IMG/VR virus record: IMGVR_UViG_3300026097_001055 | Location: 1 to 64,000 of that record | Direction: 5' to 3' (one strand) | Source of the DNA: a virus | DNA: 64,000 bases | Shown here: positions 1 to 64,000 of the stretch, piece by piece | How positions within the stretch are numbered: position 1 is the stretch's first letter | Layout: every line of letters begins with the position of its first letter | The notes under the pieces: generated by a model | The model's database searches: none | What the model was told of the DNA's origin: nothing | What the model saw: only the letters and a program-made list of their open reading frames with translations | Made by a program: the position numbers and the translations under genes

Positions 1-1006
1 GTATAACTGCTTGATCATCAGGATTTAGACGTAATAATCTTCCAATTCTTTGTGAACTCTTACGCTCATTGCCATAAGAATGAAGAATCAAACCTTGCCT
101 AAGATTAGGTATGTTTATACCTTCACTCAATTGCAATACACAACTTAATTCTTTTATCTGACCGGTTTTAAACAATTCTAAGTTTTCTTCAGAGCTATCA
201 TTTTTACTATGATAACTATGTGAACAAAGCTTATCAGCTTGCTCTTGAGTGTTAGCAAAAATAATAAGCTTATCACCTGAGTTACTAATATGCTTTATAA
301 GTTTTTCAGCATATAACTCTTTACTTTTGTAAGTCATTAAAGCTTTCATTCTCATAATACTGTTTATTTGCTTTTCTTTAGCACTAAATGAATTGTAAAG
401 CCTGTTTGTCCAATAAGCGTAATTATCTTTTTCAGATGTCCAAAAACTAGGTTTAGTTTTTAATTTAACTTCAACATTTTTTATGGTACCTAGTTTAAGT
501 TTATGAACTATTATTTTATAATCATTTAATAAATCATCACCAACTGCTTCATCTACTAAATAAGTATATCTAATTGGACAATACTTAGCAACTAATTTAG
601 CTTTATCAGTATAATGTCTAACTGGTGGTGTACCTGTTAAACCTAATATCAAACCATTGTAATTACTAAGAAAAGCTTCATGGCTTTTTAACAAGCTGTG
701 ACATTCGTCAAGAATAACAATATCATAATCTCCAGGATCATGTTTAGATAAACTTATATATGTACTATAGTCTGCATTATATAGCAACTTATCTAGTTTA
801 TACTGCTCAGCTTGATTTTTCCATTCTTCAAAAACAGAACGTTTAGGTGCCACAATAAGCACTTTTTTCTTTAATGAACTAAAGTGCTTTTCAATATACA
901 TTAAACCTAATCTGGTTTTACCCACTCCTGTACCTAAAGCAACACCACTGCAGCGGTGACCTAAAATGGTACCAAGAGCCTTTTCTTGTACTTGATCTTT
1001 AGTCAT
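1..1006 (-). CDS. SF2 DNA/RNA helicase (partial, C-terminus beyond window)
   Basis: The reading frame starts at an ATG at 1006 and is open to the window edge, giving 335 codons of the N-terminal part. It shows a Walker A loop GTGVGKT (residues about 25-31), a DECH box (100-103), motif III-like TGTPP (124-128), and near the window edge the motif VI-like string QRIGRLLRLNP. These are the hallmarks of an ATP-dependent superfamily 2 helicase of the phage UvsW/DEAH type, expected to unwind replication or recombination intermediates. It is the last gene seen of the leftward block, 11 bases after the preceding stop. Family is sure; the exact role is inferred. Confidence 0.9.
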   Translation of the reverse strand, partial: MTKDQVQEKALGTILGHRCSGVALGTGVGKTRLGLMYIEKHFSSLKKKVLIVAPKRSVFEEWKNQAEQYKLDKLLYNADYSTYISLSKHDPGDYDIVILDECHSLLKSHEAFLSNYNGLILGLTGTPPVRHYTDKAKLVAKYCPIRYTYLVDEAVGDDLLNDYKIIVHKLKLGTIKNVEVKLKTKPSFWTSEKDNYAYWTNRLYNSFSAKEKQINSIMRMKALMTYKSKELYAEKLIKHISNSGDKLIIFANTQEQADKLCSHSYHSKNDSSEENLELFKTGQIKELSCVLQLSEGINIPNLRQGLILHSYGNERKSSQRIGRLLRLNPDDQAVI

Positions 1007-1017
1007 ATATTTTTATT

Positions 1018-1698
1018 TTATTCATTAAGAACTTTAACAAACTCTAAATTAGCTTGTTGAATAGCTTTAGTTAAAGCTTTAGTTATTCTGCGGCTAAATA
1101 AATTTTTATAAAACCATTTTCTTTTACTTAGAGTCTTATATTTTTCTACTTCTTTCCATTCTTCAGTAAATGTATGTTTTATATTTTCATCTTTAAATTT
1201 ATACAAGCTTTTAAGTATATAATAACCATTTGTAGACACGTGTTCTACATTATACCAAACTTTATTTATAAGTACTTTATCATCAACATTTAATAAAGGT
1301 TTATATTTTTTAACTTTTAACCAATCTTTAATAAGTTTACTAAATTCATGATTGTAAATAGATGCTATAGATTCTACAAAATCTATGTAATCCTCATTAT
1401 ATTCATAGTCATCATCTTCATCATCATCTATATAATCTAAAAAAGTGTAAGCACTTAAAACATATATATGAAATTTATTGTGATCTAAAATAAAACCTCT
1501 AAACTTAACTTTAGTCATCCAAGTTTCTATACTTTCTATATCAGTTTTAAGATTTTTATATTCAAAATCATCTAAAGAGTTAGAAAATTCTTCAAATTTT
1601 TCTAAAATTTTATTTACAAAATTAACTTTATACTTTCCTAAAAGTTTTTCTGGACGTGTATCAGTATACAAGTCTTCATCAAATAATTCTAATTGCAT
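1018..1698 (-). CDS. Hypothetical acidic protein, 226 aa
   Basis: I do not recognise this protein. It is soluble in character, with a strongly acidic patch around residues 91-106 (runs of Asp/Glu) and a basic C-terminal third (KRKWFYK and similar). It lies in a tight leftward gene string between the SPL-like radical SAM gene and the helicase, so it is probably co-transcribed with DNA metabolism genes. No catalytic motif is evident. Confidence 0.75.
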   Translation of the reverse strand: MQLELFDEDLYTDTRPEKLLGKYKVNFVNKILEKFEEFSNSLDDFEYKNLKTDIESIETWMTKVKFRGFILDHNKFHIYVLSAYTFLDYIDDDEDDDYEYNEDYIDFVESIASIYNHEFSKLIKDWLKVKKYKPLLNVDDKVLINKVWYNVEHVSTNGYYILKSLYKFKDENIKHTFTEEWKEVEKYKTLSKRKWFYKNLFSRRITKALTKAIQQANLEFVKVLNE

Positions 1699-1713
1699 AC
1701 ACTTTTATTTAAA

Positions 1714-2586
1714 TTAAAAAATGTAACGTATAGTATTAAAAGGTAAATGTTCATAATGAAGTTTAGTAAATTCATTTATATACATAGCTTTTAGTTTACG
1801 TTTATATCTTATGTTTTCACTACCATACTGAGAAGTTTTACTTTCTTGTATTTCAGGGGCCCACAATAGATTTTCACCAGGTAAATCATTAAGCTTATTA
1901 TACTCATGTTTACCTTCATTATGAGTTAAAAATATAACTTCACATTTTACATAATCTAAATTCCAACCATATTTAACTGCTTGTTCTTTTACTTGCTCAA
2001 ATAACTTTTTATAATCATCTAACCAATTTTCATAAACTATTACAGGGCTGTAGTTCAAATGTACTTCATAACCTGCTTCTAAGAACCAAGATACAGCTTT
2101 TAACCTTTCAGGTATAGTACTTGTATTAGGTTCTACAATAGCTCTTATATGCTCCGGTATTAAGCTAAATCTAATTCTTATTTTACCTTCTGGGTTAAAC
2201 TCTAAAAGAGATTCATTTACATACTTAGTAGCAAATGAGCCCATGGCTATAGGATGGTCTTTAAAAAATCCAAATACTTTTTGCCAATCATAATGTTTAG
2301 CGTGTAAAGACATATCAGAATTACAACCTATATCATAGGTTATGTATTCAGGATGTGTTTGATTTGGCTTTTTTATGTCTGCAAACCATGAATGATGATC
2401 AACTTCAGTAAGTATTTGATGAATATTTGTAGAAACATCAACACCTTCTGTTTTATAACGTTTGCAATAACAGTAACTACAATTAAAACCACAACCCATT
2501 ATTAGAGTAGGAGTAAGAAAATCAGTAGATCTACCAGAAGGTCTAATAATCATAGACTTTCTAGTAGATTTTTTTATCTTATTCAT
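1714..2586 (-). CDS. Radical SAM protein, spore photoproduct lyase (SPL) family
   Basis: The 290-residue protein carries the radical SAM cluster motif C32-GFN-C36-SY-C39 (CxxxCxxC). Downstream are stretches typical of the SPL family: GCNSD (Cys88), FATKYVN, KIRIRFSLIP, EPNTSTIPERLKA and AGYEVHLNYSPVIV. Spore photoproduct lyase reverses 5-thyminyl-5,6-dihydrothymine lesions using a 4Fe-4S cluster and SAM; Cys88 lies in a region comparable to the catalytic Cys of the Bacillus enzyme. Many SPL homologues occur in non-spore-formers, so the substrate here is inferred to be a nucleic-acid lesion and is not proven. It sits in the leftward DNA-metabolism block near the helicase. Confidence 0.88.
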   Translation of the reverse strand: MNKIKKSTRKSMIIRPSGRSTDFLTPTLIMGCGFNCSYCYCKRYKTEGVDVSTNIHQILTEVDHHSWFADIKKPNQTHPEYITYDIGCNSDMSLHAKHYDWQKVFGFFKDHPIAMGSFATKYVNESLLEFNPEGKIRIRFSLIPEHIRAIVEPNTSTIPERLKAVSWFLEAGYEVHLNYSPVIVYENWLDDYKKLFEQVKEQAVKYGWNLDYVKCEVIFLTHNEGKHEYNKLNDLPGENLLWAPEIQESKTSQYGSENIRYKRKLKAMYINEFTKLHYEHLPFNTIRYIF

Positions 2587-2595
2587 ATTTTTATT

Positions 2596-2688
2596 TTAAG
2601 TTTCCGTATTACAGGCTATTACTATAATTAAAACAACAAATACAACTAATGCCCAAAATACGCCTTCTACTGTATGATATCCCCACAT
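2596..2688 (-). CDS. Tiny single-pass membrane peptide, 30 aa
   Basis: A 30-codon frame fills the gap between two genes, 5 bases after the upstream stop. The peptide has a short polar N-terminus (MWGYHTVEG) followed by about 17 hydrophobic residues (VFWALVVFVVLIIVIAC) and a polar tail, i.e. one membrane span. Function is unknown; phages often encode such peptides for host-envelope interference or lysis timing. The call rests on the tight fit in the operon and the clean membrane profile. Confidence 0.55.
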   Translation of the reverse strand: MWGYHTVEGVFWALVVFVVLIIVIACNTET

Positions 2689-2693
2689 AATTT

Positions 2694-2921
2694 CTATGTA
2701 ATTGAATCAAAATTCTTAAGCTCTACGTTTCTATGTTCTGATTTAACAGTACGGTCTGATAAAACAATAGCTCTTTTTAATTCATAGTTTAATAAGTTGT
2801 TAGCTTGACCAACTAGTTTACCCATAGCATTTGCACTTGCAACATCTATAGTACCTTTGTCTAGTTTTTCCATTGTTGAGCATATCATAGCAAACATGGA
2901 TTTAGTATTTACTGGTTTCAT
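2694..2921 (-). CDS. Hypothetical helical protein, 75 aa
   Basis: A small, mostly helical protein with the stretch TMEKLDKGTIDVASANAMGK, a pattern that I associate with small conserved phage proteins of unknown role. There are no metal or nucleotide motifs. It lies 4 bases after the upstream zinc-binding gene and 5 bases before the 30-aa membrane peptide, so translation is probably coupled within one leftward operon. Confidence 0.7.
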   Translation of the reverse strand: MKPVNTKSMFAMICSTMEKLDKGTIDVASANAMGKLVGQANNLLNYELKRAIVLSDRTVKSEHRNVELKNFDSIT

Positions 2922-2925
2922 ATTA

Positions 2926-3363
2926 TTATATTTTATTATTGACTTTTCTTCTCAAAGCTATAACTTTAGCTTTTGTTTTTATAAACTCTACAGGAACCTT
3001 AGATTCAGTTAATTCTTGACCCATACGTTCAAAAATACTTTTTGTACTAGTTAAAGCTCCTTTTAAATCACTGCAGTTTTGACAAACATTTGTTTTATGA
3101 GTCAATCCGGGAATGTTCTGACATTCATAGGGCTGAACCATATCTTTTAAATCTTTAGTCTTTTTACAGTGTATACAAGTGTATTCTTTTTTTGATTCAC
3201 TAATCAAACTTAAATAATACTCTTTTACAGATTTATCTGATGTTGCACAATGTGCTATCCATTTTATATACTTAAAAGGAATCTTTTCTAAACTAACATC
3301 TTTATACTTAGTGTTTCCTTTAAGCTTGCCATCATGGATCCATACTTTTAAATGTAAATTCAT
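2926..3363 (-). CDS. Zinc-ribbon protein, 145 aa
   Basis: The central region has two Cys pairs, CIHC (after EYT) and CQNC (after TNV), separated by about 30 residues that include a further Cys, which is typical of a zinc-binding knuckle. The C-terminus is basic (KAKVIALRRKVNNK). This points to a small nucleic-acid-binding protein. It lies directly after the HNH gene, 6 bases away, and may work with it. The exact family was not identified. Confidence 0.7.
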   Translation of the reverse strand: MNLHLKVWIHDGKLKGNTKYKDVSLEKIPFKYIKWIAHCATSDKSVKEYYLSLISESKKEYTCIHCKKTKDLKDMVQPYECQNIPGLTHKTNVCQNCSDLKGALTSTKSIFERMGQELTESKVPVEFIKTKAKVIALRRKVNNKI

Positions 3364-3369
3364 ATATAA

Positions 3370-3774
3370 TCATTTTAAATAACCTAATTCTCTAGCTTCT
3401 GCTGGAGAATTGTGAATTCTGTTATGACAGCTACGGCATACAGCCATATAAGTTGTAGTATCTAGATATGTAGTAGATCTTTCTTCACCACCTTTGATAT
3501 GATGGATTTCTGTAGAAAAACCTGAACAACCAGGTAACTTAGCTTCACATAGATTATGCTCATTAAGATATAAAGTACGTATTTTAAGATACTCAACCGT
3601 TTCTTTCTGTCTTTTTTTGGATACACGGGGAATCTCTGTTTTGCGTTTTGGTTTTTTAATGTTATTGCTATCATGAGTACTCCAGCAACTTTTGCAAAAT
3701 TTCAATCCCCCGTGATTTTTCCAAATATACTGTTCAGAGTTACACCCTGCACATATTTTCTTTTTAGCTTGCAT
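3370..3774 (-). CDS. HNH endonuclease-like protein
   Basis: The 134-residue protein begins with a zinc ribbon (CAGC ... CKSC, residues about 8-30), then a basic linker, then an HNH-type domain with C-x4-C (CEAKLPGC), EIHHIKGG and CRSCHNRIH. The His-His and Asn-Arg-Ile-His arrangement matches HNH nucleases of the phage recombination/NinG-like or free-standing type. It probably nicks or cleaves DNA during replication or recombination, or host DNA. It is embedded in the leftward operon with no sign of being a homing element. Confidence 0.82.
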   Translation of the reverse strand: MQAKKKICAGCNSEQYIWKNHGGLKFCKSCWSTHDSNNIKKPKRKTEIPRVSKKRQKETVEYLKIRTLYLNEHNLCEAKLPGCSGFSTEIHHIKGGEERSTTYLDTTTYMAVCRSCHNRIHNSPAEARELGYLK

Positions 3775-3776
3775 AA

Positions 3777-4061
3777 TTAATGCCTATAAAGAGCTAAAGC
3801 TTCTTTATCACAAGGAACTAACTTTTGTATTAGTTCTTCATTCTGTAGCTTATTACCCATTTGTGTTACAAATTCCTCACCTTTTTCTTTCCAATGTACA
3901 TAGATAGCCCAATCATGAATTTCACCACGTTTTGCTACCCATAACAGTTCCTTACCTATATTTTCATTAGTCATATAAAGATCATCAGGTGAGTTTATAG
4001 ATACACCTACTCTAAATACTGTACCTGACGGTAATAATTCTAATTGTTTTTTATTTAACAT
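3777..4061 (-). CDS. Hypothetical protein, 94 aa
   Basis: A small protein with the stretch GTVFRVGVSINSPDDLYMTN and the segment RGEIHDWAIYVHWKEKG. The pattern recalls a family common in Bacteroidetes phages, but I cannot name a function. It ends 2 bases before the HNH gene start and begins after a non-coding gap next to the cassette-like region, so it may be the first gene of the leftward run down to the helicase. Confidence 0.72.
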   Translation of the reverse strand: MLNKKQLELLPSGTVFRVGVSINSPDDLYMTNENIGKELLWVAKRGEIHDWAIYVHWKEKGEEFVTQMGNKLQNEELIQKLVPCDKEALALYRH

Positions 4062-4106
4062 ATTTCATTGACTTTTGACATTGTTTAAATTTTTAAATTG
4101 TTCTTA

Positions 4107-4124
4107 GCGATGAGTTAGGCAACA
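4107..4124. repeat. attC-like core copy (GTTAGGC) overlapping a stop codon
   Basis: GTTAGGCAAC at 4114-4123 is the inverse of GTTGCCTAAC at 4378-4387. On the minus strand the stop codon TAA of the small gene ending at 4115 lies inside GCCTAAC. In integron cassettes a gene often ends within or just before the inverse core site RYYYAAC, so the layout is cassette-like. I see no convincing partner core further left. Confidence 0.4.
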
Positions 4125-4369
4125 TTTAGAATATCAATCAAGTCTTCTAAATTGCAGTCGCCATTCCACAAAGAGTATTGTAAACATTTGTCATCTAAAA
4201 AAGTAAGTTGGTCATTTATATTAGCAAGTTCTGTATAGTCAAATACATTTACCTTAATACATTTAACAGGCAAGTGTTTTGAGTATTCTTTGCTTACACT
4301 TATTTTGTATCGTAAGTTTGCCAATACCCTTTGTTCCAAATCTCTGTATTGTAATTTTAAGTTTTCCAT
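4115..4369 (-). CDS. Small orphan protein in cassette-like unit, 84 aa
   Basis: Translation is best started at the ATG at 4369 (MENLKLQYRDLEQ), because codons further upstream run into the inverted-repeat element. The product is unrecognised, with a C-terminus LWNGDCNLEDLIDILNVA. Its start is 4 bases after one attC-like repeat and its stop lies inside a second copy, so the gene occupies the unit almost exactly. This suggests a mobile or recently acquired small gene. No function can be assigned. Confidence 0.6.
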   Translation of the reverse strand: MENLKLQYRDLEQRVLANLRYKISVSKEYSKHLPVKCIKVNVFDYTELANINDQLTFLDDKCLQYSLWNGDCNLEDLIDILNVA

Positions 4370-4372
4370 AAT

Positions 4373-4420
4373 AAAACGTTGCCTAACAAAGTGTATAAGC
4401 AATAGCCGTTAGGCGTTTTA
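4373..4420. repeat. attC-like inverted repeat element 1
   Basis: GCCTAAC (4381-4387) and GTTAGGC (4408-4414) are perfect inverted copies separated by 20 bases; outer AAAAC (4373-4377) and GTTTT (4415-4419) extend the pairing. GCCTAAC/GTTAGGC match the integron consensus RYYYAAC/GTTRRRY. The element is shorter than classical attC sites and lacks clear inner L-boxes, so a cassette recombination role is only a suggestion. It lies just upstream of the 84-aa gene. Confidence 0.5.
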
Positions 4421-4506
4421 AATTATTGCAGTTGTTAATATTAAATTTTGTTATTCTAATCAAGGTCAGTGTAGGCTACTACCCATACACAAACCGTAGC
4501 ACAATA

Positions 4507-4743
4507 CTAAGTTAGCATCGTTAGCATTTGCTGTCTATATTTTTCAGCATCATTTTTACCGTATTTTTTTAAGGTTTCTAAGGCTTTAAATTCTTCGTCA
4601 TACCCAAGTTTTATTGATGCGGTAACACCTTCTAAATCTGTTCTTATTTCGACATCATAGCTATCATCTTCATTATTGTAATTTAAGGTCAATAAAACTT
4701 GTTCGTCGTTTTCTAATTCAATCAATTTCGCAAATTTACTCAT
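4507..4743 (-). CDS. Small orphan protein in cassette-like unit, 78 aa
   Basis: The chosen start gives MSKFAKLIELENDEQVLLTL; an in-frame ATG at 4752 would add three residues. The acidic protein resembles small orphan proteins of Flavobacteriia in style, but I know no function. Immediately upstream (4755-4787) is a second attC-like inverted repeat, nearly the same as the one before the 84-aa gene. The two genes therefore look like tandem cassettes in the same orientation. Confidence 0.6.
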   Translation of the reverse strand: MSKFAKLIELENDEQVLLTLNYNNEDDSYDVEIRTDLEGVTASIKLGYDEEFKALETLKKYGKNDAEKYRQQMLTMLT

Positions 4744-4752
4744 TTCGTACAT

Positions 4753-4790
4753 TACCTAACAACGTATATAATCTATTGCTATTAGGGATT
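4753..4790. repeat. attC-like inverted repeat element 2
   Basis: CCTAAC (4755-4760) and ATTAGGG (4781-4787) form an imperfect inverted repeat. Read on the minus strand this element and element 1 align over about 38 bases: CCTAA, GCWATWG, TTATAYAC and GTTAGG are shared in the same order and spacing. It abuts the start of the 78-aa gene. Confidence 0.45.
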
Positions 4791-4819
4791 TATTTAAACG
4801 TTAATTATTATTTATTTTT

Positions 4820-4843
4820 AAAGTGGTCGAATTTGACCACTTT
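4820..4843. other. Perfect hairpin between cassette region and RNA region A
   Basis: AAAGTGGTC (4820-4828) pairs perfectly with GACCACTTT (4835-4843) around a 6-base loop. It is followed by GCATTTTTA on the plus side and by an A-rich stretch on the minus side, so it is not a classic terminator. It may end transcripts or mark the border of the RNA region. Confidence 0.45.
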
Positions 4844-4979
4844 GCATTTTTATACGCAACATATCATATACAAATCACGTTACCCACCATTAAGAAGTGA
4901 GTCTTCGCCCTGTTGAGTGAGTTATCTGCACAATAGTGCAAATATACTTTAAATAAATAATCCATGTTTGTTTATAAGT

Positions 4980-5290
4980 TCTTCGCATTAATATCTTGCG
5001 TAAACAACCTGGTATTAACTAACGTAGAGCTACCAGAACTTTCTCTCTACTACATAGATTATTAGCACCATCTATAAAGCTGAGACCAACATTCTCATTA
5101 AACTATTTTGTATAGCTCACTTTATAAATGGTCAAGAAGTAAATATGGGTCTTTCAAGGTTACTGCATTAATGAGAGGTTAACCTTTACCTATAATCTCA
5201 ATTTAATCAGCTTTACCATTACTTCTTTGCTGTGAACTCCCATAACTATTATTCTGACTTATCACTATACATTCAGTAGTTATCCTATAC
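4980..5290. ncRNA. Structured RNA region A (gene-free, many nested stems)
   Basis: No reading frame of note lies between 4753 and 5310. The stretch holds many complementary pairs: GTAGAG 5024-5029 with 5045-5050; TAGAT 5055-5059 with 5070-5074; TATAAAG 5073-5079 with CTTTATA 5120-5126; AGAAGTAA 5135-5142 with TTACTTCT 5219-5226; AACTA 5244-5248 with TAGTT 5277-5281 enclosing CTGA/TCAG. The part 4871-4979 contains only one clear hairpin (TGCAC-AATA-GTGCA near 4928). Transcript strand is unknown but neighbours are leftward. It ends just beside the HNH homing endonuclease gene, so it may be one half of an intron-like or large phage RNA. I could not match a named RNA family. Confidence 0.45.
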
Positions 5291-5310
5291 ATTACTGTAA
5301 GGTTTTAATA

Positions 5311-5832
5311 TTAAGGCTCAGAGGGTTTGAGTTCCTGTATTCTTGCTAATATTTTTTCATCTTCATCGAAATAATGAATAAAATCTCTATCCGCTTGAGC
5401 TTCTTCTAAAGTTTTTCTAGTTTGGCAACAATGCCTTTTACTATTTACTCTAGCATAAGCTCTGTAGTTCGTTTCATTTTTGTATTTTAATGCTTCAATA
5501 CAAAATGTTTCAGATTTATCTTTTCTATTATGTCCATTGATTCTATTGGTAACAGTTCTTAAATTTTCTATTTTATTGTTAAGAGTATTATTATCAATAT
5601 GGTCAATTTGAATGGACAAGTCTTCAAAATTACCATTAAAATAAATCCATATTAATCTATGAACCCTGTATCTAACACTTTTAATTTGAGTAATTAAATA
5701 TTTATGTCCATGTTGTCCTACTTTAGTAGGAGTACCAATGGGTTTATTTGTAGTTTTTCTAATTAAATTACCGTCTTTGTAGTAAAATAAAGACTTTAAT
5801 TCTTGTTGTGATATACACTTTTTTGCTTTCAT
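5311..5832 (-). CDS. HNH homing endonuclease
   Basis: Started at the ATG at 5832 (MKAKKCISQQELK), since codons upstream lie in the non-coding region. The 173-residue protein has the typical phage homing-type HNH core: HRLIWIYFNG, then QIDHIDNNTLNNKIENLR and NRINGHNR (about residues 75-125), with an N-terminal DNA-binding part and a C-terminal extension. Such enzymes cut intron- or intergenic-less alleles and spread with their element. Both sides are flanked by highly structured gene-free DNA (regions A and B), which fits an intron ORF or a mobile intergenic insertion. Confidence 0.88.
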   Translation of the reverse strand: MKAKKCISQQELKSLFYYKDGNLIRKTTNKPIGTPTKVGQHGHKYLITQIKSVRYRVHRLIWIYFNGNFEDLSIQIDHIDNNTLNNKIENLRTVTNRINGHNRKDKSETFCIEALKYKNETNYRAYARVNSKRHCCQTRKTLEEAQADRDFIHYFDEDEKILARIQELKPSEP

Positions 5833-5902
5833 ATTATTTATTTTATACAAAGATAATAAAAATACACTTATAAAACAAATGTTAAGTGTAATAATGTACA
5901 AC

Positions 5903-6417
5903 AAGAGTAGCCATTTTTCAATCTATTGACTACTCTTTCAACCATATCACAATACAGTTGGTACACTTGATAGATTTAATATGTAAGTCCATTTAACACT
6001 CTCCACGAGGAATTATACTTGTTACAGTTTATATTCTATCTTTTTTTAGTGAACATGAGGGGATTTCTCCAGCCGTGAAGCACAAGGAATAAGGTTTAAC
6101 CTATATTTTAATGTTAAAACAACTCTGTTCATTTCCAAGTGGAATATAACTGTGGCAAAGATAATAATCTCCACTGAATCCATACATAATCATATCTTAC
6201 AATAAACAACGTACACTTGGCTGTACTATAATTCTCCTGTTAGCCTTCAAATTCCTTGAAACTACAGCTTTCATGTAGTGCAGGAGCGTTACTGTTTATC
6301 TTCAGCAGAGTTGTTTTAATTTTTTAATTTTAAAGAAAACAACAGCTTCATTTATACTATCTATCTCAACTTTACCAAGGTCTTTAACCTACTGAAGAGT
6401 TTTCACTGTTGTTTTAT
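5903..6417. ncRNA. Structured RNA region B (large multi-branched domains)
   Basis: About 500 gene-free bases contain long perfect pairings. TTAAAACAACTCTG (6114-6127) pairs over 14 bases with 6306-6319 and encloses a branched domain: AGTGGA 6138-6143/6170-6175, GTACA 6211-6215/6222-6226, and CTCCTG 6234-6239/6281-6286, which itself holds two hairpins (TTCAA/TTGAA and ACTACA/TGTAGT). A second domain is closed by AAAACAACAG (6336-6345) with 6406-6415 and inner CTTC/GAAG. At the left, AAGAGTAG 5903-5910 pairs with 5930-5937. Nested junctions like these indicate a folded RNA and not random sequence. The family is unknown to me. Confidence 0.5.
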
Positions 6418-6421
6418 TATT

Positions 6422-7144
6422 TTAAAGGTTTTCTTCAATCCATTTATTGAAAGATTTTAAATCTTCATACCCTCCAACATAACTACTATCCCCAATATGT
6501 TCTCTATATAAAGAAATTAATTCTTCAACTTCCTCTCTATTATACATTTTCTTCTCTACTGGGTGTATTTTAATAGTATTGTGAGAATCTGTTTTGATTT
6601 TATACTCCCAATCATAAATAACTTCTCCAAATACTATTGGCTCAACTTCAACCAGCACTTCATCAATACCTCCTGCTTTGCAGTAAGCTTCAATAAATGC
6701 TTGAGATGGTTGAGGTAAACTTATACCATTTAAATTTTCTTCAATGGTAATATATTCTTTAGTTAAATCTTTACCTGATTTAATTTTTAAAGAACTATCA
6801 GTTGTAGCAATGATTTTTTTACACTCATCTCTCTGTCTTTCAAATGTAAAATCAATTTTATTGCATTTGTAGGTGATAGGTGTATCGGAGGATAAGTACA
6901 AAAACCAATCACCTTCTTCAATCTTTTCATCTGTTATGATATAAAGCTCAAAAGGTTGTATGTGAAATCCATAAGACTTATCATCTTTAAATGCGTCTTT
7001 ATTTGGTTGCAACTTTATTTCAAAAGAATTATCTTCCAAATTGATTAACTTACACATATTACCTCTTTCAGTAGGCAACATAATTACCTTTGCTTTAATA
7101 CAAGGTTTATCCTTATACATTATTATTTTAGTATTCGTTTCCAT
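6422..7144 (-). CDS. Hypothetical protein, 240 aa
   Basis: A soluble protein with an N-terminal beta-rich part and the string KKIIATTDSSL followed by LPQPSQAFIEAYCKAGG. This combination recurs in uncharacterised proteins of Bacteroidetes phages and prophages, but no function is known to me. The C-terminal 40 residues (EEVEELISLYREHIG ... FNKWIEENL) are amphipathic and may bind a partner. It starts 31 bases after the 80-aa gene. Confidence 0.75.
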   Translation of the reverse strand: METNTKIIMYKDKPCIKAKVIMLPTERGNMCKLINLEDNSFEIKLQPNKDAFKDDKSYGFHIQPFELYIITDEKIEEGDWFLYLSSDTPITYKCNKIDFTFERQRDECKKIIATTDSSLKIKSGKDLTKEYITIEENLNGISLPQPSQAFIEAYCKAGGIDEVLVEVEPIVFGEVIYDWEYKIKTDSHNTIKIHPVEKKMYNREEVEELISLYREHIGDSSYVGGYEDLKSFNKWIEENL

Positions 7145-7175
7145 ATTGTTTAACTTTACTTTGTTAATAATTTGT

Positions 7176-7418
7176 TTATTTAGATTCCTCTCTTTTAGCT
7201 TTTGCTAATTCTTCAAAGTATTCTTGATATTCTTGTTTCCATTTATAGTAAATTTCTACACCATCTTTTAAAGAAAATTTGCCTTTTAATTTTTTCAATC
7301 GTTCTTGCAGCCTAATAATTAAATCTGCGTGTTGGTAATTTATTCCAAGTTCAGCTATATTACAAGCCATTCTTAAGAATTCTATTTCTTCTTTTCTATC
7401 TTTGATTTCTACATTCAT
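7176..7418 (-). CDS. Hypothetical coiled-coil protein, 80 aa
   Basis: A small, highly charged helical protein (LIIRLQERLKKLKGKF in the middle, FEELAKAKREESK at the end). It is unrecognised. It sits between the 240-aa gene and the frameshifted zinc-ribbon gene in the same leftward run, with only 1 base between its start codon and the preceding frame's stop. Confidence 0.68.
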   Translation of the reverse strand: MNVEIKDRKEEIEFLRMACNIAELGINYQHADLIIRLQERLKKLKGKFSLKDGVEIYYKWKQEYQEYFEELAKAKREESK

Positions 7419-7419
7419 T

Positions 7420-7648
7420 TTATTTATTTAATTTATATAATACAAGTACTAAACTATCAAGATTACATTTAACTGTAGTTCCTGTAGATATTTCTTTTAC
7501 TTGTATTGTATCTTGATTAATCAGAATAAGTTCATATCCACTTTTTACCGCAATTTTTGCATTTATAAAATTCTTTGGTTTTTGCCATTATGTTTTTACA
7601 ACATGGAGAAGAAGGGGATATATTAAAGAATAAAAAAAGTGCTTTCAT
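7420..7648 (-). pseudogene. Small zinc-ribbon gene broken by a +1 frameshift
   Basis: From the ATG at 7648 the frame reads MKALFLFFNISPSSPCCKNI, then MAKTKEFYKCKNCGKKWI and stop. A second frame continues as SGYELILINQDTIQVKEIST and on to VKCNLDSLVLVLYKLNK, ending at 7420. Removing one base from the A5 run (plus-strand T5 at 7542-7546) joins both into a 75-residue protein with CKNCG and GTTVKC elements of a zinc ribbon. It is either a real mutation, a slippage site or a sequence error. The inner ATG at 7588 is an alternative start. Confidence 0.55.
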
Positions 7649-7748
7649 AATTTCTAAATTTTAAGATTATTATTTTGCAGAATAACTTTACTTATTTTAT
7701 GAGTAAATGTTTCTGCTTTTTTTAATTAATCAAATGCCCACCAGATAT

Positions 7749-8087
7749 TTAAATGTCATGATCACTGTCCATTTCTAAAGCCTGATTCTCCTCTAAATAT
7801 TGTCTATATTGGTATAGTTTATTAAGTTGTGAGTAGTTTTCTTCTAACCATTCAAACAACTCAGTAGTTTTCCTTAATAATTGATCAAGTGGGCTTTGTA
7901 TGTGACCATCTTCATTTTTTTCAGACATTATATCTTTAGGTGTGCCAACAGCCATAGCTGTTAACTCTTTCTTTGTAGATTCAATATAACCCTCTATCTC
8001 TTTTATTTTTTCATCTAATTCATATCTAGTATGAAATAACTGTCTATTCAAATAAATTTCTGTTGTGAATACTGTTCCAAATCCCAT
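7749..8087 (-). CDS. Hypothetical coiled-coil protein, 112 aa
   Basis: The N-terminus MGFGTVFTTEIYLNRQLF is followed by long charged helices (ELDEKIKEIEGYIESTKKEL; EWLEENYSQLNKLYQYRQYL), giving an elongated coiled-coil protein. The pattern looks like a family shared by many phages of this kind, without a known job. A strong terminator lies just upstream, so it starts its own unit or depends on read-through. Confidence 0.72.
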   Translation of the reverse strand: MGFGTVFTTEIYLNRQLFHTRYELDEKIKEIEGYIESTKKELTAMAVGTPKDIMSEKNEDGHIQSPLDQLLRKTTELFEWLEENYSQLNKLYQYRQYLEENQALEMDSDHDI

Positions 8088-8120
8088 AATAATTAATTTT
8101 AATTTAGTATTTTAAATAAT

Positions 8121-8147
8121 AAAAAAAGAGGGCAGTTAAGCCCTCTT
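8121..8147 (-). terminator. Intrinsic terminator
   Basis: AAGAGGGC (8126-8133) pairs perfectly with GCCCTCTT (8140-8147) around AGTTAA and is followed on the minus strand by seven T residues (8127-8121). It lies 3 bases beyond the stop of the 166-aa gene and should end that leftward transcript. Confidence 0.85.
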
Positions 8148-8149
8148 AG

Positions 8150-8650
8150 TTAATTTGTTTTTAGTTTAGGTAAGAATTTAGGATCATCTTGAATAGTTAA
8201 TTCAAAGAAGTTTTTAGGTAATATTCCTTCTTCAACAAAAAGATTAGCAATATCATTTTTTTCTATACCTAAATCTTTAAAACTAAGTGTATTTAATTGC
8301 TTTTCTTCAAAGTCATTAACAGAAGCTAAGACCCTTAAAACATTACTATTAGGAAATAAGGTTAATAAAAAATCATCACAGTATTTCTTAGTAAGTTTAT
8401 GCTTATAAACATTTAATATTCTTTGAGCTCTGTAAAATACATTATTTATACGTTTTTTCTTAGCCGTACACATTTTTTTAATTTCATCTTGTGATAGTCC
8501 TTTTAAACCATACAATGCTCTTTTATATAAATAGTTTTGATAACTATTAAAATGATCTTGTTGATAATTAACATATGTAGGTTCATTTATTTTTTGATAC
8601 TTACTGTTATGTAATTCTACTTTTTTGTTTAAATAAATTTCTTGTTTCAT
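8150..8650 (-). CDS. Hypothetical basic protein, 166 aa
   Basis: Start chosen at 8650 (MKQEIYLNKKVELHNSKYQK) and not at an earlier codon in the spacer. The first two thirds are rich in Lys, Arg and Tyr (AKKKRINNVFYRAQRILNVY), suggesting nucleic-acid binding, while the C-terminus is acidic to neutral. The family was not recognised. It is flanked by terminators on both sides, so it probably has its own promoter in the 8651-8730 spacer. Confidence 0.7.
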   Translation of the reverse strand: MKQEIYLNKKVELHNSKYQKINEPTYVNYQQDHFNSYQNYLYKRALYGLKGLSQDEIKKMCTAKKKRINNVFYRAQRILNVYKHKLTKKYCDDFLLTLFPNSNVLRVLASVNDFEEKQLNTLSFKDLGIEKNDIANLFVEEGILPKNFFELTIQDDPKFLPKLKTN

Positions 8651-8688
8651 GATCGATATACATTTAATTATTAATAAAAACAATAACA

Positions 8689-8714
8689 GAGAGGGACACG
8701 AATGTCCCCCTCCA
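8689..8714 (-). terminator. Hairpin terminator after the 157-aa gene
   Basis: GAGGGACA (8691-8698) pairs with TGTCCCCCTC (8703-8712, one bulge) around a CGAA loop. On the minus strand it follows the 157-aa gene and is succeeded by a T-rich stretch (TTATTGTTTTTATT). Good intrinsic terminator. Confidence 0.75.
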
Positions 8715-8730
8715 TTATTTATATAAAGGA

Positions 8731-9204
8731 TTATCCTTCAATATCAAAACTTGCATTAGCTTTTACTGTCTTATTTGCATTAGATGCAGCATAAGCCTCA
8801 CGTAATTCTTCAACATTATCATGTTGTACAAGTGTATCTTCAGCATTGCTCATTGCAGTGTACTGAGTTCTACGGTAAATAGGTTGTCCTTCAACAGAAC
8901 AAACAATACCTGTATCACCAGCAATTTTTAAGTCACGTTGAGGATCTTTTTCATTAAATGGAGTCAAAGACTCTTTTACAATGATTTGCCCCTGTAACTC
9001 TTGACCTGCATGAAAGTTAGCCATTTCAAGTTCTTCAACTTTTCCTGGAATTAATGCAAACACTTTACGTGCACGCAAAAACCCGTTATCATCAAACATA
9101 GTACGTGTTTGTTGAACTCTTACATACCCAAATTCAGGGTTGTTTTCTGAAACATTGATTACTTGACCTGCCTCATTTCCGATAACTTTTACTTTAGTTC
9201 CCAT
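8731..9204 (-). CDS. Conserved phage protein, 157 aa, possibly DNA-binding
   Basis: A beta-rich protein (MGTKVKVIGNEAGQVINVSE; FGYVRVQQTRT; ARKVFALIPGKVEELE) with a C-terminal acidic tail (SFDIEG at the very end). Its codons are less AT-biased than its neighbours and it is bounded by its own leader and terminator, which suggests high expression. Small highly expressed beta proteins with acidic tails in phage early regions are often single-stranded-DNA-binding proteins, but I see no decisive motif, so this is only a possibility. Confidence 0.7.
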   Translation of the reverse strand: MGTKVKVIGNEAGQVINVSENNPEFGYVRVQQTRTMFDDNGFLRARKVFALIPGKVEELEMANFHAGQELQGQIIVKESLTPFNEKDPQRDLKIAGDTGIVCSVEGQPIYRRTQYTAMSNAEDTLVQHDNVEELREAYAASNANKTVKANASFDIEG

Positions 9205-9302
9205 AACTTTTAATTTTTAGAAGTTTATAAATAAATAATTGAATTCTGTGGGTAGAAAAATACTATATCTAACAACCTACCCAAGGTTGTTAAACGAGTC
9301 AC

Positions 9303-9329
9303 ATTTATAAAATGATCAGTTTTATAAAT
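9303..9329. promoter_or_regulatory. 27-bp near-perfect palindrome upstream of the 157-aa gene
   Basis: ATTTATAAAA (9303-9312) and TTTTATAAAT (9320-9329) are perfect inverted copies around TGATCAG. Nearby (9240-9300) two overlapping hairpins, TGGGTAG/CTACCCA and AACAACC/GGTTGTT, lie in the leader of the 157-aa gene. The palindrome is a plausible repressor operator or the terminator of the 90-aa gene. Confidence 0.45.
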
Positions 9330-9346
9330 TATATATTAATTGGATC

Positions 9347-9619
9347 CTATAAATCTAAATCATCATAATTATCTTCATAAGAAAGATTATTATGAATATC
9401 TTCATCTTTTAGATCATCTGGTAGATAATCTTTATCAAGAGTTTCATCTGAAGCATCTTGTTGTCTTAACGGTTTATCATGTAATGCGGAATCAAAAAAG
9501 GGAGAAAGGTTTGAACCTGCTTTAATAGCTACAAGATACTGTATATCATCATCTGAAAGATTCAAATACTCTTCTATTGTTAGGTAAATAGTTTTACCAT
9601 TAGGTAAATTATACAGCAC
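9347..9619 (-). CDS. Hypothetical acidic protein, 90 aa
   Basis: Begins MLYNLPNGKTIYLTIEEYLN and continues LSDDDIQYLVAIKAGSNLSP; the C-terminal half is very acidic and Asn-rich (DEDIHNNLSYEDNYDDLDL). The N-terminal pattern recalls a small protein found in several large Bacteroidetes phages, of unknown role. An antisense frame at 9340-9525 is only a shadow. Confidence 0.7.
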   Translation of the reverse strand: MLYNLPNGKTIYLTIEEYLNLSDDDIQYLVAIKAGSNLSPFFDSALHDKPLRQQDASDETLDKDYLPDDLKDEDIHNNLSYEDNYDDLDL

Positions 9620-9706
9620 TTTTTTTTATTTAAGTTATGTAAATATATATTTATTAATTAAATACACAAAAACATTATTTAAATATTTTCTATTATATAG
9701 CAAACA

Positions 9707-9734
9707 AAGGAGAGTAAAATAAAATACTCTCCTT
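9707..9734. terminator. Bidirectional-looking hairpin terminator
   Basis: AAGGAGAGTA (9707-9716) pairs over 10 bases with TACTCTCCTT (9725-9734) around an 8-base A/T loop. GTTTTT follows on the plus side. On the minus strand it stands downstream of the two small membrane-protein genes and should end their transcript. Confidence 0.7.
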
Positions 9735-9763
9735 GTTTTTCACCTTAAATTAACCGATCATGA

Positions 9764-9919
9764 TTAATTTTTTGGAGTCATGAATATAAAAGCTGTTAAT
9801 ACAGCCGCCATACAACTTGTATAGCTTATCATAAACCATGGATAATCTAAATAATAACTAACTAATGATAGTAAGAAAGCTAATAAAGCTAAACTTATAA
9901 TTGCAATTTTATTCATCAT
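9764..9919 (-). CDS. Small membrane protein, 51 aa, two spans
   Basis: Two hydrophobic segments (IAIISLALLAFLLSLV and MAAVLTAFIFM) separated by YYLDYPWFMISYTSC suggest a two-pass membrane protein. The start ATG at 9919 overlaps the TGA of the upstream 59-aa gene (ATGA), so translation is coupled. Function is unknown. Confidence 0.65.
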   Translation of the reverse strand: MMNKIAIISLALLAFLLSLVSYYLDYPWFMISYTSCMAAVLTAFIFMTPKN

Positions 9920-10095
9920 GATTTATATTTTTCACTGTTAGGTGCCATTACACCGGCAAACCAAAATATAAAACCTATTGTAAACATTACAGCACTAGCA
10001 CCGTAATTAACTGTTGTTACAAGTACATAACCTGCAAACCAACCAATCAGTGCTAAGCACATCATTGTGTAAAAATAACCTGAATACTTTTTCAT
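9916..10095 (-). CDS. Small membrane protein, 59 aa, two spans
   Basis: MKKYSGYFYTMMCLALIGWF begins a protein with two membrane segments (about residues 8-27 and 34-50) and a short polar tail. It overlaps the next gene by four bases (ATGA). The pair forms a mini-operon between structured region C and a terminator. Such phage membrane pairs may alter the host envelope; no specific role can be read. Confidence 0.65.
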   Translation of the reverse strand: MKKYSGYFYTMMCLALIGWFAGYVLVTTVNYGASAVMFTIGFIFWFAGVMAPNSEKYKS

Positions 10096-10142
10096 TTTTT
10101 TTTTGTTTTTAATTAATCATATACATATATAAAGAACCACAT

Positions 10143-10857
10143 TTAAAGATTAACCATACAATCTTTAATTTCATTCCGTGCTGGTCACTTGGAATATGTG
10201 GGATAAATTTCTGGATAAATAATGTAGTAGTGATTTACTTGCGCTCCGGAAGTCACTAGATTATGGAGATACTACATTATTAAATAACCTTTGCACGCAG
10301 TTGTATGTGCTCGGAAACTTAATCCACTACACTATATGCTATACAACTGCTCACTAATGTGAGTTAGTGCAAAGGGTTATTAATTAGAGCAAGAGCCTCG
10401 GAATAACATTCCTTACTCCTACAACTAAAACTCTTATAGATAATAGTAATAGATATAGATATAGATAGAACATTTTTCTATTCATATGCTAGTCTTACCA
10501 ATGTTATGTAATAGTTGTTTGAACTAATTACAGGGAGAATGCTTTATCCTCTTATACCTGCTATATATCTACTACAATGGGAGTTATAAGTACTAAATTC
10601 AAGTGTTTGTTGAGGTTAATATATGAGGGGGTGTGTTATACCACACAACTCACTCACACTTAAAAACTCTTAATATTTCTATTCAAACCCATTAAATGTT
10701 TAAATCTTAACACTTTTTCAATAACATTTGTCTCCCACACTGGAGAACTTTAGACTCAACTACTGATAATCAACCCATTATAACTTGTTAAATCCTTAAC
10801 AGGGTTAATATTTAATAAGCAATATAAACCGTAACAACAGCTTATATTACTTATTAA
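10143..10857. ncRNA. Structured RNA region C (about 715 bases, gene-free)
   Basis: No gene fits between 10096 and 10875. At least ten stems occur in order: 10143-10151/10160-10168 (9 bp); ATTCC/GGAAT 10173-10195; AATAATGTAGTA 10218-10229/10270-10281 (12 bp); a two-part stem 10283-10296/10367-10381 enclosing GCAGTTGTAT 10297-10306/10341-10350 (10 bp); 10465-10481; TGTAAT/ATTACA 10507-10532; GTGTG/CACAC 10631-10646 extended by TGAG/CTCA; TCTCC/GGAGA 10731-10746; TGTTAA/TTAACA 10786-10801; and a 15-bp stem with one mismatch 10812-10857. CTCC 10244-10247 can pair with GGAG 10265-10268 as a pseudoknot inside the third domain. This is what large ornate phage RNAs such as GOLLD or ROOL look like, but I cannot confirm membership. 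Confidence 0.5.
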
Positions 10858-10875
10858 TGAAGACACTTAAATAAC

Positions 10876-11043
10876 TTAAATAACTATACTATCTTCTTCT
10901 TTAATAGCAAGCTTTAACTCTTCTTGTAACTTAATAGCATTATCTAATCCATTATTAACAATAGATTCAACATCACTATTTTTTAATTCAACACCGTACA
11001 AAGCACGTGTTAAATCATTGATGGCATTAATAATTCTTTTCAT
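10876..11043 (-). CDS. Hypothetical helical protein, 55 aa
   Basis: Small acidic helical protein (MKRIINAINDLTRALYGVEL at the start, LQEELKLAIKEEDSIVI at the end). Not recognised. It is preceded on the minus strand by a 32-base element shared with the 190-aa gene, probably a common promoter. It is followed by structured region C, so the RNA may be co-transcribed with it. Confidence 0.6.
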   Translation of the reverse strand: MKRIINAINDLTRALYGVELKNSDVESIVNNGLDNAIKLQEELKLAIKEEDSIVI

Positions 11044-11116
11044 GATCGTGTTTTTTAAAGATTAATAAATTATTTCTTGATATCAACTACCAGTGAGCTA
11101 ATAGCGTAATAGGTGA

Positions 11117-11148
11117 TATCAATTAAAATTAAGTATAATAAGAATGAT
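11117..11148 (-). promoter_or_regulatory. Shared 32-base promoter-like element, copy 1
   Basis: This segment matches 11793-11824 at 31 of 32 positions. Both copies lie upstream of leftward genes (starts at 11043 and 11772). Conserved core on the plus strand: AATTAAAATTAAGT then TAATAAGAATGAT. A duplicated upstream element of this kind is best explained as a promoter or activator site. Confidence 0.5.
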
Positions 11149-11155
11149 TTTTTTG

Positions 11156-11191
11156 AAAAAAAAATGCATGCTCCTGTAAAGGAACATGCAT
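11156..11191 (-). terminator. Intrinsic terminator after the 190-aa gene
   Basis: ATGCATG (11164-11170) pairs with CATGCAT (11185-11191), with CTCC/GGAA partly extending it. On the minus strand a run of eight or more T follows. It is only a few bases past the stop at 11200. Confidence 0.8.
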
Positions 11192-11199
11192 ATTTGATG

Positions 11200-11772
11200 T
11201 TATTTAACATCAAGCTTCTTGTCTGCTTTTGCAGATGAGAAGTTAGTGCCAAACTGCAAAGAGCTTTGCTCTTTCTGTTGGGCAGCAAGCCTTGCTTGCT
11301 TACGCTGAGTTAAAGCTTCAGTCATGTCAATGATTGTAGCTTGCTCTGCTTCTGCAATTGCCTTAGCAAGTGCAGCCTTATGAGTTGAGTCTGTAGCTTC
11401 AGCTAAGGCTTTACTCTTAAGGTATTGTAATTCCAAATCCTCGTCAGAGGTTGTTGGGATTACATACTGGCCTGATGCAATCTGGACAGCTTCAATTACA
11501 GTTGAGGTACCCTCACCTGTAATTCCTTCAAACTTGTGGTTTGAAGTTACTCTTACAGAACCATCTTCTTGAAGTGGTGTGTAAGTGTCAGTAGCGTTAG
11601 CGCTGACATATGCATCTTTATCTTCTTGAGATAAAAATGCTGCTTCATAAAGGAACTTAGTAGTTACTTTATTAAGCTTAGTGATTTCCTCTGTAAGAGG
11701 GTTAATCACTTCTTCTACAGAGGTTCTTTTGTAAGAACCTTTGTAGGTAAGTTGAATTTTGAGCTTGCTCAT
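11200..11772 (-). CDS. Conserved hypothetical protein, 190 aa, probably highly expressed
   Basis: Begins MSKLKIQLTYKGSYKRTSVE; the first half is Thr/Val-rich beta, the second half Ala-rich helical (LAEATDSTHKAALAKAIAEA, then RKQARLAAQQKEQ). Codon use is richer in G and C than the surrounding genes. It stands first after the divergent control region with its own promoter-like element and terminator, as expected for an abundant early protein. I do not recognise the family. An overlapping frame at 11070-11288 is a shadow. Confidence 0.72.
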   Translation of the reverse strand: MSKLKIQLTYKGSYKRTSVEEVINPLTEEITKLNKVTTKFLYEAAFLSQEDKDAYVSANATDTYTPLQEDGSVRVTSNHKFEGITGEGTSTVIEAVQIASGQYVIPTTSDEDLELQYLKSKALAEATDSTHKAALAKAIAEAEQATIIDMTEALTQRKQARLAAQQKEQSSLQFGTNFSSAKADKKLDVK

Positions 11773-11792
11773 AATTTAAAATTTAATTGATT

Positions 11793-11824
11793 TATCAATT
11801 AAAATTAAGTGTAATAAGAATGAT
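11793..11824 (-). promoter_or_regulatory. Shared 32-base promoter-like element, copy 2
   Basis: Copy 2 of the element at 11117-11148, with one mismatch. It ends 20 bases upstream of the start of the 190-aa gene. The adjacent palindrome AATTGATTTATCAATT (11785-11800) overlaps it and may serve as an operator. Confidence 0.5.
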
Positions 11825-11962
11825 GCATAGCATATGCATTATGTATATTATCTATTCAATTTTATTGAATGGATTATGTACATATATCACATGCAATAGC
11901 ATGTGCAATGAGGGGGGTACCCCGAGTTGAGACAGGCCCAGGGGGTCTGTTGGTAGGGACCT
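11825..11962. other. Hairpin cluster with GC-rich patch in the divergent region
   Basis: Within the gene-free stretch 11773-12231 several perfect hairpins follow each other: ATGCATA/TATGCAT near 11823-11839; TATGTA/TACATA enclosing ATTCAAT/ATTGAAT around 11840-11885; and CACATGC-AATA-GCATGTG around 11889-11906. Then comes a GC-rich segment (about 11911-11961) containing GGGGTACCCC and AGAC...GTCT pairings, strikingly unlike the AT-rich surroundings. It could be part of a replication origin, a structured 5' leader, or a protein-binding region. Confidence 0.4.
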
Positions 11963-12067
11963 ATCACATACCTTCATACAGTTTCTAAAAATTACCCATC
12001 ACATACTCTTACATAATCCCTAAAATTATCCCATCACACACCCTCATACAATCCCTAAAAAATACCC
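11963..12067. repeat. Three tandem 35-bp direct repeats (iteron-like)
   Basis: ATCACATAC or ATCACACAC recurs at 11963, 11998 and 12033, exactly 35 bases apart, each followed by YYTYATACARTYYCTAAAA-like sequence (the middle copy is slightly altered). The array sits between the leftward and rightward gene blocks. Tandem repeats in this position suggest binding sites for a replication initiator or a transcription regulator. Confidence 0.6.
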
Positions 12068-12164
12068 AAAATAATTTTTTTAAAAAATACAATCAGGATT
12101 TATAGGTTATATGTGTAAGATCATTTATATTTGTCATTCCTTGTTTCCAATTTACTTTAGGTAC

Positions 12165-12198
12165 AAAAATAGGATCATCGTTTGGTGGTCCTATTTTT
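12165..12198. terminator. Perfect 10-bp hairpin with T-run in the divergent region
   Basis: AAAAATAGGA (12165-12174) pairs perfectly with TCCTATTTTT (12189-12198) around a 14-base loop. It overlaps the -33 part of the rightward promoter. It might insulate the rightward operon from transcripts starting further left; a TATATTTG box at 12126-12133 could start such a transcript. Confidence 0.5.
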
Positions 12199-12211
12199 AT
12201 TTATATATTTG
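12181..12211 (+). promoter_or_regulatory. Bacteroidetes-type promoter TTTG-N19-TATATTTG
   Basis: TTTG at 12181-12184 and TATATTTG at 12204-12211 are separated by 19 bases, matching the known Bacteroidetes consensus (TTTG/TTG at -33 and TAnnTTTG at -7). It lies 20 bases upstream of the first rightward gene, so host RNA polymerase probably starts the rightward block here. Confidence 0.65.
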
Positions 12212-12231
12212 TAAAAACAAAAACCAAAAAA

Positions 12232-12405
12232 ATGAAAGAATTATTAAGTGTTGGGATTAATGAAGATGGTGCTATTATGGTGCAGTCTAGTTTACCAAAA
12301 GAGGATCTAAAAACTCTACTAAGTGAATTATTAGAGAATATAGATGAAGGAAAGACTATTGATATAGAGTCTGATGATAATGATAAACCTAAATATCTAG
12401 CATAA
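12232..12405 (+). CDS. Hypothetical acidic protein, 57 aa
   Basis: First gene of the rightward block, starting after the leader AAAACAAAAACCAAAAAA. The product is a small acidic protein (SLPKEDLKTLLSELLENIDE) of unknown role. Its stop codon overlaps the next start by one base (TAATG), so the two are coupled. Confidence 0.6.
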   Translation: MKELLSVGINEDGAIMVQSSLPKEDLKTLLSELLENIDEGKTIDIESDDNDKPKYLA

Positions 12406-12542
12406 TGTCTAAAAGTACAGGTTTAGGAAAAAAAAGAAAAGATTCTAGAGTGTCCCGGCCTGGGGTGCATGCAAAGACTAAAACGTCCAAAAGTAAGAAA
12501 TCAAAGAATTATAAGAAATCTTATAAAGGTCAAGGTAGATAA
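12405..12542 (+). CDS. Small Lys-rich basic protein, 45 aa
   Basis: A very basic peptide with the stretch SRPGVHAKTKTSKSKKSKN and end YKKSYKGQGR. This pattern (RPGVHAK.TSKSK.SKNYKK..GQGR) is one that I recall from many large Bacteroidetes and crAss-like phages, where it is conserved but uncharacterised. It probably binds nucleic acid. A longer frame in another phase (from 12469) overlaps it and is not used here. Confidence 0.65.
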   Translation: MSKSTGLGKKRKDSRVSRPGVHAKTKTSKSKKSKNYKKSYKGQGR

Positions 12543-12558
12543 ATTAAAAACCAAATAT

Positions 12559-12846
12559 ATGATAAATGAGTATAAAGTACCTACATTTGGCGAACAACTT
12601 GTAGGTATAGATTTTAATCCCTCCAACTCTGGAGAAGTAGCAGAAGTAAACGAGCTTTTTGCTAAGATTGCTAACATAATGGAAAAGAACTACAGGGAAC
12701 AGCCAAAACATGCTCTTAAGAGTTTATTGTTTGACAGTGCTGTTGGAGAAATCCTCAATGCCCAAATGAATGTAGTTAAGGTTATAACGTTAAAACATTT
12801 TAAACAAGAACAAGATGAGATTACTAGGGAAGAGAATAATGCTTAA
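12559..12846 (+). CDS. Hypothetical helical protein, 95 aa
   Basis: The start at 12559 (MINEYKVPTFGEQLVGIDFN) is chosen because the earlier possible start overlaps the basic-protein gene. The rest is helical (EVNELFAKIANIMEKNYREQ). Function unknown. Its end overlaps the GroES-like gene by 8 bases, indicating translational coupling. Confidence 0.68.
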   Translation: MINEYKVPTFGEQLVGIDFNPSNSGEVAEVNELFAKIANIMEKNYREQPKHALKSLLFDSAVGEILNAQMNVVKVITLKHFKQEQDEITREENNA

Positions 12847-13090
12847 TAGACCGGAAGAAAAAAAGTCTAACATAGAAATATCAGATGCTCAACAAAGAGA
12901 ACTTGATATGCAATTAATGAAACAGTGGACTAAACTTACTGTATTTGAGGTAGGGGATGAAGTGGATACAATTAATGCCGGGGATAAGGTATATGTGTAT
13001 GTTAATTCGTTAGCTAATGCTGAGGTACTTGAAGTAGATGGATCTAAAAAAATGATTGTATCTCTACCTGAGATAGTAGTTGTTTGGTAA
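12839..13090 (+). CDS. GroES-like co-chaperonin
   Basis: The 83-residue product has the layout of the Cpn10/GroES fold: an N-terminal strand MLNRPEE, a mobile middle, then FEVGDEV, a turn NAGDKVYVYVN, the strand AEVLEVDGSKKM and a closing PEIVVVW. In GroES the GDKV and final I-L-A-V strands have the same order. A phage GroES would dock on host GroEL to assist folding of the capsid or another large phage protein. The sequence is divergent, so the assignment rests on pattern. A strong terminator follows. Confidence 0.6.
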   Translation: MLNRPEEKKSNIEISDAQQRELDMQLMKQWTKLTVFEVGDEVDTINAGDKVYVYVNSLANAEVLEVDGSKKMIVSLPEIVVVW

Positions 13091-13112
13091 AAATAGATAA
13101 TTGAGTTTAGTA

Positions 13113-13143
13113 AAATCCTGGAATAATATTCCGGGATTTTTTT
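13113..13143 (+). terminator. Intrinsic terminator after the GroES-like gene
   Basis: AATCC-T-GGAAT (about 13114-13124) pairs with ATTCC-G-GGATT (13128-13138) around AAT, followed by a T run to 13143. It closes the first short rightward operon. Confidence 0.85.
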
Positions 13144-13163
13144 GTTTATATAGATTACTTTAG

Positions 13164-13179
13164 TTATATTATAAATATA
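13164..13179 (+). promoter_or_regulatory. Candidate phage late promoter, TTATATTA-N4-TATA
   Basis: TTATATTATAAATATA lies 31 bases before the first fibre gene and right after a terminator. Related sequences precede the scaffold gene, the 561-aa virion gene and the ring-protein operon. Promoter function is inferred from recurrence and position. Confidence 0.4.
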
Positions 13180-13209
13180 TAGTCTCGTAATAATTAAAAC
13201 TAATGAACA

Positions 13210-13905
13210 ATGGGAAGAATTGATATTTTAAACCTTAAAAAGTATTTAAAATACAAAGGTGACAATAAGTTAGCACGTATAGGACATGTAAATCATGTTA
13301 TAAATAATACAATAGCTGCTCCAGAAAATCCATCTAATGATGATATTTTAATATATAACTCTTTAACTGATGAATGGGAAGCAGAATCTTCTAGTAATTA
13401 TACTTATGAAATAGGAGAATATGTACCAGCTGAAGGAGGTGTAATTTTTCATAGATATATAGAAGCAGGTGTTGAGAATTATCTTGTAACATCAATAGTA
13501 GATGAAAGTATTAGTCAAGATTGGAGCAATATTAGTGGTTCAGCAGTAGGATCAGCTGCTGAAACTACTTGGGATGGTCAATCTAATAGTACTGCCGTAG
13601 TAGGTCAAATTGGTCATTTAACTAGTGCTGCTAGTTTATGCTTAAATTCAACAGCAGGAGGACAGAATGATTGGTATTTACCTTCTATTGATGAAATAAG
13701 TCTTTTATATCAGAATCGTTTTCATGTGCATAAATCTTTTTCAACTATTGTAGGAGCCTCTAACATTGCAAATGCCTTCTATTGGAGTAGTACAGAAGCT
13801 AATTCAGGTAATGCATATCTTTTTAACTTTGTTTTTGCTCAAACAAGCACTAATAATAAATCCAATACACATTATGTTCGTGCAATTAGAACATTTACTC
13901 TATAG
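13210..13905 (+). CDS. Tail fibre/receptor-binding protein with DUF1566-like (C-type lectin) tip
   Basis: The N-terminus (IDILNLKKYLKYKG, NKLARIGHVNHVIN) is nearly shared with the next gene and is probably a virion anchor. The C-terminal half has the DUF1566/C-type-lectin signature: NDWYLPSIDEISLLYQNR, FYWSSTEA and HYVRAIRTF. This fold displays variable loops in phage and bacterial ligand-binding proteins, including targets of diversity-generating retroelements, though no reverse transcriptase is in view. It likely contacts the host surface. Confidence 0.78.
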   Translation: MGRIDILNLKKYLKYKGDNKLARIGHVNHVINNTIAAPENPSNDDILIYNSLTDEWEAESSSNYTYEIGEYVPAEGGVIFHRYIEAGVENYLVTSIVDESISQDWSNISGSAVGSAAETTWDGQSNSTAVVGQIGHLTSAASLCLNSTAGGQNDWYLPSIDEISLLYQNRFHVHKSFSTIVGASNIANAFYWSSTEANSGNAYLFNFVFAQTSTNNKSNTHYVRAIRTFTL

Positions 13906-13943
13906 AAGCTTAAATCTTTAATAAGATTAATAATAAAATAAAA

Positions 13944-15002
13944 ATGAAAAAAATTGATATTTTAGATTTTTCTAAATATTTAAGAAAAAAAGGTAATAAT
14001 AAACTTGCTCGTTTAGGTCATGTAAATGCTGTAATTAATGAGTTAGAAAATAAAATTAATTCTCCAGTTAATCCAAGCAATGGTGATGGTTTAATTTATG
14101 ATAGTACTTCGGAATCTTGGATTAGTTCTGTAATTTCAGGTGGTGGATTAGAAGGTACACAATATGTATTTGTTTCAGCAAATGGTACGGATGTAGAAAA
14201 TGCACAAGAGCTTCAAGAAGCTTATAATACAGCTCAAACAATGTCTCCTAGTGCAACAAACAGAATAACCATTGTTTGCGGAATGGGTAATTACAGTTTT
14301 GTAAACCCTTTTGTAATGGATCAAGAGTATATTGATCTTGTTTCATTAGATGGAAATAAAAGTATAATTTTTAATTCTGCGGGTATTAATGTACAAGGAA
14401 ACGATGTCTTTATAAAAGGTGTTAATGTAGGCGTTAATACATTTTTAATAGCTGATAATTTAAATTTGTTAAAAGTTGAAAATTGTGAAGGTGGAAGTTT
14501 TTCATTTGGAGGATTTGCTGTAACTTCAGGTACTTTTATAAATTGTATTGGTAGTAATAGTTCATTTGGTAGTAACTCACTAGCGTCGGGAACTTTTATA
14601 GATTGCCAAGGTGGTGATACTTCATTTGGAGGTTATGGTATAGCAGATGGAAAATTCATTAATTGTGAAGGTGGATTCGCTTCATTTGGAGGTGAGGCCT
14701 TAGCTTCAGGTATATTTATAAACTGTGAAGCTAGTATTTACTCATTTGCTGGTGCAGGAACCGCATCAGGAACTTTTAATAATTGTGTAGGTAGAGATTT
14801 ATCATTTGGGGGTGATGGAGGAACTGCATCAGGGATTTTTACTAATTGCCAAGGTGATGATGATTCATTCGGTAAAGGAGGAAATCTTACAGGAAAACTG
14901 TATTATTGTCGTGAAACAGGAGGTAGTTTTGAAACAATATCAGCAGGAGGTATAACTCGATTATGTATAGATGGTCTTAATAATGAAAATAATCAAGGAT
15001 AA
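13944..15002 (+). CDS. Tail spike/fibre with beta-helix-like repeats
   Basis: The N-terminal 30 residues (KIDILDFSKYLRKKG, NKLARLGHVNAVIN) repeat the anchor of the preceding gene, followed by NPSNGDGLIYDSTSESW. Residues from about 165 onward contain six or more repeats of about 21 residues of the form G.FINCxG...SFGGxGxA, typical of a parallel beta-helix coil. It could be a spike that binds or cuts polysaccharide, but no catalytic residues are evident. The shared anchor suggests the two proteins compete for or share one attachment site. Confidence 0.78.
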   Translation: MKKIDILDFSKYLRKKGNNKLARLGHVNAVINELENKINSPVNPSNGDGLIYDSTSESWISSVISGGGLEGTQYVFVSANGTDVENAQELQEAYNTAQTMSPSATNRITIVCGMGNYSFVNPFVMDQEYIDLVSLDGNKSIIFNSAGINVQGNDVFIKGVNVGVNTFLIADNLNLLKVENCEGGSFSFGGFAVTSGTFINCIGSNSSFGSNSLASGTFIDCQGGDTSFGGYGIADGKFINCEGGFASFGGEALASGIFINCEASIYSFAGAGTASGTFNNCVGRDLSFGGDGGTASGIFTNCQGDDDSFGKGGNLTGKLYYCRETGGSFETISAGGITRLCIDGLNNENNQG

Positions 15003-15013
15003 ATAAAAGAATA

Positions 15014-15349
15014 ATGAAAAATTATCAAAGTACAACAGAAAATTCTTGGGTTGAACTTTTAAAAGTTGAATTAACAAACGAACAAAAAGAGTTACTTATT
15101 TCAACAGATGATAGTGATAAAAATGCTAAAACTTCTTTAATAAACTTAATTAAGTCTCAAAAAGAAGGTAATGTTAAGTCCACAAAAAATAATGAACTTA
15201 ATAATTTTTATCAAAGCATTAAACCTGAATTGAAAGAAAAAGATAATTATGAATTTATCTCAGTAACTTTATCTGAAAAAGAAAAAGGTGCATTTAAAGG
15301 AATTCTTAATTATAGAATAAATGGAAAGCACAAACAAATTAGATTTTAA
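15014..15349 (+). CDS. Hypothetical protein in fibre cluster, 111 aa
   Basis: Highly charged (Lys/Glu-rich) soluble protein without recognised motifs, starting MKNYQSTTENSWVELLKVEL. It lies 11 bases after the beta-helix fibre. By position it might be a fibre chaperone or minor attachment protein; this is inference only. Confidence 0.65.
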   Translation: MKNYQSTTENSWVELLKVELTNEQKELLISTDDSDKNAKTSLINLIKSQKEGNVKSTKNNELNNFYQSIKPELKEKDNYEFISVTLSEKEKGAFKGILNYRINGKHKQIRF

Positions 15350-15365
15350 TTAAAAATTAAAAAAA

Positions 15366-15785
15366 ATGTCAATAGGAAATAAAATATCTGATGGAGGTAA
15401 AGGTACTAATTATCCGTATCAATCTAAGGTGCTTAAAGGATTACAACAGTCTATTAATGAATTAGAAGTAATTAACACTAATACTTCTCCTGTTGGCGGA
15501 TTAGCAACTGAAGCTACTTTAAATAATCTAAACTCAACAATTCAACCTCAAACAAGAACTGCAGGCATTATTAGACCTACAGGAGCAGGAAACCTAAACA
15601 CAGTAGCGGCTCAATTTTATTCTGTATCTGTAGCTAATACGGGGTTAACAGATGGAACAGTATTAGGAGTAGCTATTAGACCGGGAGAAATATTAAATTT
15701 TGCGGCAGATTCCTTAAATAATTATTTTACTTCTTTTGCTTATGATGCAACAGGTACTGACTTTGTAATTACCTTTATATATTAA
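15366..15785 (+). CDS. Small virion/fibre protein, 139 aa
   Basis: MSIGNKISDGGKGTNYPYQS is followed by a helical stretch (KVLKGLQQSINELEVI) and a beta-rich Gly/Ala/Asn part ending TSFAYDATGTDFVITFIY. The pattern is common among uncharacterised structural proteins of Bacteroidetes phages. It ends 2 bases before the next gene, and the cluster appears co-translated. Confidence 0.68.
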   Translation: MSIGNKISDGGKGTNYPYQSKVLKGLQQSINELEVINTNTSPVGGLATEATLNNLNSTIQPQTRTAGIIRPTGAGNLNTVAAQFYSVSVANTGLTDGTVLGVAIRPGEILNFAADSLNNYFTSFAYDATGTDFVITFIY

Positions 15786-15787
15786 AA

Positions 15788-16339
15788 GTGGCTACTATTA
15801 TAAACATAGATAAAGTTCCAAGAACTAAGAATTTTGGTTTATTTACCCAAACAGCAGCCTCTACTCCTGTAGTAAACACAATTGTTGAAACTACCATACT
15901 TAATGGTGGTGTAGGTACAATGACTGTACCTAGTAATGGATTTCAAGTAGGGGATTCTTTTTCAGCTTCTTTATCAGGATTATTATCATCAAACAACAAT
16001 GATACTTTAAGAATAAGAGTTAAAGCAGGATTAGTGGAACTAGGAGACTCAGGTATTATAACTTTACCTAGTATTACTAATAAGTTTTTTGATTTAAAGT
16101 TACACTTTACTATAAGAACTGTAGGTGTACCAGGAGTAGCATCTATAGCTACATCAGGACAATTTACTTATTCTAAAAATGCCGGAAATGCTTTTGAGGG
16201 TATGGATTTCGTAAGCATAAACAATACTACTTTTGATACTACAATTAACAACACTATAGATATTACAGCAGAATGGGGAACAGCTAGTTTAAGTAATAGC
16301 ATATCTACAGAGCTATTTGTTTTAAACAAAATATATTAA
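15788..16339 (+). CDS. Beta-rich fibre protein, 183 aa (GTG start)
   Basis: The only sensible start is GTG at 15788, 2 bases past the preceding stop. The protein is almost entirely beta-type (TILNGGVGTMTVPSNGFQVG; FSASLSGLLSSNNNDTLRIR) and resembles jelly-roll-like tip or head-fibre domains of Bacteroidetes phages. It ends with ELFVLNKIY. Role in host binding is inferred from neighbours. Confidence 0.7.
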   Translation: MATIINIDKVPRTKNFGLFTQTAASTPVVNTIVETTILNGGVGTMTVPSNGFQVGDSFSASLSGLLSSNNNDTLRIRVKAGLVELGDSGIITLPSITNKFFDLKLHFTIRTVGVPGVASIATSGQFTYSKNAGNAFEGMDFVSINNTTFDTTINNTIDITAEWGTASLSNSISTELFVLNKIY

Positions 16340-16340
16340 T

Positions 16341-16613
16341 ATGAGTACAAGAATAGAAATAATTTCACCAAAGGATTTAACATTGATATTGCCTTATTTA
16401 AGTGGTGATACTTCAACTGAGGTTACAATCATTACAGATTCAGACGGTATAATTGATACTATTGACACAACGGGTTTAACTTCGGTTGTATATGAGGTTA
16501 ATAGCGTAGTTGTAACATTGCCTTTTACTTTAGCAGTTGCAGATGAATTAGTAGTTAGTTTTGATTCAGCTATTTTGGACGGTCAAATTAAATTAGAAGG
16601 AAATTATGTCTAG
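16341..16613 (+). CDS. Hypothetical beta-rich protein, 90 aa
   Basis: A small Thr/Ile/Val-rich protein (TIITDSDGIIDTIDTTG) of likely beta fold, unrecognised. It overlaps the next gene by 8 bases, so the pair is coupled. Probably a minor component of the fibre assembly. Confidence 0.65.
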   Translation: MSTRIEIISPKDLTLILPYLSGDTSTEVTIITDSDGIIDTIDTTGLTSVVYEVNSVVVTLPFTLAVADELVVSFDSAILDGQIKLEGNYV

Positions 16614-17412
16614 GAAATTTGTATATTATGGAGCGGGAAAATCGGGAGGTTTAGACCCTGATGCGGAGGCGTTTCTAACAGCTACGGGAATTACCGACCC
16701 AACTATCACGAGTGCTATTGATACTTTAGTTAAGGATTTAAAATCAAATAGTTTGTGGAGTAAATTCAGATACATTTACCCATTTGTAGGTGGAACGGCT
16801 ACTACTAATAAATATAACTTAAAAGACCCTAGAGATTTAGACGTTGCTTTTAGGTTAACATTCTTTGGTGGTATAACGCATACAGTTGGTTTTAATCCAA
16901 ACGGTACGAATGGGTATGCAAACACGTTTTGTGCCGCTGCAAGTAATGTCACATACAATTCTGAGCATTTGTACATTACGTCTAATACTAACAATACACC
17001 TACTTCCAGCAACCCTGCTGATACAGGGACATTAAACTCTGTAAATCAAACATCTTTATTGGGAATTTCAACTGCTACAAATTCAGAGCAATTTGCATCT
17101 AGGATGAATCAGGCTGTTATTTCAGTTCTTAATGCAAATCGTATAGGTTCTTATTGTGCGACTAAAAACGGTAGTACTAATTTAAGATTGTTTAAAGACT
17201 CATTGTTAGTTGCTAACGGCACAAGCGTTGGTTCTCTGCCTACATTTTATAATTTAATAGGAACATTAGGACGTTCTCAAAGTGGCACAAATACAAATCA
17301 TTTCACCAATCAAAACTATACATTTGCAACTTACGGAGATGGACTTAGTGATACAGACGTGGCTAACTTAACAAGCATTGAACAAGCATTTAACACAACT
17401 TTAGGGAGATGA
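16606..17412 (+). CDS. Phage adhesion protein, 268 aa, Bacteroidetes-phage type
   Basis: Contains the stretch DPDAEAFLTATGITDPTIT, then WSKFRYIYPFVGGTAT and YNLKDPRDLDVAFRLTF. I recognise this series from a widespread family of Bacteroidetes phage and prophage proteins in the tail-tip region. The C-terminal half is a beta sandwich-like part with GTLGRSQSGTNTNHFTNQNY and ends in helix DVANLTSIEQAFNTTLGR. It is probably a host-binding tail-tip or fibre protein; the exact ligand is unknown. Confidence 0.75.
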   Translation: MSRKFVYYGAGKSGGLDPDAEAFLTATGITDPTITSAIDTLVKDLKSNSLWSKFRYIYPFVGGTATTNKYNLKDPRDLDVAFRLTFFGGITHTVGFNPNGTNGYANTFCAAASNVTYNSEHLYITSNTNNTPTSSNPADTGTLNSVNQTSLLGISTATNSEQFASRMNQAVISVLNANRIGSYCATKNGSTNLRLFKDSLLVANGTSVGSLPTFYNLIGTLGRSQSGTNTNHFTNQNYTFATYGDGLSDTDVANLTSIEQAFNTTLGR

Positions 17413-17612
17413 TAGTAGCAAAATTAACACAGCAACAAGCAGATGAATTAAAGGGTAAAGAATATACTAAAGACAGCGTATTTAACCCAATACAAGATGC
17501 TAACGATAATTGGGTTATTTCCTTAGAAGAAGTAGAACAATGCGATATTAAATGGGTTAAAGAACTTCCTTTAATTGAATTTGAACCTAAGATTTACGAT
17601 GATTTAATTTAA
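17409..17612 (+). CDS. Small protein after adhesin, 67 aa
   Basis: Starts inside the adhesin stop (ATGA overlap at 17409). It holds LTQQQADELKGKEY and FNPIQDANDNWVISLEEVEQ, a pattern often found right after this adhesin type in Bacteroidetes phages. It may act as a chaperone or cap for the adhesin. Function not established. Confidence 0.65.
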   Translation: MIVAKLTQQQADELKGKEYTKDSVFNPIQDANDNWVISLEEVEQCDIKWVKELPLIEFEPKIYDDLI

Positions 17613-17647
17613 AATACGTATAGCTTAATAAAAAATATGATAAAGTC

Positions 17648-18202
17648 ATGAGTTTTTTAGAAAAAACAATAATAGCAAGTGGGTATAACAATATTGAACA
17701 TTTTAGAAATAGTGCATTTCATCCTGATTCTATGACTAATACTACAATAACGGCAAGTATAGCTACAGGAATAGCTATAATGATAGAAACATTTTTAGGA
17801 ATACATCTGGTAGCTGTGTTAGTAATTTTAGGACTTTTCAGTTTAGAGTTATTTACAGGAATAAAAGCTTCATATAAAGATGGCTATGGTTGGTCTACTA
17901 AAAAGTTTGGTAAAGGATTTTTAAAATTAGCAATTTATACATTAATGGTTGGTTTTACTAATCTACTTGCTGTTTATGGACCTATAGAAACTTATTGGGG
18001 TTATGAATTCAATCATTATAAATGGTTACATTATCTCTTTAGTAACTTTGTTATAATCAATTATATTTTAAGTAATTTAGAAAACTTTATAAGATTGGGT
18101 TGGAAAGATCAATTTGGATTAGTTGAAAAAATTGCTAATTATTTTAATTTACATGTATTGACAATTAAAAAAGAAAAAGATGAAAAAAAGATTTCAAAAT
18201 AA
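17648..18202 (+). CDS. Holin (phage holin family 4-like)
   Basis: The 184-residue protein has three to four hydrophobic segments: about residues 35-65 (VAVLVILGLFSLELFTGI), 80-105 (LAIYTLMVGFTNLLAVY) and 125-145 (LFSNFVIINYILSNLENF). The LELFTGIKAS and LSNLENF motifs match the TcdE/holin-4 family, and the tail is basic. Its place directly before a second membrane protein and the amidase supports a role in timing lysis by permeabilising the inner membrane. Confidence 0.82.
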   Translation: MSFLEKTIIASGYNNIEHFRNSAFHPDSMTNTTITASIATGIAIMIETFLGIHLVAVLVILGLFSLELFTGIKASYKDGYGWSTKKFGKGFLKLAIYTLMVGFTNLLAVYGPIETYWGYEFNHYKWLHYLFSNFVIINYILSNLENFIRLGWKDQFGLVEKIANYFNLHVLTIKKEKDEKKISK

Positions 18203-18404
18203 AATCACTACAGTAATAGGAATATTTTTAATGTTAACAGGATTAATTCTTTATATAGGTAGTAAATTTGCAGATTATAAGTTAACTGTATTAGAATTAA
18301 GCGCAGTAATAACACTTGGTTGGGTATTTTTAACAGCTAAAGATACTCTTATTGAAGGTGTATTATTCAATGTATTTAAAATTAAAAAAGAAAATAATAA
18401 ATAA
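18180..18404 (+). CDS. Small lysis-cluster membrane protein, 74 aa
   Basis: Two membrane spans (IGIFLMLTGLILYIGS and AVITLGWVFLTA) with a basic start MKKRFQNK and basic tail. It overlaps the holin by 23 bases and precedes the amidase by 6 bases, so it belongs to the lysis cassette, perhaps as antiholin or second holin. The role is inferred from order only. Confidence 0.7.
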   Translation: MKKRFQNKITTVIGIFLMLTGLILYIGSKFADYKLTVLELSAVITLGWVFLTAKDTLIEGVLFNVFKIKKENNK

Positions 18405-18410
18405 GTTAGT

Positions 18411-19349
18411 ATGAAGCTGTTAAATATATTTAAGTTTTTAATAGGACTGTTCAGTAAACAAAATTCAATTACTCAAGTAGAAAAAAAATCTGCAACTCAA
18501 TCCTTATCACATAATATAACTGTAGAAAAACCTACAGTTATTATAGAAGATCCTCTAGCTACAACAGATGTTAAAGAAAACGTTAATATAGAAAAAGAAA
18601 TCATTACTCAGCAACCTTCTTTAGACGAAGAATACAAATTGAAAAAACATTTTTTACCAAAAACGCAATATTTTAAAGGCCCTACTATTAAAAAATGGGC
18701 TTTTGGACATCATACAGCAGGTTGGCATAATCCTTATAAAGTAATTGATTCTTGGGGAAGAGATAATAGAGGTAAAGTAGCTACAGAATATGTATTAGGC
18801 GGTCAGAAAATAACTGATGGTAATAACGAGTTTGACGGAATATTAGTGAAAGCGTTCCCTGACGGAGGATGGGGATGGCATTTAGGCATAGGACGTAGAG
18901 AATTACATTCAAATAGTATAGGAATAGAGCTTAATAACTTTGGTTATTTAACTAAAGGTGGTTACTATAAAAGATTCAATGGGGAAAAAACTTGGATTAG
19001 AAAACAACCTGGTAAATTTTATACTTATGTTGGAACAAAAGCTAACCCTAATCAAGTAATAGAATTAGAAAAAAGTTTTAGAGGTTACAAATACTGGCAT
19101 TCATATTCAGAAGCTCAAATAGAAAAACTCAAACTTTGGTTATTAGAAATGGAAAATAAGTACAATATCAATCCACGTAAAGGTTTAGTAGAGCTAATAA
19201 AACAAAAAGGGGTATTTGAAGCTTTTAATTTCTGTAATATAGAATATGTACAAAACAACCCAGGTTTTTATTGTCACACTAACGTACAAAAAGGTAAGTT
19301 TGATTTATATCCCCACCCTAAGCTTGTAAAGATGTTATTAAATCTATAA
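18411..19349 (+). CDS. Endolysin: N-acetylmuramoyl-L-alanine amidase
   Basis: After a hydrophobic N-terminus (MKLLNIFKFLIGLF) and a 70-residue linker comes an Amidase_2-like domain: KWAFGHHTAGW (His100/His101), RGKVATEYVLGG, WGWHLGIG and HSNSIGIELNN, with a later HSYSEAQIEKL and YCHTNVQKGKFDLYPHP. The zinc-binding His residues and Glu175 are in the usual order, so it should cut the amide bond between muramic acid and L-alanine in host peptidoglycan. The N-terminal hydrophobic segment may act as a signal-anchor. Confidence 0.88.
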   Translation: MKLLNIFKFLIGLFSKQNSITQVEKKSATQSLSHNITVEKPTVIIEDPLATTDVKENVNIEKEIITQQPSLDEEYKLKKHFLPKTQYFKGPTIKKWAFGHHTAGWHNPYKVIDSWGRDNRGKVATEYVLGGQKITDGNNEFDGILVKAFPDGGWGWHLGIGRRELHSNSIGIELNNFGYLTKGGYYKRFNGEKTWIRKQPGKFYTYVGTKANPNQVIELEKSFRGYKYWHSYSEAQIEKLKLWLLEMENKYNINPRKGLVELIKQKGVFEAFNFCNIEYVQNNPGFYCHTNVQKGKFDLYPHPKLVKMLLNL

Positions 19350-19351
19350 TT

Positions 19352-19999
19352 ATGATTTTTAAAATGTTAAATATATTATTTGTAATAATAATATTAGGAC
19401 TTTTAATTTTAAATATAAAAAGCTGTCAAAAAAATAAAGCTTTTAAAAGCTCTGTAGAAAATATTTTAAGCTATAAAGATACCGCTAAAGTATATAAGTC
19501 TAAACTAGGAAAATATGTTTATTACAATGAAGATTTAAAAGTAACTTTAAAAGAACTTACTGTAACTAAAGATTCATTAATTAATTTGTTAGAAGATTTA
19601 AAAATTAAAAAGCCTAAAAACATTACCAAAATTATTACAGAAGTAAAGTATGTAGACGTTCCTATAATTTATAAAGACACTATTCCTTGCGATACTTTTA
19701 TTGAACCTTTTAAATATAAAGATAAATGGTTAACTATTAATGGTATAAGCAGTAATAATGGATTTATTTTTAAAAATTTAAATGTTACTAGCGGTATTAC
19801 TTTAGTTAAAGGTGAGAAAAAGAATGGTTTTTTTAAACAAAATGAAGAAGTAATTAGTGTAATATCTGATAATCCTTATTTAAAAGTAAATAATATTTCT
19901 AGTTATACAATTAAACCTAAAAAAAATTTTCATGATAAATGGTGGTTTAAAACAATATTATTTGGTACCGGTATCATTGTAGGAAGTAATTTACAATAA
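19352..19999 (+). CDS. Spanin-like membrane-anchored protein, 215 aa
   Basis: A single N-terminal span (LNILFVIIILGLLILNI) is followed by a coiled-coil-rich periplasmic part (KVTLKELTVTKDSLINLLED) and ends with a second weak hydrophobic stretch (WFKTILFGTGIIVGSNLQ). The order holin-membrane protein-amidase-this gene is typical for an i-spanin/Rz-like protein that helps disrupt the outer membrane. Sequence similarity is not obvious; the call is from architecture and context. Confidence 0.6.
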   Translation: MIFKMLNILFVIIILGLLILNIKSCQKNKAFKSSVENILSYKDTAKVYKSKLGKYVYYNEDLKVTLKELTVTKDSLINLLEDLKIKKPKNITKIITEVKYVDVPIIYKDTIPCDTFIEPFKYKDKWLTINGISSNNGFIFKNLNVTSGITLVKGEKKNGFFKQNEEVISVISDNPYLKVNNISSYTIKPKKNFHDKWWFKTILFGTGIIVGSNLQ

Positions 20000-20032
20000 T
20001 AAAATTAATATTTATATTTTAAAAATAAAGTA

Positions 20033-20908
20033 ATGGAAGTTATAAAACTAGGTAAAAATATACATAAGTTAGCTTTTGAAAGTAAAAAAGCAAAAATAGC
20101 TCTTTTTTCAGATATTCATTGGGATAATCCAAAATGCAACAGAGAATTATTAAAAAAAGATTTAGACTATTGTTTACAGAATAATATACCCGTTCATATA
20201 AATGGAGACTTGTTTTGTTTAATGCAAGGAAGAGGTGATAGACGTAGTAGTAAATCAGATATACTTCCGGAACATAATAATTCAAAATATTTAGATAGTA
20301 TTGTTCAAACAGCTGTAGAATGGTTTACTCCCTATAAAGATATACTAACTGTTATTGGTTATGGTAATCATGAAACAGCTATAATTAAATGGCAAGAAAC
20401 TGATATATTGCAAAGATTTGTAGATTTATTTAATATAACAAATGATACTCAAATTTATACAGGGGGTTATGGTGGTTGGATGATTTATCAACTACAACCA
20501 CAAGGTAACACTAGAACATCATTTAAACATAAATATTTTCATGGTTCTGGTGGAGGTGGTGTTGTTACTAAAGGAGCTATTAATCTAACTAGAGCAACTG
20601 AAATGTATGAGGGATTTGATATTTTTAGTATGGGTCATATTCATGAAAATAGTTGCCGTAATGATTCTATTGAAATATTATCTACTCAAAATGGTGTTTA
20701 TAATGTCAAACTAAAAGAAATACATTTAGCTTTAACAGGTACTTATAAAGAAGAATATGAAGATGGCTCTAAAGGTTGGCATATTGAAAGAGGAGCTCCT
20801 CCAAAAACAATAGGTGGTAGAATTTTAGAAATAACTTCTAAAATTGAAAGAACTAAGAACCTTAAAAAAACTATTACAAAAGTAGATAGTTACAAATTTC
20901 CTATTTAA
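20033..20908 (+). CDS. Calcineurin-like metallophosphoesterase
   Basis: The metal-binding motifs of the family are present in order: LFSDIHWD (Asp27, His29), HINGDLF, IGYGNHETAI and FSMGHIHENS, with another His in KYFHGSGGGG. Relatives are Mre11/SbcD-type DNA nucleases and diverse phosphoesterases. The protein has 291 residues without a capping domain, so it is probably a phage DNA nuclease or nucleotide phosphatase. It sits between lysis genes and packaging genes; an antisense frame at 20040-20285 is a shadow. Confidence 0.85.
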   Translation: MEVIKLGKNIHKLAFESKKAKIALFSDIHWDNPKCNRELLKKDLDYCLQNNIPVHINGDLFCLMQGRGDRRSSKSDILPEHNNSKYLDSIVQTAVEWFTPYKDILTVIGYGNHETAIIKWQETDILQRFVDLFNITNDTQIYTGGYGGWMIYQLQPQGNTRTSFKHKYFHGSGGGGVVTKGAINLTRATEMYEGFDIFSMGHIHENSCRNDSIEILSTQNGVYNVKLKEIHLALTGTYKEEYEDGSKGWHIERGAPPKTIGGRILEITSKIERTKNLKKTITKVDSYKFPI

Positions 20909-20964
20909 AATATAGAATAAATAGCAATAATAATTTTTACTGATTTTATTTATATAACTTTTAG

Positions 20965-20990
20965 AAGTTTAAACTTTTTATGTATATTTG
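20965..20990 (+). promoter_or_regulatory. Palindrome plus TATATTTG box before the packaging operon
   Basis: AAGTTTAAACTT (about 20966-20977) is a perfect palindrome and is followed by TATATTTG at 20983-20990, the Bacteroidetes -7 box, and by another GTTTAAAC. No good TTTG lies at the -33 position, so the palindrome may bind an activator. The start codon is 25 bases downstream. Confidence 0.45.
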
Positions 20991-21014
20991 TTTAAACTTT
21001 TAATAATTAAAAAA

Positions 21015-21317
21015 ATGGAGAACACAAAAAACCAAGAAGCTTTGACTGCAGAAGAGATGCATCAGAAAAAAGCAGAAATGATCAATTTTTATAAGGAATC
21101 AATGCCTTATTTACAAGCACAGCATGAATATGAAGAGATGCTTTGTAAAATTGATGAAGTAAGATTTAAAAGAGCTAATATTCAGTATCAGTTTGCTATG
21201 ATGAATGCAGGACCTGAAGAAGAAGAAACTGATAAGATTGATACACTAAAAGAAGAATTAAAATCTGAAGCTCCTTTACAAAAAAAACCAAAAGGTAAGA
21301 AATTAAAAACTAAATAA
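21015..21317 (+). CDS. Hypothetical coiled-coil protein, 100 aa
   Basis: Start at ATG 21015 (MENTKNQEALTAEEMHQKKA); the TTG further upstream lies inside the promoter box. The protein is helical and Met/Glu-rich with a Lys-rich tail (KKPKGKKLKTK). It opens the packaging operon and ends 1 base before the next gene. Function is unknown; a scaffold-like or DNA-binding accessory role is possible. Confidence 0.7.
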   Translation: MENTKNQEALTAEEMHQKKAEMINFYKESMPYLQAQHEYEEMLCKIDEVRFKRANIQYQFAMMNAGPEEEETDKIDTLKEELKSEAPLQKKPKGKKLKTK

Positions 21318-21318
21318 A

Positions 21319-21699
21319 ATGGCTTTAGTAAATCGCATTGAAAAAAAGGCAGTTATGTCTAAATGGGATTTAGTAAAGTTTCAGATAATCACTTATTGTT
21401 ATCTTAATAGAATAACAGTAAGTGATTCTGAACTTAATTGTTTAACTTTATTAAGTTTTAACCAACCTGTTGAACTTAATGATTTTTGTTTTGACGTATC
21501 TGAAGAAGAATCTTGGATTTTTAAATCTTCTCAGTCAGTTAGAAATGCTTTAAACAAGTGTGAGAAAAAAGGACTTATTAAAAAAGACACTATAAACAAA
21601 AAAGTTATTCAACTAAATCCGGACATAAATCTTAAAATTGAAGGTAATTTGTTATTTGAACTTAAATTTTTAGCTAAAGATGATACCGAAGAAACCTAA
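21319..21699 (+). CDS. Winged-helix-like conserved phage protein, 126 aa
   Basis: The sequence KWDLVKFQIITYCYLNRI ... SDSELNCLTLLS ... SSQSVRNALNKCEKKGLIKK suggests a helix-turn-helix/winged helix, with the C-terminal wing KKVIQLNPDINL. I recall the same layout upstream of packaging genes in crAss-like phages. It may be a late-gene regulator or a packaging factor. It overlaps the next gene by 20 bases. Confidence 0.7.
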   Translation: MALVNRIEKKAVMSKWDLVKFQIITYCYLNRITVSDSELNCLTLLSFNQPVELNDFCFDVSEEESWIFKSSQSVRNALNKCEKKGLIKKDTINKKVIQLNPDINLKIEGNLLFELKFLAKDDTEET

Positions 21700-22099
21700 T
21701 GAAATAATTAAAGCTACAGCTGAAGAAATGAATATATCAGAAACTAAAGTAGATGATATAGTGAGTTTTTTCTATAAGGAATTAAGAAAAAATTTATCAG
21801 ATCTTACTGAATTAAAAATAGAAAATCCAGGTTTAGGCTATTTTATAATTAGATCACAAAAGGTTGATAACAGCATTAAGGATATTAACAGGCAATTAGA
21901 TAATGTAGATACTAAATCTTTCAAAGGGTATCATTCTAAAAAAACATTAGAAGATAAGCTTGAAAAACTTGAAAATATAAAGATTAAAATAAATGCCTTT
22001 TTTGAACACAAAAAAAAATTTAGAGATGAGCAAGCTAAGTACTATTTGGAAAAACAGAAAGCAAATAATGGAGGGACTAAAGAACTCCCTAATTCGTGA
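21680..22099 (+). CDS. IHF/HU-like DNA-binding protein, 139 aa
   Basis: The first 60 residues follow the HU/IHF pattern: NEIIKATAEEMNISETKVDD, then FFYKELRKNL, LKIENPGLGYFIIR, where HU has KxxxxxVAxxxxxSxxxVxx and the xGFGxF beta-arm. The remainder is a helical coiled-coil extension (KTLEDKLEKLENIKIKINAF). IHF-like subunits near terminase are a known crAss-like phage trait and would bend DNA in packaging or in the virion. Divergent, so moderately sure. Confidence 0.6.
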   Translation: MIPKKPNEIIKATAEEMNISETKVDDIVSFFYKELRKNLSDLTELKIENPGLGYFIIRSQKVDNSIKDINRQLDNVDTKSFKGYHSKKTLEDKLEKLENIKIKINAFFEHKKKFRDEQAKYYLEKQKANNGGTKELPNS

Positions 22100-22325
22100 T
22101 AAGTATGTAGAAGAAATAGCTGAAAAAAGATTAGCTATTTGCAATACGTGTTCTAAAAAAGATGATCAGGGTAAAAGTTGTATAGTTCCTGGAACACAAC
22201 CTTGTTGTGGTTCTTGTGGATGTTCACTATCTTTAAAACTAAGATCTCTTTCTACAGAGTGTCCTGATAAAAAATGGTCAGCGCTTGTTACAGAAGAAGA
22301 TGAAGATAAACTTTTAGAGTTATGA
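22068..22325 (+). CDS. Cys-rich zinc-binding protein, 85 aa
   Basis: The start at 22068 (MEGLKNSLIRDKYVEEIAEK) is preferred because a longer frame would lie mostly inside the IHF-like gene. It has CNTC, CIVPGTQPCCGSCGCS and a late CPDKKW, i.e. six to eight Cys arranged as a double zinc knuckle. This type is common in phage neighbourhoods of packaging genes; likely nucleic-acid binding. It overlaps the previous gene by 32 bases and the next by ATGA. Confidence 0.7.
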   Translation: MEGLKNSLIRDKYVEEIAEKRLAICNTCSKKDDQGKSCIVPGTQPCCGSCGCSLSLKLRSLSTECPDKKWSALVTEEDEDKLLEL

Positions 22326-22405
22326 CAAAGACTGTGTATCTTGTAGAAGAAAGAAGCACTCTTTATTGTACAAAATTAAGAAATCAAAATGCTATAGTAG
22401 AATGA
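22322..22405 (+). CDS. Mini-ORF, 27 aa, coupled on both sides
   Basis: The frame MTKTVYLVEERSTLYCTKLR and seven more residues starts with an ATGA overlap on the upstream stop and ends with an ATGA overlap on the downstream start. Such double coupling is unlikely by chance and suggests a translated peptide, or at least a translated spacer carrying ribosomes to the next gene. Confidence 0.45.
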   Translation: MTKTVYLVEERSTLYCTKLRNQNAIVE

Positions 22406-22632
22406 ATGATTTAAGAGAAAAAAAAGTTAATAGAAAATATACAGAAACTCACGGAGCTCATATTATTGCAGTAGTTATGGCCAAAGGTACTTTAGATTGG
22501 TTGAAAGATACAAAAATTTTTAATCAAAAGGAGGTCTATACTTTAACACAAATGTTGGATTCACCTGATTGGGATAATGCAAACTTAGCAATGGAATTAA
22601 TTAAAACTAGATTAAATGGGGATAGTATTTAA
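22402..22632 (+). CDS. Hypothetical protein, 76 aa
   Basis: Start at 22402 (MNDLREKKVNRKYTETHGAH), overlapping the mini-ORF by four bases. Helical, with WLKDTKIFNQKEVYTLTQML; unrecognised. It overlaps the nuclease gene by 17 bases. Likely an accessory packaging or replication protein by context. Confidence 0.65.
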   Translation: MNDLREKKVNRKYTETHGAHIIAVVMAKGTLDWLKDTKIFNQKEVYTLTQMLDSPDWDNANLAMELIKTRLNGDSI

Positions 22633-23446
22633 AGCAGACACGCATAGTTACACAAGTACTGATGAAGATATAATAGACTGGATATCTGTAACATCATTAG
22701 TATCTAATTTTAAAGAACCTTTTGATGCTAAAGCTGTAGCAGAAAAAGTATCTAAAAATAAGAAGTCTAAATGGTATGGATTAAAACCTAAAGAAATACA
22801 AGATATATGGAAAGCAGAGGCTTTAAGAGCTACTGAGTTAGGAACTTTTTATCACAACCAAAGAGAAACTGATATTTGTGCATTAGCTTCTGTTGAAAGA
22901 GAAGGTCAGCCTTTACCTGTATATAACCCTATAGAAGAAAATGGTTTAAAATATGCACCTGAGCAAAAGATAACAGATGGTGTATATCCGGAAATGTTAG
23001 TATATCTTAAATCTGCAGGTATATGTGGACAATCAGATTTGGTAGAAGTTGTTAATGGTAAAGTAATGATTATTGATTACAAAACTAATAAGGAAATTAA
23101 AACTGAGTCTTATAAGAATTGGGAAGGGATATCTAAAAAAATGCTATTTCCTGTACATCATCTAGATGATTGTCATATTAATCATTATGCTCTTCAATTA
23201 AGTATTTATATGTATATTATACTTAAACATAATCCTAAGCTTAAACCAGGTAGTATTTTTATCCATCATGTAACTTTTGAACAAGAGTCAGAAGATAAGC
23301 ATGGGTATCCTATTTATAAAAAATTACCAAACGGAGATCCTGTAGTAAAAGAAGTTATTCCTATTAAACTTCCTTATCTTAGAGATGAAGTAATATCTAT
23401 AATACAATGGTTAAAAGATAACCGTAATAAAATTAAAAAGAAATGA
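22616..23446 (+). CDS. PD-(D/E)XK nuclease (RecB/Cas4-like)
   Basis: The 276-residue protein has the catalytic layout of the PD-(D/E)XK superfamily: an early ELGTFYHNQRE helix (the His of motif I), GICGQSDLVEVVNGKV (the Asp), IIDYKTNKEI (Asp-x-Lys), and HYALQLSIYMYIILK (the QxxxY motif). This is the RecB/Cas4-type exonuclease arrangement. It is encoded right before the terminase genes, where crAss-like phages also carry such a nuclease, perhaps trimming DNA during replication or packaging. Confidence 0.83.
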   Translation: MGIVFKADTHSYTSTDEDIIDWISVTSLVSNFKEPFDAKAVAEKVSKNKKSKWYGLKPKEIQDIWKAEALRATELGTFYHNQRETDICALASVEREGQPLPVYNPIEENGLKYAPEQKITDGVYPEMLVYLKSAGICGQSDLVEVVNGKVMIIDYKTNKEIKTESYKNWEGISKKMLFPVHHLDDCHINHYALQLSIYMYIILKHNPKLKPGSIFIHHVTFEQESEDKHGYPIYKKLPNGDPVVKEVIPIKLPYLRDEVISIIQWLKDNRNKIKKK

Positions 23447-23961
23447 TAGTAAAATTATTTGACCTACAAAATGGTAAAATAGTGCCTTCAGAACATTGTT
23501 ACACTATGGGCACATTAAAAAACATAATGGATAAATATCCGGAAGATCATCTTAAGATTTATCAGTTCTTATTTTATATGACTTGTCCTGATCCAGATTC
23601 TAATCCTTTCTTTCATGTACCTCATGCAGATAAAGAAATATTAATATTTAATGAATTAGATGCTGAATTCTCTACAGAAGATGAACTTATTAGAAGAGCT
23701 TTAGGATTTTGTGAAACTTTATATGAAACTCCTATTAAAAGAGCTTATGATGGTATAAGCAAAGCTTTAGATAGAATTGCAAACTACATGGCTACGACAC
23801 CTATTACTGATGGTAAAGATGGTAATATAGGTCAAGTAAGAGCAATGGCTAAAGATTTTGAATCTATTAGACAATCTTTCAAAGGTGCTTATAAAGATCT
23901 TCAGGATGAACAAAAGTCTAGAATTAGAGGAGGTGGATCTATGGCTTATGATCAGAAATAA
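23443..23961 (+). CDS. Putative small terminase subunit or packaging partner, 172 aa
   Basis: The gene lies between the nuclease and terL, overlapping both neighbours by a few bases (ATGA at 23443; TAATG at 23961). The C-terminal half is conserved-looking: RALGFCETLYETPIKRAYDG, ATTPITDGKDGNIGQVRAMA and FKGAYKDLQDEQKSRIRGGG. TerS proteins normally sit here, but no clear helix-turn-helix is visible, so TerS is a positional guess. Confidence 0.65.
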   Translation: MIVKLFDLQNGKIVPSEHCYTMGTLKNIMDKYPEDHLKIYQFLFYMTCPDPDSNPFFHVPHADKEILIFNELDAEFSTEDELIRRALGFCETLYETPIKRAYDGISKALDRIANYMATTPITDGKDGNIGQVRAMAKDFESIRQSFKGAYKDLQDEQKSRIRGGGSMAYDQK

Positions 23962-26900
23962 TGGAAGAATTTATAATAGACATTCCTACTTGGGATAAGG
24001 GTAATTGGACCACAACTACTTTTAATTCTCTAGAAGAATTTAAAGAATATATACTTTCTATATTTAAACTTCCTGGTCAATACAAATTTAATAAAGATTT
24101 GTTAGAAGTAACTAAACAAGAAGCTTTTAATTTTGAAAAAAAAGATTACTATTGCACTAAGCCTTTTATGTCTAAAGATTATGTGGATTATTGGGATTTT
24201 GAAAAAGCTAAATGTAGAAAAGGCTTGATAGTTAAATCAGGTAAAGATTCTTGGTTTATTACTAGAGATTACTACATGTGGTTAAACTTCCTACCTATCT
24301 TTGATAAAGAAAAAACTAAGTTTGGTTTTGCTAAATTAAGAGATGCTCAGTATCACATGGCTCTATATGAACTATTAGCTGAGCTTCATCATAAACATGC
24401 TGCTATTCTCAAAAAGAGACAAATAGCTAGTGAACAACCTCATAGTGAACCTGTATTAGGAGAACACGGGTGGACAACTATGGGTGCTGTTCAACCAGGA
24501 GATAAGTTATGGAACCCTGACGGTACCCTTACTACAATTTTACATAAATCAAATAATGGAGTAAGTGACGTTTATGAATTTACTTTTGGTGATGGTAGAA
24601 CTACACGTTGTGGTATAGAACATAACTGGGAAGTTTATGATAAAGCAGCTAAAAAAACAAAAGTATTAAATACTAAAAAACTTTTAGAAATAGGGATATT
24701 TTCAACACCTGTTAAAAGTAATAAAAAAATATATAATAATTATAGATTTGCTATTCAGACTTGTAAGCCTATAGAATTATTATCATCCCCTGTTCCTGTT
24801 GACCCTTATGTATTAGGAGCTTTATTAGGAGATGGTTATATAAATAATAGATCTGTTTATATATCTGGAGCTGATCAAGAAGTATTTGATAATATTCAAA
24901 ATAATCTAGGCACTGATTATCTTTTAAAAGAAACAGGTTATATGAAACAAAGCATAACCTATAAGAAAAGATTTACACATACTGGTAAAAAATACTCAAA
25001 TGATCAATATGGTGTAAACCCATTATTAAGAGAGCTTATTAAATTAGGTTTAGGTAATAAAGGTAAAAATACTAAGTTTATACCAGATTGTTATAAAACA
25101 TCTTCTATTAAAGATAGGATAGCTCTTATACAAGGAATGATGGATACTGATGGTTATGTAAATGCTCAAGGTAATGATTTACATTTTACTAATGTAAATA
25201 AAAGACTAATTGATGATTTTACAGAAGTTGCTAGATCTTTAGGTTTAAAAGTAAAATTAGATACTAAAGAAAATAAAAACGGTTTATTTTATAGAGCACG
25301 TATATCAGGTGATATTCAATTTGATATATTTAAACTTACTAGAAAACAAGAAAGATTTAATAAAAGAAAAAGTAAAACAACATTTACATTAGTTCCGATA
25401 ACTAATATAACTAAATTAGATTATCAAGAACAATCTTCATGTATAGTAGTAGATAATCCTAATCATTTATATATTACTAGAGATTATATAGTAACTCATA
25501 ACTCGTACTTTCATGCAGCTAAACTTATAAATCAACTTTGGTTTGAAGAAGGTGTTACTCTTAAAATGGGTGCCGCTCTTAAAGATTATATAAATGATAA
25601 AGGTACATGGAAATTTTTAGATGAATATTCTAACTTTTTAAATGAGCATACAGCATGGTATAGACCGCTTAATCCTAAAAAAGTATTAATGTGGCAACAA
25701 AAGATTGAAGAAAAAGTAAATGGCCGCTCTAGAGATAAAGGATTAAAAGGAACTATACAAGGAATGTCTTTTGAAAAAGATCCTACAAATTCAGTAGGGG
25801 GTCCAGTTAAATACTTTTTTCATGAGGAAGCAGGTATTGCTCCAAAGATGGATCAAACTTATGAATACATTAGACCTGCTTTAAAATCAGGATTTGTAAC
25901 TACAGGTTTATTCATAGCTGCAGGTTCAGTTGGTGACTTAGATCAATGTGGTCCTCTTAAAGATATGATTAATCATCCTAAAGCAAATGATATATATGCA
26001 GTAGAAACTAATCTTATTGATGAAAAAGAAACTATAGGTCTATCAGGTTTGTTTATTCCGGAACAATGGTCAATGCCTCCTTATATAGATGATTATGGTA
26101 ATTCTTTAGTAGAAAAAGCTTTAAAGGCTTTAAGTGAACAATTTGCTGAATGGAAAAAAGATCTTACTCCAGAACAATATCAATTGCGTATATCTCAGCA
26201 CCCAAGGAATATTAAAGAAGCTTTTGCTACAAGAACTGTATCAAAATTTCCACAACATTTATTATCACAGCAAGCTGAAAGAATTAGAGAAAAAGAATAT
26301 GCTTATGAATTTTTAGACATCTTTCAAAATGCTAAAGGTGAACCTGAAGTTAAAACTACTAACAAGATTCCAGTATCTGAATTTCCTGTATCTAAAAAAG
26401 CAACTGATAAAACAGGTGCATTAGTAGTATGGGAAAGACCTGTAGAAAATCCAGACTTTGGAATGTATTTTGCATCTATAGATCCCGTGGGTGAAGGCCG
26501 CACAACTACTTCAGAATCACTATGTTCCATATATGTATATAAACGAAAGATTGAGGTAACTAAAGTCAATGGTGATGAAGTTACAACCTATGTAGAAAGA
26601 GATAAAGTAGTTGCTGCATGGTGTGGTAGGTATGATGATATTAACACCACTCATGAAAGACTAAGACTTATTATAGAATGGTATAATGCCAAAACTCTTG
26701 TAGAAAATAACATATCTCAGTTTATAAACTATATGATAGGTATGAATAAACAAAAATATTTAATAAGAAAAGATGAAATGGTTTTTCTTAAAGATTTAGG
26801 ATCTAATAGTACAGTATATCAAGAATATGGTTGGAAAAACACTGGTAGATTATTTAAAGATCATTTACTGAGTTATGTTATAGAGTATGTTAAAGAAACT

Positions 26901-27236
26901 ATAGATGAAAAAACTAAAGATGACGGTACTGTAGTTAAAAAAACTTATGGTGTTGAAAGAATTCCTGATCCTATGCTTATAGTAGAAATGCAAGCTTATG
27001 AAGAAGGTCTCAATGTTGATAGATTAGTTTCTTTTTCTGCACTTGTTGCTTATATGAAAATACTTGAATCTAATATGGGTTTGAAGAAAAGAATAGAAAA
27101 AGATGATGCAGCAAAAAAATTGGAAAAGTCAGAAAATTTGTTTAAATTGAATAAGAGTCCCTTCCGTCATGTAGGTAATTCTAATACTGTTTACGGAAAG
27201 AAAATTAAAAGAAGTGCGTTTAAAAATCTTAAATAA
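23961..27236 (+). CDS. terL: Large terminase subunit (TerL) with in-frame intein
   Basis: The 1091-residue product is the packaging ATPase-nuclease. Residues 1-156 and 515-1091 are TerL; residues about 157-514 are an intein inserted within the ATP-binding (Walker A-like) motif, so splicing would restore KKRQIA-SYFHAAK. Walker B-like KYFFHEEAG lies at about 617-625 and the nuclease begins at FASIDPVGEGRT (Asp841), followed by VENNIS and a C-terminal acidic cluster region. Without the intein it is 733 residues, a usual TerL length. Self-splicing should be needed for activity. It overlaps the preceding gene by one base and ends 5 bases before the portal. Confidence 0.92.
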   Translation: MEEFIIDIPTWDKGNWTTTTFNSLEEFKEYILSIFKLPGQYKFNKDLLEVTKQEAFNFEKKDYYCTKPFMSKDYVDYWDFEKAKCRKGLIVKSGKDSWFITRDYYMWLNFLPIFDKEKTKFGFAKLRDAQYHMALYELLAELHHKHAAILKKRQIASEQPHSEPVLGEHGWTTMGAVQPGDKLWNPDGTLTTILHKSNNGVSDVYEFTFGDGRTTRCGIEHNWEVYDKAAKKTKVLNTKKLLEIGIFSTPVKSNKKIYNNYRFAIQTCKPIELLSSPVPVDPYVLGALLGDGYINNRSVYISGADQEVFDNIQNNLGTDYLLKETGYMKQSITYKKRFTHTGKKYSNDQYGVNPLLRELIKLGLGNKGKNTKFIPDCYKTSSIKDRIALIQGMMDTDGYVNAQGNDLHFTNVNKRLIDDFTEVARSLGLKVKLDTKENKNGLFYRARISGDIQFDIFKLTRKQERFNKRKSKTTFTLVPITNITKLDYQEQSSCIVVDNPNHLYITRDYIVTHNSYFHAAKLINQLWFEEGVTLKMGAALKDYINDKGTWKFLDEYSNFLNEHTAWYRPLNPKKVLMWQQKIEEKVNGRSRDKGLKGTIQGMSFEKDPTNSVGGPVKYFFHEEAGIAPKMDQTYEYIRPALKSGFVTTGLFIAAGSVGDLDQCGPLKDMINHPKANDIYAVETNLIDEKETIGLSGLFIPEQWSMPPYIDDYGNSLVEKALKALSEQFAEWKKDLTPEQYQLRISQHPRNIKEAFATRTVSKFPQHLLSQQAERIREKEYAYEFLDIFQNAKGEPEVKTTNKIPVSEFPVSKKATDKTGALVVWERPVENPDFGMYFASIDPVGEGRTTTSESLCSIYVYKRKIEVTKVNGDEVTTYVERDKVVAAWCGRYDDINTTHERLRLIIEWYNAKTLVENNISQFINYMIGMNKQKYLIRKDEMVFLKDLGSNSTVYQEYGWKNTGRLFKDHLLSYVIEYVKETIDEKTKDDGTVVKKTYGVERIPDPMLIVEMQAYEEGLNVDRLVSFSALVAYMKILESNMGLKKRIEKDDAAKKLEKSENLFKLNKSPFRHVGNSNTVYGKKIKRSAFKNLK
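24429..25502 (+). mobile_element. Intein with LAGLIDADG homing endonuclease
   Basis: About 358 residues. The N-terminal splicing block is SEQPHSEPVLGEHGWTTMGA then VQPGDKLW, with Ser157 as likely first residue; block B is TTRCGIEHNW; the C-terminal block is HLYITRDYIVTHN followed by Ser515 (+1). Between them are two LAGLIDADG motifs, LGALLGDGY (285-293) and LIQGMMDTDG (about 389-398), so the element carries its own homing nuclease. The inserted site is the most conserved part of TerL, as is typical for inteins. A Cys is absent at position 1, so the start could be one residue off. Confidence 0.88.
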
Positions 27237-27241
27237 ATAAA

Positions 27242-30010
27242 ATGCAAGTAGTTTCAGCAATGCAGCTCAAAAAAGGAGCTAAGACTAAAGAAAATAGAAT
27301 GGGTGCGATAACGCAACCATTACAATTTTTGCCAAAAAAAGAAAAAGACCAAGAATGGGCTGCATGGAATATTGATTGGTTAGAATGGAATGGGCTTAAA
27401 CAAATAAAAAAGAAATCAAGAAGACTTCTTAAAAATTATAAATTAGCTCAGGGTGTAATAGATAAATCTGATTATATTGTAGAAGAAAATCCTGAACACA
27501 GAGATATCTTAGAATATCTTACTCAAGAAGATGATGCAGCATTAGAATTAAAATTTTATCCTATTATACCCAATGTTATAAATGTACTTACTTCAGAATT
27601 TGCAAAAAGAAACACTAAAGTAACCTATAGAGCTGTAGATGATTATTCATACAATGAGCTTATGGAACAAAAAAGAGTTGAAGTAGAAGAAGTTCTATTA
27701 GCAGAAGCTGAAAGTAAAATTCTTGCTGCTTTATTAGAACAAGGACTAGATCCACAATCAGAAGAAGCTCAACAACAACTTAACCCAGATAATTTAAAAA
27801 CTCTTCCTGAAATTGAAAACTTTTATAAAAAAGATTATAGATCTATGATTGAACAATGGGCTGATCATCAGCATAAAGTAGATCATGAAAGATTCAGAAT
27901 GGAAGAACTTGAAGAAACAGGTTTTAGAGATATGCTTGTTACAGATAGTGAATTCTATCATTTTAGAATGATGGAAGAAGATTATCATATAGAATTATGG
28001 AATCCTATACTTACTTTCTACCATAAGTCACCAGGCACCAAATATATGTCAGATGCTAATTGGATAGGTAAAACAGAAATGATTACTGTAGCAGATGCTA
28101 TTGATAAATACGGTTATATAATGGATGAAGATCAAACAGCTGCATTAGAAGCTGTATATCCTATTAGATCTGCAGGTTATATCATAGGTGGTCAGCAAAA
28201 TGATGGTAGTTTTTATGACACTAGTAGATCTCATGAATGGAACACTAATATGCCTTCATTAGCAATGAGACAATATACTTCTGCTGTAGGTATGAAAAGT
28301 GTTACTAATGGAGCTGATCCTATAAATGAAGTTTTACAAGAAAGTGAAGATTATGATAATGAAGGTACAGCTTTCTTAGTAAGAGAAACTATAGTATACT
28401 GGAAGTCTCAAAGAAAAGTAGGTCACCTTACTAAGATTTCTGATAATGGTGAAGTTGTTCAGGAAATTATAACTGAAGATTATAAAATTGTAGATAAACC
28501 TATTTATGATACAAGACTTTTTAAAAATAAATCTAAAGACAACTTAGTATTTGGAGAACATATAGATTGGATATGGATTAATGAAACTTGGGGTGGTGTA
28601 AAACTAGGACCAAACTTACCTAGCTTTTGGGGTATGAATAATCCTGATGGATTTGCTCCTATTTATTTAGGTATAGATAAAAATAAGATAGGACCTTTAA
28701 GGTTTCAGTTTAAAGGTAATGATAGTTTATATGGATGTAAAAATCCTGTAGAAGGAGCTGTATTTAATGATAGAAATGTTAAATCAGTTTCTTTAGTAGA
28801 TTTAATGAAAGCTCATCAGGTGGGATATAACCTAGTTAATAATCAAATTGCTGATATATTAGTAGATGAATTAGGTACTGTTATACTACTTGATCAAAAT
28901 GGATTACCTAAACATTCATTAGGAGAAGATTGGGGTAAAGGAAATTATGCTAAAGCTTATGCAGCTATGAAAAATTTTCAGATTCTTCCCTTAGATACAA
29001 CTATAACTAATACAGAAAATCCTTTAAATTTCCAGCATTTTCAAAAGTTAGACATGGAGCAGACTAATAGACTTATGTCTAGAATACAGTTAGCTAATCA
29101 TTTTAAACAACAGGCTTATGAAACTATTGGTATAACTCCACAAAGATTAGGTCAACAGATAAGTCAACAAGATACTGCTACGGGTATACAACAATCTGTT
29201 AATGCTTCTCATGCACAAACTGAAGTTTATTTTATACAACATTCAGATTATTTAATGCCTAGAGTACATGAAATGAGAACTAACTTGGCTCAGTATTATC
29301 ATTCAACTAAACCTTCATCTAGACTTACATATATGACAAGTAATGAAGAAAAAGTTAATTTTGAAATTAATGGTACTGATTTACTAATGAGAGATCTTAA
29401 TATATTTTGTTCTACAACAGCTAATCATAGACACATTTTAGAACAATTAAAACAATTAGCAATTACTAATAATACTACAGGAGCTTCTATTTATGATTTA
29501 GGAAAAGTTGTTCAGTCTGAATCTATAGCTGAACTTAATAATGTTATGAAATCTGCAGAACAAAAAGCACAACAACAACAACAAGAAGAACAACAACATC
29601 AACAACAGTTACAAGAACAAGAAATTCAAGCTCGTGCTGCTGAAGAGAAAGCTAAACTTGATTTTGAATCTACAGAAAAAGAAAAAGATAGAAGAAAAGA
29701 TATTCTTGTTGCTGAGATTAGATCTGCTGGATTTGGAGCTATGCAAGATAAAAATGAAAATATGCAATCTGACTACATAGATTACATGAAAGATCTTAAA
29801 GAAACACAACAGTATACTGAACAAACTAATTTGCAAAAAGAAAAAATGAATACTGATGCTATGCAGAAAACAGAAAAGCTGCAAATAGAAAGAGAAAAAC
29901 TTCAAGCACAAAGAGAAATAGCAGATAAACAACTACAAATAGCTAAAGAAAATAAAAATAAATGGGACTTTGCAAGTCCTAAAAATAAAAATAAAAAGAA
30001 AGATGAATAA
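27242..30010 (+). CDS. Portal protein
   Basis: The 922-residue protein follows terL by 5 bases and has portal-like features: a helical N-terminal domain (KKKSRRLLKNYKLAQGVIDK), the segment YPIIPNVINVLTSEFAKRNT, a beta core (DNLVFGEHIDWIWINETWGG), the crown/helix region QRLGQQISQQDTATGIQQSV, and a long Gln/Glu/Lys coiled-coil C-terminus (residues about 780-905). The size and tail match crAss-like portals. It forms the dodecameric gate through which DNA enters the head. Frames at 27794 and 29609 on the other strand are shadows. Confidence 0.85.
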   Translation: MQVVSAMQLKKGAKTKENRMGAITQPLQFLPKKEKDQEWAAWNIDWLEWNGLKQIKKKSRRLLKNYKLAQGVIDKSDYIVEENPEHRDILEYLTQEDDAALELKFYPIIPNVINVLTSEFAKRNTKVTYRAVDDYSYNELMEQKRVEVEEVLLAEAESKILAALLEQGLDPQSEEAQQQLNPDNLKTLPEIENFYKKDYRSMIEQWADHQHKVDHERFRMEELEETGFRDMLVTDSEFYHFRMMEEDYHIELWNPILTFYHKSPGTKYMSDANWIGKTEMITVADAIDKYGYIMDEDQTAALEAVYPIRSAGYIIGGQQNDGSFYDTSRSHEWNTNMPSLAMRQYTSAVGMKSVTNGADPINEVLQESEDYDNEGTAFLVRETIVYWKSQRKVGHLTKISDNGEVVQEIITEDYKIVDKPIYDTRLFKNKSKDNLVFGEHIDWIWINETWGGVKLGPNLPSFWGMNNPDGFAPIYLGIDKNKIGPLRFQFKGNDSLYGCKNPVEGAVFNDRNVKSVSLVDLMKAHQVGYNLVNNQIADILVDELGTVILLDQNGLPKHSLGEDWGKGNYAKAYAAMKNFQILPLDTTITNTENPLNFQHFQKLDMEQTNRLMSRIQLANHFKQQAYETIGITPQRLGQQISQQDTATGIQQSVNASHAQTEVYFIQHSDYLMPRVHEMRTNLAQYYHSTKPSSRLTYMTSNEEKVNFEINGTDLLMRDLNIFCSTTANHRHILEQLKQLAITNNTTGASIYDLGKVVQSESIAELNNVMKSAEQKAQQQQQEEQQHQQQLQEQEIQARAAEEKAKLDFESTEKEKDRRKDILVAEIRSAGFGAMQDKNENMQSDYIDYMKDLKETQQYTEQTNLQKEKMNTDAMQKTEKLQIEREKLQAQREIADKQLQIAKENKNKWDFASPKNKNKKKDE

Positions 30011-30098
30011 TAAGAAGTTATTTATAGCTATATAATCATAAAAAAAATATATCTAAATATTAGTTTTTTTAAATTTTATAAGTTTATTTGTTTAGAAA

Positions 30099-30116
30099 TA
30101 CTTATATTAAAGTATA
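30099..30116 (+). promoter_or_regulatory. Candidate late promoter before scaffold/capsid genes
   Basis: TACTTATATTAAAGTATA shares the first 11 bases with the sequence at 37541-37560 and precedes the scaffold-like gene by 21 bases. It is followed by the leader AAAAACCAAAAAAAG. Position and recurrence suggest a phage late promoter. Confidence 0.45.
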
Positions 30117-30137
30117 ACATAAAAACCAAAAAAAGTT

Positions 30138-31433
30138 ATGTCACAAGCAAATGAAATAATTAATGATTCTACAACAGTAGAAGAAACAGATGTAAACCTA
30201 GATGATATATTCGGTGTAGGTGCAGACAATGTATTGTTACCTAATGAAGAAAAAAAGTCAGTATTCACAAAAGAAACTGTAGATACTTCATTTATAGATA
30301 ATACTGATAATGAACCTAAAGAAGAAGTTGTAAACAGTTCTTCAGAAGAAGATTCAAACTCTGAGTCTAATACTGAAACTTTAACAACCGAAAAAAACTT
30401 AGATGAGAATATTGATCAAGAAATTGATGAGTTAGATAAACTTATTAATGAAGAAGAAGAAATTGAATCAAAAGGTGGTAGACCTAAACTTGATAAAAGT
30501 GGTTTATTAGAAATAGCTACTAAAATGATTGATGAAGGTTCATTAATGCCATTTGATGATGATAAACCTTTAGAAGATTATACAGCAACTGATTTTAGAG
30601 AACTTTTTGAAGTTAACTTTCAAGAAAGAGAAAATAAAGTAAAAGAAAAAGTACCTCAAGAATTTTTTGCATCTTTACCTAGAGAGTTACAAGCAGCAGC
30701 TAAGTATGTTGCTGATGGAGGTCAAGATTTAAAAGGTTTATTTAGAACTTTAGGTCAAGTTGAGGAAATGCTTGATTTAGACCCTAGTAATGAAACACAT
30801 CAAGAAGAAATTGCTAGACAATTCTTTTATGCTACTCAGTTTGGAACTCCAGAAGAAATAGAAGCAGAAATTGAAGATTTAAAAGATTTAGATAGATTAG
30901 GTAAAAAAGCTGAACAGTTTAAACCTAAGTTAGATAAAATGCAAGAAGAAATTGTTGCAAGAAAATTAGCTGAACAAGAAGTACAAAAACAAAAACAAGA
31001 ACAAGCTGCACAAGCTTATACTGAGAATGTTTATAACACTCTTGTTAAAGGTGAAATTAGTGGTGTTAAATTAGATCGTAAAACACAAAGTATGCTATAC
31101 TCTGGATTAGTACAACCTAATTATCCTTCTATTTCTGGTAAGCAAACTAATTTACTAGGACATCTTTTAGAAAAGTATCAATTTGTAGAACCTAGGCATG
31201 ATCTTATTGCTGAAGCTTTATGGTTACTTCAGGATCCAGATGGATATAAAAATAAAATTAAAACTATAGGTTCTACTGAAGCAACTGCTAACACAGTAAG
31301 AAAATTAAAAACAGCTGAAGGTCAAAGAGCAACTGTTTCCGGAGGTACTAGAACACAGAAAGAAAAAGCTCCTAGAAAACCTCAAGCAAGAAGAACGATA
31401 CAAAAACCTAATAAAAATATTTTTAGTAGATAA
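30138..31433 (+). CDS. Scaffold-like/head assembly protein, 431 aa
   Basis: The first 120 residues are very acidic and low-complexity (SSSEEDSNSESNTET; DELDKLINEEEEIES), the middle is helical (IEAEIEDLKDLDRLGKKAEQ; AEQEVQKQKQEQAAQ), and the C-terminus is basic (RKPQARRTIQKPNKN). This acidic-helical-basic design and the place between portal and capsid fit a scaffolding protein, whose basic tail binds the capsid protein. No protease motif was seen. Confidence 0.7.
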   Translation: MSQANEIINDSTTVEETDVNLDDIFGVGADNVLLPNEEKKSVFTKETVDTSFIDNTDNEPKEEVVNSSSEEDSNSESNTETLTTEKNLDENIDQEIDELDKLINEEEEIESKGGRPKLDKSGLLEIATKMIDEGSLMPFDDDKPLEDYTATDFRELFEVNFQERENKVKEKVPQEFFASLPRELQAAAKYVADGGQDLKGLFRTLGQVEEMLDLDPSNETHQEEIARQFFYATQFGTPEEIEAEIEDLKDLDRLGKKAEQFKPKLDKMQEEIVARKLAEQEVQKQKQEQAAQAYTENVYNTLVKGEISGVKLDRKTQSMLYSGLVQPNYPSISGKQTNLLGHLLEKYQFVEPRHDLIAEALWLLQDPDGYKNKIKTIGSTEATANTVRKLKTAEGQRATVSGGTRTQKEKAPRKPQARRTIQKPNKNIFSR

Positions 31434-31465
31434 ACAAATAAGTAAACAATAAATAAATAAATATA

Positions 31466-33082
31466 ATGAGTACACCAGTTTTAAACAATGGTATCTTTCT
31501 ACGAGATACAGCTTACAATGCTAGTTCACATGTAGATTCTTACCACCTGGTTAACATGTTGAAAGACGCAGAACCTATGGATATGGGGCCAGTAGACCTT
31601 TGGGCTATGGCACAAAAAGTAGAAATGCCTCTTTATCAAATGGCTAACTTTGGAGGTAAGAATGTTGTTATGGTTGACAATGCAAGAGGAGAGTATAAAT
31701 GGCAAACACCAGTTAGTCAAGACTTACCTTACATTATTGAAGACTTAGAACCTGCTAATGAGTACAAAGGAGTAGACGGAACAACTTTCCGTATTAAGAC
31801 CAACAAGCGTGAATTTGGTCATGGAGACATTATTACTTATGATAAGTATAATGGTATTGAACTTTACATCACTGATGAAGACATTCTTCCTACAGGTGAT
31901 GGTTTTGTTTATACTGTTAGTCTTGTTAATAATGGTAATGCACGTTTCTTTGATAACAGATTCCTTGCTTCAGGTACTAAGTATTTCCGTAAAGGTTCTG
32001 CTCGTGGTGAATATGGAGAAAGATTCTCTGATATTACTACAGGTGCAGGATTCCGTGAGTTCTATAACTATGTAGGAGGTGCAGAAGCACACGTGCATTA
32101 TTCAATTTCTTCTCGTGCTGACCTTATGATTAAGGGTGGTATGAATGCAGACGGTACAGTTCCAGTAACTGAAATCTGGAGAAACTTTGATAAAACTGTA
32201 GATCCATCCATTAACTCTCTTGAGGACATGGTTAAAGTTATGGGTAAAGACAAAGTAAAGAAAGCTTTTGATAATGGAGATTTATCACGTACTTTCCTTA
32301 CTCAAATGGAATCAGCTCATTTAACTAAAATTGCTAAAGATATTGAGACATACCTTATGTGGGGTCATGGTGGACGTGTTCGTCAAGATGGTCCAGATGA
32401 TGTTAGATTATCAGTAGGTCTTTGGAAGCAATTGGATAACTCTTTCAAAAGAGTATATAACAAGAACAACTTTACATTAGATTTATTCCGTGGAGAAATT
32501 TATAATTTCTTTAATGGTAAAGTTGAGTTTGAAGGTCCAGATCCAAAACGTGAGTTAATTGTACAAACTGGTATGGCCGGTATGCGTATGGTTAATGAAG
32601 CTATTGCTAATGAAGCTGTTAACTCTGGTCTTGTTATTCAAGCTGCAGATATCGGTGCAATCACTGGTAAAGGTATGGACTTGAATTTTGGATTCTCTTA
32701 CACTTCTTATGTTATTCCTTTCTTAGCTAACGTTAAGTTTGTAGTTAATCCAGCATTTGATAATGTTCATACAAATGATATTGAGAACCCAATCATTGAT
32801 GGTTACCCATTATCATCTTATTCTTTCATCATCTTTGATATTACTGATAACACTAATGATAACATATTCTTATTGAAGTTATCTTGGGATAATCAGTTGA
32901 AATGGTGGTATCAGAATGGTACTATGGATTACATGGGACGTAGCCAAGGATTCCAGTCTTCTGGACAATTTAATGGATATCGTGTAATGATGTCACAAAC
33001 AATGCCTGCTATTTGGGTTAAGGATCCAACTAAGGTTCTTAAAATAGTAATGAGAAACCCAATTACTGGAGGAAGTTTCTAA
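31466..33082 (+). CDS. Major capsid protein
   Basis: The 538-residue protein has codon use unlike its neighbours (more C- and G-ending codons such as CGT and TTC), as expected for the most expressed gene, and is closed by a strong terminator. Its place after portal and scaffold and its lack of enzymatic motifs fit an HK97-fold capsid of the large crAss-like type. Landmarks are EYKWQTPVSQDLPYIIEDLE near the start and LNFGFSYTSYVIPFLANVKF in the C-terminal half. I infer the function mostly from context and expression signs. Confidence 0.8.
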   Translation: MSTPVLNNGIFLRDTAYNASSHVDSYHLVNMLKDAEPMDMGPVDLWAMAQKVEMPLYQMANFGGKNVVMVDNARGEYKWQTPVSQDLPYIIEDLEPANEYKGVDGTTFRIKTNKREFGHGDIITYDKYNGIELYITDEDILPTGDGFVYTVSLVNNGNARFFDNRFLASGTKYFRKGSARGEYGERFSDITTGAGFREFYNYVGGAEAHVHYSISSRADLMIKGGMNADGTVPVTEIWRNFDKTVDPSINSLEDMVKVMGKDKVKKAFDNGDLSRTFLTQMESAHLTKIAKDIETYLMWGHGGRVRQDGPDDVRLSVGLWKQLDNSFKRVYNKNNFTLDLFRGEIYNFFNGKVEFEGPDPKRELIVQTGMAGMRMVNEAIANEAVNSGLVIQAADIGAITGKGMDLNFGFSYTSYVIPFLANVKFVVNPAFDNVHTNDIENPIIDGYPLSSYSFIIFDITDNTNDNIFLLKLSWDNQLKWWYQNGTMDYMGRSQGFQSSGQFNGYRVMMSQTMPAIWVKDPTKVLKIVMRNPITGGSF

Positions 33083-33103
33083 TAATCTCAGAATAACATA
33101 ATA

Positions 33104-33130
33104 GGGGAGGGTAACTCCTCCCCTTTTTTT
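33104..33130 (+). terminator. Intrinsic terminator after the capsid gene
   Basis: GGGGAGG (33104-33110) pairs perfectly with CCTCCCC (33117-33123) around GTAACT and is followed by seven T. Very strong; it should separate the abundant capsid message from downstream genes. Confidence 0.92.
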
Positions 33131-33155
33131 AATAAATATAAAAACCAAAAAAAAG

Positions 33156-34169
33156 ATGAGTGAAAATTTCACAATGGTAGAAGTACCAACAGACAAAAAA
33201 ACAAAAATTGCTATCAGACCTTTTGTTGATAAGCAAGTTGAGAACATGGGTCTAGAGACCTACGGACAAGCGTTGTATGATGGTGTAGTACACTATGAAC
33301 AATTAGCATGTTTAGAGAATAACGGTGTAATTAGATATCTTACAGGATTAAATGAATTTGCTCCTGAGATTAAACAATTACCTAAAGAAATGCGTGAAGC
33401 TAGAGTTAAGCATATTCGTGAAGCTATAGCAGATTTAGAAAAAGAATTAGCATCTAATGTAATAGATACAGAAGATACTGAATTTTGGAACAAGGTTCAA
33501 TTATTAAGACCTAATAATACTGAATTTTGGAATAAGATATCAATCCAATGCAGTAATGAACCCACTTATTTAGACATGACCAATCCATATGACCGAATTA
33601 AGCTTTATGCTATTGAGGCTGGAGGATTTGATATAGTTGCTAAAAGTTATGAGGATGCAAAAACAAAAAGCAAACCTCCTAAGTTTTATTTAGACAAAGA
33701 AGAAGAAACAGTATCTACAAGAACTGAGTACAAAAAATTACGTAATAAAGCTCTTTCTGAACTTGAAAAACTTTTTGCTAAAAATACTACTAAGTTATTT
33801 TATATTGCTAAAGTTGTAGATATTAATAGTGTACAGTATAAGAAAGATACTCCTAAAGATATTCTTTATGATAATATGGATAAACATATTCATGGAGAAG
33901 GAGGTGAATCTAATATGGAACGTGCAGCTAAGTCTTTCTTAGATGCTGTAAATTCTAATATGGAAACCCTTAAACTTAGAGCTGTAGTAAAAGATTCAGC
34001 TTATTATAAATTAATTTCTACCAAATCTGATGGGTATTTTTATCATATGAAATCAGGTACTGTGTTAGGTAGAAACGTTTCTGATGTAGTAGAATTTTTA
34101 AAGAATCCTATGAATGATGACATTTTTAAAATTCTAAATACAGAAATTGAAAAATTGTGGAATATTTAA
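33156..34169 (+). CDS. Virion-cluster protein, 337 aa
   Basis: A charged alpha/beta protein that starts after the leader AAAAACCAAAAAAAAG. Features are GLETYGQALYDGVVHYEQL near the N-terminus and a tandem-like TEFWNKVQLLRPNNTEFWNK at about residues 109-128. It lies right after the capsid terminator, so it probably has its own regulation. I do not recognise the family; a head-associated role is inferred. Frames at 32993 and 33293 on the minus strand are shadows. Confidence 0.72.
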   Translation: MSENFTMVEVPTDKKTKIAIRPFVDKQVENMGLETYGQALYDGVVHYEQLACLENNGVIRYLTGLNEFAPEIKQLPKEMREARVKHIREAIADLEKELASNVIDTEDTEFWNKVQLLRPNNTEFWNKISIQCSNEPTYLDMTNPYDRIKLYAIEAGGFDIVAKSYEDAKTKSKPPKFYLDKEEETVSTRTEYKKLRNKALSELEKLFAKNTTKLFYIAKVVDINSVQYKKDTPKDILYDNMDKHIHGEGGESNMERAAKSFLDAVNSNMETLKLRAVVKDSAYYKLISTKSDGYFYHMKSGTVLGRNVSDVVEFLKNPMNDDIFKILNTEIEKLWNI

Positions 34170-34181
34170 AATTATATAATA

Positions 34182-34406
34182 ATGCCTATTAGAAAATTAA
34201 GTTTTAAAAAAAGCAAAGAAGAAATTCTTAAAAATAAAAAAGCTCAAAAAACTACCAGTACAAAAAAAGCGGCAGGAACTAAACCTGCTGCTAAATCTGA
34301 ATTAACCCCAGAACAGATTGCTGAGAAAAAAGCTAAAAAGGCTAAAGCTGATAAAAAGTACAGAGCTAAGAAAAAAGCTGAAAAGGAAGCAGCTAAAGAC
34401 AAGTAA
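34182..34406 (+). CDS. Lys/Ala-rich basic protein, 74 aa
   Basis: Almost entirely Lys, Ala and Glu (KAKKAKADKKYRAKKKAEKE), histone-H1-tail-like. It starts a run of seven small basic genes. Probably binds DNA or RNA in the virion or in infected cells. Low-complexity sequence prevents a family call. Confidence 0.65.
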   Translation: MPIRKLSFKKSKEEILKNKKAQKTTSTKKAAGTKPAAKSELTPEQIAEKKAKKAKADKKYRAKKKAEKEAAKDK

Positions 34407-34424
34407 CAATTTAAATAATATAAA

Positions 34425-35135
34425 ATGAAAAGTGTTAAAAAAAGAACACCTTTAAAAAAAGCACAAGCTGGTGGGGCTAAAAAGAGAATTGCTAAAAGAA
34501 TTGCTAAAAATGAAGCAAAAAAAGAACTAGCTATTGCAAAAGGTAAAAAAAAGGCTGCTAAAACAAAAGCCAAAGAAGAAAGAAAAACTATTAAAGCTGT
34601 AAATAAAAATACTCGTTCTAAAATAGAAGGTTATAAAAATACAGCAGATAAAAGAAAAACAAGAGCTAAAACAGCACAAAAAACTATTGGAGCAGCTAGA
34701 TCTAGTAAAAGAGATGTTAATGTTAAAGGAGACCGTAGACTTATTGGTAATAATACAAAAGTAACTAAAACTGATAATAGTGTAAAAAATAAAAGTACTA
34801 ATTTAAAAAGTAGTTCATCAGCTAGTCAACAACAACAACAAAAACAAAGTACAGGTTCTGGTAATAAAAGCTCTGATAATAGAAGAGGAGACACAAGAAG
34901 ACCTGGGCCTCAAAAACCTAGACCTCAAAAACCTAGACCTCAAAAACCTAGACCTCAAAAACCTAGACCTACTACTCCTGAAAGTCGTAAGAAATTAGAT
35001 GACCTACTTAAAAGTGGTAGATATAAGACTATGAAAAAAGGAGGTTCTAAACCTAAAGCAAGATACGGAAAAACAGTAAAACCTGCTATGATGAAAAAAG
35101 GTGGTGCTGCTAAAAGAAAAACAACTAAAAAATAA
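34425..35135 (+). CDS. Histone-like basic protein with PRPQK repeats, 236 aa
   Basis: An N-terminal Lys/Ala-rich part (KKAQAGGAKKRIAKRIAKNE), a Ser/Gln linker (SSASQQQQQKQSTGSG), four tandem PRPQK units encoded by a 15-bp repeat, and a C-terminus with two KKGG motifs (MKKGGSKPKARYG, MMKKGGAAKRK). It is strongly positively charged throughout. The composition suggests condensing phage DNA or serving as a packaged cargo protein. A minus-strand frame at 34244-34573 is a shadow. Confidence 0.7.
   Translation: MKSVKKRTPLKKAQAGGAKKRIAKRIAKNEAKKELAIAKGKKKAAKTKAKEERKTIKAVNKNTRSKIEGYKNTADKRKTRAKTAQKTIGAARSSKRDVNVKGDRRLIGNNTKVTKTDNSVKNKSTNLKSSSSASQQQQQKQSTGSGNKSSDNRRGDTRRPGPQKPRPQKPRPQKPRPQKPRPTTPESRKKLDDLLKSGRYKTMKKGGSKPKARYGKTVKPAMMKKGGAAKRKTTKK
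34908..34970 (+). repeat. 15-bp tandem repeat, four copies
   Basis: The unit CCTCAAAAACCTAGA occurs four times without change from 34908 to 34967 and encodes PQKPR. Perfect identity at the DNA level points to recent slippage expansion and likely copy-number variation between isolates. Confidence 0.85.
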
Positions 35136-35141
35136 ATAATC

Positions 35142-35309
35142 ATGACAGGATCAATGAAGAACCCAAACAACATGGCTACTTTTGAAGTTCAAAAATCTCC
35201 AAAAGGACGTGTAGGTGGAACAAGTGTTTCACCAGCTACTGCTCAAATGAAACCTAAAGGTAGAGTAGGTGGTACATCTAAGGCACCAAATAAAGCAATG
35301 CCTTGTTAA
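35142..35309 (+). CDS. Small Gly/Lys protein with duplicated motif, 55 aa
   Basis: The 55-residue peptide contains SPKGRVGGTS and later KPKGRVGGTSK, an internal duplication of about 18 residues. It starts 6 bases after the preceding stop and is followed by a terminator. The RVGG string resembles the K/R-x-G-G motifs of other cargo-like proteins in this genome. Confidence 0.6.
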   Translation: MTGSMKNPNNMATFEVQKSPKGRVGGTSVSPATAQMKPKGRVGGTSKAPNKAMPC

Positions 35310-35317
35310 ATTAATGT

Positions 35318-35358
35318 GCTCCTCATGCCTCTTAACAATGCACACTTGAGGAGCCTTT
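35318..35358 (+). terminator. Hairpin terminator inside the basic-protein run
   Basis: GCTCCTCA (35318-35325) pairs perfectly with TGAGGAGC (35347-35354), then CTTTTAAT. It should end transcripts of the first three basic genes at least in part. Confidence 0.7.
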
Positions 35359-35369
35359 TAATAATTATT

Positions 35370-35546
35370 ATGAGTAAGAGTAAAGTAAATAAAGCTGGTA
35401 ATTATACCAAACCTGGAATGCGTAAAAAGCTTTTTGAAAAAATAAAAGCTGGAAATAAAGGTGGTAGTCCAGGACAGTGGTCAGCTAGAAAAGCTCAGAT
35501 GCTTGCAAAGCAATATAAAGCTAACGGTGGTGGTTATAAAAATTAA
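35370..35546 (+). CDS. Small basic protein, 58 aa, WSARKAQ type
   Basis: ATG at 35370 (MSKSKVNKAGNYTKPGMRKK) is used, since the upstream GTG lies within the terminator hairpin. It contains NKGGSPGQWSARKAQMLAKQ and ends YKANGGGYKN. I recall this conserved pattern (KAG.KGG.PGQWSARKAQ.LAK.YK..GGGYK) from marine phages of several groups. Function is unknown. Confidence 0.68.
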   Translation: MSKSKVNKAGNYTKPGMRKKLFEKIKAGNKGGSPGQWSARKAQMLAKQYKANGGGYKN

Positions 35547-35572
35547 TTATTAATATAAAAAACAAAAAAATT

Positions 35573-35755
35573 ATGCCAAACAATATGAAAAAAGCAGGAA
35601 TGAAGTACAAAAAAGGCGGCTCTTCAATGAAAAGCGGAGGTACTAAGTTAAAAGAAGCATTAACAAAAGCTGGATATAAGAAAGGTGGAGGAGTAAAGAA
35701 AAAAGCTGCAACTCCTTCTTCTAAAAAAAGAATTTCTGTTAAAAAGAAAAAGTAA
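35573..35755 (+). CDS. Small Lys/Gly-rich protein, 60 aa
   Basis: MPNNMKKAGMKYKKGGSSMK, then KEALTKAGYKKGGGVKKKAA: a peptide composed mostly of Lys and Gly with three GG motifs. Unrecognised; it belongs to the basic-protein run and ends 5 bases before the next gene. Confidence 0.62.
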   Translation: MPNNMKKAGMKYKKGGSSMKSGGTKLKEALTKAGYKKGGGVKKKAATPSSKKRISVKKKK

Positions 35756-35760
35756 TAGCA

Positions 35761-36015
35761 ATGGCAAAAAAAGCACCTCAAAAAAGTTTAGATAAATGGA
35801 CTAAACAAAAGTGGAGAACTGCAAGTGGAAAACCTTCTACTCAAGGGAGTAAAGCTACTGGTGAGGTGTATGCACCTGCTAAAACTATTTCTAAACTTAA
35901 AAGTTCAAAAGCTGGTAAAAAAAAATTAGCTAATGCTAATAGTGTAAAAAGAAAAGCTACTAAACAAGGTAAACAACATGCACCACATGGTTTACATAAA
36001 GGTAAAAAAAGATAA
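35761..36015 (+). CDS. Small basic protein, 84 aa, DUF5872-like
   Basis: Contains KWTKQKWRTASGKPSTQGSK and then YAPAKTISKLKSSK, ending HAPHGLHKGKKR. The KW-T-x-Q-x-WRT-x-SGKPS and PAKTI..L signature resembles the DUF5872 type found in marine phages and giant viruses. Function is unknown; the charge suggests nucleic-acid binding. Confidence 0.65.
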   Translation: MAKKAPQKSLDKWTKQKWRTASGKPSTQGSKATGEVYAPAKTISKLKSSKAGKKKLANANSVKRKATKQGKQHAPHGLHKGKKR

Positions 36016-36017
36016 CA

Positions 36018-36305
36018 ATGGCTACTAAAAAAGATTCACGTTTAGCTAAAGTAGGAGTAAGTGGTTATAATAAACCTAAACGTACTCCTAGTCATCCTAC
36101 TAAATCTCATGTAGTTGTAGCTAAAAAAGGTGATAAAATTAAAACTATCAGGTTTGGTCAACAAGGTGTTAAAGGTGCTGGTAAAAACCCTAAATCTGAT
36201 AAAGATAAAGCACGTAAAAAATCTTACTATGCAAGACACAATGCCCAAGATTCTAAACCTGATAAGTTATCTGCTAGATATTGGTCTCATAAAGTTAAAT
36301 GGTAA
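36018..36305 (+). CDS. Conserved basic phage protein, 95 aa (IRFGQQG family)
   Basis: Carries the series SGYNKPKRTPSHPTKSHVVV, GDKIKTIRFGQQGVKGAG, ARKKSYYARHNAQ and ARYWSHKVKW. This string is familiar from small proteins in T4-like cyanophages and other marine phages, with no proven function. Presence in unrelated phages points to a general virion or DNA-related role. Confidence 0.72.
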   Translation: MATKKDSRLAKVGVSGYNKPKRTPSHPTKSHVVVAKKGDKIKTIRFGQQGVKGAGKNPKSDKDKARKKSYYARHNAQDSKPDKLSARYWSHKVKW

Positions 36306-36311
36306 TATAAA

Positions 36312-37010
36312 ATGTTAAATCAAACTATCATATTAAAAGTAAAACAAAGGCTCAATAAATTAGATAGCCAAGACTATGATAACATAGAAACTTGGATGAT
36401 TCTTGAAGCTTTTAATAAAGCTCAAGTAGAATGGGCTAGAAGACAGCTTCATGGGATGAATACATTAAGAGAAGGTGATGAGCAAAGTACTAGAAGAAAA
36501 GATGACCTTCAAGTACTGCTCATTACTGAACCTATGGCTGTTACAGAACGTAAATTGTTTTATGAAGGTCCTATACCAGAAGACTATTTACAATGGAAAA
36601 GAGTAGATATAACTGCTGTTTCTGATTGTTGTACTTCTGATAATATGGTAGTTTATTTAGCTGAAGAAGGTAACGTAAGTGAACTACTTAGAGATAAATC
36701 TAAACAACCTAACTTTGATTGGAGAGAAACTTTTGCTACTTTAAAAGATGATAATATTTTAATTTATACAAATGGAGAATTTACTATTGATAATGCTTCT
36801 TTTACTTATTACAGACAACCCGAAAGGATTGAGATAACAGGTATTGTAAACCCTTATACTGGAATAGTCTCCCCTGCAGATATACTAGCAGAATTTAAAG
36901 ATGACATTATAGAATTAATAATAGATGAAACTGTAAGCATTTTAGGTGGCGATATTGAATCACCTAACCAAATGGGTAGAGGAATGCAAACTGCAGAAAG
37001 AAACAATTAA
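36312..37010 (+). CDS. Head-tail connector/ring-like protein, 232 aa
   Basis: Helical N-terminus (LKVKQRLNKLDSQDYDNIET; ILEAFNKAQVEWARRQL) followed by a beta part (MAVTERKLFYEGPIPEDYLQ) and a C-terminal helical tail with FKDDIIELIIDETVSI. This helix-beta-helix design is typical for adaptor/ring proteins that sit under the portal in crAss-like phages. Exact ring number cannot be stated. Confidence 0.65.
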   Translation: MLNQTIILKVKQRLNKLDSQDYDNIETWMILEAFNKAQVEWARRQLHGMNTLREGDEQSTRRKDDLQVLLITEPMAVTERKLFYEGPIPEDYLQWKRVDITAVSDCCTSDNMVVYLAEEGNVSELLRDKSKQPNFDWRETFATLKDDNILIYTNGEFTIDNASFTYYRQPERIEITGIVNPYTGIVSPADILAEFKDDIIELIIDETVSILGGDIESPNQMGRGMQTAERNN

Positions 37011-37014
37011 TACA

Positions 37015-37521
37015 ATGAGTACAAGAATGTTAAAACGTCCAAGTGCAAATGAACCTATTAAAAAATTAAGTAGGCCATCAGCACAAGCTCAGGAAAAACC
37101 TGTAATAAGTAAACCAGCTGATACATCAAATGTAACTAGTAATTTAGATACATCTATGAGTAATTGTATCACAGAATTAATGAATGCTAGAAACGTATTT
37201 CATAAGCTTCATTTAAAAATAATGGGTACTGGTTCTTATGCTGCTCATAAAGCACTTAATAAACTTTATGATAAAATTCCAGATTATGTAGATGTACTTA
37301 CAGAAGGTTATCAAGGAGTAACTGAAAAATTACTATCTTATAAAAACATATCTGAAAGAACTGTAGATGATGTAGCTGATGCATTAGATTACATTAGAGA
37401 ACTTTATGCAATGGTAAATAAATTACAAGGTATGATGCCTTATTCTGAAATAGTAAATAATCTTGATTTAGTAAAAGATTCTTTAAATTCAACTAAATAT
37501 AAACTATTATTTTTAAAATAG
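37015..37521 (+). CDS. Helical-bundle protein, 168 aa, DUF5856/Dps-like
   Basis: Start at 37015 (MSTRMLKRPSANEPIKKLSR), 4 bases past the preceding stop; the longer frame overlaps that gene. The helical core (FHKLHLKIMGTGSYAAHKAL, NKLYDKIPDYVDVLTEGYQG) resembles the DUF5856 family of crAss-like phages, whose four-helix form recalls Dps/ferritin proteins. Whether it binds metal or DNA is unclear. Confidence 0.65.
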   Translation: MSTRMLKRPSANEPIKKLSRPSAQAQEKPVISKPADTSNVTSNLDTSMSNCITELMNARNVFHKLHLKIMGTGSYAAHKALNKLYDKIPDYVDVLTEGYQGVTEKLLSYKNISERTVDDVADALDYIRELYAMVNKLQGMMPYSEIVNNLDLVKDSLNSTKYKLLFLK

Positions 37522-37540
37522 TTGTTTCTTTAAAATCTTT

Positions 37541-37560
37541 TACTTATATTATGTATATAT
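37541..37560 (+). promoter_or_regulatory. Candidate late promoter before the 561-aa virion gene
   Basis: TACTTATATTATGTATATAT begins 46 bases upstream of the next start and shares TACTTATATTA with the sequence before the scaffold gene (30099-30116). Inferred promoter. Confidence 0.45.
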
Positions 37561-37586
37561 ATATGTTAAACTAAATAAATAAAAAA

Positions 37587-39272
37587 ATGGCTTATTTTAA
37601 TCATGCTTTTCGCAAGATGTTTTTAGCTACAGGAACACAACAATTAGGTGCACCTGTTGTTGATTTAGCGGGAAACACAATTACAGCAAACACTGCTGGA
37701 TCTTTGTTAGACACAAGTGGTCTTAACACAAATGTTTTAAATCAATTATCTCAAATTCAGAAATCTGGCGGTTCTCCTTTGACTTCTGGATATGTTGGTA
37801 TTTTTGATCCTAAAACTCATGAAAGTTATACAGATAATGATCTTACTGATTGTTGTCCTATTTACATTGCAGGTTCTGCAATACAAGCTAATGACAAAAT
37901 TGGTCCATTCCACGGAGGATATACTGAGACTAACAAGTCTAAGACAATCAATCCAAAGTATGTATCACGTTTGTATTCACAAGAGGCTTGTCCAGCAAGT
38001 TCTGATGTTGTAAATATAGGATCAACTCCTTATAATGCGGGAGGTGCTGTATTAACTGCAAGTGTATCAAATACAGGTTCAGGTTATACACCTGGTACTT
38101 ATAATGTTACAACAACTGGAGGAACAGGAGTAGGTGTAGTTTTTGAAATAGCAGTTGGTCCAGGTGGTGATGTAGTTTCTGTTAATTCTATAGCTGCTAC
38201 TGGTAATAGTTATACTGCTGGAGATATTTTAACTGTTGTAGGAGGTGATAATAATGCAGAAATAGAAATTCTTACAGTTAATCAAGCTGCAGGAGATGAT
38301 TCTTGTTGTGCTACTTTCTTATGTGATGAAACTTATTCATTACGTTTAGATATCAAAGGTTCACCTGCATTACGTTTTTTAAATCGTAATACATACCTTA
38401 CAGTTGATGCTTACACAGGATGTTGTGATGATGATGATATTGATCCAACTCCAGTAGATTCTACTTTAGTGTTTATAGAGTGGGCTAAACAAATTGTTAG
38501 TTCACCATTAATTTCTCCATTTGTTAAATTAGTAGTAATAGCTCAGGATGGTACAATATTATATGATCCAGCAACAAGTGCATCTGATTTAGCACAAACA
38601 GCTTCTGGAATGACTTGGGATGATTATGTATCTCCAGGATATATTGAAGATGCGTGTGGAGGTATAATTCTTGAAGGAGCTTATGTTGATACTAAATTTG
38701 GTGATTGTACTTTCCAATCAACTGATTTCTTTGAAAAAGAACCGGTATTGTTATATGCTTCTTTAATAGATTACAATGGTGATCCTTGTGAATTTGAAGG
38801 ATTGTGTGTAATTAAAGAATGTAATGCTAAACAAGCAGAAGGTTTTGGTGAGCAAGTAATGCGTGATTTAATCATGTCTGAGTCTTACCGTCAAAATTTC
38901 TTCCATAGTGATTTACGTATACGTGAAATTACTCAAGGTAACCAAATGTTATCTGATATAGATCGTAGTGCACAATATGACCGTTTGTATTTGTTACACA
39001 GTGTTCCACGTTTTAACAATCCATCATCTACATTTGATAATGATCAATACTTATTAGAGTTTGTAGCATTAGCTGGATCTGGTTCATTAACACCTTTACA
39101 AACTACATTAGGTACATGGTTAGAAGGCTGTGGTGTTTGTGAAATTGAGGCATTTGAATGCTCAGTTCCATGTGATGTTATTGTTGATATACCTCCTTTT
39201 GTAGAGAACTTAAGAGGAAAAGATCTTTCTGGTAGAATTTCTGCAGCTGCAGCTGGATCTGTTACACCATAA
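37587..39272 (+). CDS. Abundant virion protein, 561 aa, with inserted Gly-rich beta domain
   Basis: N-terminus MAYFNHAFRKMFLATGTQQL. Around residues 155-230 lies an insertion of the type SVSNTGSGYTPGTYNVTTTG ... GNSYTAGDILTVVGG, a beta repeat frequent in Bacteroidetes phage virion proteins, encoded with more regular AT codons than the rest. The flanking sequence has codons like the capsid gene, and a strong terminator follows, suggesting high expression. It is likely a head auxiliary or tail structural protein. Confidence 0.72.
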   Translation: MAYFNHAFRKMFLATGTQQLGAPVVDLAGNTITANTAGSLLDTSGLNTNVLNQLSQIQKSGGSPLTSGYVGIFDPKTHESYTDNDLTDCCPIYIAGSAIQANDKIGPFHGGYTETNKSKTINPKYVSRLYSQEACPASSDVVNIGSTPYNAGGAVLTASVSNTGSGYTPGTYNVTTTGGTGVGVVFEIAVGPGGDVVSVNSIAATGNSYTAGDILTVVGGDNNAEIEILTVNQAAGDDSCCATFLCDETYSLRLDIKGSPALRFLNRNTYLTVDAYTGCCDDDDIDPTPVDSTLVFIEWAKQIVSSPLISPFVKLVVIAQDGTILYDPATSASDLAQTASGMTWDDYVSPGYIEDACGGIILEGAYVDTKFGDCTFQSTDFFEKEPVLLYASLIDYNGDPCEFEGLCVIKECNAKQAEGFGEQVMRDLIMSESYRQNFFHSDLRIREITQGNQMLSDIDRSAQYDRLYLLHSVPRFNNPSSTFDNDQYLLEFVALAGSGSLTPLQTTLGTWLEGCGVCEIEAFECSVPCDVIVDIPPFVENLRGKDLSGRISAAAAGSVTP

Positions 39273-39292
39273 TAAACTATTAACAACTTAAT

Positions 39293-39330
39293 AAAAGGAG
39301 AGCGAGAGGTTATTTCTCCTCTCCTTTTTT
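39293..39330 (+). terminator. Intrinsic terminator after the 561-aa gene
   Basis: AAAAGGAGAG (39293-39302) pairs with CTCTCCTTTT (39319-39328) and GAGA/TCTC (39304-39307/39315-39318) extends it inside, followed by T residues. Strong terminator. Confidence 0.9.
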
Positions 39331-39342
39331 ATTTTTTATTTT

Positions 39343-39882
39343 ATGACTCACAAGCTAAGTTTAGAAGTTCCAACAGTATTAAATACTTGCATATTAAAAT
39401 TATTTGATACTAGTGTATACAATGACTTGTTACCTGTAACATGTCCTACATTACATATTACACCTCCAGGTTTTAATTACTCTATTGAGTTAGATTTTAC
39501 ACCTGGTGGAAATGCTGTTATTACAGCTTGTGATATTGATTTACAAACGGTTGATTGTGGAGCAGTATTTGATTCTATTCCTGATGGAGTTTATATAATT
39601 AAATACAGTGTATCTCCAAATGAACAAGTATTTGTAGAATATAATCATTTAAGAACTACAATAGCTTTAAAAAGAATTTCTAAAATACTATGTGAATTAG
39701 ATTTAGCAGCATGTGAACCTAGTAATAAAGTATCTAAAAAGCTGGATCAACTTCATAAAATAAGAACTTATTTAGATGCAGCTAAAGCAAAAGTAGAATA
39801 TTGTCATGAGCCTCAAAAAGGTATGACCTTATACAACTATGCTATTAAACTTTTAAATAAGTTAGATTGCATTAATTGTTAA
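39343..39882 (+). CDS. Virion-cluster protein, 179 aa
   Basis: Beta-type N-terminal 110 residues (IELDFTPGGNAVITACDIDL; GVYIIKYSVSPNEQVFVEY) and a helical C-terminus with Cys (KLDQLHKIRTYLDAAKAK; LLNKLDCINC). The layout looks like a conserved structural protein in this phage group. It starts the Cys-rich fibre operon. Specific role unknown. Confidence 0.68.
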   Translation: MTHKLSLEVPTVLNTCILKLFDTSVYNDLLPVTCPTLHITPPGFNYSIELDFTPGGNAVITACDIDLQTVDCGAVFDSIPDGVYIIKYSVSPNEQVFVEYNHLRTTIALKRISKILCELDLAACEPSNKVSKKLDQLHKIRTYLDAAKAKVEYCHEPQKGMTLYNYAIKLLNKLDCINC

Positions 39883-39903
39883 AATCTAATAAAAACCAAA
39901 ATT

Positions 39904-40026
39904 ATGAATAAGTGCACAAACTGTGGAAAAGCATTAAATTGCGGATGTAAAAGAAGAAAAGCATCAGATGGTAAATCATGTTGTACAGCTTGTCTTAATA
40001 AGTATGAAAATAGTATTAAAAAATAA
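39904..40026 (+). CDS. Mini zinc-finger protein, 40 aa
   Basis: The 40-residue peptide has CTNCG, NCGCKRR and SCCTACLNKY, i.e. seven Cys in a compact zinc-binding arrangement. It starts after the leader AAAAACCAAAATT and ends 2 bases before the next gene. I recall similar mini-proteins from large Bacteroidetes phages. Function unknown. Confidence 0.62.
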   Translation: MNKCTNCGKALNCGCKRRKASDGKSCCTACLNKYENSIKK

Positions 40027-40028
40027 TC

Positions 40029-41294
40029 ATGGCTGTTCATCAGATACTTACTCTTGTTAGTTGTTGCAATGATTTAACTCTTCAGTTTAATTATGAGCAA
40101 CCAGATTTATTTTATATTGATGAATCTACTTATTATTATAATGGTAAGTGTTTCACAGCTTATATAACTAATGAGTATCAATTTCCTATACCTATTCTAG
40201 GTCCTCAACCTACTCCTGGAGGATCTGCATTTGGTACTAATGATTATTTAGAAAATGTAGCTTATTTTCTTGAAGGCAGTGATTGTGATGATCCTTTATG
40301 TCCTGATTGTGATGAACCAGAAGCTAATTGTTATTATATAGAAAATTGTTTTGATCCTACTTTAAATTTTATTGCAATTATAAGCAATCCAGGAAGTATA
40401 CAATTAGGTTATAGTTATTCTTTTGATTTATCAAACGTAGATAATTTACCTGCTGACTATAATAATTGTTGGTTTATTGAATCAAGTGAAAATTGTAATG
40501 ATTTAACACCAACAATAGAAATTACAACAAGTTATGAATCTTGTGAAAGTTGTGCAGCTGTAGAAATACCTCCTTGTTTTAAGTTAATTGATTGTAATAC
40601 AGAAGAAGAACTAATATATTCTGGAGATTTATTAGAACAATATATTAACAAAGTTATTCAAGTTAACATAGATGGTATAATAAGATGCTTCACTGTAGAA
40701 ATTACAACATGTACAGAAGAATCATTAGAGTCACTATTTGAGAATATTGTTTTAGATTGTTTTACAGAATGTGAAAAATGTTTACCAGAATGTACATGTA
40801 CTAGAGCTAAAAATTTAGCAGGAGAACCTAGAAAACTAAGCTATATTGATTGTAATGGAGATCAAAAAGAAACAGATGAAGTTATAGGAGCTAACAAATT
40901 AAGTAAAAAATATTGTGTTCAGTACTGGACATCTCAAGATATAGAAGTAATAAATTTTGGTGATTGTGTAGATAACTCTTGTCCAGAAATACCTTTACCA
41001 AAAAGAGTTGTTACTCCAGGTTATAATACTCCTATATGTACACCAACACAATATGAAAGAATTGTCTGTAGATATGCAGAGATAAAGTATAAAGAAGTTC
41101 TTTCTAAAAGATATGGTATAGAAGATTGTTGTGATGATGAAAGTTTAGCTAATGATATAAAACATGAACTTATTCATTTACAAATGTTAGAAGATCCTGA
41201 ATATGTTTGCGTAAAAGACCCAAAAGCTTGTCCAACAAAATGCGGATATATAAGTATGAATATAGTACATGAGTGTTCTCCAGAAATAGAATAA
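40029..41294 (+). CDS. Cys-rich virion protein, 421 aa
   Basis: Very rich in Cys (CDDPLCPDCDEPEANCYYIE; CESCAAVEIPPCFKLIDC; CEKCLPECTCTRAKNLAG), with acidic beta-type segments. The C-terminal 80 residues are helical (RIVCRYAEIKYKEVLSKRYG; IKHELIHLQMLEDPEYVC). It could be an extracellular adhesin stabilised by metal or disulphides and is grouped with fibre genes. No enzyme motif seen. Confidence 0.7.
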   Translation: MAVHQILTLVSCCNDLTLQFNYEQPDLFYIDESTYYYNGKCFTAYITNEYQFPIPILGPQPTPGGSAFGTNDYLENVAYFLEGSDCDDPLCPDCDEPEANCYYIENCFDPTLNFIAIISNPGSIQLGYSYSFDLSNVDNLPADYNNCWFIESSENCNDLTPTIEITTSYESCESCAAVEIPPCFKLIDCNTEEELIYSGDLLEQYINKVIQVNIDGIIRCFTVEITTCTEESLESLFENIVLDCFTECEKCLPECTCTRAKNLAGEPRKLSYIDCNGDQKETDEVIGANKLSKKYCVQYWTSQDIEVINFGDCVDNSCPEIPLPKRVVTPGYNTPICTPTQYERIVCRYAEIKYKEVLSKRYGIEDCCDDESLANDIKHELIHLQMLEDPEYVCVKDPKACPTKCGYISMNIVHECSPEIE

Positions 41295-41362
41295 TAAATA
41301 ATTTATATGTATATATTAATACATATATAAGGTAATGTAATTTTAATTTAGTATATTATAAT

Positions 41363-41998
41363 ATGAAGCCTTTAAATTTAGATAAAAGTCCTTGTTCACC
41401 AGTATCTTCAAATTGTGTAATTTGGAATGGTTCTGATATTGAATGCATTGGTTTATGTAAAGGGGATACAGTTACTCAAGTTATATATAAACTTGCAGAA
41501 GAATTATGCAGCCTTATTGACATGTTTAATCTGTCTAATTATGATATTTCTTGTTTAGAATTACCATGCCCTCCTAATTCATTTGAAGAACTTATTAATG
41601 CGTTAATTCAAGCTATATGTGAAGGTGGTATTCAAGGAGAACAAGGAGAACAAGGGATAGAAGGAAAAGAAGGTCCACAAGGTTCACAAGGTATACAAGG
41701 TCCTCAAGGTAATCCTGGTCCTCAAGGTATTCAAGGTGCAACAGGACCTCAAGGAGTTCCTGGACCTGCAGGTGCTACAGGTGCTCAAGGCTTACAAGGT
41801 CCAATCGGACCTCAAGGAAATAATGGAACAAATGGTTTAGCAGGTAGAGGTGTTGCAGTATTTGTACAGAATACTACACCTGAACAAGAAGACTTTGATG
41901 CACAATATGCAGCAGTACCTGGATTTGGAGTCAACGGTATTCCTGGATCTAATACCTTTAAAGCTGGTGATTTATGGATTGAAAATTGTGAAGAATAA
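41363..41998 (+). CDS. Collagen-like fibre protein, 211 aa
   Basis: Residues about 90-170 are Gly-X-Y triplets ([19 protein letters not shown] and so on), forming a collagen-like triple helix. The N-terminal 85 residues ([36 protein letters not shown]) form an attachment module also seen in the 291-aa protein at 42769-43644. The C-terminus has [15 protein letters not shown], as in phage fibre tips. It makes a trimeric fibre on the head or tail. Confidence 0.8.
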
Positions 41999-42000
41999 TT

Positions 42001-42759
42001 ATGGCTAAATACCAAATATATAACGGTACCTCATGGGTAGATATTTGTGATTGCAATACAAAAGTATTAGATTCTAATTTGGTATGGAGAGAACTTAATC
42101 CTAGAAATTGTCCTATAAGATACTATGATGGTTCTAATTGGTGTTTAGTTGAATGTGCTGCTTTAAAGTGTGGAGATAGTGTAGAATCAATAGCAGGTAA
42201 TGGTGTCTATTATATTCCTTTTACTATACCTGTTGGTATTATCAGTATAACTTTAACAGTATCAGCTTTTGGTAATCCTGATGGTTTTTCTGTAATTACT
42301 ACAGATAAAACAACTAAATTATCTAGTACAGGTTTAGTAGGCACTGCTGGTTCTTCGGGTTGGAATACTGAAACAGGAGGTTTTCCTATATTAAGTAAAC
42401 CTGTATTCTTATATGATGGTGTTAATTTCATATCTCAAGGAGTTAATGAAACTATTACATTTTATGGAGAAGGTGTAGGGGATCCTGCAGGAAGTACACC
42501 TATGAGTAATACAAACGGTCTTACAATGTATAATCCTGGTGAAACTGGTTTAGCTCCAGGTACACCTGTACCTACAGGATTACCAGAACCTAGTTTATGT
42601 ACATCTATAGATCCCGCAGCACAAAACAAATGTTATGAATTAACTTACACAAGAGTTTCATCTGTAACAGAAGAAGATGTTTTAATACAAATAGTAACAG
42701 GCAACTTTATAAGTTCAGGATGGAATTTATTCAATGTTGAATGCATACAAGAACTATAA
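42001..42759 (+). CDS. Fibre tip/adhesion protein, 252 aa
   Basis: MAKYQIYNGTSWVDICDCNT and later ELNPRNCPIRYYDGSNWCL begin a beta-rich protein with several Cys and a segment YIPFTIPVGIISITLTVSAF. It starts 2 bases after the collagen-like gene. The YNGTSWVDI and YDGSNWC strings recall phage fibre repeats. Probably a receptor-binding partner. Confidence 0.7.
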   Translation: MAKYQIYNGTSWVDICDCNTKVLDSNLVWRELNPRNCPIRYYDGSNWCLVECAALKCGDSVESIAGNGVYYIPFTIPVGIISITLTVSAFGNPDGFSVITTDKTTKLSSTGLVGTAGSSGWNTETGGFPILSKPVFLYDGVNFISQGVNETITFYGEGVGDPAGSTPMSNTNGLTMYNPGETGLAPGTPVPTGLPEPSLCTSIDPAAQNKCYELTYTRVSSVTEEDVLIQIVTGNFISSGWNLFNVECIQEL

Positions 42760-42768
42760 TATAAAGAA

Positions 42769-43644
42769 ATGGAAAATAAATGTACACATACAGAACCTAA
42801 TTGTGGTTGCGTTGATGGACCTATGACTACTCCACCAGCATGTCCACCTTTACCTTGTCCTAATCCTCAACCTTGTTCATCTTATACAGATGCACAATGT
42901 GTGATTTACACAGGCGATGATCTAATATGTGACCAGCAAATAGTAGTAGAAAATAATGCAAATTTAAATGATATAATTATTGAATTAGTTTCAAGAATTT
43001 GTGAAGCTGCTGGTAACATTCCTCAAACAGTTGTTGTTGGCGGAAATAATATTGATGTAAGTTCTAATACTGTTGGTTCAACAACAACTTATACAGTATC
43101 TCAACCAAGTAAAATATTTTTTTATGAAGAATTTATAAGCGATATTGATATAGTTGATAATGCTCCAGCTCCGGGTCCAGATAATTACTTTTTTCCAATA
43201 GGTTATGAAATATTAACTTTTCAAAACACTTACCTTGACCCTACTGTTTTTAAAATAAATGTTTCTTATAATACAGACCTTCCAGATATTATAGGTATAC
43301 CAGATAATGCTTTAAATAACTGGGTAGATGGTGCAATTGTAACAACTCTCGGAGGAGTAGATACTATTCAGTATGAAACTTTAAGTCTAACTAATATGGA
43401 AGTATATTTATGGGATACTGTAAATAATTCTGTAATATCAGGATCTACAGTAGATACAGTAAGAACTGAGCCTGGTGATCATGCTGTTGATGTTAGATTT
43501 ACTAATCAAAAAAAACCTATAAATACTTCTTTTTTTAAAGTAGTTACGTTACAACCAGGTGAATTTGTTTCTTTAAAATTTAAAAGTAAATCAGGTTCTA
43601 TAGGTAGATTATTAAAAGCCCAAATTTTAGTAGAAGAATTGTAA
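42769..43644 (+). CDS. Cys/Pro-rich fibre protein, 291 aa
   Basis: The N-terminus is Cys/Pro-rich (CGCVDGPMTTPPACPPLPC), followed by an attachment module AQCVIYTGDDLICDQQ ... IIIELVSRICEAAG similar to the one in the collagen-like protein (CVIWNG ... [10 protein letters not shown]). The remainder is beta-type (VRFTNQKKPINTSFFKVVTL). The shared module suggests both bind the same virion site. Two hairpins and a terminator follow. Confidence 0.72.
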   Translation: MENKCTHTEPNCGCVDGPMTTPPACPPLPCPNPQPCSSYTDAQCVIYTGDDLICDQQIVVENNANLNDIIIELVSRICEAAGNIPQTVVVGGNNIDVSSNTVGSTTTYTVSQPSKIFFYEEFISDIDIVDNAPAPGPDNYFFPIGYEILTFQNTYLDPTVFKINVSYNTDLPDIIGIPDNALNNWVDGAIVTTLGGVDTIQYETLSLTNMEVYLWDTVNNSVISGSTVDTVRTEPGDHAVDVRFTNQKKPINTSFFKVVTLQPGEFVSLKFKSKSGSIGRLLKAQILVEEL

Positions 43645-43650
43645 AAAATA

Positions 43651-43680
43651 GATCGTGGTTTTTTGGTTTTTACAACGATC
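43651..43680 (+). other. Hairpin after the fibre operon
   Basis: GATCGT (43651-43656) pairs with ACGATC (43675-43680) around a T/G-rich loop containing GGTTTTTTGGTTTTT. It directly follows the stop of the 291-aa gene and precedes a real terminator. Confidence 0.55.
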
Positions 43681-43692
43681 AGAAACCCAAGA

Positions 43693-43720
43693 CCCTCACT
43701 AAAGTGGGGGTTTTGTTTTT
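43693..43720 (+). terminator. Intrinsic terminator after the fibre operon
   Basis: CCCTCACT (43693-43700) pairs with AGTGGGGG (43703-43710, one G-T pair) around AA, then TTTTGTTTTT. Strong terminator closing the Cys-rich fibre operon. Confidence 0.9.
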
Positions 43721-43746
43721 AAATTTGCATAACTTGCTAATATCAT

Positions 43747-43761
43747 TTATATTTACTATAT
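43747..43761 (+). promoter_or_regulatory. Candidate late promoter before the neck/tail operon
   Basis: TTATATTTACTATAT lies 14-28 bases upstream of the next start and after a strong terminator. It matches the recurring TTATATTW-N2/4-TATA form. Inferred. Confidence 0.4.
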
Positions 43762-43774
43762 TAAATATATACAT

Positions 43775-44362
43775 ATGCGTCCAAAATTTAAAATACCAGA
43801 TCTTAATGCTCCTCGTTTTTATCAACGTTCACATAACATTATTACAAAAGAATTTATAGAAAATTTTGTAAAAAAATATCCAAAGTATAAGGGTATAACC
43901 AAAAGTGAAATAAAAAAAATAGTTAAAGTTTTTAATACAAATTCTTGGAAAGAGACTTTAGAACATAGAGATGGTATAAAGTTACCAGAAAGTGTGGGTT
44001 CTTTATTTATAGGAACATGTCCTCCACCTAAAGTTCAATACAATCCAGATTATAATTTATTGCATAAAAAAAATATAGTAGCTTCTAATAAAAATTGGGA
44101 AACTGATGGTAATATAGCTAAAATATTTTTTACTTCATATAGTGAAAAATATAAATATAGATTCAGAGAGCACTGGATGTTTCATCCAGTACGAGTGTTT
44201 AAAAGAACTGTTGCTAAAGAATATCCTAAAAATTGGACTATGTTTCATAAAGTAGATCCAAAGAAAAAGCTTTCTGATCAATTTTTAAAAGCAATTAATA
44301 AAGATAAATTTGAAAGAGCATCTAAGAAAAAATTAGAAAATTATAATGATTTAGAACTATGA
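43775..44362 (+). CDS. Conserved neck-region protein, 195 aa
   Basis: Contains LEHRDGIKLPESVGSLFIGT then CPPPKVQYNPDYN, and later FREHWMFHPVRVFKRTVAKE and YPKNWTMFHKVD. This unusual series is, as I remember it, found in the neck-gene cluster of many Bacteroidetes phages including crAss-like ones. The high Lys content suggests DNA contact. It overlaps the next gene by four bases (ATGA). Confidence 0.7.
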   Translation: MRPKFKIPDLNAPRFYQRSHNIITKEFIENFVKKYPKYKGITKSEIKKIVKVFNTNSWKETLEHRDGIKLPESVGSLFIGTCPPPKVQYNPDYNLLHKKNIVASNKNWETDGNIAKIFFTSYSEKYKYRFREHWMFHPVRVFKRTVAKEYPKNWTMFHKVDPKKKLSDQFLKAINKDKFERASKKKLENYNDLEL

Positions 44363-45030
44363 CTACAATAGGAGAAAGTATAACTAGAGTACGTAATATA
44401 ATTAAAGCTGTAAAAGAAGATGCTTTTGTTACAGACAGACAAATCTATTACAATATTATAAAGTATGGTAGTTCTTTACTTAAGAGAGAAGACAATCAAA
44501 ACAAACTTATGAGAATGAGTAGTCTTATGACTACTTTACCTTATGTAGAATTAATTGATACAGATAAGATTGATGCTGCTTGTTTTGGGGTTTATTCGGG
44601 ATGTTTTTTTAAAAGATCAAAGGAAAAGCTACCAGCTTTTTTTCAAGGCACTTATGGACCCTTAATTAGAACAGTAACATCTATTGATGGTTCACAAAAT
44701 CTTTATCAAACAGAACCTAGTATTTTTGTTAGACTTTCTAAATCTACTAATTTTAAGTATAATAAAAAACTATATTTTTGGTATCTTAATGAATATATTT
44801 ATGTTGCAAATGTAGATTGGGATGCAATTAAAGTAGAGGGATTATTTGAAGGTTCTGTTGCAGATTTTCTCTGTCCTGATGAAAAATCTTGTGATCCTAG
44901 ACAAGATCAATTATTACCTTTTCCAGAATATCTTTTTTCTGAGATAGAACAATATGTATTAAAAGAATTTACCACGACTTTACAGTTACCTACATCAGGT
45001 GCTGATGATAGTCAAAACCCGAATAGATAA
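44359..45030 (+). CDS. Ring/connector-like neck protein, 223 aa
   Basis: Helical start (ESITRVRNIIKAVKEDAFVT; IYYNIIKYGSSLLKRE) followed by a beta domain (SIFVRLSKSTNFKYNKKLYF; EYIYVANVDWDAIKVEGLFE) and a C-terminal helix. This matches the head-tail ring protein layout of crAss-like phages. It overlaps the next gene by one base (TAATG). Confidence 0.7.
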   Translation: MTTIGESITRVRNIIKAVKEDAFVTDRQIYYNIIKYGSSLLKREDNQNKLMRMSSLMTTLPYVELIDTDKIDAACFGVYSGCFFKRSKEKLPAFFQGTYGPLIRTVTSIDGSQNLYQTEPSIFVRLSKSTNFKYNKKLYFWYLNEYIYVANVDWDAIKVEGLFEGSVADFLCPDEKSCDPRQDQLLPFPEYLFSEIEQYVLKEFTTTLQLPTSGADDSQNPNR

Positions 45031-45962
45031 TGGATTACAACTATACTCTTAAATACAGAACTTTTGATAATCTTCTTGATGATGTCATGGTTGATTATAA
45101 AAACTATACATTAGAAGATATGATTGAACCTGCTACACTTATTGCTGTAGTTAGGAAAATGAACTATGAGTTAGGTTTGAGAATTCAAAAAACTAATGAA
45201 GTAGTCCTTGAAGTAAGTCATGGTAAAGCAAAGTTACCCAGTAACTTCCATGTATTTAATCATGCATTATTGTGTCATGAAAGAACTGTTAATACAGGTT
45301 ATGATGTGGGTGGTACACATATACAAGAAGTACCCTATGTAGAAGTACCTCCTGTACTTGACACTTGCAATACGGGTTGTGATAATACTATTCCTACAGA
45401 ATATAATGCTGAATTGCCTTATGGTGAAACTTGTAATCCTCCAAGAGTATTTGTAAATTGTAAAGGTCAAAATTATGAGCTTATACAAGTTTTAAGTCCA
45501 TCTGAAACAATAGTATATAAACATCTTACTCCTTTAAAAATGAGACCTAATCCAGATATTGATTGTAACTGTCCTAATCTTTATTATAATAGCACTGACG
45601 AAGCTTGGATTAAACATGGCTTTTTGTATACTAATTTTACTACAGGTAATGTATATCTTAATTACCAAAGTCAAATGGAAGATGAAGAAGGAAATTTGTT
45701 AGTACCTGATCATGAGCTACTTAACGAATATTATGAATATGGTTTAAAAAGAAAGATATTAGAAACCATGTTTATGGAAGATGAAAATGTAGGTAATAAA
45801 TTACAGCTTATAGAACAAAGATATAGAGAAGCTAGAAACAAAGCAATGTCTTTAGTTAATACTCCTAACTTTGCAGAGCTTGAAGCAGTTTGGAAAATAA
45901 ACCGTAAGGCTATGTATGATAGATATTACAACATGTTTAAAAGTCATCATTCAATACATTAA
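45030..45962 (+). CDS. Ring/connector-like neck protein, 310 aa
   Basis: Begins YNYTLKYRTFDNLLDDVMVD; helical N-terminus (TLIAVVRKMNYELGLRIQKT), beta core with Cys, and a C-terminal helical arm (KRKILETMFMEDENVGNKLQ; VWKINRKAMYDRYYNMF). Similar design to the preceding protein and positioned directly before the muzzle gene, as in crAss-like neck modules. Antisense frame at 45267-45488 is a shadow. Confidence 0.7.
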   Translation: MDYNYTLKYRTFDNLLDDVMVDYKNYTLEDMIEPATLIAVVRKMNYELGLRIQKTNEVVLEVSHGKAKLPSNFHVFNHALLCHERTVNTGYDVGGTHIQEVPYVEVPPVLDTCNTGCDNTIPTEYNAELPYGETCNPPRVFVNCKGQNYELIQVLSPSETIVYKHLTPLKMRPNPDIDCNCPNLYYNSTDEAWIKHGFLYTNFTTGNVYLNYQSQMEDEEGNLLVPDHELLNEYYEYGLKRKILETMFMEDENVGNKLQLIEQRYREARNKAMSLVNTPNFAELEAVWKINRKAMYDRYYNMFKSHHSIH

Positions 45963-45964
45963 CA

Positions 45965-48900
45965 ATGGCTAAAAAAAATAATCAAAATATAACAAGTGCT
46001 AACACAAACACCTTTATTAAAGGTCTTAATAAAGATTCTAATACAACTTTTGTACAAGAAGGTATGTGGGTTCATGCACGTAATGCAGTTAACAATACTA
46101 TTGAAGGAGATTTAGGAACTATATCTAATGAAGCTTCAAATACATTATGTGTTAGTGTATTACAAAATGCACCAGTATCTCCTTCTGCTATAAAAAAAAT
46201 TATTGGTGTTATACATTTGTTTGCAGATAAATGGGTTATTTTTAGTTCAGTAAATGATCAAGTTAATACTTCATTTTCTTTATATTCTGAAATAGGGTTA
46301 TTTGAAGAAGATGAATGTACATATAGAGTAATTGTTGAACAAGATAGATGTTTAGGTTTTAGCATGTATCATTTAATAACAGGTGCTTCTAGATTACAAG
46401 AAGATTGTTCATGGGGTGTTTACTTTTCAGATGGTAATAATCCGGATAGATACATTAACATAGGTGATCCTAAAGATTGGCCGACAGATTCTTATAATGG
46501 AAATAACTATTACGGAGCAGATAATATATTATGGCCAGGTATAGAATGGGAAGAAGATTGTGTTATTAACCAAGATGACTTAGAATGTCCTGACCCTAAT
46601 CAAGGATGTAAAGAATGTACACAACAAAATACATTAGATTGTGATAAAATTAGATTAGCTAGAGTATTTAAAACACCTTGCCTAAAACTTTCTGTTGCTG
46701 AAGAAGGTGGACAGTTAGCTAATGGTACTTATTTTGTTGTAGCTGCTTATAGTATCAAACAACAAAAAGTTACAGACTGGTTTAGTCCAAGTAATATTCA
46801 ACCATTAGCTTATGAAGAACAACCTAATGGAGCACTGAAAATAGAAGTAGATGCTGAACAAGATGCTTTTGATGAGTTTGTTTTAACTTTAGTTTCTGTA
46901 ATTAATCAACAAACTACAGCATATGAAATAGGATATTATAATACTAATACATCAACTATTATAATAGACATATTAGATCCTAGGTTAAAAGCAATACCAC
47001 TTAGAGAGTTACCTTTACAAAATCCGGTTTATGAAAAATCAGATCAAATTCTTGAAGTAAATAACTATTTATTAAGAGTAGGACCTACCTCTAAGTTTGA
47101 TTTTAACTATCAGCCTTTAGCTAATCTTATAGAAGCTAATTGGGTATCTGTAGAATATGATGCTGACTATTATGTTAAGCAAGGATATAAACCTTCTTAC
47201 ATGAGAGATGAAGTGTATTCTTTCTTTATAAGATGGGTATATGATACTGGTGACAAATCATCATCTTATCACATTCCCGGTAGATCTCCTGAAACAATTA
47301 CAATTCCTTGTACAGAAACTACACAATTAGAATGTGAAACTATAGAACCTAATCATAATGTTATAGTAACTGGAGAAAAAGTATTTGAGGTATTTAATAC
47401 AGCTACTATAACAGATCCTACAGTTAGTACATTAGAAGATGGTGGTAAAGTAATTGCTAAAGGTAAAATGGGCTATTGGGAATCTAGTGAAATATATCCT
47501 TCTGATAAAAAAGAAATATGGAATTCAGCTTCTTATTGTTGGACAGGAACAACAGATCCTAAATATAATCTTTGTGGTAAATACATAAGACATCATAAGT
47601 TTCCTGAGCAAGGTACAGGACCGCAAGTACATCATTATTTTAATGATAATAATGATATGAAAATAAGATTGTTAGGAGTACAATTTGATAATATCATCTT
47701 ACCTAAAGATAATGATGGTAATGATATTCCGGGTATTGTGGGTTATGAAATATTAAGAGGTTCTAGAGCTGGTAACAAATCTATTATTGCTAAAGGTATG
47801 CTTAATAATATGAGACCTTACAATAATATACAGTCTTCTAATACAGGAGTAGAACAAAAAAGTTTATATCCTAATTATCCTTTTAATACAATAATTCCTA
47901 AAAATCCTACTAATGGTACAGCTGAAGGAACACTTAATCCTTCAGGGCAAGCTAATGATCCTTATATTATTAATGTAGAACTAGAAAACTCAGGTGGTGT
48001 TTTTAACCCTCTTAAATTAAAAGAAAGAAATGTTGAATTAACAGACATTCCTAAAAACATTGTCAGTTTTCATTCTCCTGATACAAACTTTATAACACCT
48101 AGAATAGCTACAGGAGAATTAAAAACTTATGGTTATTTACTTGGTCAATGCTCTCAGAATTTTGTTGAGCCTGATAAACATCCTAAACATAAGCTTTTAA
48201 ACAACAAAGTATTTTATGCAATGCTTGTAGGGGCTCTTGTTAAAATGATAGTAGATACTAGTGGTAAAGTAACTATTAAAAGACCTAAAGCAGTAGCTGG
48301 AACAGGATTAGGTGGTGACACAGGAAATGCTGCAACGGTAGCAGCTTCTAGTATTTTTACACCTGCATATACAGCAGCTAAAACTGCTTATAATCAAGCA
48401 CAAGAAAACTTTTTAAATAAACTAGCTCCTGGAGACCCGTCAGCCGTTGCAGCTTTAAATAATTTATTGGGTGTAATAAATACAGCATCTCTTTCTGGTG
48501 TTACCACAGCTACTACAAATAATGATGAGATAACTACAGAAGGAGGTTTGAAAAATATATTCCCTGGATTATCTAATATAGCTATTCAAACAGCTGCTGT
48601 TATAAACACCTATACTTTAAGCTGGACTCAAGGTGCTGGTGATGCTATTCAAATACTTAGAACTCTTACACCTTATAGACAATATGCATTACAGATGCAA
48701 GCTCATGGTTTTTATGATGAATTTAAACCTATAGATTGTTCTAAAAGAACAAGATTTACAATTGACTCAGCTTTATATTTAAAAAAGAATTCTAAACAAC
48801 AACTTAAAAAAGATGCTGATGATGTAACATATGTAGTGAATAATTTACTACGTCAAAGAACAGTTGTTATAAATACAAGAAGCACAACTAGTGATGCGGA

Positions 48901-51277
48901 TGGTCCTGATTTTATACATGACTTAAATCCAGCTGATGCAGATAAGTCTTTAATTACAGTAGGTACTAGTGGTGCTGATGTAGACATATGGAAAACATTA
49001 AGTTCAGGTCAACCTTTTGAATTAAACAATACTATATCAAGTCATTATGCTGCAGTAAAGCTTAGAAATAGAAATCAATATGGACAAGTAGAAGGAGTAG
49101 ATCAGGTTCCTGTAACAGAATGTGAAGAAATTATTGACACTACTTTGTTAGATGAAGTAATTGTAGATTGTGATGGTGTAGATAAGATTCAAAAAATAAT
49201 TACATCTAGTAATATATATTTTGGAGGAGATGTTTACATTAACAGATATACTGAAAAAAACAACATGTTATTTTTTAATAACTGGATGTATGATTTACCT
49301 GATGGTACTGAATATAATTATTTCTTATCACAACTAGTCCCTCAAGTTAGATTTTGGGCAAACACTAATCAATATGACGTAGGGGCCTTTACAGAAAATC
49401 TTTCTCCTCTTCCTCTTTCTAACATTATTAACTTTTTTAATCCTACTACGGCCAATAATTTAACAGGTCAGGGAGCATTACCTAGAAGTTTTTATAAATT
49501 AGATACTAAAAAATATGATTATAGTAATGGTGCATTTGGTGCATTTAATCCAGGTGGTTATCCAGGTTTATTTGCTACTAAAGAATCATTCTTTTATTTA
49601 GGAGTATCTTCTATTAGAGATTTCTTTGTAGAGAGTGAAGTAATGGTAGATCATAGAATAGCTAAAGAGCTACCTTATGAAAAACATTACAATCCTTATG
49701 GTTATAATAATCTAGCTGAATTACTAAATATTAATCCTGATTGGATTACTAGAGGTAATAGTTATTTCTATGATTACTCTTTAAGTATTAGTAAGTTGTT
49801 TACTGAATATTTTTCACAAGGTGTAAGTCAAAACAGATTCTATGACCCTAGTATTGCCAGCCAGTGTTACACTTATCTTCCAGACAGAATAGTATATTCC
49901 CTACCTCAAGTTCAAGAATCAGTCAAAGATTCATGGTTTACTTATCTTGCAAATAACTATAAAAGTTTTCAAGATGAAATATCAGGAGTTAAAAACTTTG
50001 CCAAAACTGGTATATTTGTAGCATTTAAAAATGCATCTCCTTTAATCCTTCAAGGTGTAGATGAGTTACAGACAGAGGGTGGTATAAAAATAACTATAGG
50101 TGATGGTGGTTTATTTGCAAGACAACCTCAAAATGTAACTAATGCTGATAGACCTTATGAGTATGGTTCTTGTCAGAATAGATTGTCTATTATATCTACA
50201 CCAGCTGGAATGTTTTATGCTTCTCAAAATCAAGGTAAGTTGTTTACTTATGGGAAAGGTATACAAGAAATATCCAGTAAAGGAATGAAATGGTGGTTTG
50301 CTAGATTTTTACCTTATAAATTATTAGAAGATTTTCCTGATTATCCTCATACTGATAATCCTGTTGCTGGTATAGGTATACATACATCTTACAATAGTTA
50401 TAATACGGTTTTGTATTTTTCTAAAAGAGATTTTAAACTTAGAGATGAATATAAAGGAGAGTTAACTTATAATTCTGATACAGAAACCTTTACTTTAAGA
50501 AGAGGTCAAACAACTCTTACAAATATTATTTTAGGTGATCCTTCTTATTTTGAAGATGCTTCCTGGACTATATCTTATGATCCAAAAAATCAATTCTGGA
50601 TAAGTTTCCATGATTGGCATCCTAATTTATTTTTACCCTCTAGAAACTTTTTCTTTACGTCTAAAGAAGATAGTATATGGAAACATTCTCAAGGATGTGA
50701 CAGTTACTGTAACTTCTATGGTGTAGATTATCCATTTGAAGTAGAGTTACCTATAGCTACAGGACAACAAGTAAATACTATCAGGTCTATGGAATACATA
50801 TTAGAATGTTACAGAAGATCTGAATTAAATTGTATAGATGAATTTCATGTACTAGACTTTAACTTTGATAAAGCTATAGTATACAACACAGAACAAACTT
50901 CAGGTATATTAGAGTTAATACCTTACCCTAAGAATAATCCTTTTGCTGCACAAACTTATCCTCTTCTGGCTACTGGTCCAGACAGATATCAAATACTTTT
51001 TTCTAAAGAAGAAAACAAATATAGATTTAATCAATTCTGGGATATAACTGAAGACAGAGGAGAGTTTACAGCTGCTGAAGAAAACATATGGTTTACACAG
51101 GCTAACGGATATATTAAAGAATTAAATCCTTTAAACTTAGATTATAACAAACCTGTATTAGAAAGAAAACGTTTTAGACATTACATAAATTTCTTACATT
51201 TGTCTAGAGAAGTTTCAGGTGATACAAACATGTTATTAAAAATAGTAAATACTAAAAAAACTTATTCTCCAAGATAA
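45965..51277 (+). CDS. Tail 'muzzle'/stabilisation protein, 1770 aa
   Basis: The start has the conserved FIKGLNKDSNTTFVQEG then MWVHARNAVNNTIEGDLG, the signature of the tail-tubular-B/muzzle type of podoviruses and crAss-like phages. The remainder is a giant mostly beta protein (propeller-like) with repeated domains such as YILECYRRSELNCIDEFHVL near the C-terminus. It forms the distal tube through which DNA and cargo pass. The length is in the range of crAss-like muzzle proteins. It overlaps the next gene by one base. Confidence 0.82.
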   Translation: MAKKNNQNITSANTNTFIKGLNKDSNTTFVQEGMWVHARNAVNNTIEGDLGTISNEASNTLCVSVLQNAPVSPSAIKKIIGVIHLFADKWVIFSSVNDQVNTSFSLYSEIGLFEEDECTYRVIVEQDRCLGFSMYHLITGASRLQEDCSWGVYFSDGNNPDRYINIGDPKDWPTDSYNGNNYYGADNILWPGIEWEEDCVINQDDLECPDPNQGCKECTQQNTLDCDKIRLARVFKTPCLKLSVAEEGGQLANGTYFVVAAYSIKQQKVTDWFSPSNIQPLAYEEQPNGALKIEVDAEQDAFDEFVLTLVSVINQQTTAYEIGYYNTNTSTIIIDILDPRLKAIPLRELPLQNPVYEKSDQILEVNNYLLRVGPTSKFDFNYQPLANLIEANWVSVEYDADYYVKQGYKPSYMRDEVYSFFIRWVYDTGDKSSSYHIPGRSPETITIPCTETTQLECETIEPNHNVIVTGEKVFEVFNTATITDPTVSTLEDGGKVIAKGKMGYWESSEIYPSDKKEIWNSASYCWTGTTDPKYNLCGKYIRHHKFPEQGTGPQVHHYFNDNNDMKIRLLGVQFDNIILPKDNDGNDIPGIVGYEILRGSRAGNKSIIAKGMLNNMRPYNNIQSSNTGVEQKSLYPNYPFNTIIPKNPTNGTAEGTLNPSGQANDPYIINVELENSGGVFNPLKLKERNVELTDIPKNIVSFHSPDTNFITPRIATGELKTYGYLLGQCSQNFVEPDKHPKHKLLNNKVFYAMLVGALVKMIVDTSGKVTIKRPKAVAGTGLGGDTGNAATVAASSIFTPAYTAAKTAYNQAQENFLNKLAPGDPSAVAALNNLLGVINTASLSGVTTATTNNDEITTEGGLKNIFPGLSNIAIQTAAVINTYTLSWTQGAGDAIQILRTLTPYRQYALQMQAHGFYDEFKPIDCSKRTRFTIDSALYLKKNSKQQLKKDADDVTYVVNNLLRQRTVVINTRSTTSDADGPDFIHDLNPADADKSLITVGTSGADVDIWKTLSSGQPFELNNTISSHYAAVKLRNRNQYGQVEGVDQVPVTECEEIIDTTLLDEVIVDCDGVDKIQKIITSSNIYFGGDVYINRYTEKNNMLFFNNWMYDLPDGTEYNYFLSQLVPQVRFWANTNQYDVGAFTENLSPLPLSNIINFFNPTTANNLTGQGALPRSFYKLDTKKYDYSNGAFGAFNPGGYPGLFATKESFFYLGVSSIRDFFVESEVMVDHRIAKELPYEKHYNPYGYNNLAELLNINPDWITRGNSYFYDYSLSISKLFTEYFSQGVSQNRFYDPSIASQCYTYLPDRIVYSLPQVQESVKDSWFTYLANNYKSFQDEISGVKNFAKTGIFVAFKNASPLILQGVDELQTEGGIKITIGDGGLFARQPQNVTNADRPYEYGSCQNRLSIISTPAGMFYASQNQGKLFTYGKGIQEISSKGMKWWFARFLPYKLLEDFPDYPHTDNPVAGIGIHTSYNSYNTVLYFSKRDFKLRDEYKGELTYNSDTETFTLRRGQTTLTNIILGDPSYFEDASWTISYDPKNQFWISFHDWHPNLFLPSRNFFFTSKEDSIWKHSQGCDSYCNFYGVDYPFEVELPIATGQQVNTIRSMEYILECYRRSELNCIDEFHVLDFNFDKAIVYNTEQTSGILELIPYPKNNPFAAQTYPLLATGPDRYQILFSKEENKYRFNQFWDITEDRGEFTAAEENIWFTQANGYIKELNPLNLDYNKPVLERKRFRHYINFLHLSREVSGDTNMLLKIVNTKKTYSPR

Positions 51278-54200
51278 TGTATAATAAGAAAGCTATATCA
51301 GATGCATTAGCTAAGCTTAATAAAGCTAAAGCACCAAAACAGGAACCGGATATTATTTATTCTGAAAGAGGTCAGTGGGATCATCCTGGTGAAGTAACTA
51401 GAGTACCAAGTTCTAATATAACTATGCAAGGAGTAGATACTCCACTATTAGGTATAGATAATTTAGGTAATCAACAAATGATGTACCCAGGAGCTGAATA
51501 TAATTTCCCCGGTGCTGATTATGTAGATGAATATCCTATAGCTAAATACGGTGGTCTTGTAACAGGATTAACTAATACAAAGGGTAACCTTCTGATGAAC
51601 AAGAAGGGAAAAAGAATGATGGCTAAATCAGGTAGCTTATCTGCTACTAATGAGTTATTTTTAGGTAACCCTCTTGTTAGTAAAAGAAAAAAATCAGTAT
51701 TTGTTCCTGGTCATGATTTTCAAAAAGGTGGTGATTCACAAAAAATTAATAAATTAAAACAAGAATTTGCTGACAGTCTTTATAATCAATTTAATAACCC
51801 TAGTACAAGAAGTAGAAGATTAAGAAAAAAAGTAACTCCTAAAGATCCTTTATATAAATCTTTATGGAACCTTTCTAATAGGGATGGGTATGAAAGAGAG
51901 GTTATGGAAAATTATCAACCTTCTGAAATATATTATGATCCTCTTAATACAGACTTTACTTTTCCAGTATTTAAAGATAGATATGAAATACCAAAACCTG
52001 TAATTTCAAACAAAGTAGACAGGCTACCTGCTAAAAGTATAGAAACACCTGAAATATCAAAAGAAATAATACCTTCTGAAAGAGCAACCATGGATTTAAA
52101 AACTTATACAGATCCTTGGTCAGGTAAACAAGAAGTAATGAATAGATCTCAACATCTCCAAAGACAAAGAGCTCATTATAAAGGAGAAGAGAAACCTGAA
52201 GTTTTTGAAAGAGGTTTTGAAGATAGAATATCAGGAAGACAAGCTTTACCTGAACAAATTATAAATTATAAACAATCAAGACCTCAAGAATATCCAGAGT
52301 TTAATAAAAACTTGTCTAAAATGATAGGTGTTATAGGTATGCCGAAAAAATCTATTAACTCTAACTTAAGCTTAAATGATTTTCAAGAAGGAGGTGTTAT
52401 AGAATTAGAGCTAACTCCAGAAGAAATAGAACAATATAAAAAAGAAGGTTATGTAGTTGAAGAATATCAAGATGGTGGAAAAATAATTTCAGAACATGGA
52501 TGGGATTATAAAAAAGAAAATGATGAGTATTTTACTAGAAAAACAGGATCTGATAAATGGATTTCTCCTAAAGGAGAAGCTCTTAAAGCTATACAACAAA
52601 AAATATTTAATGATGTAGATTATACAGAGTCAGATAAAAAAAGTGATTATATAAATAATGTGCAACAGCTTATAAGTAATGGTTATACATTAGAAGATTT
52701 AGTTAAACAAAGAGTAGGTACTAAACAAGGATTACTTGAATTGTTTCCACAACTTGCCGATGGTAGCACAACACCTGTAGAAAAATCACCAGTAACTCCA
52801 AAAAAAGACGTTAATGTAGTAAAAGAAAAACCTATTCTTGATACAAGACCTTCAATGCTAAACTTAGGTCTAGCAGATTATAATAGACCTAAAATGTTTA
52901 ATACTAATATTGATGAAATAAAAGCTAGAGCTAAAGCAGATGCTATTGTTAATGTAGAAAAGGAAAATGCTATTTTAAAAAGACCTACAAAAATGCCTTA
53001 TATGCCTTCATGGCAAGATTATGCTGCTAGGATTAATCAAGGTTTAACTAAACCAGAATATACAGAAGCTGAACTTACAGATGAGGAGATAGCAGAACTA
53101 CAAGCTCAAGGTCATATAGTAGAAGAGGTAACTGAACCTGAACCTTGGTTAAACAGTTTACAAAATAATGTAAGTCAACAAAGCATCTATAATACAGATA
53201 ATGTTACTTTAGATCCTTTTGGAAGAAAACCTAAGTATGGACCTACTGAAGAACAAATGTTAAAGCTACAAGAGTTTATGAAGACTCCTGAAGAAAAAGG
53301 TTTAAAATCATGGGAGCCTCAAACTATAAGATTAAAATCTTGGGATGAAACTGAACTAGGCCATGCTACAAATGAATTATCTAAGATTTTTGAAAAAGCA
53401 GAAGAGGTTTTAGCAGGTATCAGTACAGAAGGTTTGGGTAACGTGATAGAACAAATTCAACAGGGAAGTAGTGATCCTGAATCATTAGGAGAGGTGAAAG
53501 TATTAAAAGAAGAAGAACCTGTAAAGGAGACAGAACCTGTGTACAACATACAAGATTTAGATCCTTTTAAATTTGTAGGTGAAAGAAATGGAGAAATTAT
53601 TCAAACGTATACTATACCTTTAATTAACGAACCTAATACATCAGTTATGTATAGAAACAGAGGTGATGAATCAGATATAATGGGTAAAAAACTAGCTTAT
53701 ACTTATGCACCTTTTAAACCTTATAAAGAAACATTAAATAAAAAATATGGAAGTTTAAGTGCTAACGATAACTCTTATGTAATAGCTCTTACAGCTGATG
53801 GGATTAAAGGAGGTAAGCTAAAAGATTTTAAAGATACAGATACTCCGTTATCACCTACTTATGTTACCAAAAATGTAACTGAGCTTGTAATTGAACCTGA
53901 TAATAAATATTTTGACGGAATTAAACAAAAAGGATTAGGTTTAAGAACATCAAAAGATACTGTTAAATATATACCTGTAGGTACTTCAGATAGTCAAAGT
54001 GGAAGTTTCAAAAATTGGAGTGGTGGACATTTATTAGTAGAAAACCCAAAAACTAAAGTTATGGTTGTACTTCATGGTAGATCTGATCAATTAAAAGAAA
54101 TGTTTAATAAGTATTTAGAAACTGAAGGTATTGAATCTGCAAACATTTATGAAACTGATCATAAAGCATATTCTTTAATAACTAATCCAAAAGATGGAAT

Positions 54201-54294
54201 ACATAAAGGAATTAAAAATAGACAACTAGACAATTATAATACAGAAAGATCAGGAGCCGGTAACTTTATTTACTTACAGGAAATCAATGAATAA
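51277..54294 (+). CDS. Cargo-like virion protein, 1005 aa, with C-terminal domain
   Basis: N-terminal part has MMYPGAEYNFPGADYVDEYP then IAKYGGLVTG, and further K/Q-x-GG motifs (FQKGGDSQK, FQEGGVIELE, YQDGGKIIS), typical of crAss-like packaged proteins. The middle is low-complexity and charged. The C-terminal 230 residues look folded (SVMYRNRGDESDIMGKKLAY; WSGGHLLVENPKTKVMVVLH) and may be an enzymatic domain, but no catalytic signature is clear. It is possibly ejected with DNA. Confidence 0.68.
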   Translation: MYNKKAISDALAKLNKAKAPKQEPDIIYSERGQWDHPGEVTRVPSSNITMQGVDTPLLGIDNLGNQQMMYPGAEYNFPGADYVDEYPIAKYGGLVTGLTNTKGNLLMNKKGKRMMAKSGSLSATNELFLGNPLVSKRKKSVFVPGHDFQKGGDSQKINKLKQEFADSLYNQFNNPSTRSRRLRKKVTPKDPLYKSLWNLSNRDGYEREVMENYQPSEIYYDPLNTDFTFPVFKDRYEIPKPVISNKVDRLPAKSIETPEISKEIIPSERATMDLKTYTDPWSGKQEVMNRSQHLQRQRAHYKGEEKPEVFERGFEDRISGRQALPEQIINYKQSRPQEYPEFNKNLSKMIGVIGMPKKSINSNLSLNDFQEGGVIELELTPEEIEQYKKEGYVVEEYQDGGKIISEHGWDYKKENDEYFTRKTGSDKWISPKGEALKAIQQKIFNDVDYTESDKKSDYINNVQQLISNGYTLEDLVKQRVGTKQGLLELFPQLADGSTTPVEKSPVTPKKDVNVVKEKPILDTRPSMLNLGLADYNRPKMFNTNIDEIKARAKADAIVNVEKENAILKRPTKMPYMPSWQDYAARINQGLTKPEYTEAELTDEEIAELQAQGHIVEEVTEPEPWLNSLQNNVSQQSIYNTDNVTLDPFGRKPKYGPTEEQMLKLQEFMKTPEEKGLKSWEPQTIRLKSWDETELGHATNELSKIFEKAEEVLAGISTEGLGNVIEQIQQGSSDPESLGEVKVLKEEEPVKETEPVYNIQDLDPFKFVGERNGEIIQTYTIPLINEPNTSVMYRNRGDESDIMGKKLAYTYAPFKPYKETLNKKYGSLSANDNSYVIALTADGIKGGKLKDFKDTDTPLSPTYVTKNVTELVIEPDNKYFDGIKQKGLGLRTSKDTVKYIPVGTSDSQSGSFKNWSGGHLLVENPKTKVMVVLHGRSDQLKEMFNKYLETEGIESANIYETDHKAYSLITNPKDGIHKGIKNRQLDNYNTERSGAGNFIYLQEINE

Positions 54295-54352
54295 ACTTTT
54301 AAAGTTTAATTGTTATAAATAAATTTAGTATATTTAATTAAAGACTATAAGC

Positions 54353-57300
54353 ATGTCACAAAAGAAAAGAGTTAGAATATATAAAGCTGGAGGTCAGCAA
54401 GGAGCTTATATAAATCCAACAGCTAAATGGATGATGCAGATGGGTGGAGCACCTCAAGAAATGATGGATACTCAGATGCAAGAAATTCAATCTATGCAGC
54501 AACCTGGAATGATGGATCCTAATATACAACAACCACAAGACATTGATTCTCAACAGTTAATGCAAGTTGTTATGGATCAAAGGGAACAGGGTGCAGAATT
54601 TAAAGAAATTATAAACATGCTTATAGATACTGTACCTGGAATAGATAATCAATTACTTATGCAAGTTGTTCAGGAGGTACAGATGATGGAACAACAACAA
54701 GGATTAGGTGAACAACCTCCTATTGAAGACCAAGAACTTGATGAAAAAGAATTGTTAAGAAAAGGAGGTTATGTAGCAGAAAAATATAATGAAAGCGGAT
54801 CAATTACTGATCCACCTCCCGGAATTTTAGGAGAAGTTAATTCTGAAGGATACTTTCCTTACAGCCCTCCAGGATATAATTTAAGAAAAGGAGTTTCTTA
54901 TCAAGAAGATCCTGAAAATTGGGAATTTTGGAAAAAAAATAACAAAGTTTATAGAAAAGATTTAAGTTCTGGTAATTATACTAAATTGCGCCCTCCTACA
55001 AAAGATGATTTAAAGTTTTTAGAAGATTTTTCTATATGGGCTAATAGTAAAGAAAGAGATTCTGATAAAGTTCAACAAAGATATGATAAAGAAGTAAGGC
55101 CTCTTCTTAAATCTTTAGATAGACCTATAAAACCTGTTAATAATCCAAAAGATGCAGATATAGAGAAAATGGTTTCTGATGGTACGTTTTGTGATGATTG
55201 TAGTTATCGCTATTCTGCATATGACATGTATGATTTTGAAAAAATGCCTGTGCCAGAAGATTATCCAGAAGATAAAAAATCTAAACCTGGATATAGGTAT
55301 CATCGAGAGTGGAATCCGTTTACTCATCAATATGAAGCTATGAGTCCTACACAGCACAGAATGTTAGAACGAGAAGCTCTTAAAATTCAAAATCAAGGAA
55401 TAACACCCACAGCTGATAATATGCCTGTTATTGAAAACCGAGAGTTGTTAGATGCAGTAACTAGAAAAAATGTAGGAATTAGACCTTGGTCAGGTTCAAT
55501 TGGTTTTGGACGAGAAGAGGAAGATATCATAAATGAAGAAAATAAAAAATCTAGTAAGTTTCAAAATCACCAAGAGTTGTTAAATGAAATAAATAAAGAA
55601 TCTAATAAGCCGTTTGGAAAATTAAAAAAAGGAGGTAATCCTAAGCAACTTCGTAAAAAGTTTGTTAAAGAATATGTTAAAGGAGGTATTGCTCAAAATG
55701 CTAAAGCTTCAGAAGTTGCTAGAGATTCAGCTTTTAGTCTTTTAGATTTTGTTGGTAGAACTAATAAAGAAAGTCTACTTAAAACTAAAGCAGAAAAATT
55801 AGCCGAGTCAATATTTCCTGAGCAAAGCATGCCTGCTATGTATAGAGGTGGCATACGTAAAGCTCAACCAGGGCTTAATGTGCATTCTGATAAAGATGCA
55901 AATGAAGCAGCTGAAGAAACTTATACTAAAGCTCAAATGGAAGCTTATGTTAAAGATCAAATAGAGAATAGTCAAAAAGCATATCAAGAACAATTTCAAA
56001 AACAATTTCAAGGTTATCCTAGAGGGTATGGTTACGGCTATGGTGTTCCTGGTGGGTATGGATATCCTTATGGTCCAGGCATGCCTTCACCTAGCAGCGG
56101 ATTTCATGATGTAGGAGGTAAAGGTTATCCTTTGTTTTATAATGCAGGTCCTGGTATGGGATATGCAGGTGTAAGATATCCTCAACTAGGTAATCTTATG
56201 AACATGTTTTCAAAAGATCCAGATAAAGTAACTTATAGTAGTAACTTATCTGCAGAAGAATTGAAAAATGTTTTAGGTGATGATTTTCAAGGATATGATA
56301 GAGAAGTTCTTGATTATGATAAAAGATTTTTACGGAAACCTTTTGAAAAACATGTTAGATACACAATCAATAGAGGAAAAGGTAAAGCGGATGCAACTAA
56401 AGATGAAAAGTTTTGGGAAGATCATTATATAGATCCTACAACAGGAAAAATAATTAGTCATTCTAGTTACGGAAATGAAGATGCAACTACAAATAATCTA
56501 CAAGATAATACACAAGATGAAAGAAGTGGTTTTATTAGTAATTTGTTTAACCGAGATAATGAAAGCTCAGACAAAAAAAGATTTAACCCTTTTAATAGAG
56601 TTGATAGAATACTAAGAAGAGCTGAAAGACAAGGTAATAATGACCCTATGTTAAATTATACTTCACCTAATAAATCTATAAAGCCTGATTTAAAACCTAA
56701 TGAATCTTCTTCAAGTGGTTCTCAATATGATTCCAGACAAGAACTGACACCTGATGAAGGTAAAGGAACTTGGGAAGGTAAACAACAATTTATGGAAGGT
56801 TTAATAGGAAGTCAATTACAATTACCTAAAACAAGTAATAATAAAAAAGAAAGTAGCACTGACTTACCTGAAGGTTTTCCTATAGATACTCGTGGTCCCC
56901 GTGAAATGGCTTATGGTGGTGTACCTAAATATTATCCAGGTGGTCCAACACCTTTATATACATCTAACCCTTTAGAAGAAGAAAATCAAGCTATATTAAA
57001 TGCTGGAAAAAGAAACAATTATGGTCAAGTAGAGATTCCTGATTATTCTAAGGCTTATACTTTGCTAACTCAAAAAGATTATTTTTCTCCAGAAAAAAGT
57101 ATAGACAGACAAGCTGAATTATTACCTGGTTATGGTACTGTTAAAATAATGTCTGATAAAGGTACTGATAAAGGTACTGATAAAGGTACTGATAAAGGTA
57201 CTGATACTAAAAATCCGTACATAGATGAAAAAACTGAAGAAGGTCAATCTTATATAGATCCTTCAGCTATATATAATTTTGGTGTGCAGGCATTTACTAA

Positions 57301-57565
57301 TATGGATAGATATAATCAGAAAACACAAAACGATATACTATCTCTAGGTCAAAGTACTAATCAACCTATAGATTTTACAAGAAGTCAAAACCCTTATGGT
57401 CCTACAGGACAGTTATTAGATAACAGATTAATAGATAATCAAGGTATTTTGGCTAAACGTGGAGGAGCTATGGGTAAATATAAAGCAGGTGGTACTTACA
57501 TGTTAGAACAAGATGTTATAAATAAAATTAAAGCCGCTGGCGGTATCATTAAATTTTTAGACTAA
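54353..57565 (+). CDS. Cargo-like virion protein, 1070 aa
   Basis: Starts MSQKKRVRIYKAGGQQGAYI and has a Met/Gln-rich helical region (residues 25-115, LMQVVMDQREQGAEFKEIIN), then many x-GG motifs (LRKGGYVAEKY, LKKGGNPKQL, MYRGGIRKAQPG, MAYGGVPKYYPGG, AKRGGAMGKYKAGGTYML). There is a Gly/Tyr/Pro stretch (YPRGYGYGYGVPGGYGYPYG) and a TDKG tandem repeat. Low complexity and repeats suggest an unfolded, ejectable internal protein. It ends in overlap (TAATG) with the next gene. Confidence 0.7.
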   Translation: MSQKKRVRIYKAGGQQGAYINPTAKWMMQMGGAPQEMMDTQMQEIQSMQQPGMMDPNIQQPQDIDSQQLMQVVMDQREQGAEFKEIINMLIDTVPGIDNQLLMQVVQEVQMMEQQQGLGEQPPIEDQELDEKELLRKGGYVAEKYNESGSITDPPPGILGEVNSEGYFPYSPPGYNLRKGVSYQEDPENWEFWKKNNKVYRKDLSSGNYTKLRPPTKDDLKFLEDFSIWANSKERDSDKVQQRYDKEVRPLLKSLDRPIKPVNNPKDADIEKMVSDGTFCDDCSYRYSAYDMYDFEKMPVPEDYPEDKKSKPGYRYHREWNPFTHQYEAMSPTQHRMLEREALKIQNQGITPTADNMPVIENRELLDAVTRKNVGIRPWSGSIGFGREEEDIINEENKKSSKFQNHQELLNEINKESNKPFGKLKKGGNPKQLRKKFVKEYVKGGIAQNAKASEVARDSAFSLLDFVGRTNKESLLKTKAEKLAESIFPEQSMPAMYRGGIRKAQPGLNVHSDKDANEAAEETYTKAQMEAYVKDQIENSQKAYQEQFQKQFQGYPRGYGYGYGVPGGYGYPYGPGMPSPSSGFHDVGGKGYPLFYNAGPGMGYAGVRYPQLGNLMNMFSKDPDKVTYSSNLSAEELKNVLGDDFQGYDREVLDYDKRFLRKPFEKHVRYTINRGKGKADATKDEKFWEDHYIDPTTGKIISHSSYGNEDATTNNLQDNTQDERSGFISNLFNRDNESSDKKRFNPFNRVDRILRRAERQGNNDPMLNYTSPNKSIKPDLKPNESSSSGSQYDSRQELTPDEGKGTWEGKQQFMEGLIGSQLQLPKTSNNKKESSTDLPEGFPIDTRGPREMAYGGVPKYYPGGPTPLYTSNPLEEENQAILNAGKRNNYGQVEIPDYSKAYTLLTQKDYFSPEKSIDRQAELLPGYGTVKIMSDKGTDKGTDKGTDKGTDTKNPYIDEKTEEGQSYIDPSAIYNFGVQAFTNMDRYNQKTQNDILSLGQSTNQPIDFTRSQNPYGPTGQLLDNRLIDNQGILAKRGGAMGKYKAGGTYMLEQDVINKIKAAGGIIKFLD
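57155..57202 (+). repeat. 12-bp tandem repeat, four copies
   Basis: GATAAAGGTACT occurs four times without change (57155-57202), then a truncated GATACT. It encodes DKGT repeats. Identity at DNA level points to recent slippage. Confidence 0.85.
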
Positions 57566-60500
57566 TGGCTAAGAGAAAAGTTCAAATAGTAGATTTACCT
57601 AAAGCACAAACAGGTCAACAAGTAGGTTATGGTCTTTATAATAGACTTGCTACTATGGGGGGTTTAAGTAATCAAAGAAGAGGTACTACAACATCTGTTA
57701 ATAAAAGTATGGGTCGTGTAGCTGAAGGAGAAGAACCTAATCTAGAAGCAGAAGGTGGAGAAACTGTAATGGTGCCTGGATTATATGGTGGCGTTCCTAC
57801 ACATTTTAATATCACAGGACCAAGACATGCTCAAGGTGGTGTTGCTATGAATCTTCCTGAAGATAGTTTTATATTTTCTGACTTTGTTCAGATGAGATTA
57901 AAAGATCCAGATGTGTTGAATTATTTTGGTAAAACGGCAAAAAAAAGAGGAAAAGGAAAAGGTTACACTCCTGCAGATATTGCCAAGCAATATGATATAA
58001 ATAAATACATAGAGATACTTAATGACCCTAACTCAGATGATATAGATAAAAAAACTGCTGAGATAATGATTAAAAATTATAATCTTAAGTTGGGTGCTTT
58101 AGGTTTAGTACAAGAATCTCAAAAAGGATTTGAAGATGGTATACCCGAAGTAAGCATGCCTTATATGGATCATATGAGAATTACTGAAAAAGATTTAGGT
58201 GTACAGTCAAAAGAATCTAAAGAACTTACTGTAATCATAGAGCAAATGTTACAAGAAGGTTTGCCTATAGAAGAAATTATAGCTAAGCTTATTACTGAAG
58301 AGATACCACCAGAAGTTATTATAGATGCATTAGTAGGTACAGAAATGAGTGAAGAAGAAGCTATTCAATTAGTAGAAGGTATTATATCTGAATTAATGAA
58401 TGAAACTTCTATGAATCAAGAGCAAATGCCTCAACAACAAATGCAACAAGAAATGCCACAACAAATGATGGATCCTAATATGATGTCTCAAGAACCTATG
58501 TCACCAGAAATGATGTTACATGGGGGTAGAGTACAGCCAAAATTAAGAAAATTAAAAAGAGCACAACAAGGAGGAATGTCTCCAGAAATGATGCAGCAAC
58601 AAGGTCCGCCACAAGGACAAGCACAAGGACAAGATCCTATGGCTGAGGTAATAACAATGATTGAACAGATGTTACAACAAGGTGTTGAACTACCTGCTGT
58701 TATATTTGAATTAATTAATATGCAAGTACCTGAACAAATAGTTGCAGAAGTTTTAATGCAATTAGGTGTACCAGAACAAGAAATTCAACAAGCTTTTGAA
58801 ATAGCTATGTCTCATCCTGAGATGCAACAAAGTCAAGAACCTGTTATGGACCCTGCTATGATGCAAGGTCAAGGGGTGAGTCCTGATATGATGCCTGCTA
58901 TGGATCCATCAATGATGCAAATGGGGGGTATGCAACAAGAACCTACATTAGAGGAAATGATTGCAGAAGCTTTACAACAAGGTGCTGAACCACAAAAAAT
59001 AATAGAGGCTCTGGTAAAACAAGGTTTAGATCCACAACGTGCTCAACAAAGCGTTCAACAAGTTGCTCAAATGATGATGGGTCAACAACCTCAAGCAGTT
59101 ATGCAAAAAGGAGGAAGTCTTAAAAAATATAAAAAAGCTGGACAAGTTCCTAAAAAATACAGAACTGATAAAAGATATAATATAACAGATCCTGACTTTA
59201 CATATGCAGGTTTAAAAAAAGGAGATTATATTAATTTAGGTGATGGTAAATTTCAAAAAATAAATGTTGATATATCTGATGATTTTACATATGATAAAAC
59301 TTTAGAAGGTGGTGTTAGAGATGACATTGAATCAGCCTTATTTCAGCTAGCTTATTTTAAAGAGTTAAGTAAAAATCCTGAGTTAAAAAGAGCTTTTCAT
59401 AAGGCTTACATAGATATCATTAAAGACAAAGAACTGTTTACATCTAAAAAGGGAACTACCTCTAAGTTTTTTGGAGATAAAGAATTAGAAAAAGTTACCC
59501 CTGATGAGCTTATAGATATCTATACTAAACATATAGAAACAAATGCTAATCTTTATTTAACAGGTTTAGATGCTACTGATTTTACTCAAAATGGTAAGTT
59601 AGCAGCAAACGTACCTAAAGAAAAGAAAGAGCTTTATAAAAAGATGGCAGGTGATAAAGACAACCCTACTCTTCAAGATATATATGAAGCAAAAGGTTTA
59701 TCACCTAAAGGTATAGATATAGCTAAATCACAAGCTGGTCAATGGGCTTATCAAAAAATAGCAGCGGAGCCTGAGAAATATATAGAAGATCCTGAACTAG
59801 TAGAGATAGCAAAAGCTACTATTAAGCCAGATCCTTCTATGGGTGCAGAAGATGAAACAGGAACAAAATATGAGCATAAATCAATTTCACCTATTGATGG
59901 TTATTTAGGTAATACAACTATAGGTCATTTAGGTACTACTACTTTACTAGGTGATGCCTTTATTGATGAAGAACTAGAAGAAGAAATAGAAGAAGTAGAA
60001 GAAATAGAAGAAGATGATGATTACATTCCTTATCAAGCTCCTAGACCATGGGTAGATTTAGGTATGAGTAGTGCACATAAAAGACAATATGCGGATGCGT
60101 TAAGTAGAAGAAATTTACCACCATTAGTGTTAGGTCAACCTGATGTAAACATGCGAGCTCCTGATTATGTATTAAAAGACTGGAGAGGTATGCAGTTTGA
60201 CGCAGCTAGTGATTATAAACAAGGTTTTGAATCAATGGCTGCTAATACTGCTAACCCTGCAGTAGCTAGAGCTAACATGGTTGCTGGAATGGGTAAGTTA
60301 GCAGATACAGCAGGTAAATTTAGAAGTGATACTTTAGATTATAATGTTGCTGTACAAAATCAATTCAGTCCAATGATTGAAGATGTATATAATAAGATGA
60401 ATATCCAAAGAGGTACTTTATGGGATAAGAACTTAGGAGACATGAATCAAAGAAGACAAGAACAGTGGTTAGCTAAACAAAAGTCACAAACAGATGCTAT

Positions 60501-60861
60501 TAACGTACTCAATGCTAGTGATCAAGATAAAGCTTATAGAGCAGCTTTAATGTATAATAATCCTCAACAAGCTATAACTCCAGATGGTTTATTGTATTAT
60601 CATAACCCAAAAGCTATTACACCAGATGCTACTCCAGGAAGTGATATAGCAAGTAGTTATAAAAAATACTTTAATCTTACAGGTAAAGAAGATTTAGCTG
60701 TAAAATTAGCAGAACTTGAAAGAGGTAAAGGACACTTTGATAAAAACCGTGCTCAAGATCCAGATGATGCAGATTATATGGAATATTTGGCAAGTAAACA
60801 ATCTAAAAAAGGAGGAGAACATGGAGTACATGCTTCAGACTTATTTCCTTTCTGGTATTAA
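57565..60861 (+). CDS. Cargo-like virion protein, 1098 aa
   Basis: The N-terminal 220 residues have LEAEGGETVMVPGLYGGVPT, GPRHAQGGVAMNLPEDSFIF and TPADIAKQYDINKYIEIL, a series I know from conserved crAss-like virion proteins. Next come three helical repeats (LQEGLPIEEIIAKLITEEIP; LQQGVELPAVIFELINMQVP; LQQGAEPQKIIEALVKQGLD) in a Met/Gln-rich context, an acidic stretch (EELEEEIEEVEEIEEDDDYI) and a C-terminal helical domain ending KKGGEHGVHASD. Probably packaged in the head and ejected. Confidence 0.75.
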   Translation: MAKRKVQIVDLPKAQTGQQVGYGLYNRLATMGGLSNQRRGTTTSVNKSMGRVAEGEEPNLEAEGGETVMVPGLYGGVPTHFNITGPRHAQGGVAMNLPEDSFIFSDFVQMRLKDPDVLNYFGKTAKKRGKGKGYTPADIAKQYDINKYIEILNDPNSDDIDKKTAEIMIKNYNLKLGALGLVQESQKGFEDGIPEVSMPYMDHMRITEKDLGVQSKESKELTVIIEQMLQEGLPIEEIIAKLITEEIPPEVIIDALVGTEMSEEEAIQLVEGIISELMNETSMNQEQMPQQQMQQEMPQQMMDPNMMSQEPMSPEMMLHGGRVQPKLRKLKRAQQGGMSPEMMQQQGPPQGQAQGQDPMAEVITMIEQMLQQGVELPAVIFELINMQVPEQIVAEVLMQLGVPEQEIQQAFEIAMSHPEMQQSQEPVMDPAMMQGQGVSPDMMPAMDPSMMQMGGMQQEPTLEEMIAEALQQGAEPQKIIEALVKQGLDPQRAQQSVQQVAQMMMGQQPQAVMQKGGSLKKYKKAGQVPKKYRTDKRYNITDPDFTYAGLKKGDYINLGDGKFQKINVDISDDFTYDKTLEGGVRDDIESALFQLAYFKELSKNPELKRAFHKAYIDIIKDKELFTSKKGTTSKFFGDKELEKVTPDELIDIYTKHIETNANLYLTGLDATDFTQNGKLAANVPKEKKELYKKMAGDKDNPTLQDIYEAKGLSPKGIDIAKSQAGQWAYQKIAAEPEKYIEDPELVEIAKATIKPDPSMGAEDETGTKYEHKSISPIDGYLGNTTIGHLGTTTLLGDAFIDEELEEEIEEVEEIEEDDDYIPYQAPRPWVDLGMSSAHKRQYADALSRRNLPPLVLGQPDVNMRAPDYVLKDWRGMQFDAASDYKQGFESMAANTANPAVARANMVAGMGKLADTAGKFRSDTLDYNVAVQNQFSPMIEDVYNKMNIQRGTLWDKNLGDMNQRRQEQWLAKQKSQTDAINVLNASDQDKAYRAALMYNNPQQAITPDGLLYYHNPKAITPDATPGSDIASSYKKYFNLTGKEDLAVKLAELERGKGHFDKNRAQDPDDADYMEYLASKQSKKGGEHGVHASDLFPFWY

Positions 60862-60928
60862 TAAACTTTAATAGTTTAGTAAACTTAAAATATTTGCATA
60901 CATTTACAGTATAAAATAAAAAATAAAC

Positions 60929-63900
60929 ATGGCAACGTACATACAAGGTCTAACTCAATATTTACCTCAGATACAGCCTTTTCAAAGGGACTTTAATTTT
61001 TTTGCAAATGTAATGCAAAAAAAACAAACTGAATATGATTCGGGTCATCAAGCTATGAATAAGCTTTATGGCTCCATTTTTTATTCTGATGTAAGTAGAG
61101 CAGACAACCAAGAAAAGAAAGAAGAGATTTTAAAGTCTATAGATTATAATTTAAGAAAAGTATCAGGCTTGGACTTATCTTTAGATGAAAACGTTAGACA
61201 AGCTAAACAAGTTTTTAAACCTTTCTATGAAGATCAAAACTTAATGAAAGATATATCTTATACTAAAACTTATCAAAATGCTGTACAAAAAGGTCTTTCA
61301 GCTAAAGACTGTGTAGGTAAAGATTGTCCAGATGTTTATTGGGATGGTGGTCTTAGACTACTTAATCATCAAATGAAAAACTTTAAAAATGCTTCTGCTG
61401 ATAGAGCTATGCAAATGCGTAATCCTACTTATGTTAATAAATTTAATATGATGAAGGAAGCAGCTAAAGCAGCTAAAGAAAATAATTTTGAAATAGTTTT
61501 TGAAGGTCCTAAGAATGGTTATATGGTTAAGGAAAAAAATGGTCCTAATGCTATAGCTCCATTATCTGATTTTCTATACCAAATGTTTGGAGATGACGCT
61601 AGAGCCATAGATTACTATGGTGCTAAAGCACAGCTTAATTTTTATGAAAATCCTGAAGAAACTATTAATCAGTATGAGCTTCAAAAAATGAGAAGCCGTG
61701 CTAAGGACGCAGAGGATTACAAGAATATGATTGAGGAAAAAAGTAAAAGACAAACTTTTGAAAAAAATAAAAGAGTAATCACCACTGCTGAAAATAATAC
61801 TCGTTCAGAATTACATGAAGTAAAAGATAGAAGAAAAACTTTTCAAGATTATGCTACTGAAATGGGTGAGGCTTTTAAAGCATCTCCTGCTAAACAAGCA
61901 TATGATGAAACATTACAAGAGGAAAATGTTAAACAAAGAACTTACGAAAATATAAAAGGTCTTAGTGACAATGTTAGGAATATAAATTATTTTGATGAAG
62001 AAGGTAACCCTGTTGCTGAAGATGTTATTGTTGGAGTAGTTGCTCAAGGAATGATGATAGATGACATTAGTAATTCAGCTAAAGTAATTGCTAATAACAC
62101 CTATGAGCAAACAGTTAAAGGTCCTGATCCATATGCTATGGCTAGATATAAGAATCAACTTCAAGTAGGTTTAGCTAATTACAAAAATGAATTAAAAAAA
62201 GATTATGCTAGATTTGAAGCAAATAATGAACTTGTAAATGATTTAATAGGAGGTAAAGGTAAAAGCAAAAAAGAAGGTAAAAAAACTACAGATCCAGTAG
62301 AGTTAACTAAACAAGAAGAAGCTAAAATAAGAAAAGAAGCTAGTGATAAACTAAAAGAAGAACAAGGAAATGTTGCAGATGAAGACTTAAAAATAGCAGA
62401 GGATAATGCTGTAGAACAAGCAAGAGCTGACAAAAAAAATAAAAGTAAATTAGAAAAAGCTCAAGAATTTAAAGATAAAGAAAAAGAAATTATAGAAGCT
62501 TTTGAATCAGGTGATCTTACAAAAGAACAAGCTAATAAATTGAATGAAGTTATGCAAGAGACTTTTGAGGATATAGGTGAAGATGAGGAAGGTAACTTAA
62601 TACTATTAGCTCCTACAACTATAGACAAAAAAGATGCAATAAACACTTATGAAAAAAAAGATATACCTAAAAATATTACAAATATAAGTGCTTTAGAAGC
62701 TATGTCTTCTGATGAAGACGAAATAAGTTATACAGATGAAGAGGGTACTTTGCAAAATATTGAGTTAACTTTTTCTGATATGAAAAATGCTATTGATAAT
62801 CAAAGTATACAAAATGCAGGAATCATATTAAAATTTAATAAAAATCTAAATGAAAATACAAATTATATAGGTTCTGTTATAGGAAAAACTGTATATGACT
62901 CTTTAAAATCCGAAGATCCTTCTGTTGTAGCTGCTGCTAATCAAGTATTAAGAGGTGTAGGTGTTGACCCAAATGCTTATACAAATAATGCTGATGATTT
63001 AGAAGATGCTATTGTTGATGTTATTAATAATAATCCTGAAAAGTTTAATGATTATTTTTTAGGAAATGTTGTTATTTCAGACAGGGCTGAAGAAATGTTT
63101 AATAAATATAGAGATGAAACTCCAACGGATATAATAAATAAATATATAAATAAAACCTCAACGGAGGTAATAAAAACTAATACTTACAAAGGGGTAACTT
63201 TACCAAAAAATCATAACCCATTTACTTTATTAACAGTAGGTAAAAAATTAGGAATATCTAATGAGACAGTTACTAGATTAAAAATTCAAGAAGATTTAAA
63301 ACAAAAAGTTTCAACTCTTTATGAAAATTACGATAATAAAATAAATGATGCTCTTGAATACGGAGCCTTATCAAGGCACAATAAAAATACTAATGAAGCA
63401 AAAAATACTTATGATGCTTTAGATGAAAGTCCAAATACTTATTTAATGGATAATTATCCTACGATGACTCAGTATATAAAAGCTGGTGAAAAACTAGTAA
63501 AACAAACTGTACCTAGTACTTTCAAAAGTCAATTTAGTAGATTTCTTAGAGATGAAAGTAAAAACAATTATGAAAATTTAAAAAAATATCATGAAGATAA
63601 TCCCGATGTTTTATCTGGAGTTTCGTCTACAAGTGTAAATATTCAATATTTTGAAAAGATAAGTGATTTTAAAGAAACATATAAAGAATCTTTTAATGAA
63701 GACTTTAATTTTAGTTTTGCAGAAATTATACGTTTAGATAAAGCTGGTTTATTGTCAGCAGGAATACCATCTTGGATTGGTCCAGCTGGAGCACCTCGAG
63801 AAAAAGAACCAAGACCTATATTTAAAAAAAATAAAGAAACTGATGACTATGAACTTACACCTGAAGCTATAGCTGGAGGAATTAAATTTGATAATGAAAC

Positions 63901-64000
63901 AAAAAAATTAGATTTGTCTAATATATTTATATCGGCATCTTTAAAAAATATAATACCTTCTTTAGAACAAAACAAAAAAAGACAAATTAATATAGTTGAA
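60929..64000 (+). CDS. Cargo-like virion protein, N-terminal 1024 aa (cut by window end)
   Basis: The frame from ATG 60929 is open to the window end (1024 codons). It begins with MATYIQGLTQYLPQIQPFQR and then QTEYDSGHQAMNKLYGSIF and VSGLDLSLDENVRQA, which is a characteristic start of giant crAss-like cargo proteins. The middle contains charged coiled coils (KQEEAKIRKEASDKLKEEQG). It is preceded by AT-only palindromes (AAACT...AGTTT, AAGTTTACTAAACT-like) that may be regulatory. Minus-strand frames at 62203 and 62461 are shadows. Confidence 0.75.
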   Translation, partial: MATYIQGLTQYLPQIQPFQRDFNFFANVMQKKQTEYDSGHQAMNKLYGSIFYSDVSRADNQEKKEEILKSIDYNLRKVSGLDLSLDENVRQAKQVFKPFYEDQNLMKDISYTKTYQNAVQKGLSAKDCVGKDCPDVYWDGGLRLLNHQMKNFKNASADRAMQMRNPTYVNKFNMMKEAAKAAKENNFEIVFEGPKNGYMVKEKNGPNAIAPLSDFLYQMFGDDARAIDYYGAKAQLNFYENPEETINQYELQKMRSRAKDAEDYKNMIEEKSKRQTFEKNKRVITTAENNTRSELHEVKDRRKTFQDYATEMGEAFKASPAKQAYDETLQEENVKQRTYENIKGLSDNVRNINYFDEEGNPVAEDVIVGVVAQGMMIDDISNSAKVIANNTYEQTVKGPDPYAMARYKNQLQVGLANYKNELKKDYARFEANNELVNDLIGGKGKSKKEGKKTTDPVELTKQEEAKIRKEASDKLKEEQGNVADEDLKIAEDNAVEQARADKKNKSKLEKAQEFKDKEKEIIEAFESGDLTKEQANKLNEVMQETFEDIGEDEEGNLILLAPTTIDKKDAINTYEKKDIPKNITNISALEAMSSDEDEISYTDEEGTLQNIELTFSDMKNAIDNQSIQNAGIILKFNKNLNENTNYIGSVIGKTVYDSLKSEDPSVVAAANQVLRGVGVDPNAYTNNADDLEDAIVDVINNNPEKFNDYFLGNVVISDRAEEMFNKYRDETPTDIINKYINKTSTEVIKTNTYKGVTLPKNHNPFTLLTVGKKLGISNETVTRLKIQEDLKQKVSTLYENYDNKINDALEYGALSRHNKNTNEAKNTYDALDESPNTYLMDNYPTMTQYIKAGEKLVKQTVPSTFKSQFSRFLRDESKNNYENLKKYHEDNPDVLSGVSSTSVNIQYFEKISDFKETYKESFNEDFNFSFAEIIRLDKAGLLSAGIPSWIGPAGAPREKEPRPIFKKNKETDDYELTPEAIAGGIKFDNETKKLDLSNIFISASLKNIIPSLEQNKKRQINIVE

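Follow-up and report, generated by a model that had tools for sequence, protein, structure and literature searches.

Positions 10096–10875 of the window, the 64,000-nt stretch of DNA analyzed here, probably encode a large modular noncoding RNA of crAss-like phages that acts in trans. A probability of roughly 60% is given to this reading over a leader or a DNA site. Within these 780 bases lies one copy of a three-way junction, termed module 1, which defines a previously uncatalogued RNA family in phages; that this is a real family of structured RNA is close to certain. The stretch had been described as gene-free in an earlier note on the same DNA, and it indeed contains no open reading frame (ORF) of 40 aa or more.

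The IMG/VR virus record that contains the window (G000) is 114,890 bp long. Its major capsid protein shares approximately 87–93% identity with its counterparts in many environmental contigs and is distantly related to those of Cellulophaga phages phi17:2 and phi4:1 and of a crAss-like gut phage, and its portal and capsid proteins match head families in PHROGs. Judged by these capsid relations and head-family matches, G000 is an uncultivated crAss-like phage, and we infer a host in the Bacteroidota. The gene strand is minus up to approximately 11.8 kb and plus from approximately 12.2 kb, and the cumulative GC skew reaches its minimum at this strand switch, near 12 kb. The block sits within the minus-strand gene series, with a 55-aa ORF (10876–11043, minus strand) directly on its 5ʹ side and a 59-aa ORF (9916–10095, minus strand) directly on its 3ʹ side. 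In L132, the closest locus by flanking protein, the 59-aa ORF has an 88% identical homologue and the 55-aa ORF an apparent homologue (5548–5730); the order differs, and the block is absent. An AT-rich stretch at 10096–10130, just upstream of the 59-aa ORF, recurs in several relatives and may be an early promoter or a translation-start context that they share.

Other parts of the window also drew attention. Two further gene-free folded blocks (4753–5310 and 5833–6421, more than 1.1 kb together) flank an HNH-endonuclease-like ORF (5311–5832, minus strand) and match neither Rfam, nor modules 1 and 2, nor any fetched relative. A large terminase-like ORF (23961–27236) carries an intein-like insert with homing-endonuclease similarity. 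At 35319–35354, a marginal match to the Rfam abiF RNA (37.1 bits at a threshold of 37) is probably a terminator hairpin between small ORFs.

As a whole, the block folds on the minus strand with a minimum free energy of −197.9 kcal/mol (z −5.8 against dinucleotide shuffles) and on the plus strand with z −4.3. The individual stems named in the earlier note are present, including the perfect 12-bp pairing 10218–10229/10270–10281 and the nesting in which 10279–10296/10367–10384 encloses the 10-bp stem 10297–10306/10341–10350. Further structures include a 9-bp hairpin near the 3ʹ end of the block (10143–10168, minus strand; perfect pair 10143–10151/10160–10168) and a 21-bp hairpin near its 5ʹ end (10807–10862, minus strand; arms 10812–10832/10837–10857; z −7.8, equaled by 0 of 200 shuffles). 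The proposed uninterrupted succession of stems did not hold, however: above-chance structure is confined to the two ends of the block (10201–10400, z approximately −4.2; 10701–10900, minus strand, z −3.9), 200-nt windows over 10301–10800 are unremarkable (z +0.2 to −1.8), and several of the 12 inverted repeats are mutual alternatives. Because the z-score of the whole block stems from its ends, and because a mostly coding stretch nearby (11101–11900) reaches even lower values (z −6 to −9), folding energy was not enough to decide the matter, which is settled instead by homologues with compensatory changes.

Such homologues were found among relatives sharing the capsid gene, whose syntenic zone was fetched for comparison. 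In one of these (L113), the zone holds a gene-free block of 1,568 nt in which a homologue of the window domain 10284–10374 occurs twice; the two copies differ by paired changes (TGCAC/GTGCA versus TGTAC/GTACA). A search pattern taken from their hairpin loop, YCNACCCTTGGGAAGTNGR, returned 58 contigs from IMG/VR, nearly all with the full domain, so that one pattern placed the module 1 family in approximately 54 viral contigs. The shared fold is a three-way junction of helices A, B, and C: helix A closes the junction, hairpin C carries a constant 9-nt loop, UUCCCAAGG, and the long arm B has a variable apex. In gene sense, the consensus reads UAA-UGCAC-CAUU-UCUAC-UUCCCAAGG-GUAGA-CAGUUGUAAUA up to the variable arm and UAUUACAACUG-A-GUGCA-GAGGGRU after it. 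The blocks of relatives are of comparable size and contain several such domains each. A family model, R1, was built with the window excluded and matches other phage contigs with up to 106 bits.

The junction is kept by compensatory changes. In 23 cores aligned with MAFFT, that is, without reference to structure, 96.2% of cells are paired and 10 of 21 pairs show double changes, a result reached in none of 500 shuffles; sliding the register drops the paired share to 23–51%, and RNAalifold recovers the identical junction unaided. A second sample, of 53 distinct sequences reached through module 2 (described below) and aligned to the model, toward which its percentage paired leans, shows double changes at 17 of 21 pairs and in 136 cells among the matches listed (0 of 500 shuffles). 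The covariation among homologous regions that the earlier note had proposed to look for is thus massive for module 1. Plain pairwise alignment of whole blocks barely exceeds shuffles or fails to, and outside the 91 nt of 10284–10374 the window block has no recognizable homologue.

The window copy is very probably a true member of this family. It is the sole R1 match in the whole G000 record (27 bits, E = 1.2e-5, minus strand) and folds to the junction with z −5.4, matched by 0 of 200 shuffles. Helix A is formed by 10367–10374/10289–10296, helix B by 10341–10350/10297–10306, and helix C by 10359–10363/10350–10354; the variable apical arm spans 10307–10340. All three helices are conserved almost letter for letter. 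Where the family has UUCCCAAGG and GAGGGR, the window has an AUUA loop and an AAGGUU tail, and a model search detected no module 2 in it, so that the window copy is a diverged variant that lacks the conserved loop, the putative partner tail, and module 2. Similar variants are second copies beside canonical cores in L172, L179, and L180; the window holds the variant only.

Across the family, most cores either have both loop and tail or lack both, which suggests a loop–tail pseudoknot that would be missing in the window variant. In the set selected by the loop, 50 cores have both, 4 have neither, and 2 have the loop only, with the tail in fact present on inspection in one of those 2 (L139). In a set not selected by the loop, the matches listed include 41 with both, 3 with neither, 4 with the tail only, and 2 with the loop only. 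Since the sequences are related, this co-occurrence is a lead and no proof.

On the 3ʹ side of the window's module 1 lies a domain closed by the 12-bp stem (10218–10281, minus strand; z −3.5 without a pseudoknot), for which homologues were not found. As for the pseudoknot previously proposed for it, CTCC at 10244 and GGAG at 10265 are present, and on the minus strand CUCC (10265–10268) could pair with GGAG (10244–10247) in the loop of UAGUGA/UCACUA as a candidate H-type pseudoknot. The recurring motif CTCCGGAA/CTCGGAA was likewise located, at 10244, 10310, and 10397 (the latter two previously placed at 10308 and 10395).

Upstream of many cores, mostly within 300 nt, lies a second element, module 2, of the form UACUCUCAUCCAAGCAGG...CAAGG-RUUGCAA-CCUUG-UGAGAGUA. 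Its helix also covaries (100% paired, four pairs with double changes, 0 of 500 shuffles), and 17 of 19 seeds have the palindromic loop UUGCAA. A scan of IMG/VR with the 3ʹ half of module 2, blind to module 1, yielded at least 120 stretches, and the association was counted over the 71 loci with a match to the module 2 model, R2, among the matches listed. Module 1 lies within 1.5 kb in 47 of these 71; in all 47 it is on the strand of module 2, and in 46 of the 47 it is downstream. Each module also occurs alone in other phages.

A third, short motif, around UUCCGGAA, favors the sense strand in the vicinity of cores (29 to 8), where it takes approximately the form GACAGUAAAUGCUUCCGGAA or GUUAGA..CAUAAUAAG.AUUUCCGGAAUU. 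It was seen in the blocks of L159, L162, L187, L134, L156, L113, L279, and L347, and its window counterpart is CUUCCGGAG at 10244–10252. As several instances are coding, it is kept as a lead.

Searches for known families and closer relatives gave little. Against Rfam 15, at gathering and at permissive thresholds, the block and canonical family members gave only chance-level matches, as did core and module 2 in short-query blastn against 50,697 deposited phage records. Direct blastn of the window block against deposited phages, the exact helix pattern in IMG/VR, and a search for relatives through the 190-aa neighbor protein returned nothing, and a loose stem descriptor proved too noisy. In bacterial genomes, 59 loop-pattern matches were all consistent with chance (at most 23 bits); the module 1/2 family was found only in phages. 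There is no tRNA cluster in the window, and no catalytic core of a group I or II self-splicing intron matched in Rfam at E values up to 5 over 4000–12400. With no Rfam match even permissively, no tRNA cluster, and massive covariation, the description of a structured RNA of no known family holds. The open-access literature, supplementary tables aside, yielded no description of the module 1/2 family.

The genomic position of module 1 is nearly fixed. In all 14 records that have both, the window included, it lies 1–5 kb upstream of, and co-oriented with, a homologue of the 157-aa gene at 8731–9204 (minus strand) of the window. Nearly all phage records with the element have a single locus, comprising one to three cores, and in one record a marginal extra match lies on the opposite strand; the element is therefore no dispersed mobile repeat. 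Many capsid-related records are without the family; most of those are fragments.

Several other RNA elements occur in the relatives. Hatchet self-cleaving ribozymes (Rfam, 79–81 bits) are found in L137 (6387–6553, plus strand), L171 (4453–4619, minus strand), and L189 (460–597, plus strand), in each case approximately 1.1–1.6 kb upstream of a module 1 core on the same strand; the window has none. A tRNA-like fold lies within the variable arm of module 1 in L172 (12576–12663; Rfam tRNA 47 bits, no call by ARAGORN), and just downstream (12900–12970) is a second degenerate tRNA whose anticodon loop is odd; odd tRNAs like these also occur in L180, L189, and L343. Genes for tRNA-Arg(UCU) lie within a few kb of the element in several relatives. 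ARAGORN calls a tRNA with anticodon CTA, which reads amber, at 10866–10955 of L175; it may have to do with the recoding of stop codons in crAss-like phages. The contig L138, which carries module 1, also has a tmRNA gene (69–403, minus strand; Rfam 100 bits).

The position of module 1 relative to genes bears on whether it might be a cis-acting 5ʹ leader with control over the translation or stability of the gene that follows. An ATG comes 29–55 nt after the end of module 1 in many relatives, as it would with a leader, and co-orientation with genes is nearly invariable: where readable, flanking genes of at least 70 codons run with the core, with one exception on one side. However, what directly follows the element varies widely, with genes from many unrelated families, an argument against its being the leader of any single gene. 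Moreover, there is one locus per genome, the tandem modules span 0.6–1.5 kb, and the window copy is separated from the next ATG by 188 nt that include another stem domain. A leader is thus unlikely.

A DNA-level element, such as an origin, packaging, or recombination site with hairpins extruding from single-stranded DNA, is more improbable still. It would fit pairs that are overwhelmingly Watson–Crick and a locus near the strand switch and GC-skew minimum at approximately 12 kb. The wobble pairs nevertheless favor RNA on the gene strand (minus in the window) over a DNA site: the sample selected through module 2 has 29 GU against 10 AC on the gene strand among the matches listed, the first set has 29 against 18, the surplus lying in helices A and C and the inner part of B, and module 2 has 5 against 0. 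In addition, the orientation of the element follows that of the genes, and its conserved loop is strand-specific.

An RNA decoy against host defense, for example a mimic of a type III toxin–antitoxin RNA antitoxin or of another RNA-sensing system, is improbable. In its favor are the tandem cores with a possible pseudoknot, the highly variable arms around a constant loop, and the accessory zone of the genome; phage escape from ToxIN via RNA mimicry is on record (PMC3475682). The family lacks a short tandem-repeat antitoxin array, its modules are long and mutually different, and it has no Rfam match. Least credible of all is a chance match in an ordinary AT-rich intergenic block, for although the window copy is without the conserved loop, tail, and module 2, and chance matches with the loop score up to 23 bits in bacterial genomes, it scores 27 bits without that loop as the best match in 64 kb and the only one in 114,890 bp, lies on the right strand in the syntenic place, and folds better than all 200 shuffles.

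The favored large trans-acting RNA would be transcribed from the minus strand together with its neighbors, as part of an operon near the strand switch, and the modules would be rigid pieces of this one molecule. The recurrent plan, the UUGCAA palindrome, and the tandem modules suggest a large RNA of rigid junctions and loop contacts. From their sequences, two contacts can be proposed: UUCCC of the module 1 loop may pair with GAGGGR in the tail, and the palindromic UUGCAA of module 2 may form a homodimeric kissing loop, for which HIV-1 offers an analogue in a six-nucleotide palindromic apical loop that dimerizes (PMC7357161). The outcome could be a compact RNA, possibly self-assembling, that would serve the phage during infection in the manner of GOLLD or ROOL; self-assembly as such is given perhaps one chance in a few.

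GOLLD is a phage-encoded, multi-domain RNA, in many cases longer than 800 nt; it often has tRNAs close by and sometimes carries them in a linker. ROOL is a large RNA of phages and prophages, 659 nt in an example studied by cryo-EM, that assembles an RNA-only cage. Both form such cages, and the function of both is unknown (PMC12286853). Since these are phage RNAs that are often near tRNAs and form RNA-only cages, the RNA described here, by analogy, would most likely work like them and belong to neither. Like GOLLD, several relatives have a nearby tRNA-Arg gene, and one core holds a tRNA-like fold. Unlike GOLLD, the new family occurs in crAss-like phages, matches nothing in Rfam at either gathering or permissive thresholds, and has a core of three-way junctions with UUCCCAAGG and UUGCAA loops, and the window has no tRNA. 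Block size is similar to that of ROOL, but the new family, known here from sequence, has no Rfam match to it. Other hallmarks of the two known RNAs are induction during lysis for GOLLD and very high abundance for ROOL. The large ornate RNA OLE forms homo-oligomers (PMC12286853); the new family differs in that it was found in phages alone, bacterial genomes giving no more than chance-level matches, and in that it has no model match. Structured RNA candidates from the human microbiome, predicted by comparison, include some in Bacteroidetes near phage genes (PMC8040213); they are mostly short motifs from human metagenomes, and in the main text, to which the comparison is limited, crAss is unmentioned.

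Structured RNAs of large size are a rarity in phages, and what they do is an open question. The new family adds another instance, unrelated in sequence. Its deep natural covariation, fixed genomic address, and clear modules make structure, assembly, and function directly testable, and it comes from crAss-like phages, which are abundant and poorly understood and whose gene-free blocks are otherwise overlooked. That the junction is constant while the arm is free in form, holding a tRNA-like fold in one case, points to a possible scaffold design. It is doubtful, yet conceivable, that the family represents a further class of phage RNA-only assemblies, unrelated in sequence to GOLLD and ROOL, in which junctions would be locked by loop–tail contacts, palindromic loops would form dimers, and arms would carry cargo such as a tRNA-like fold.
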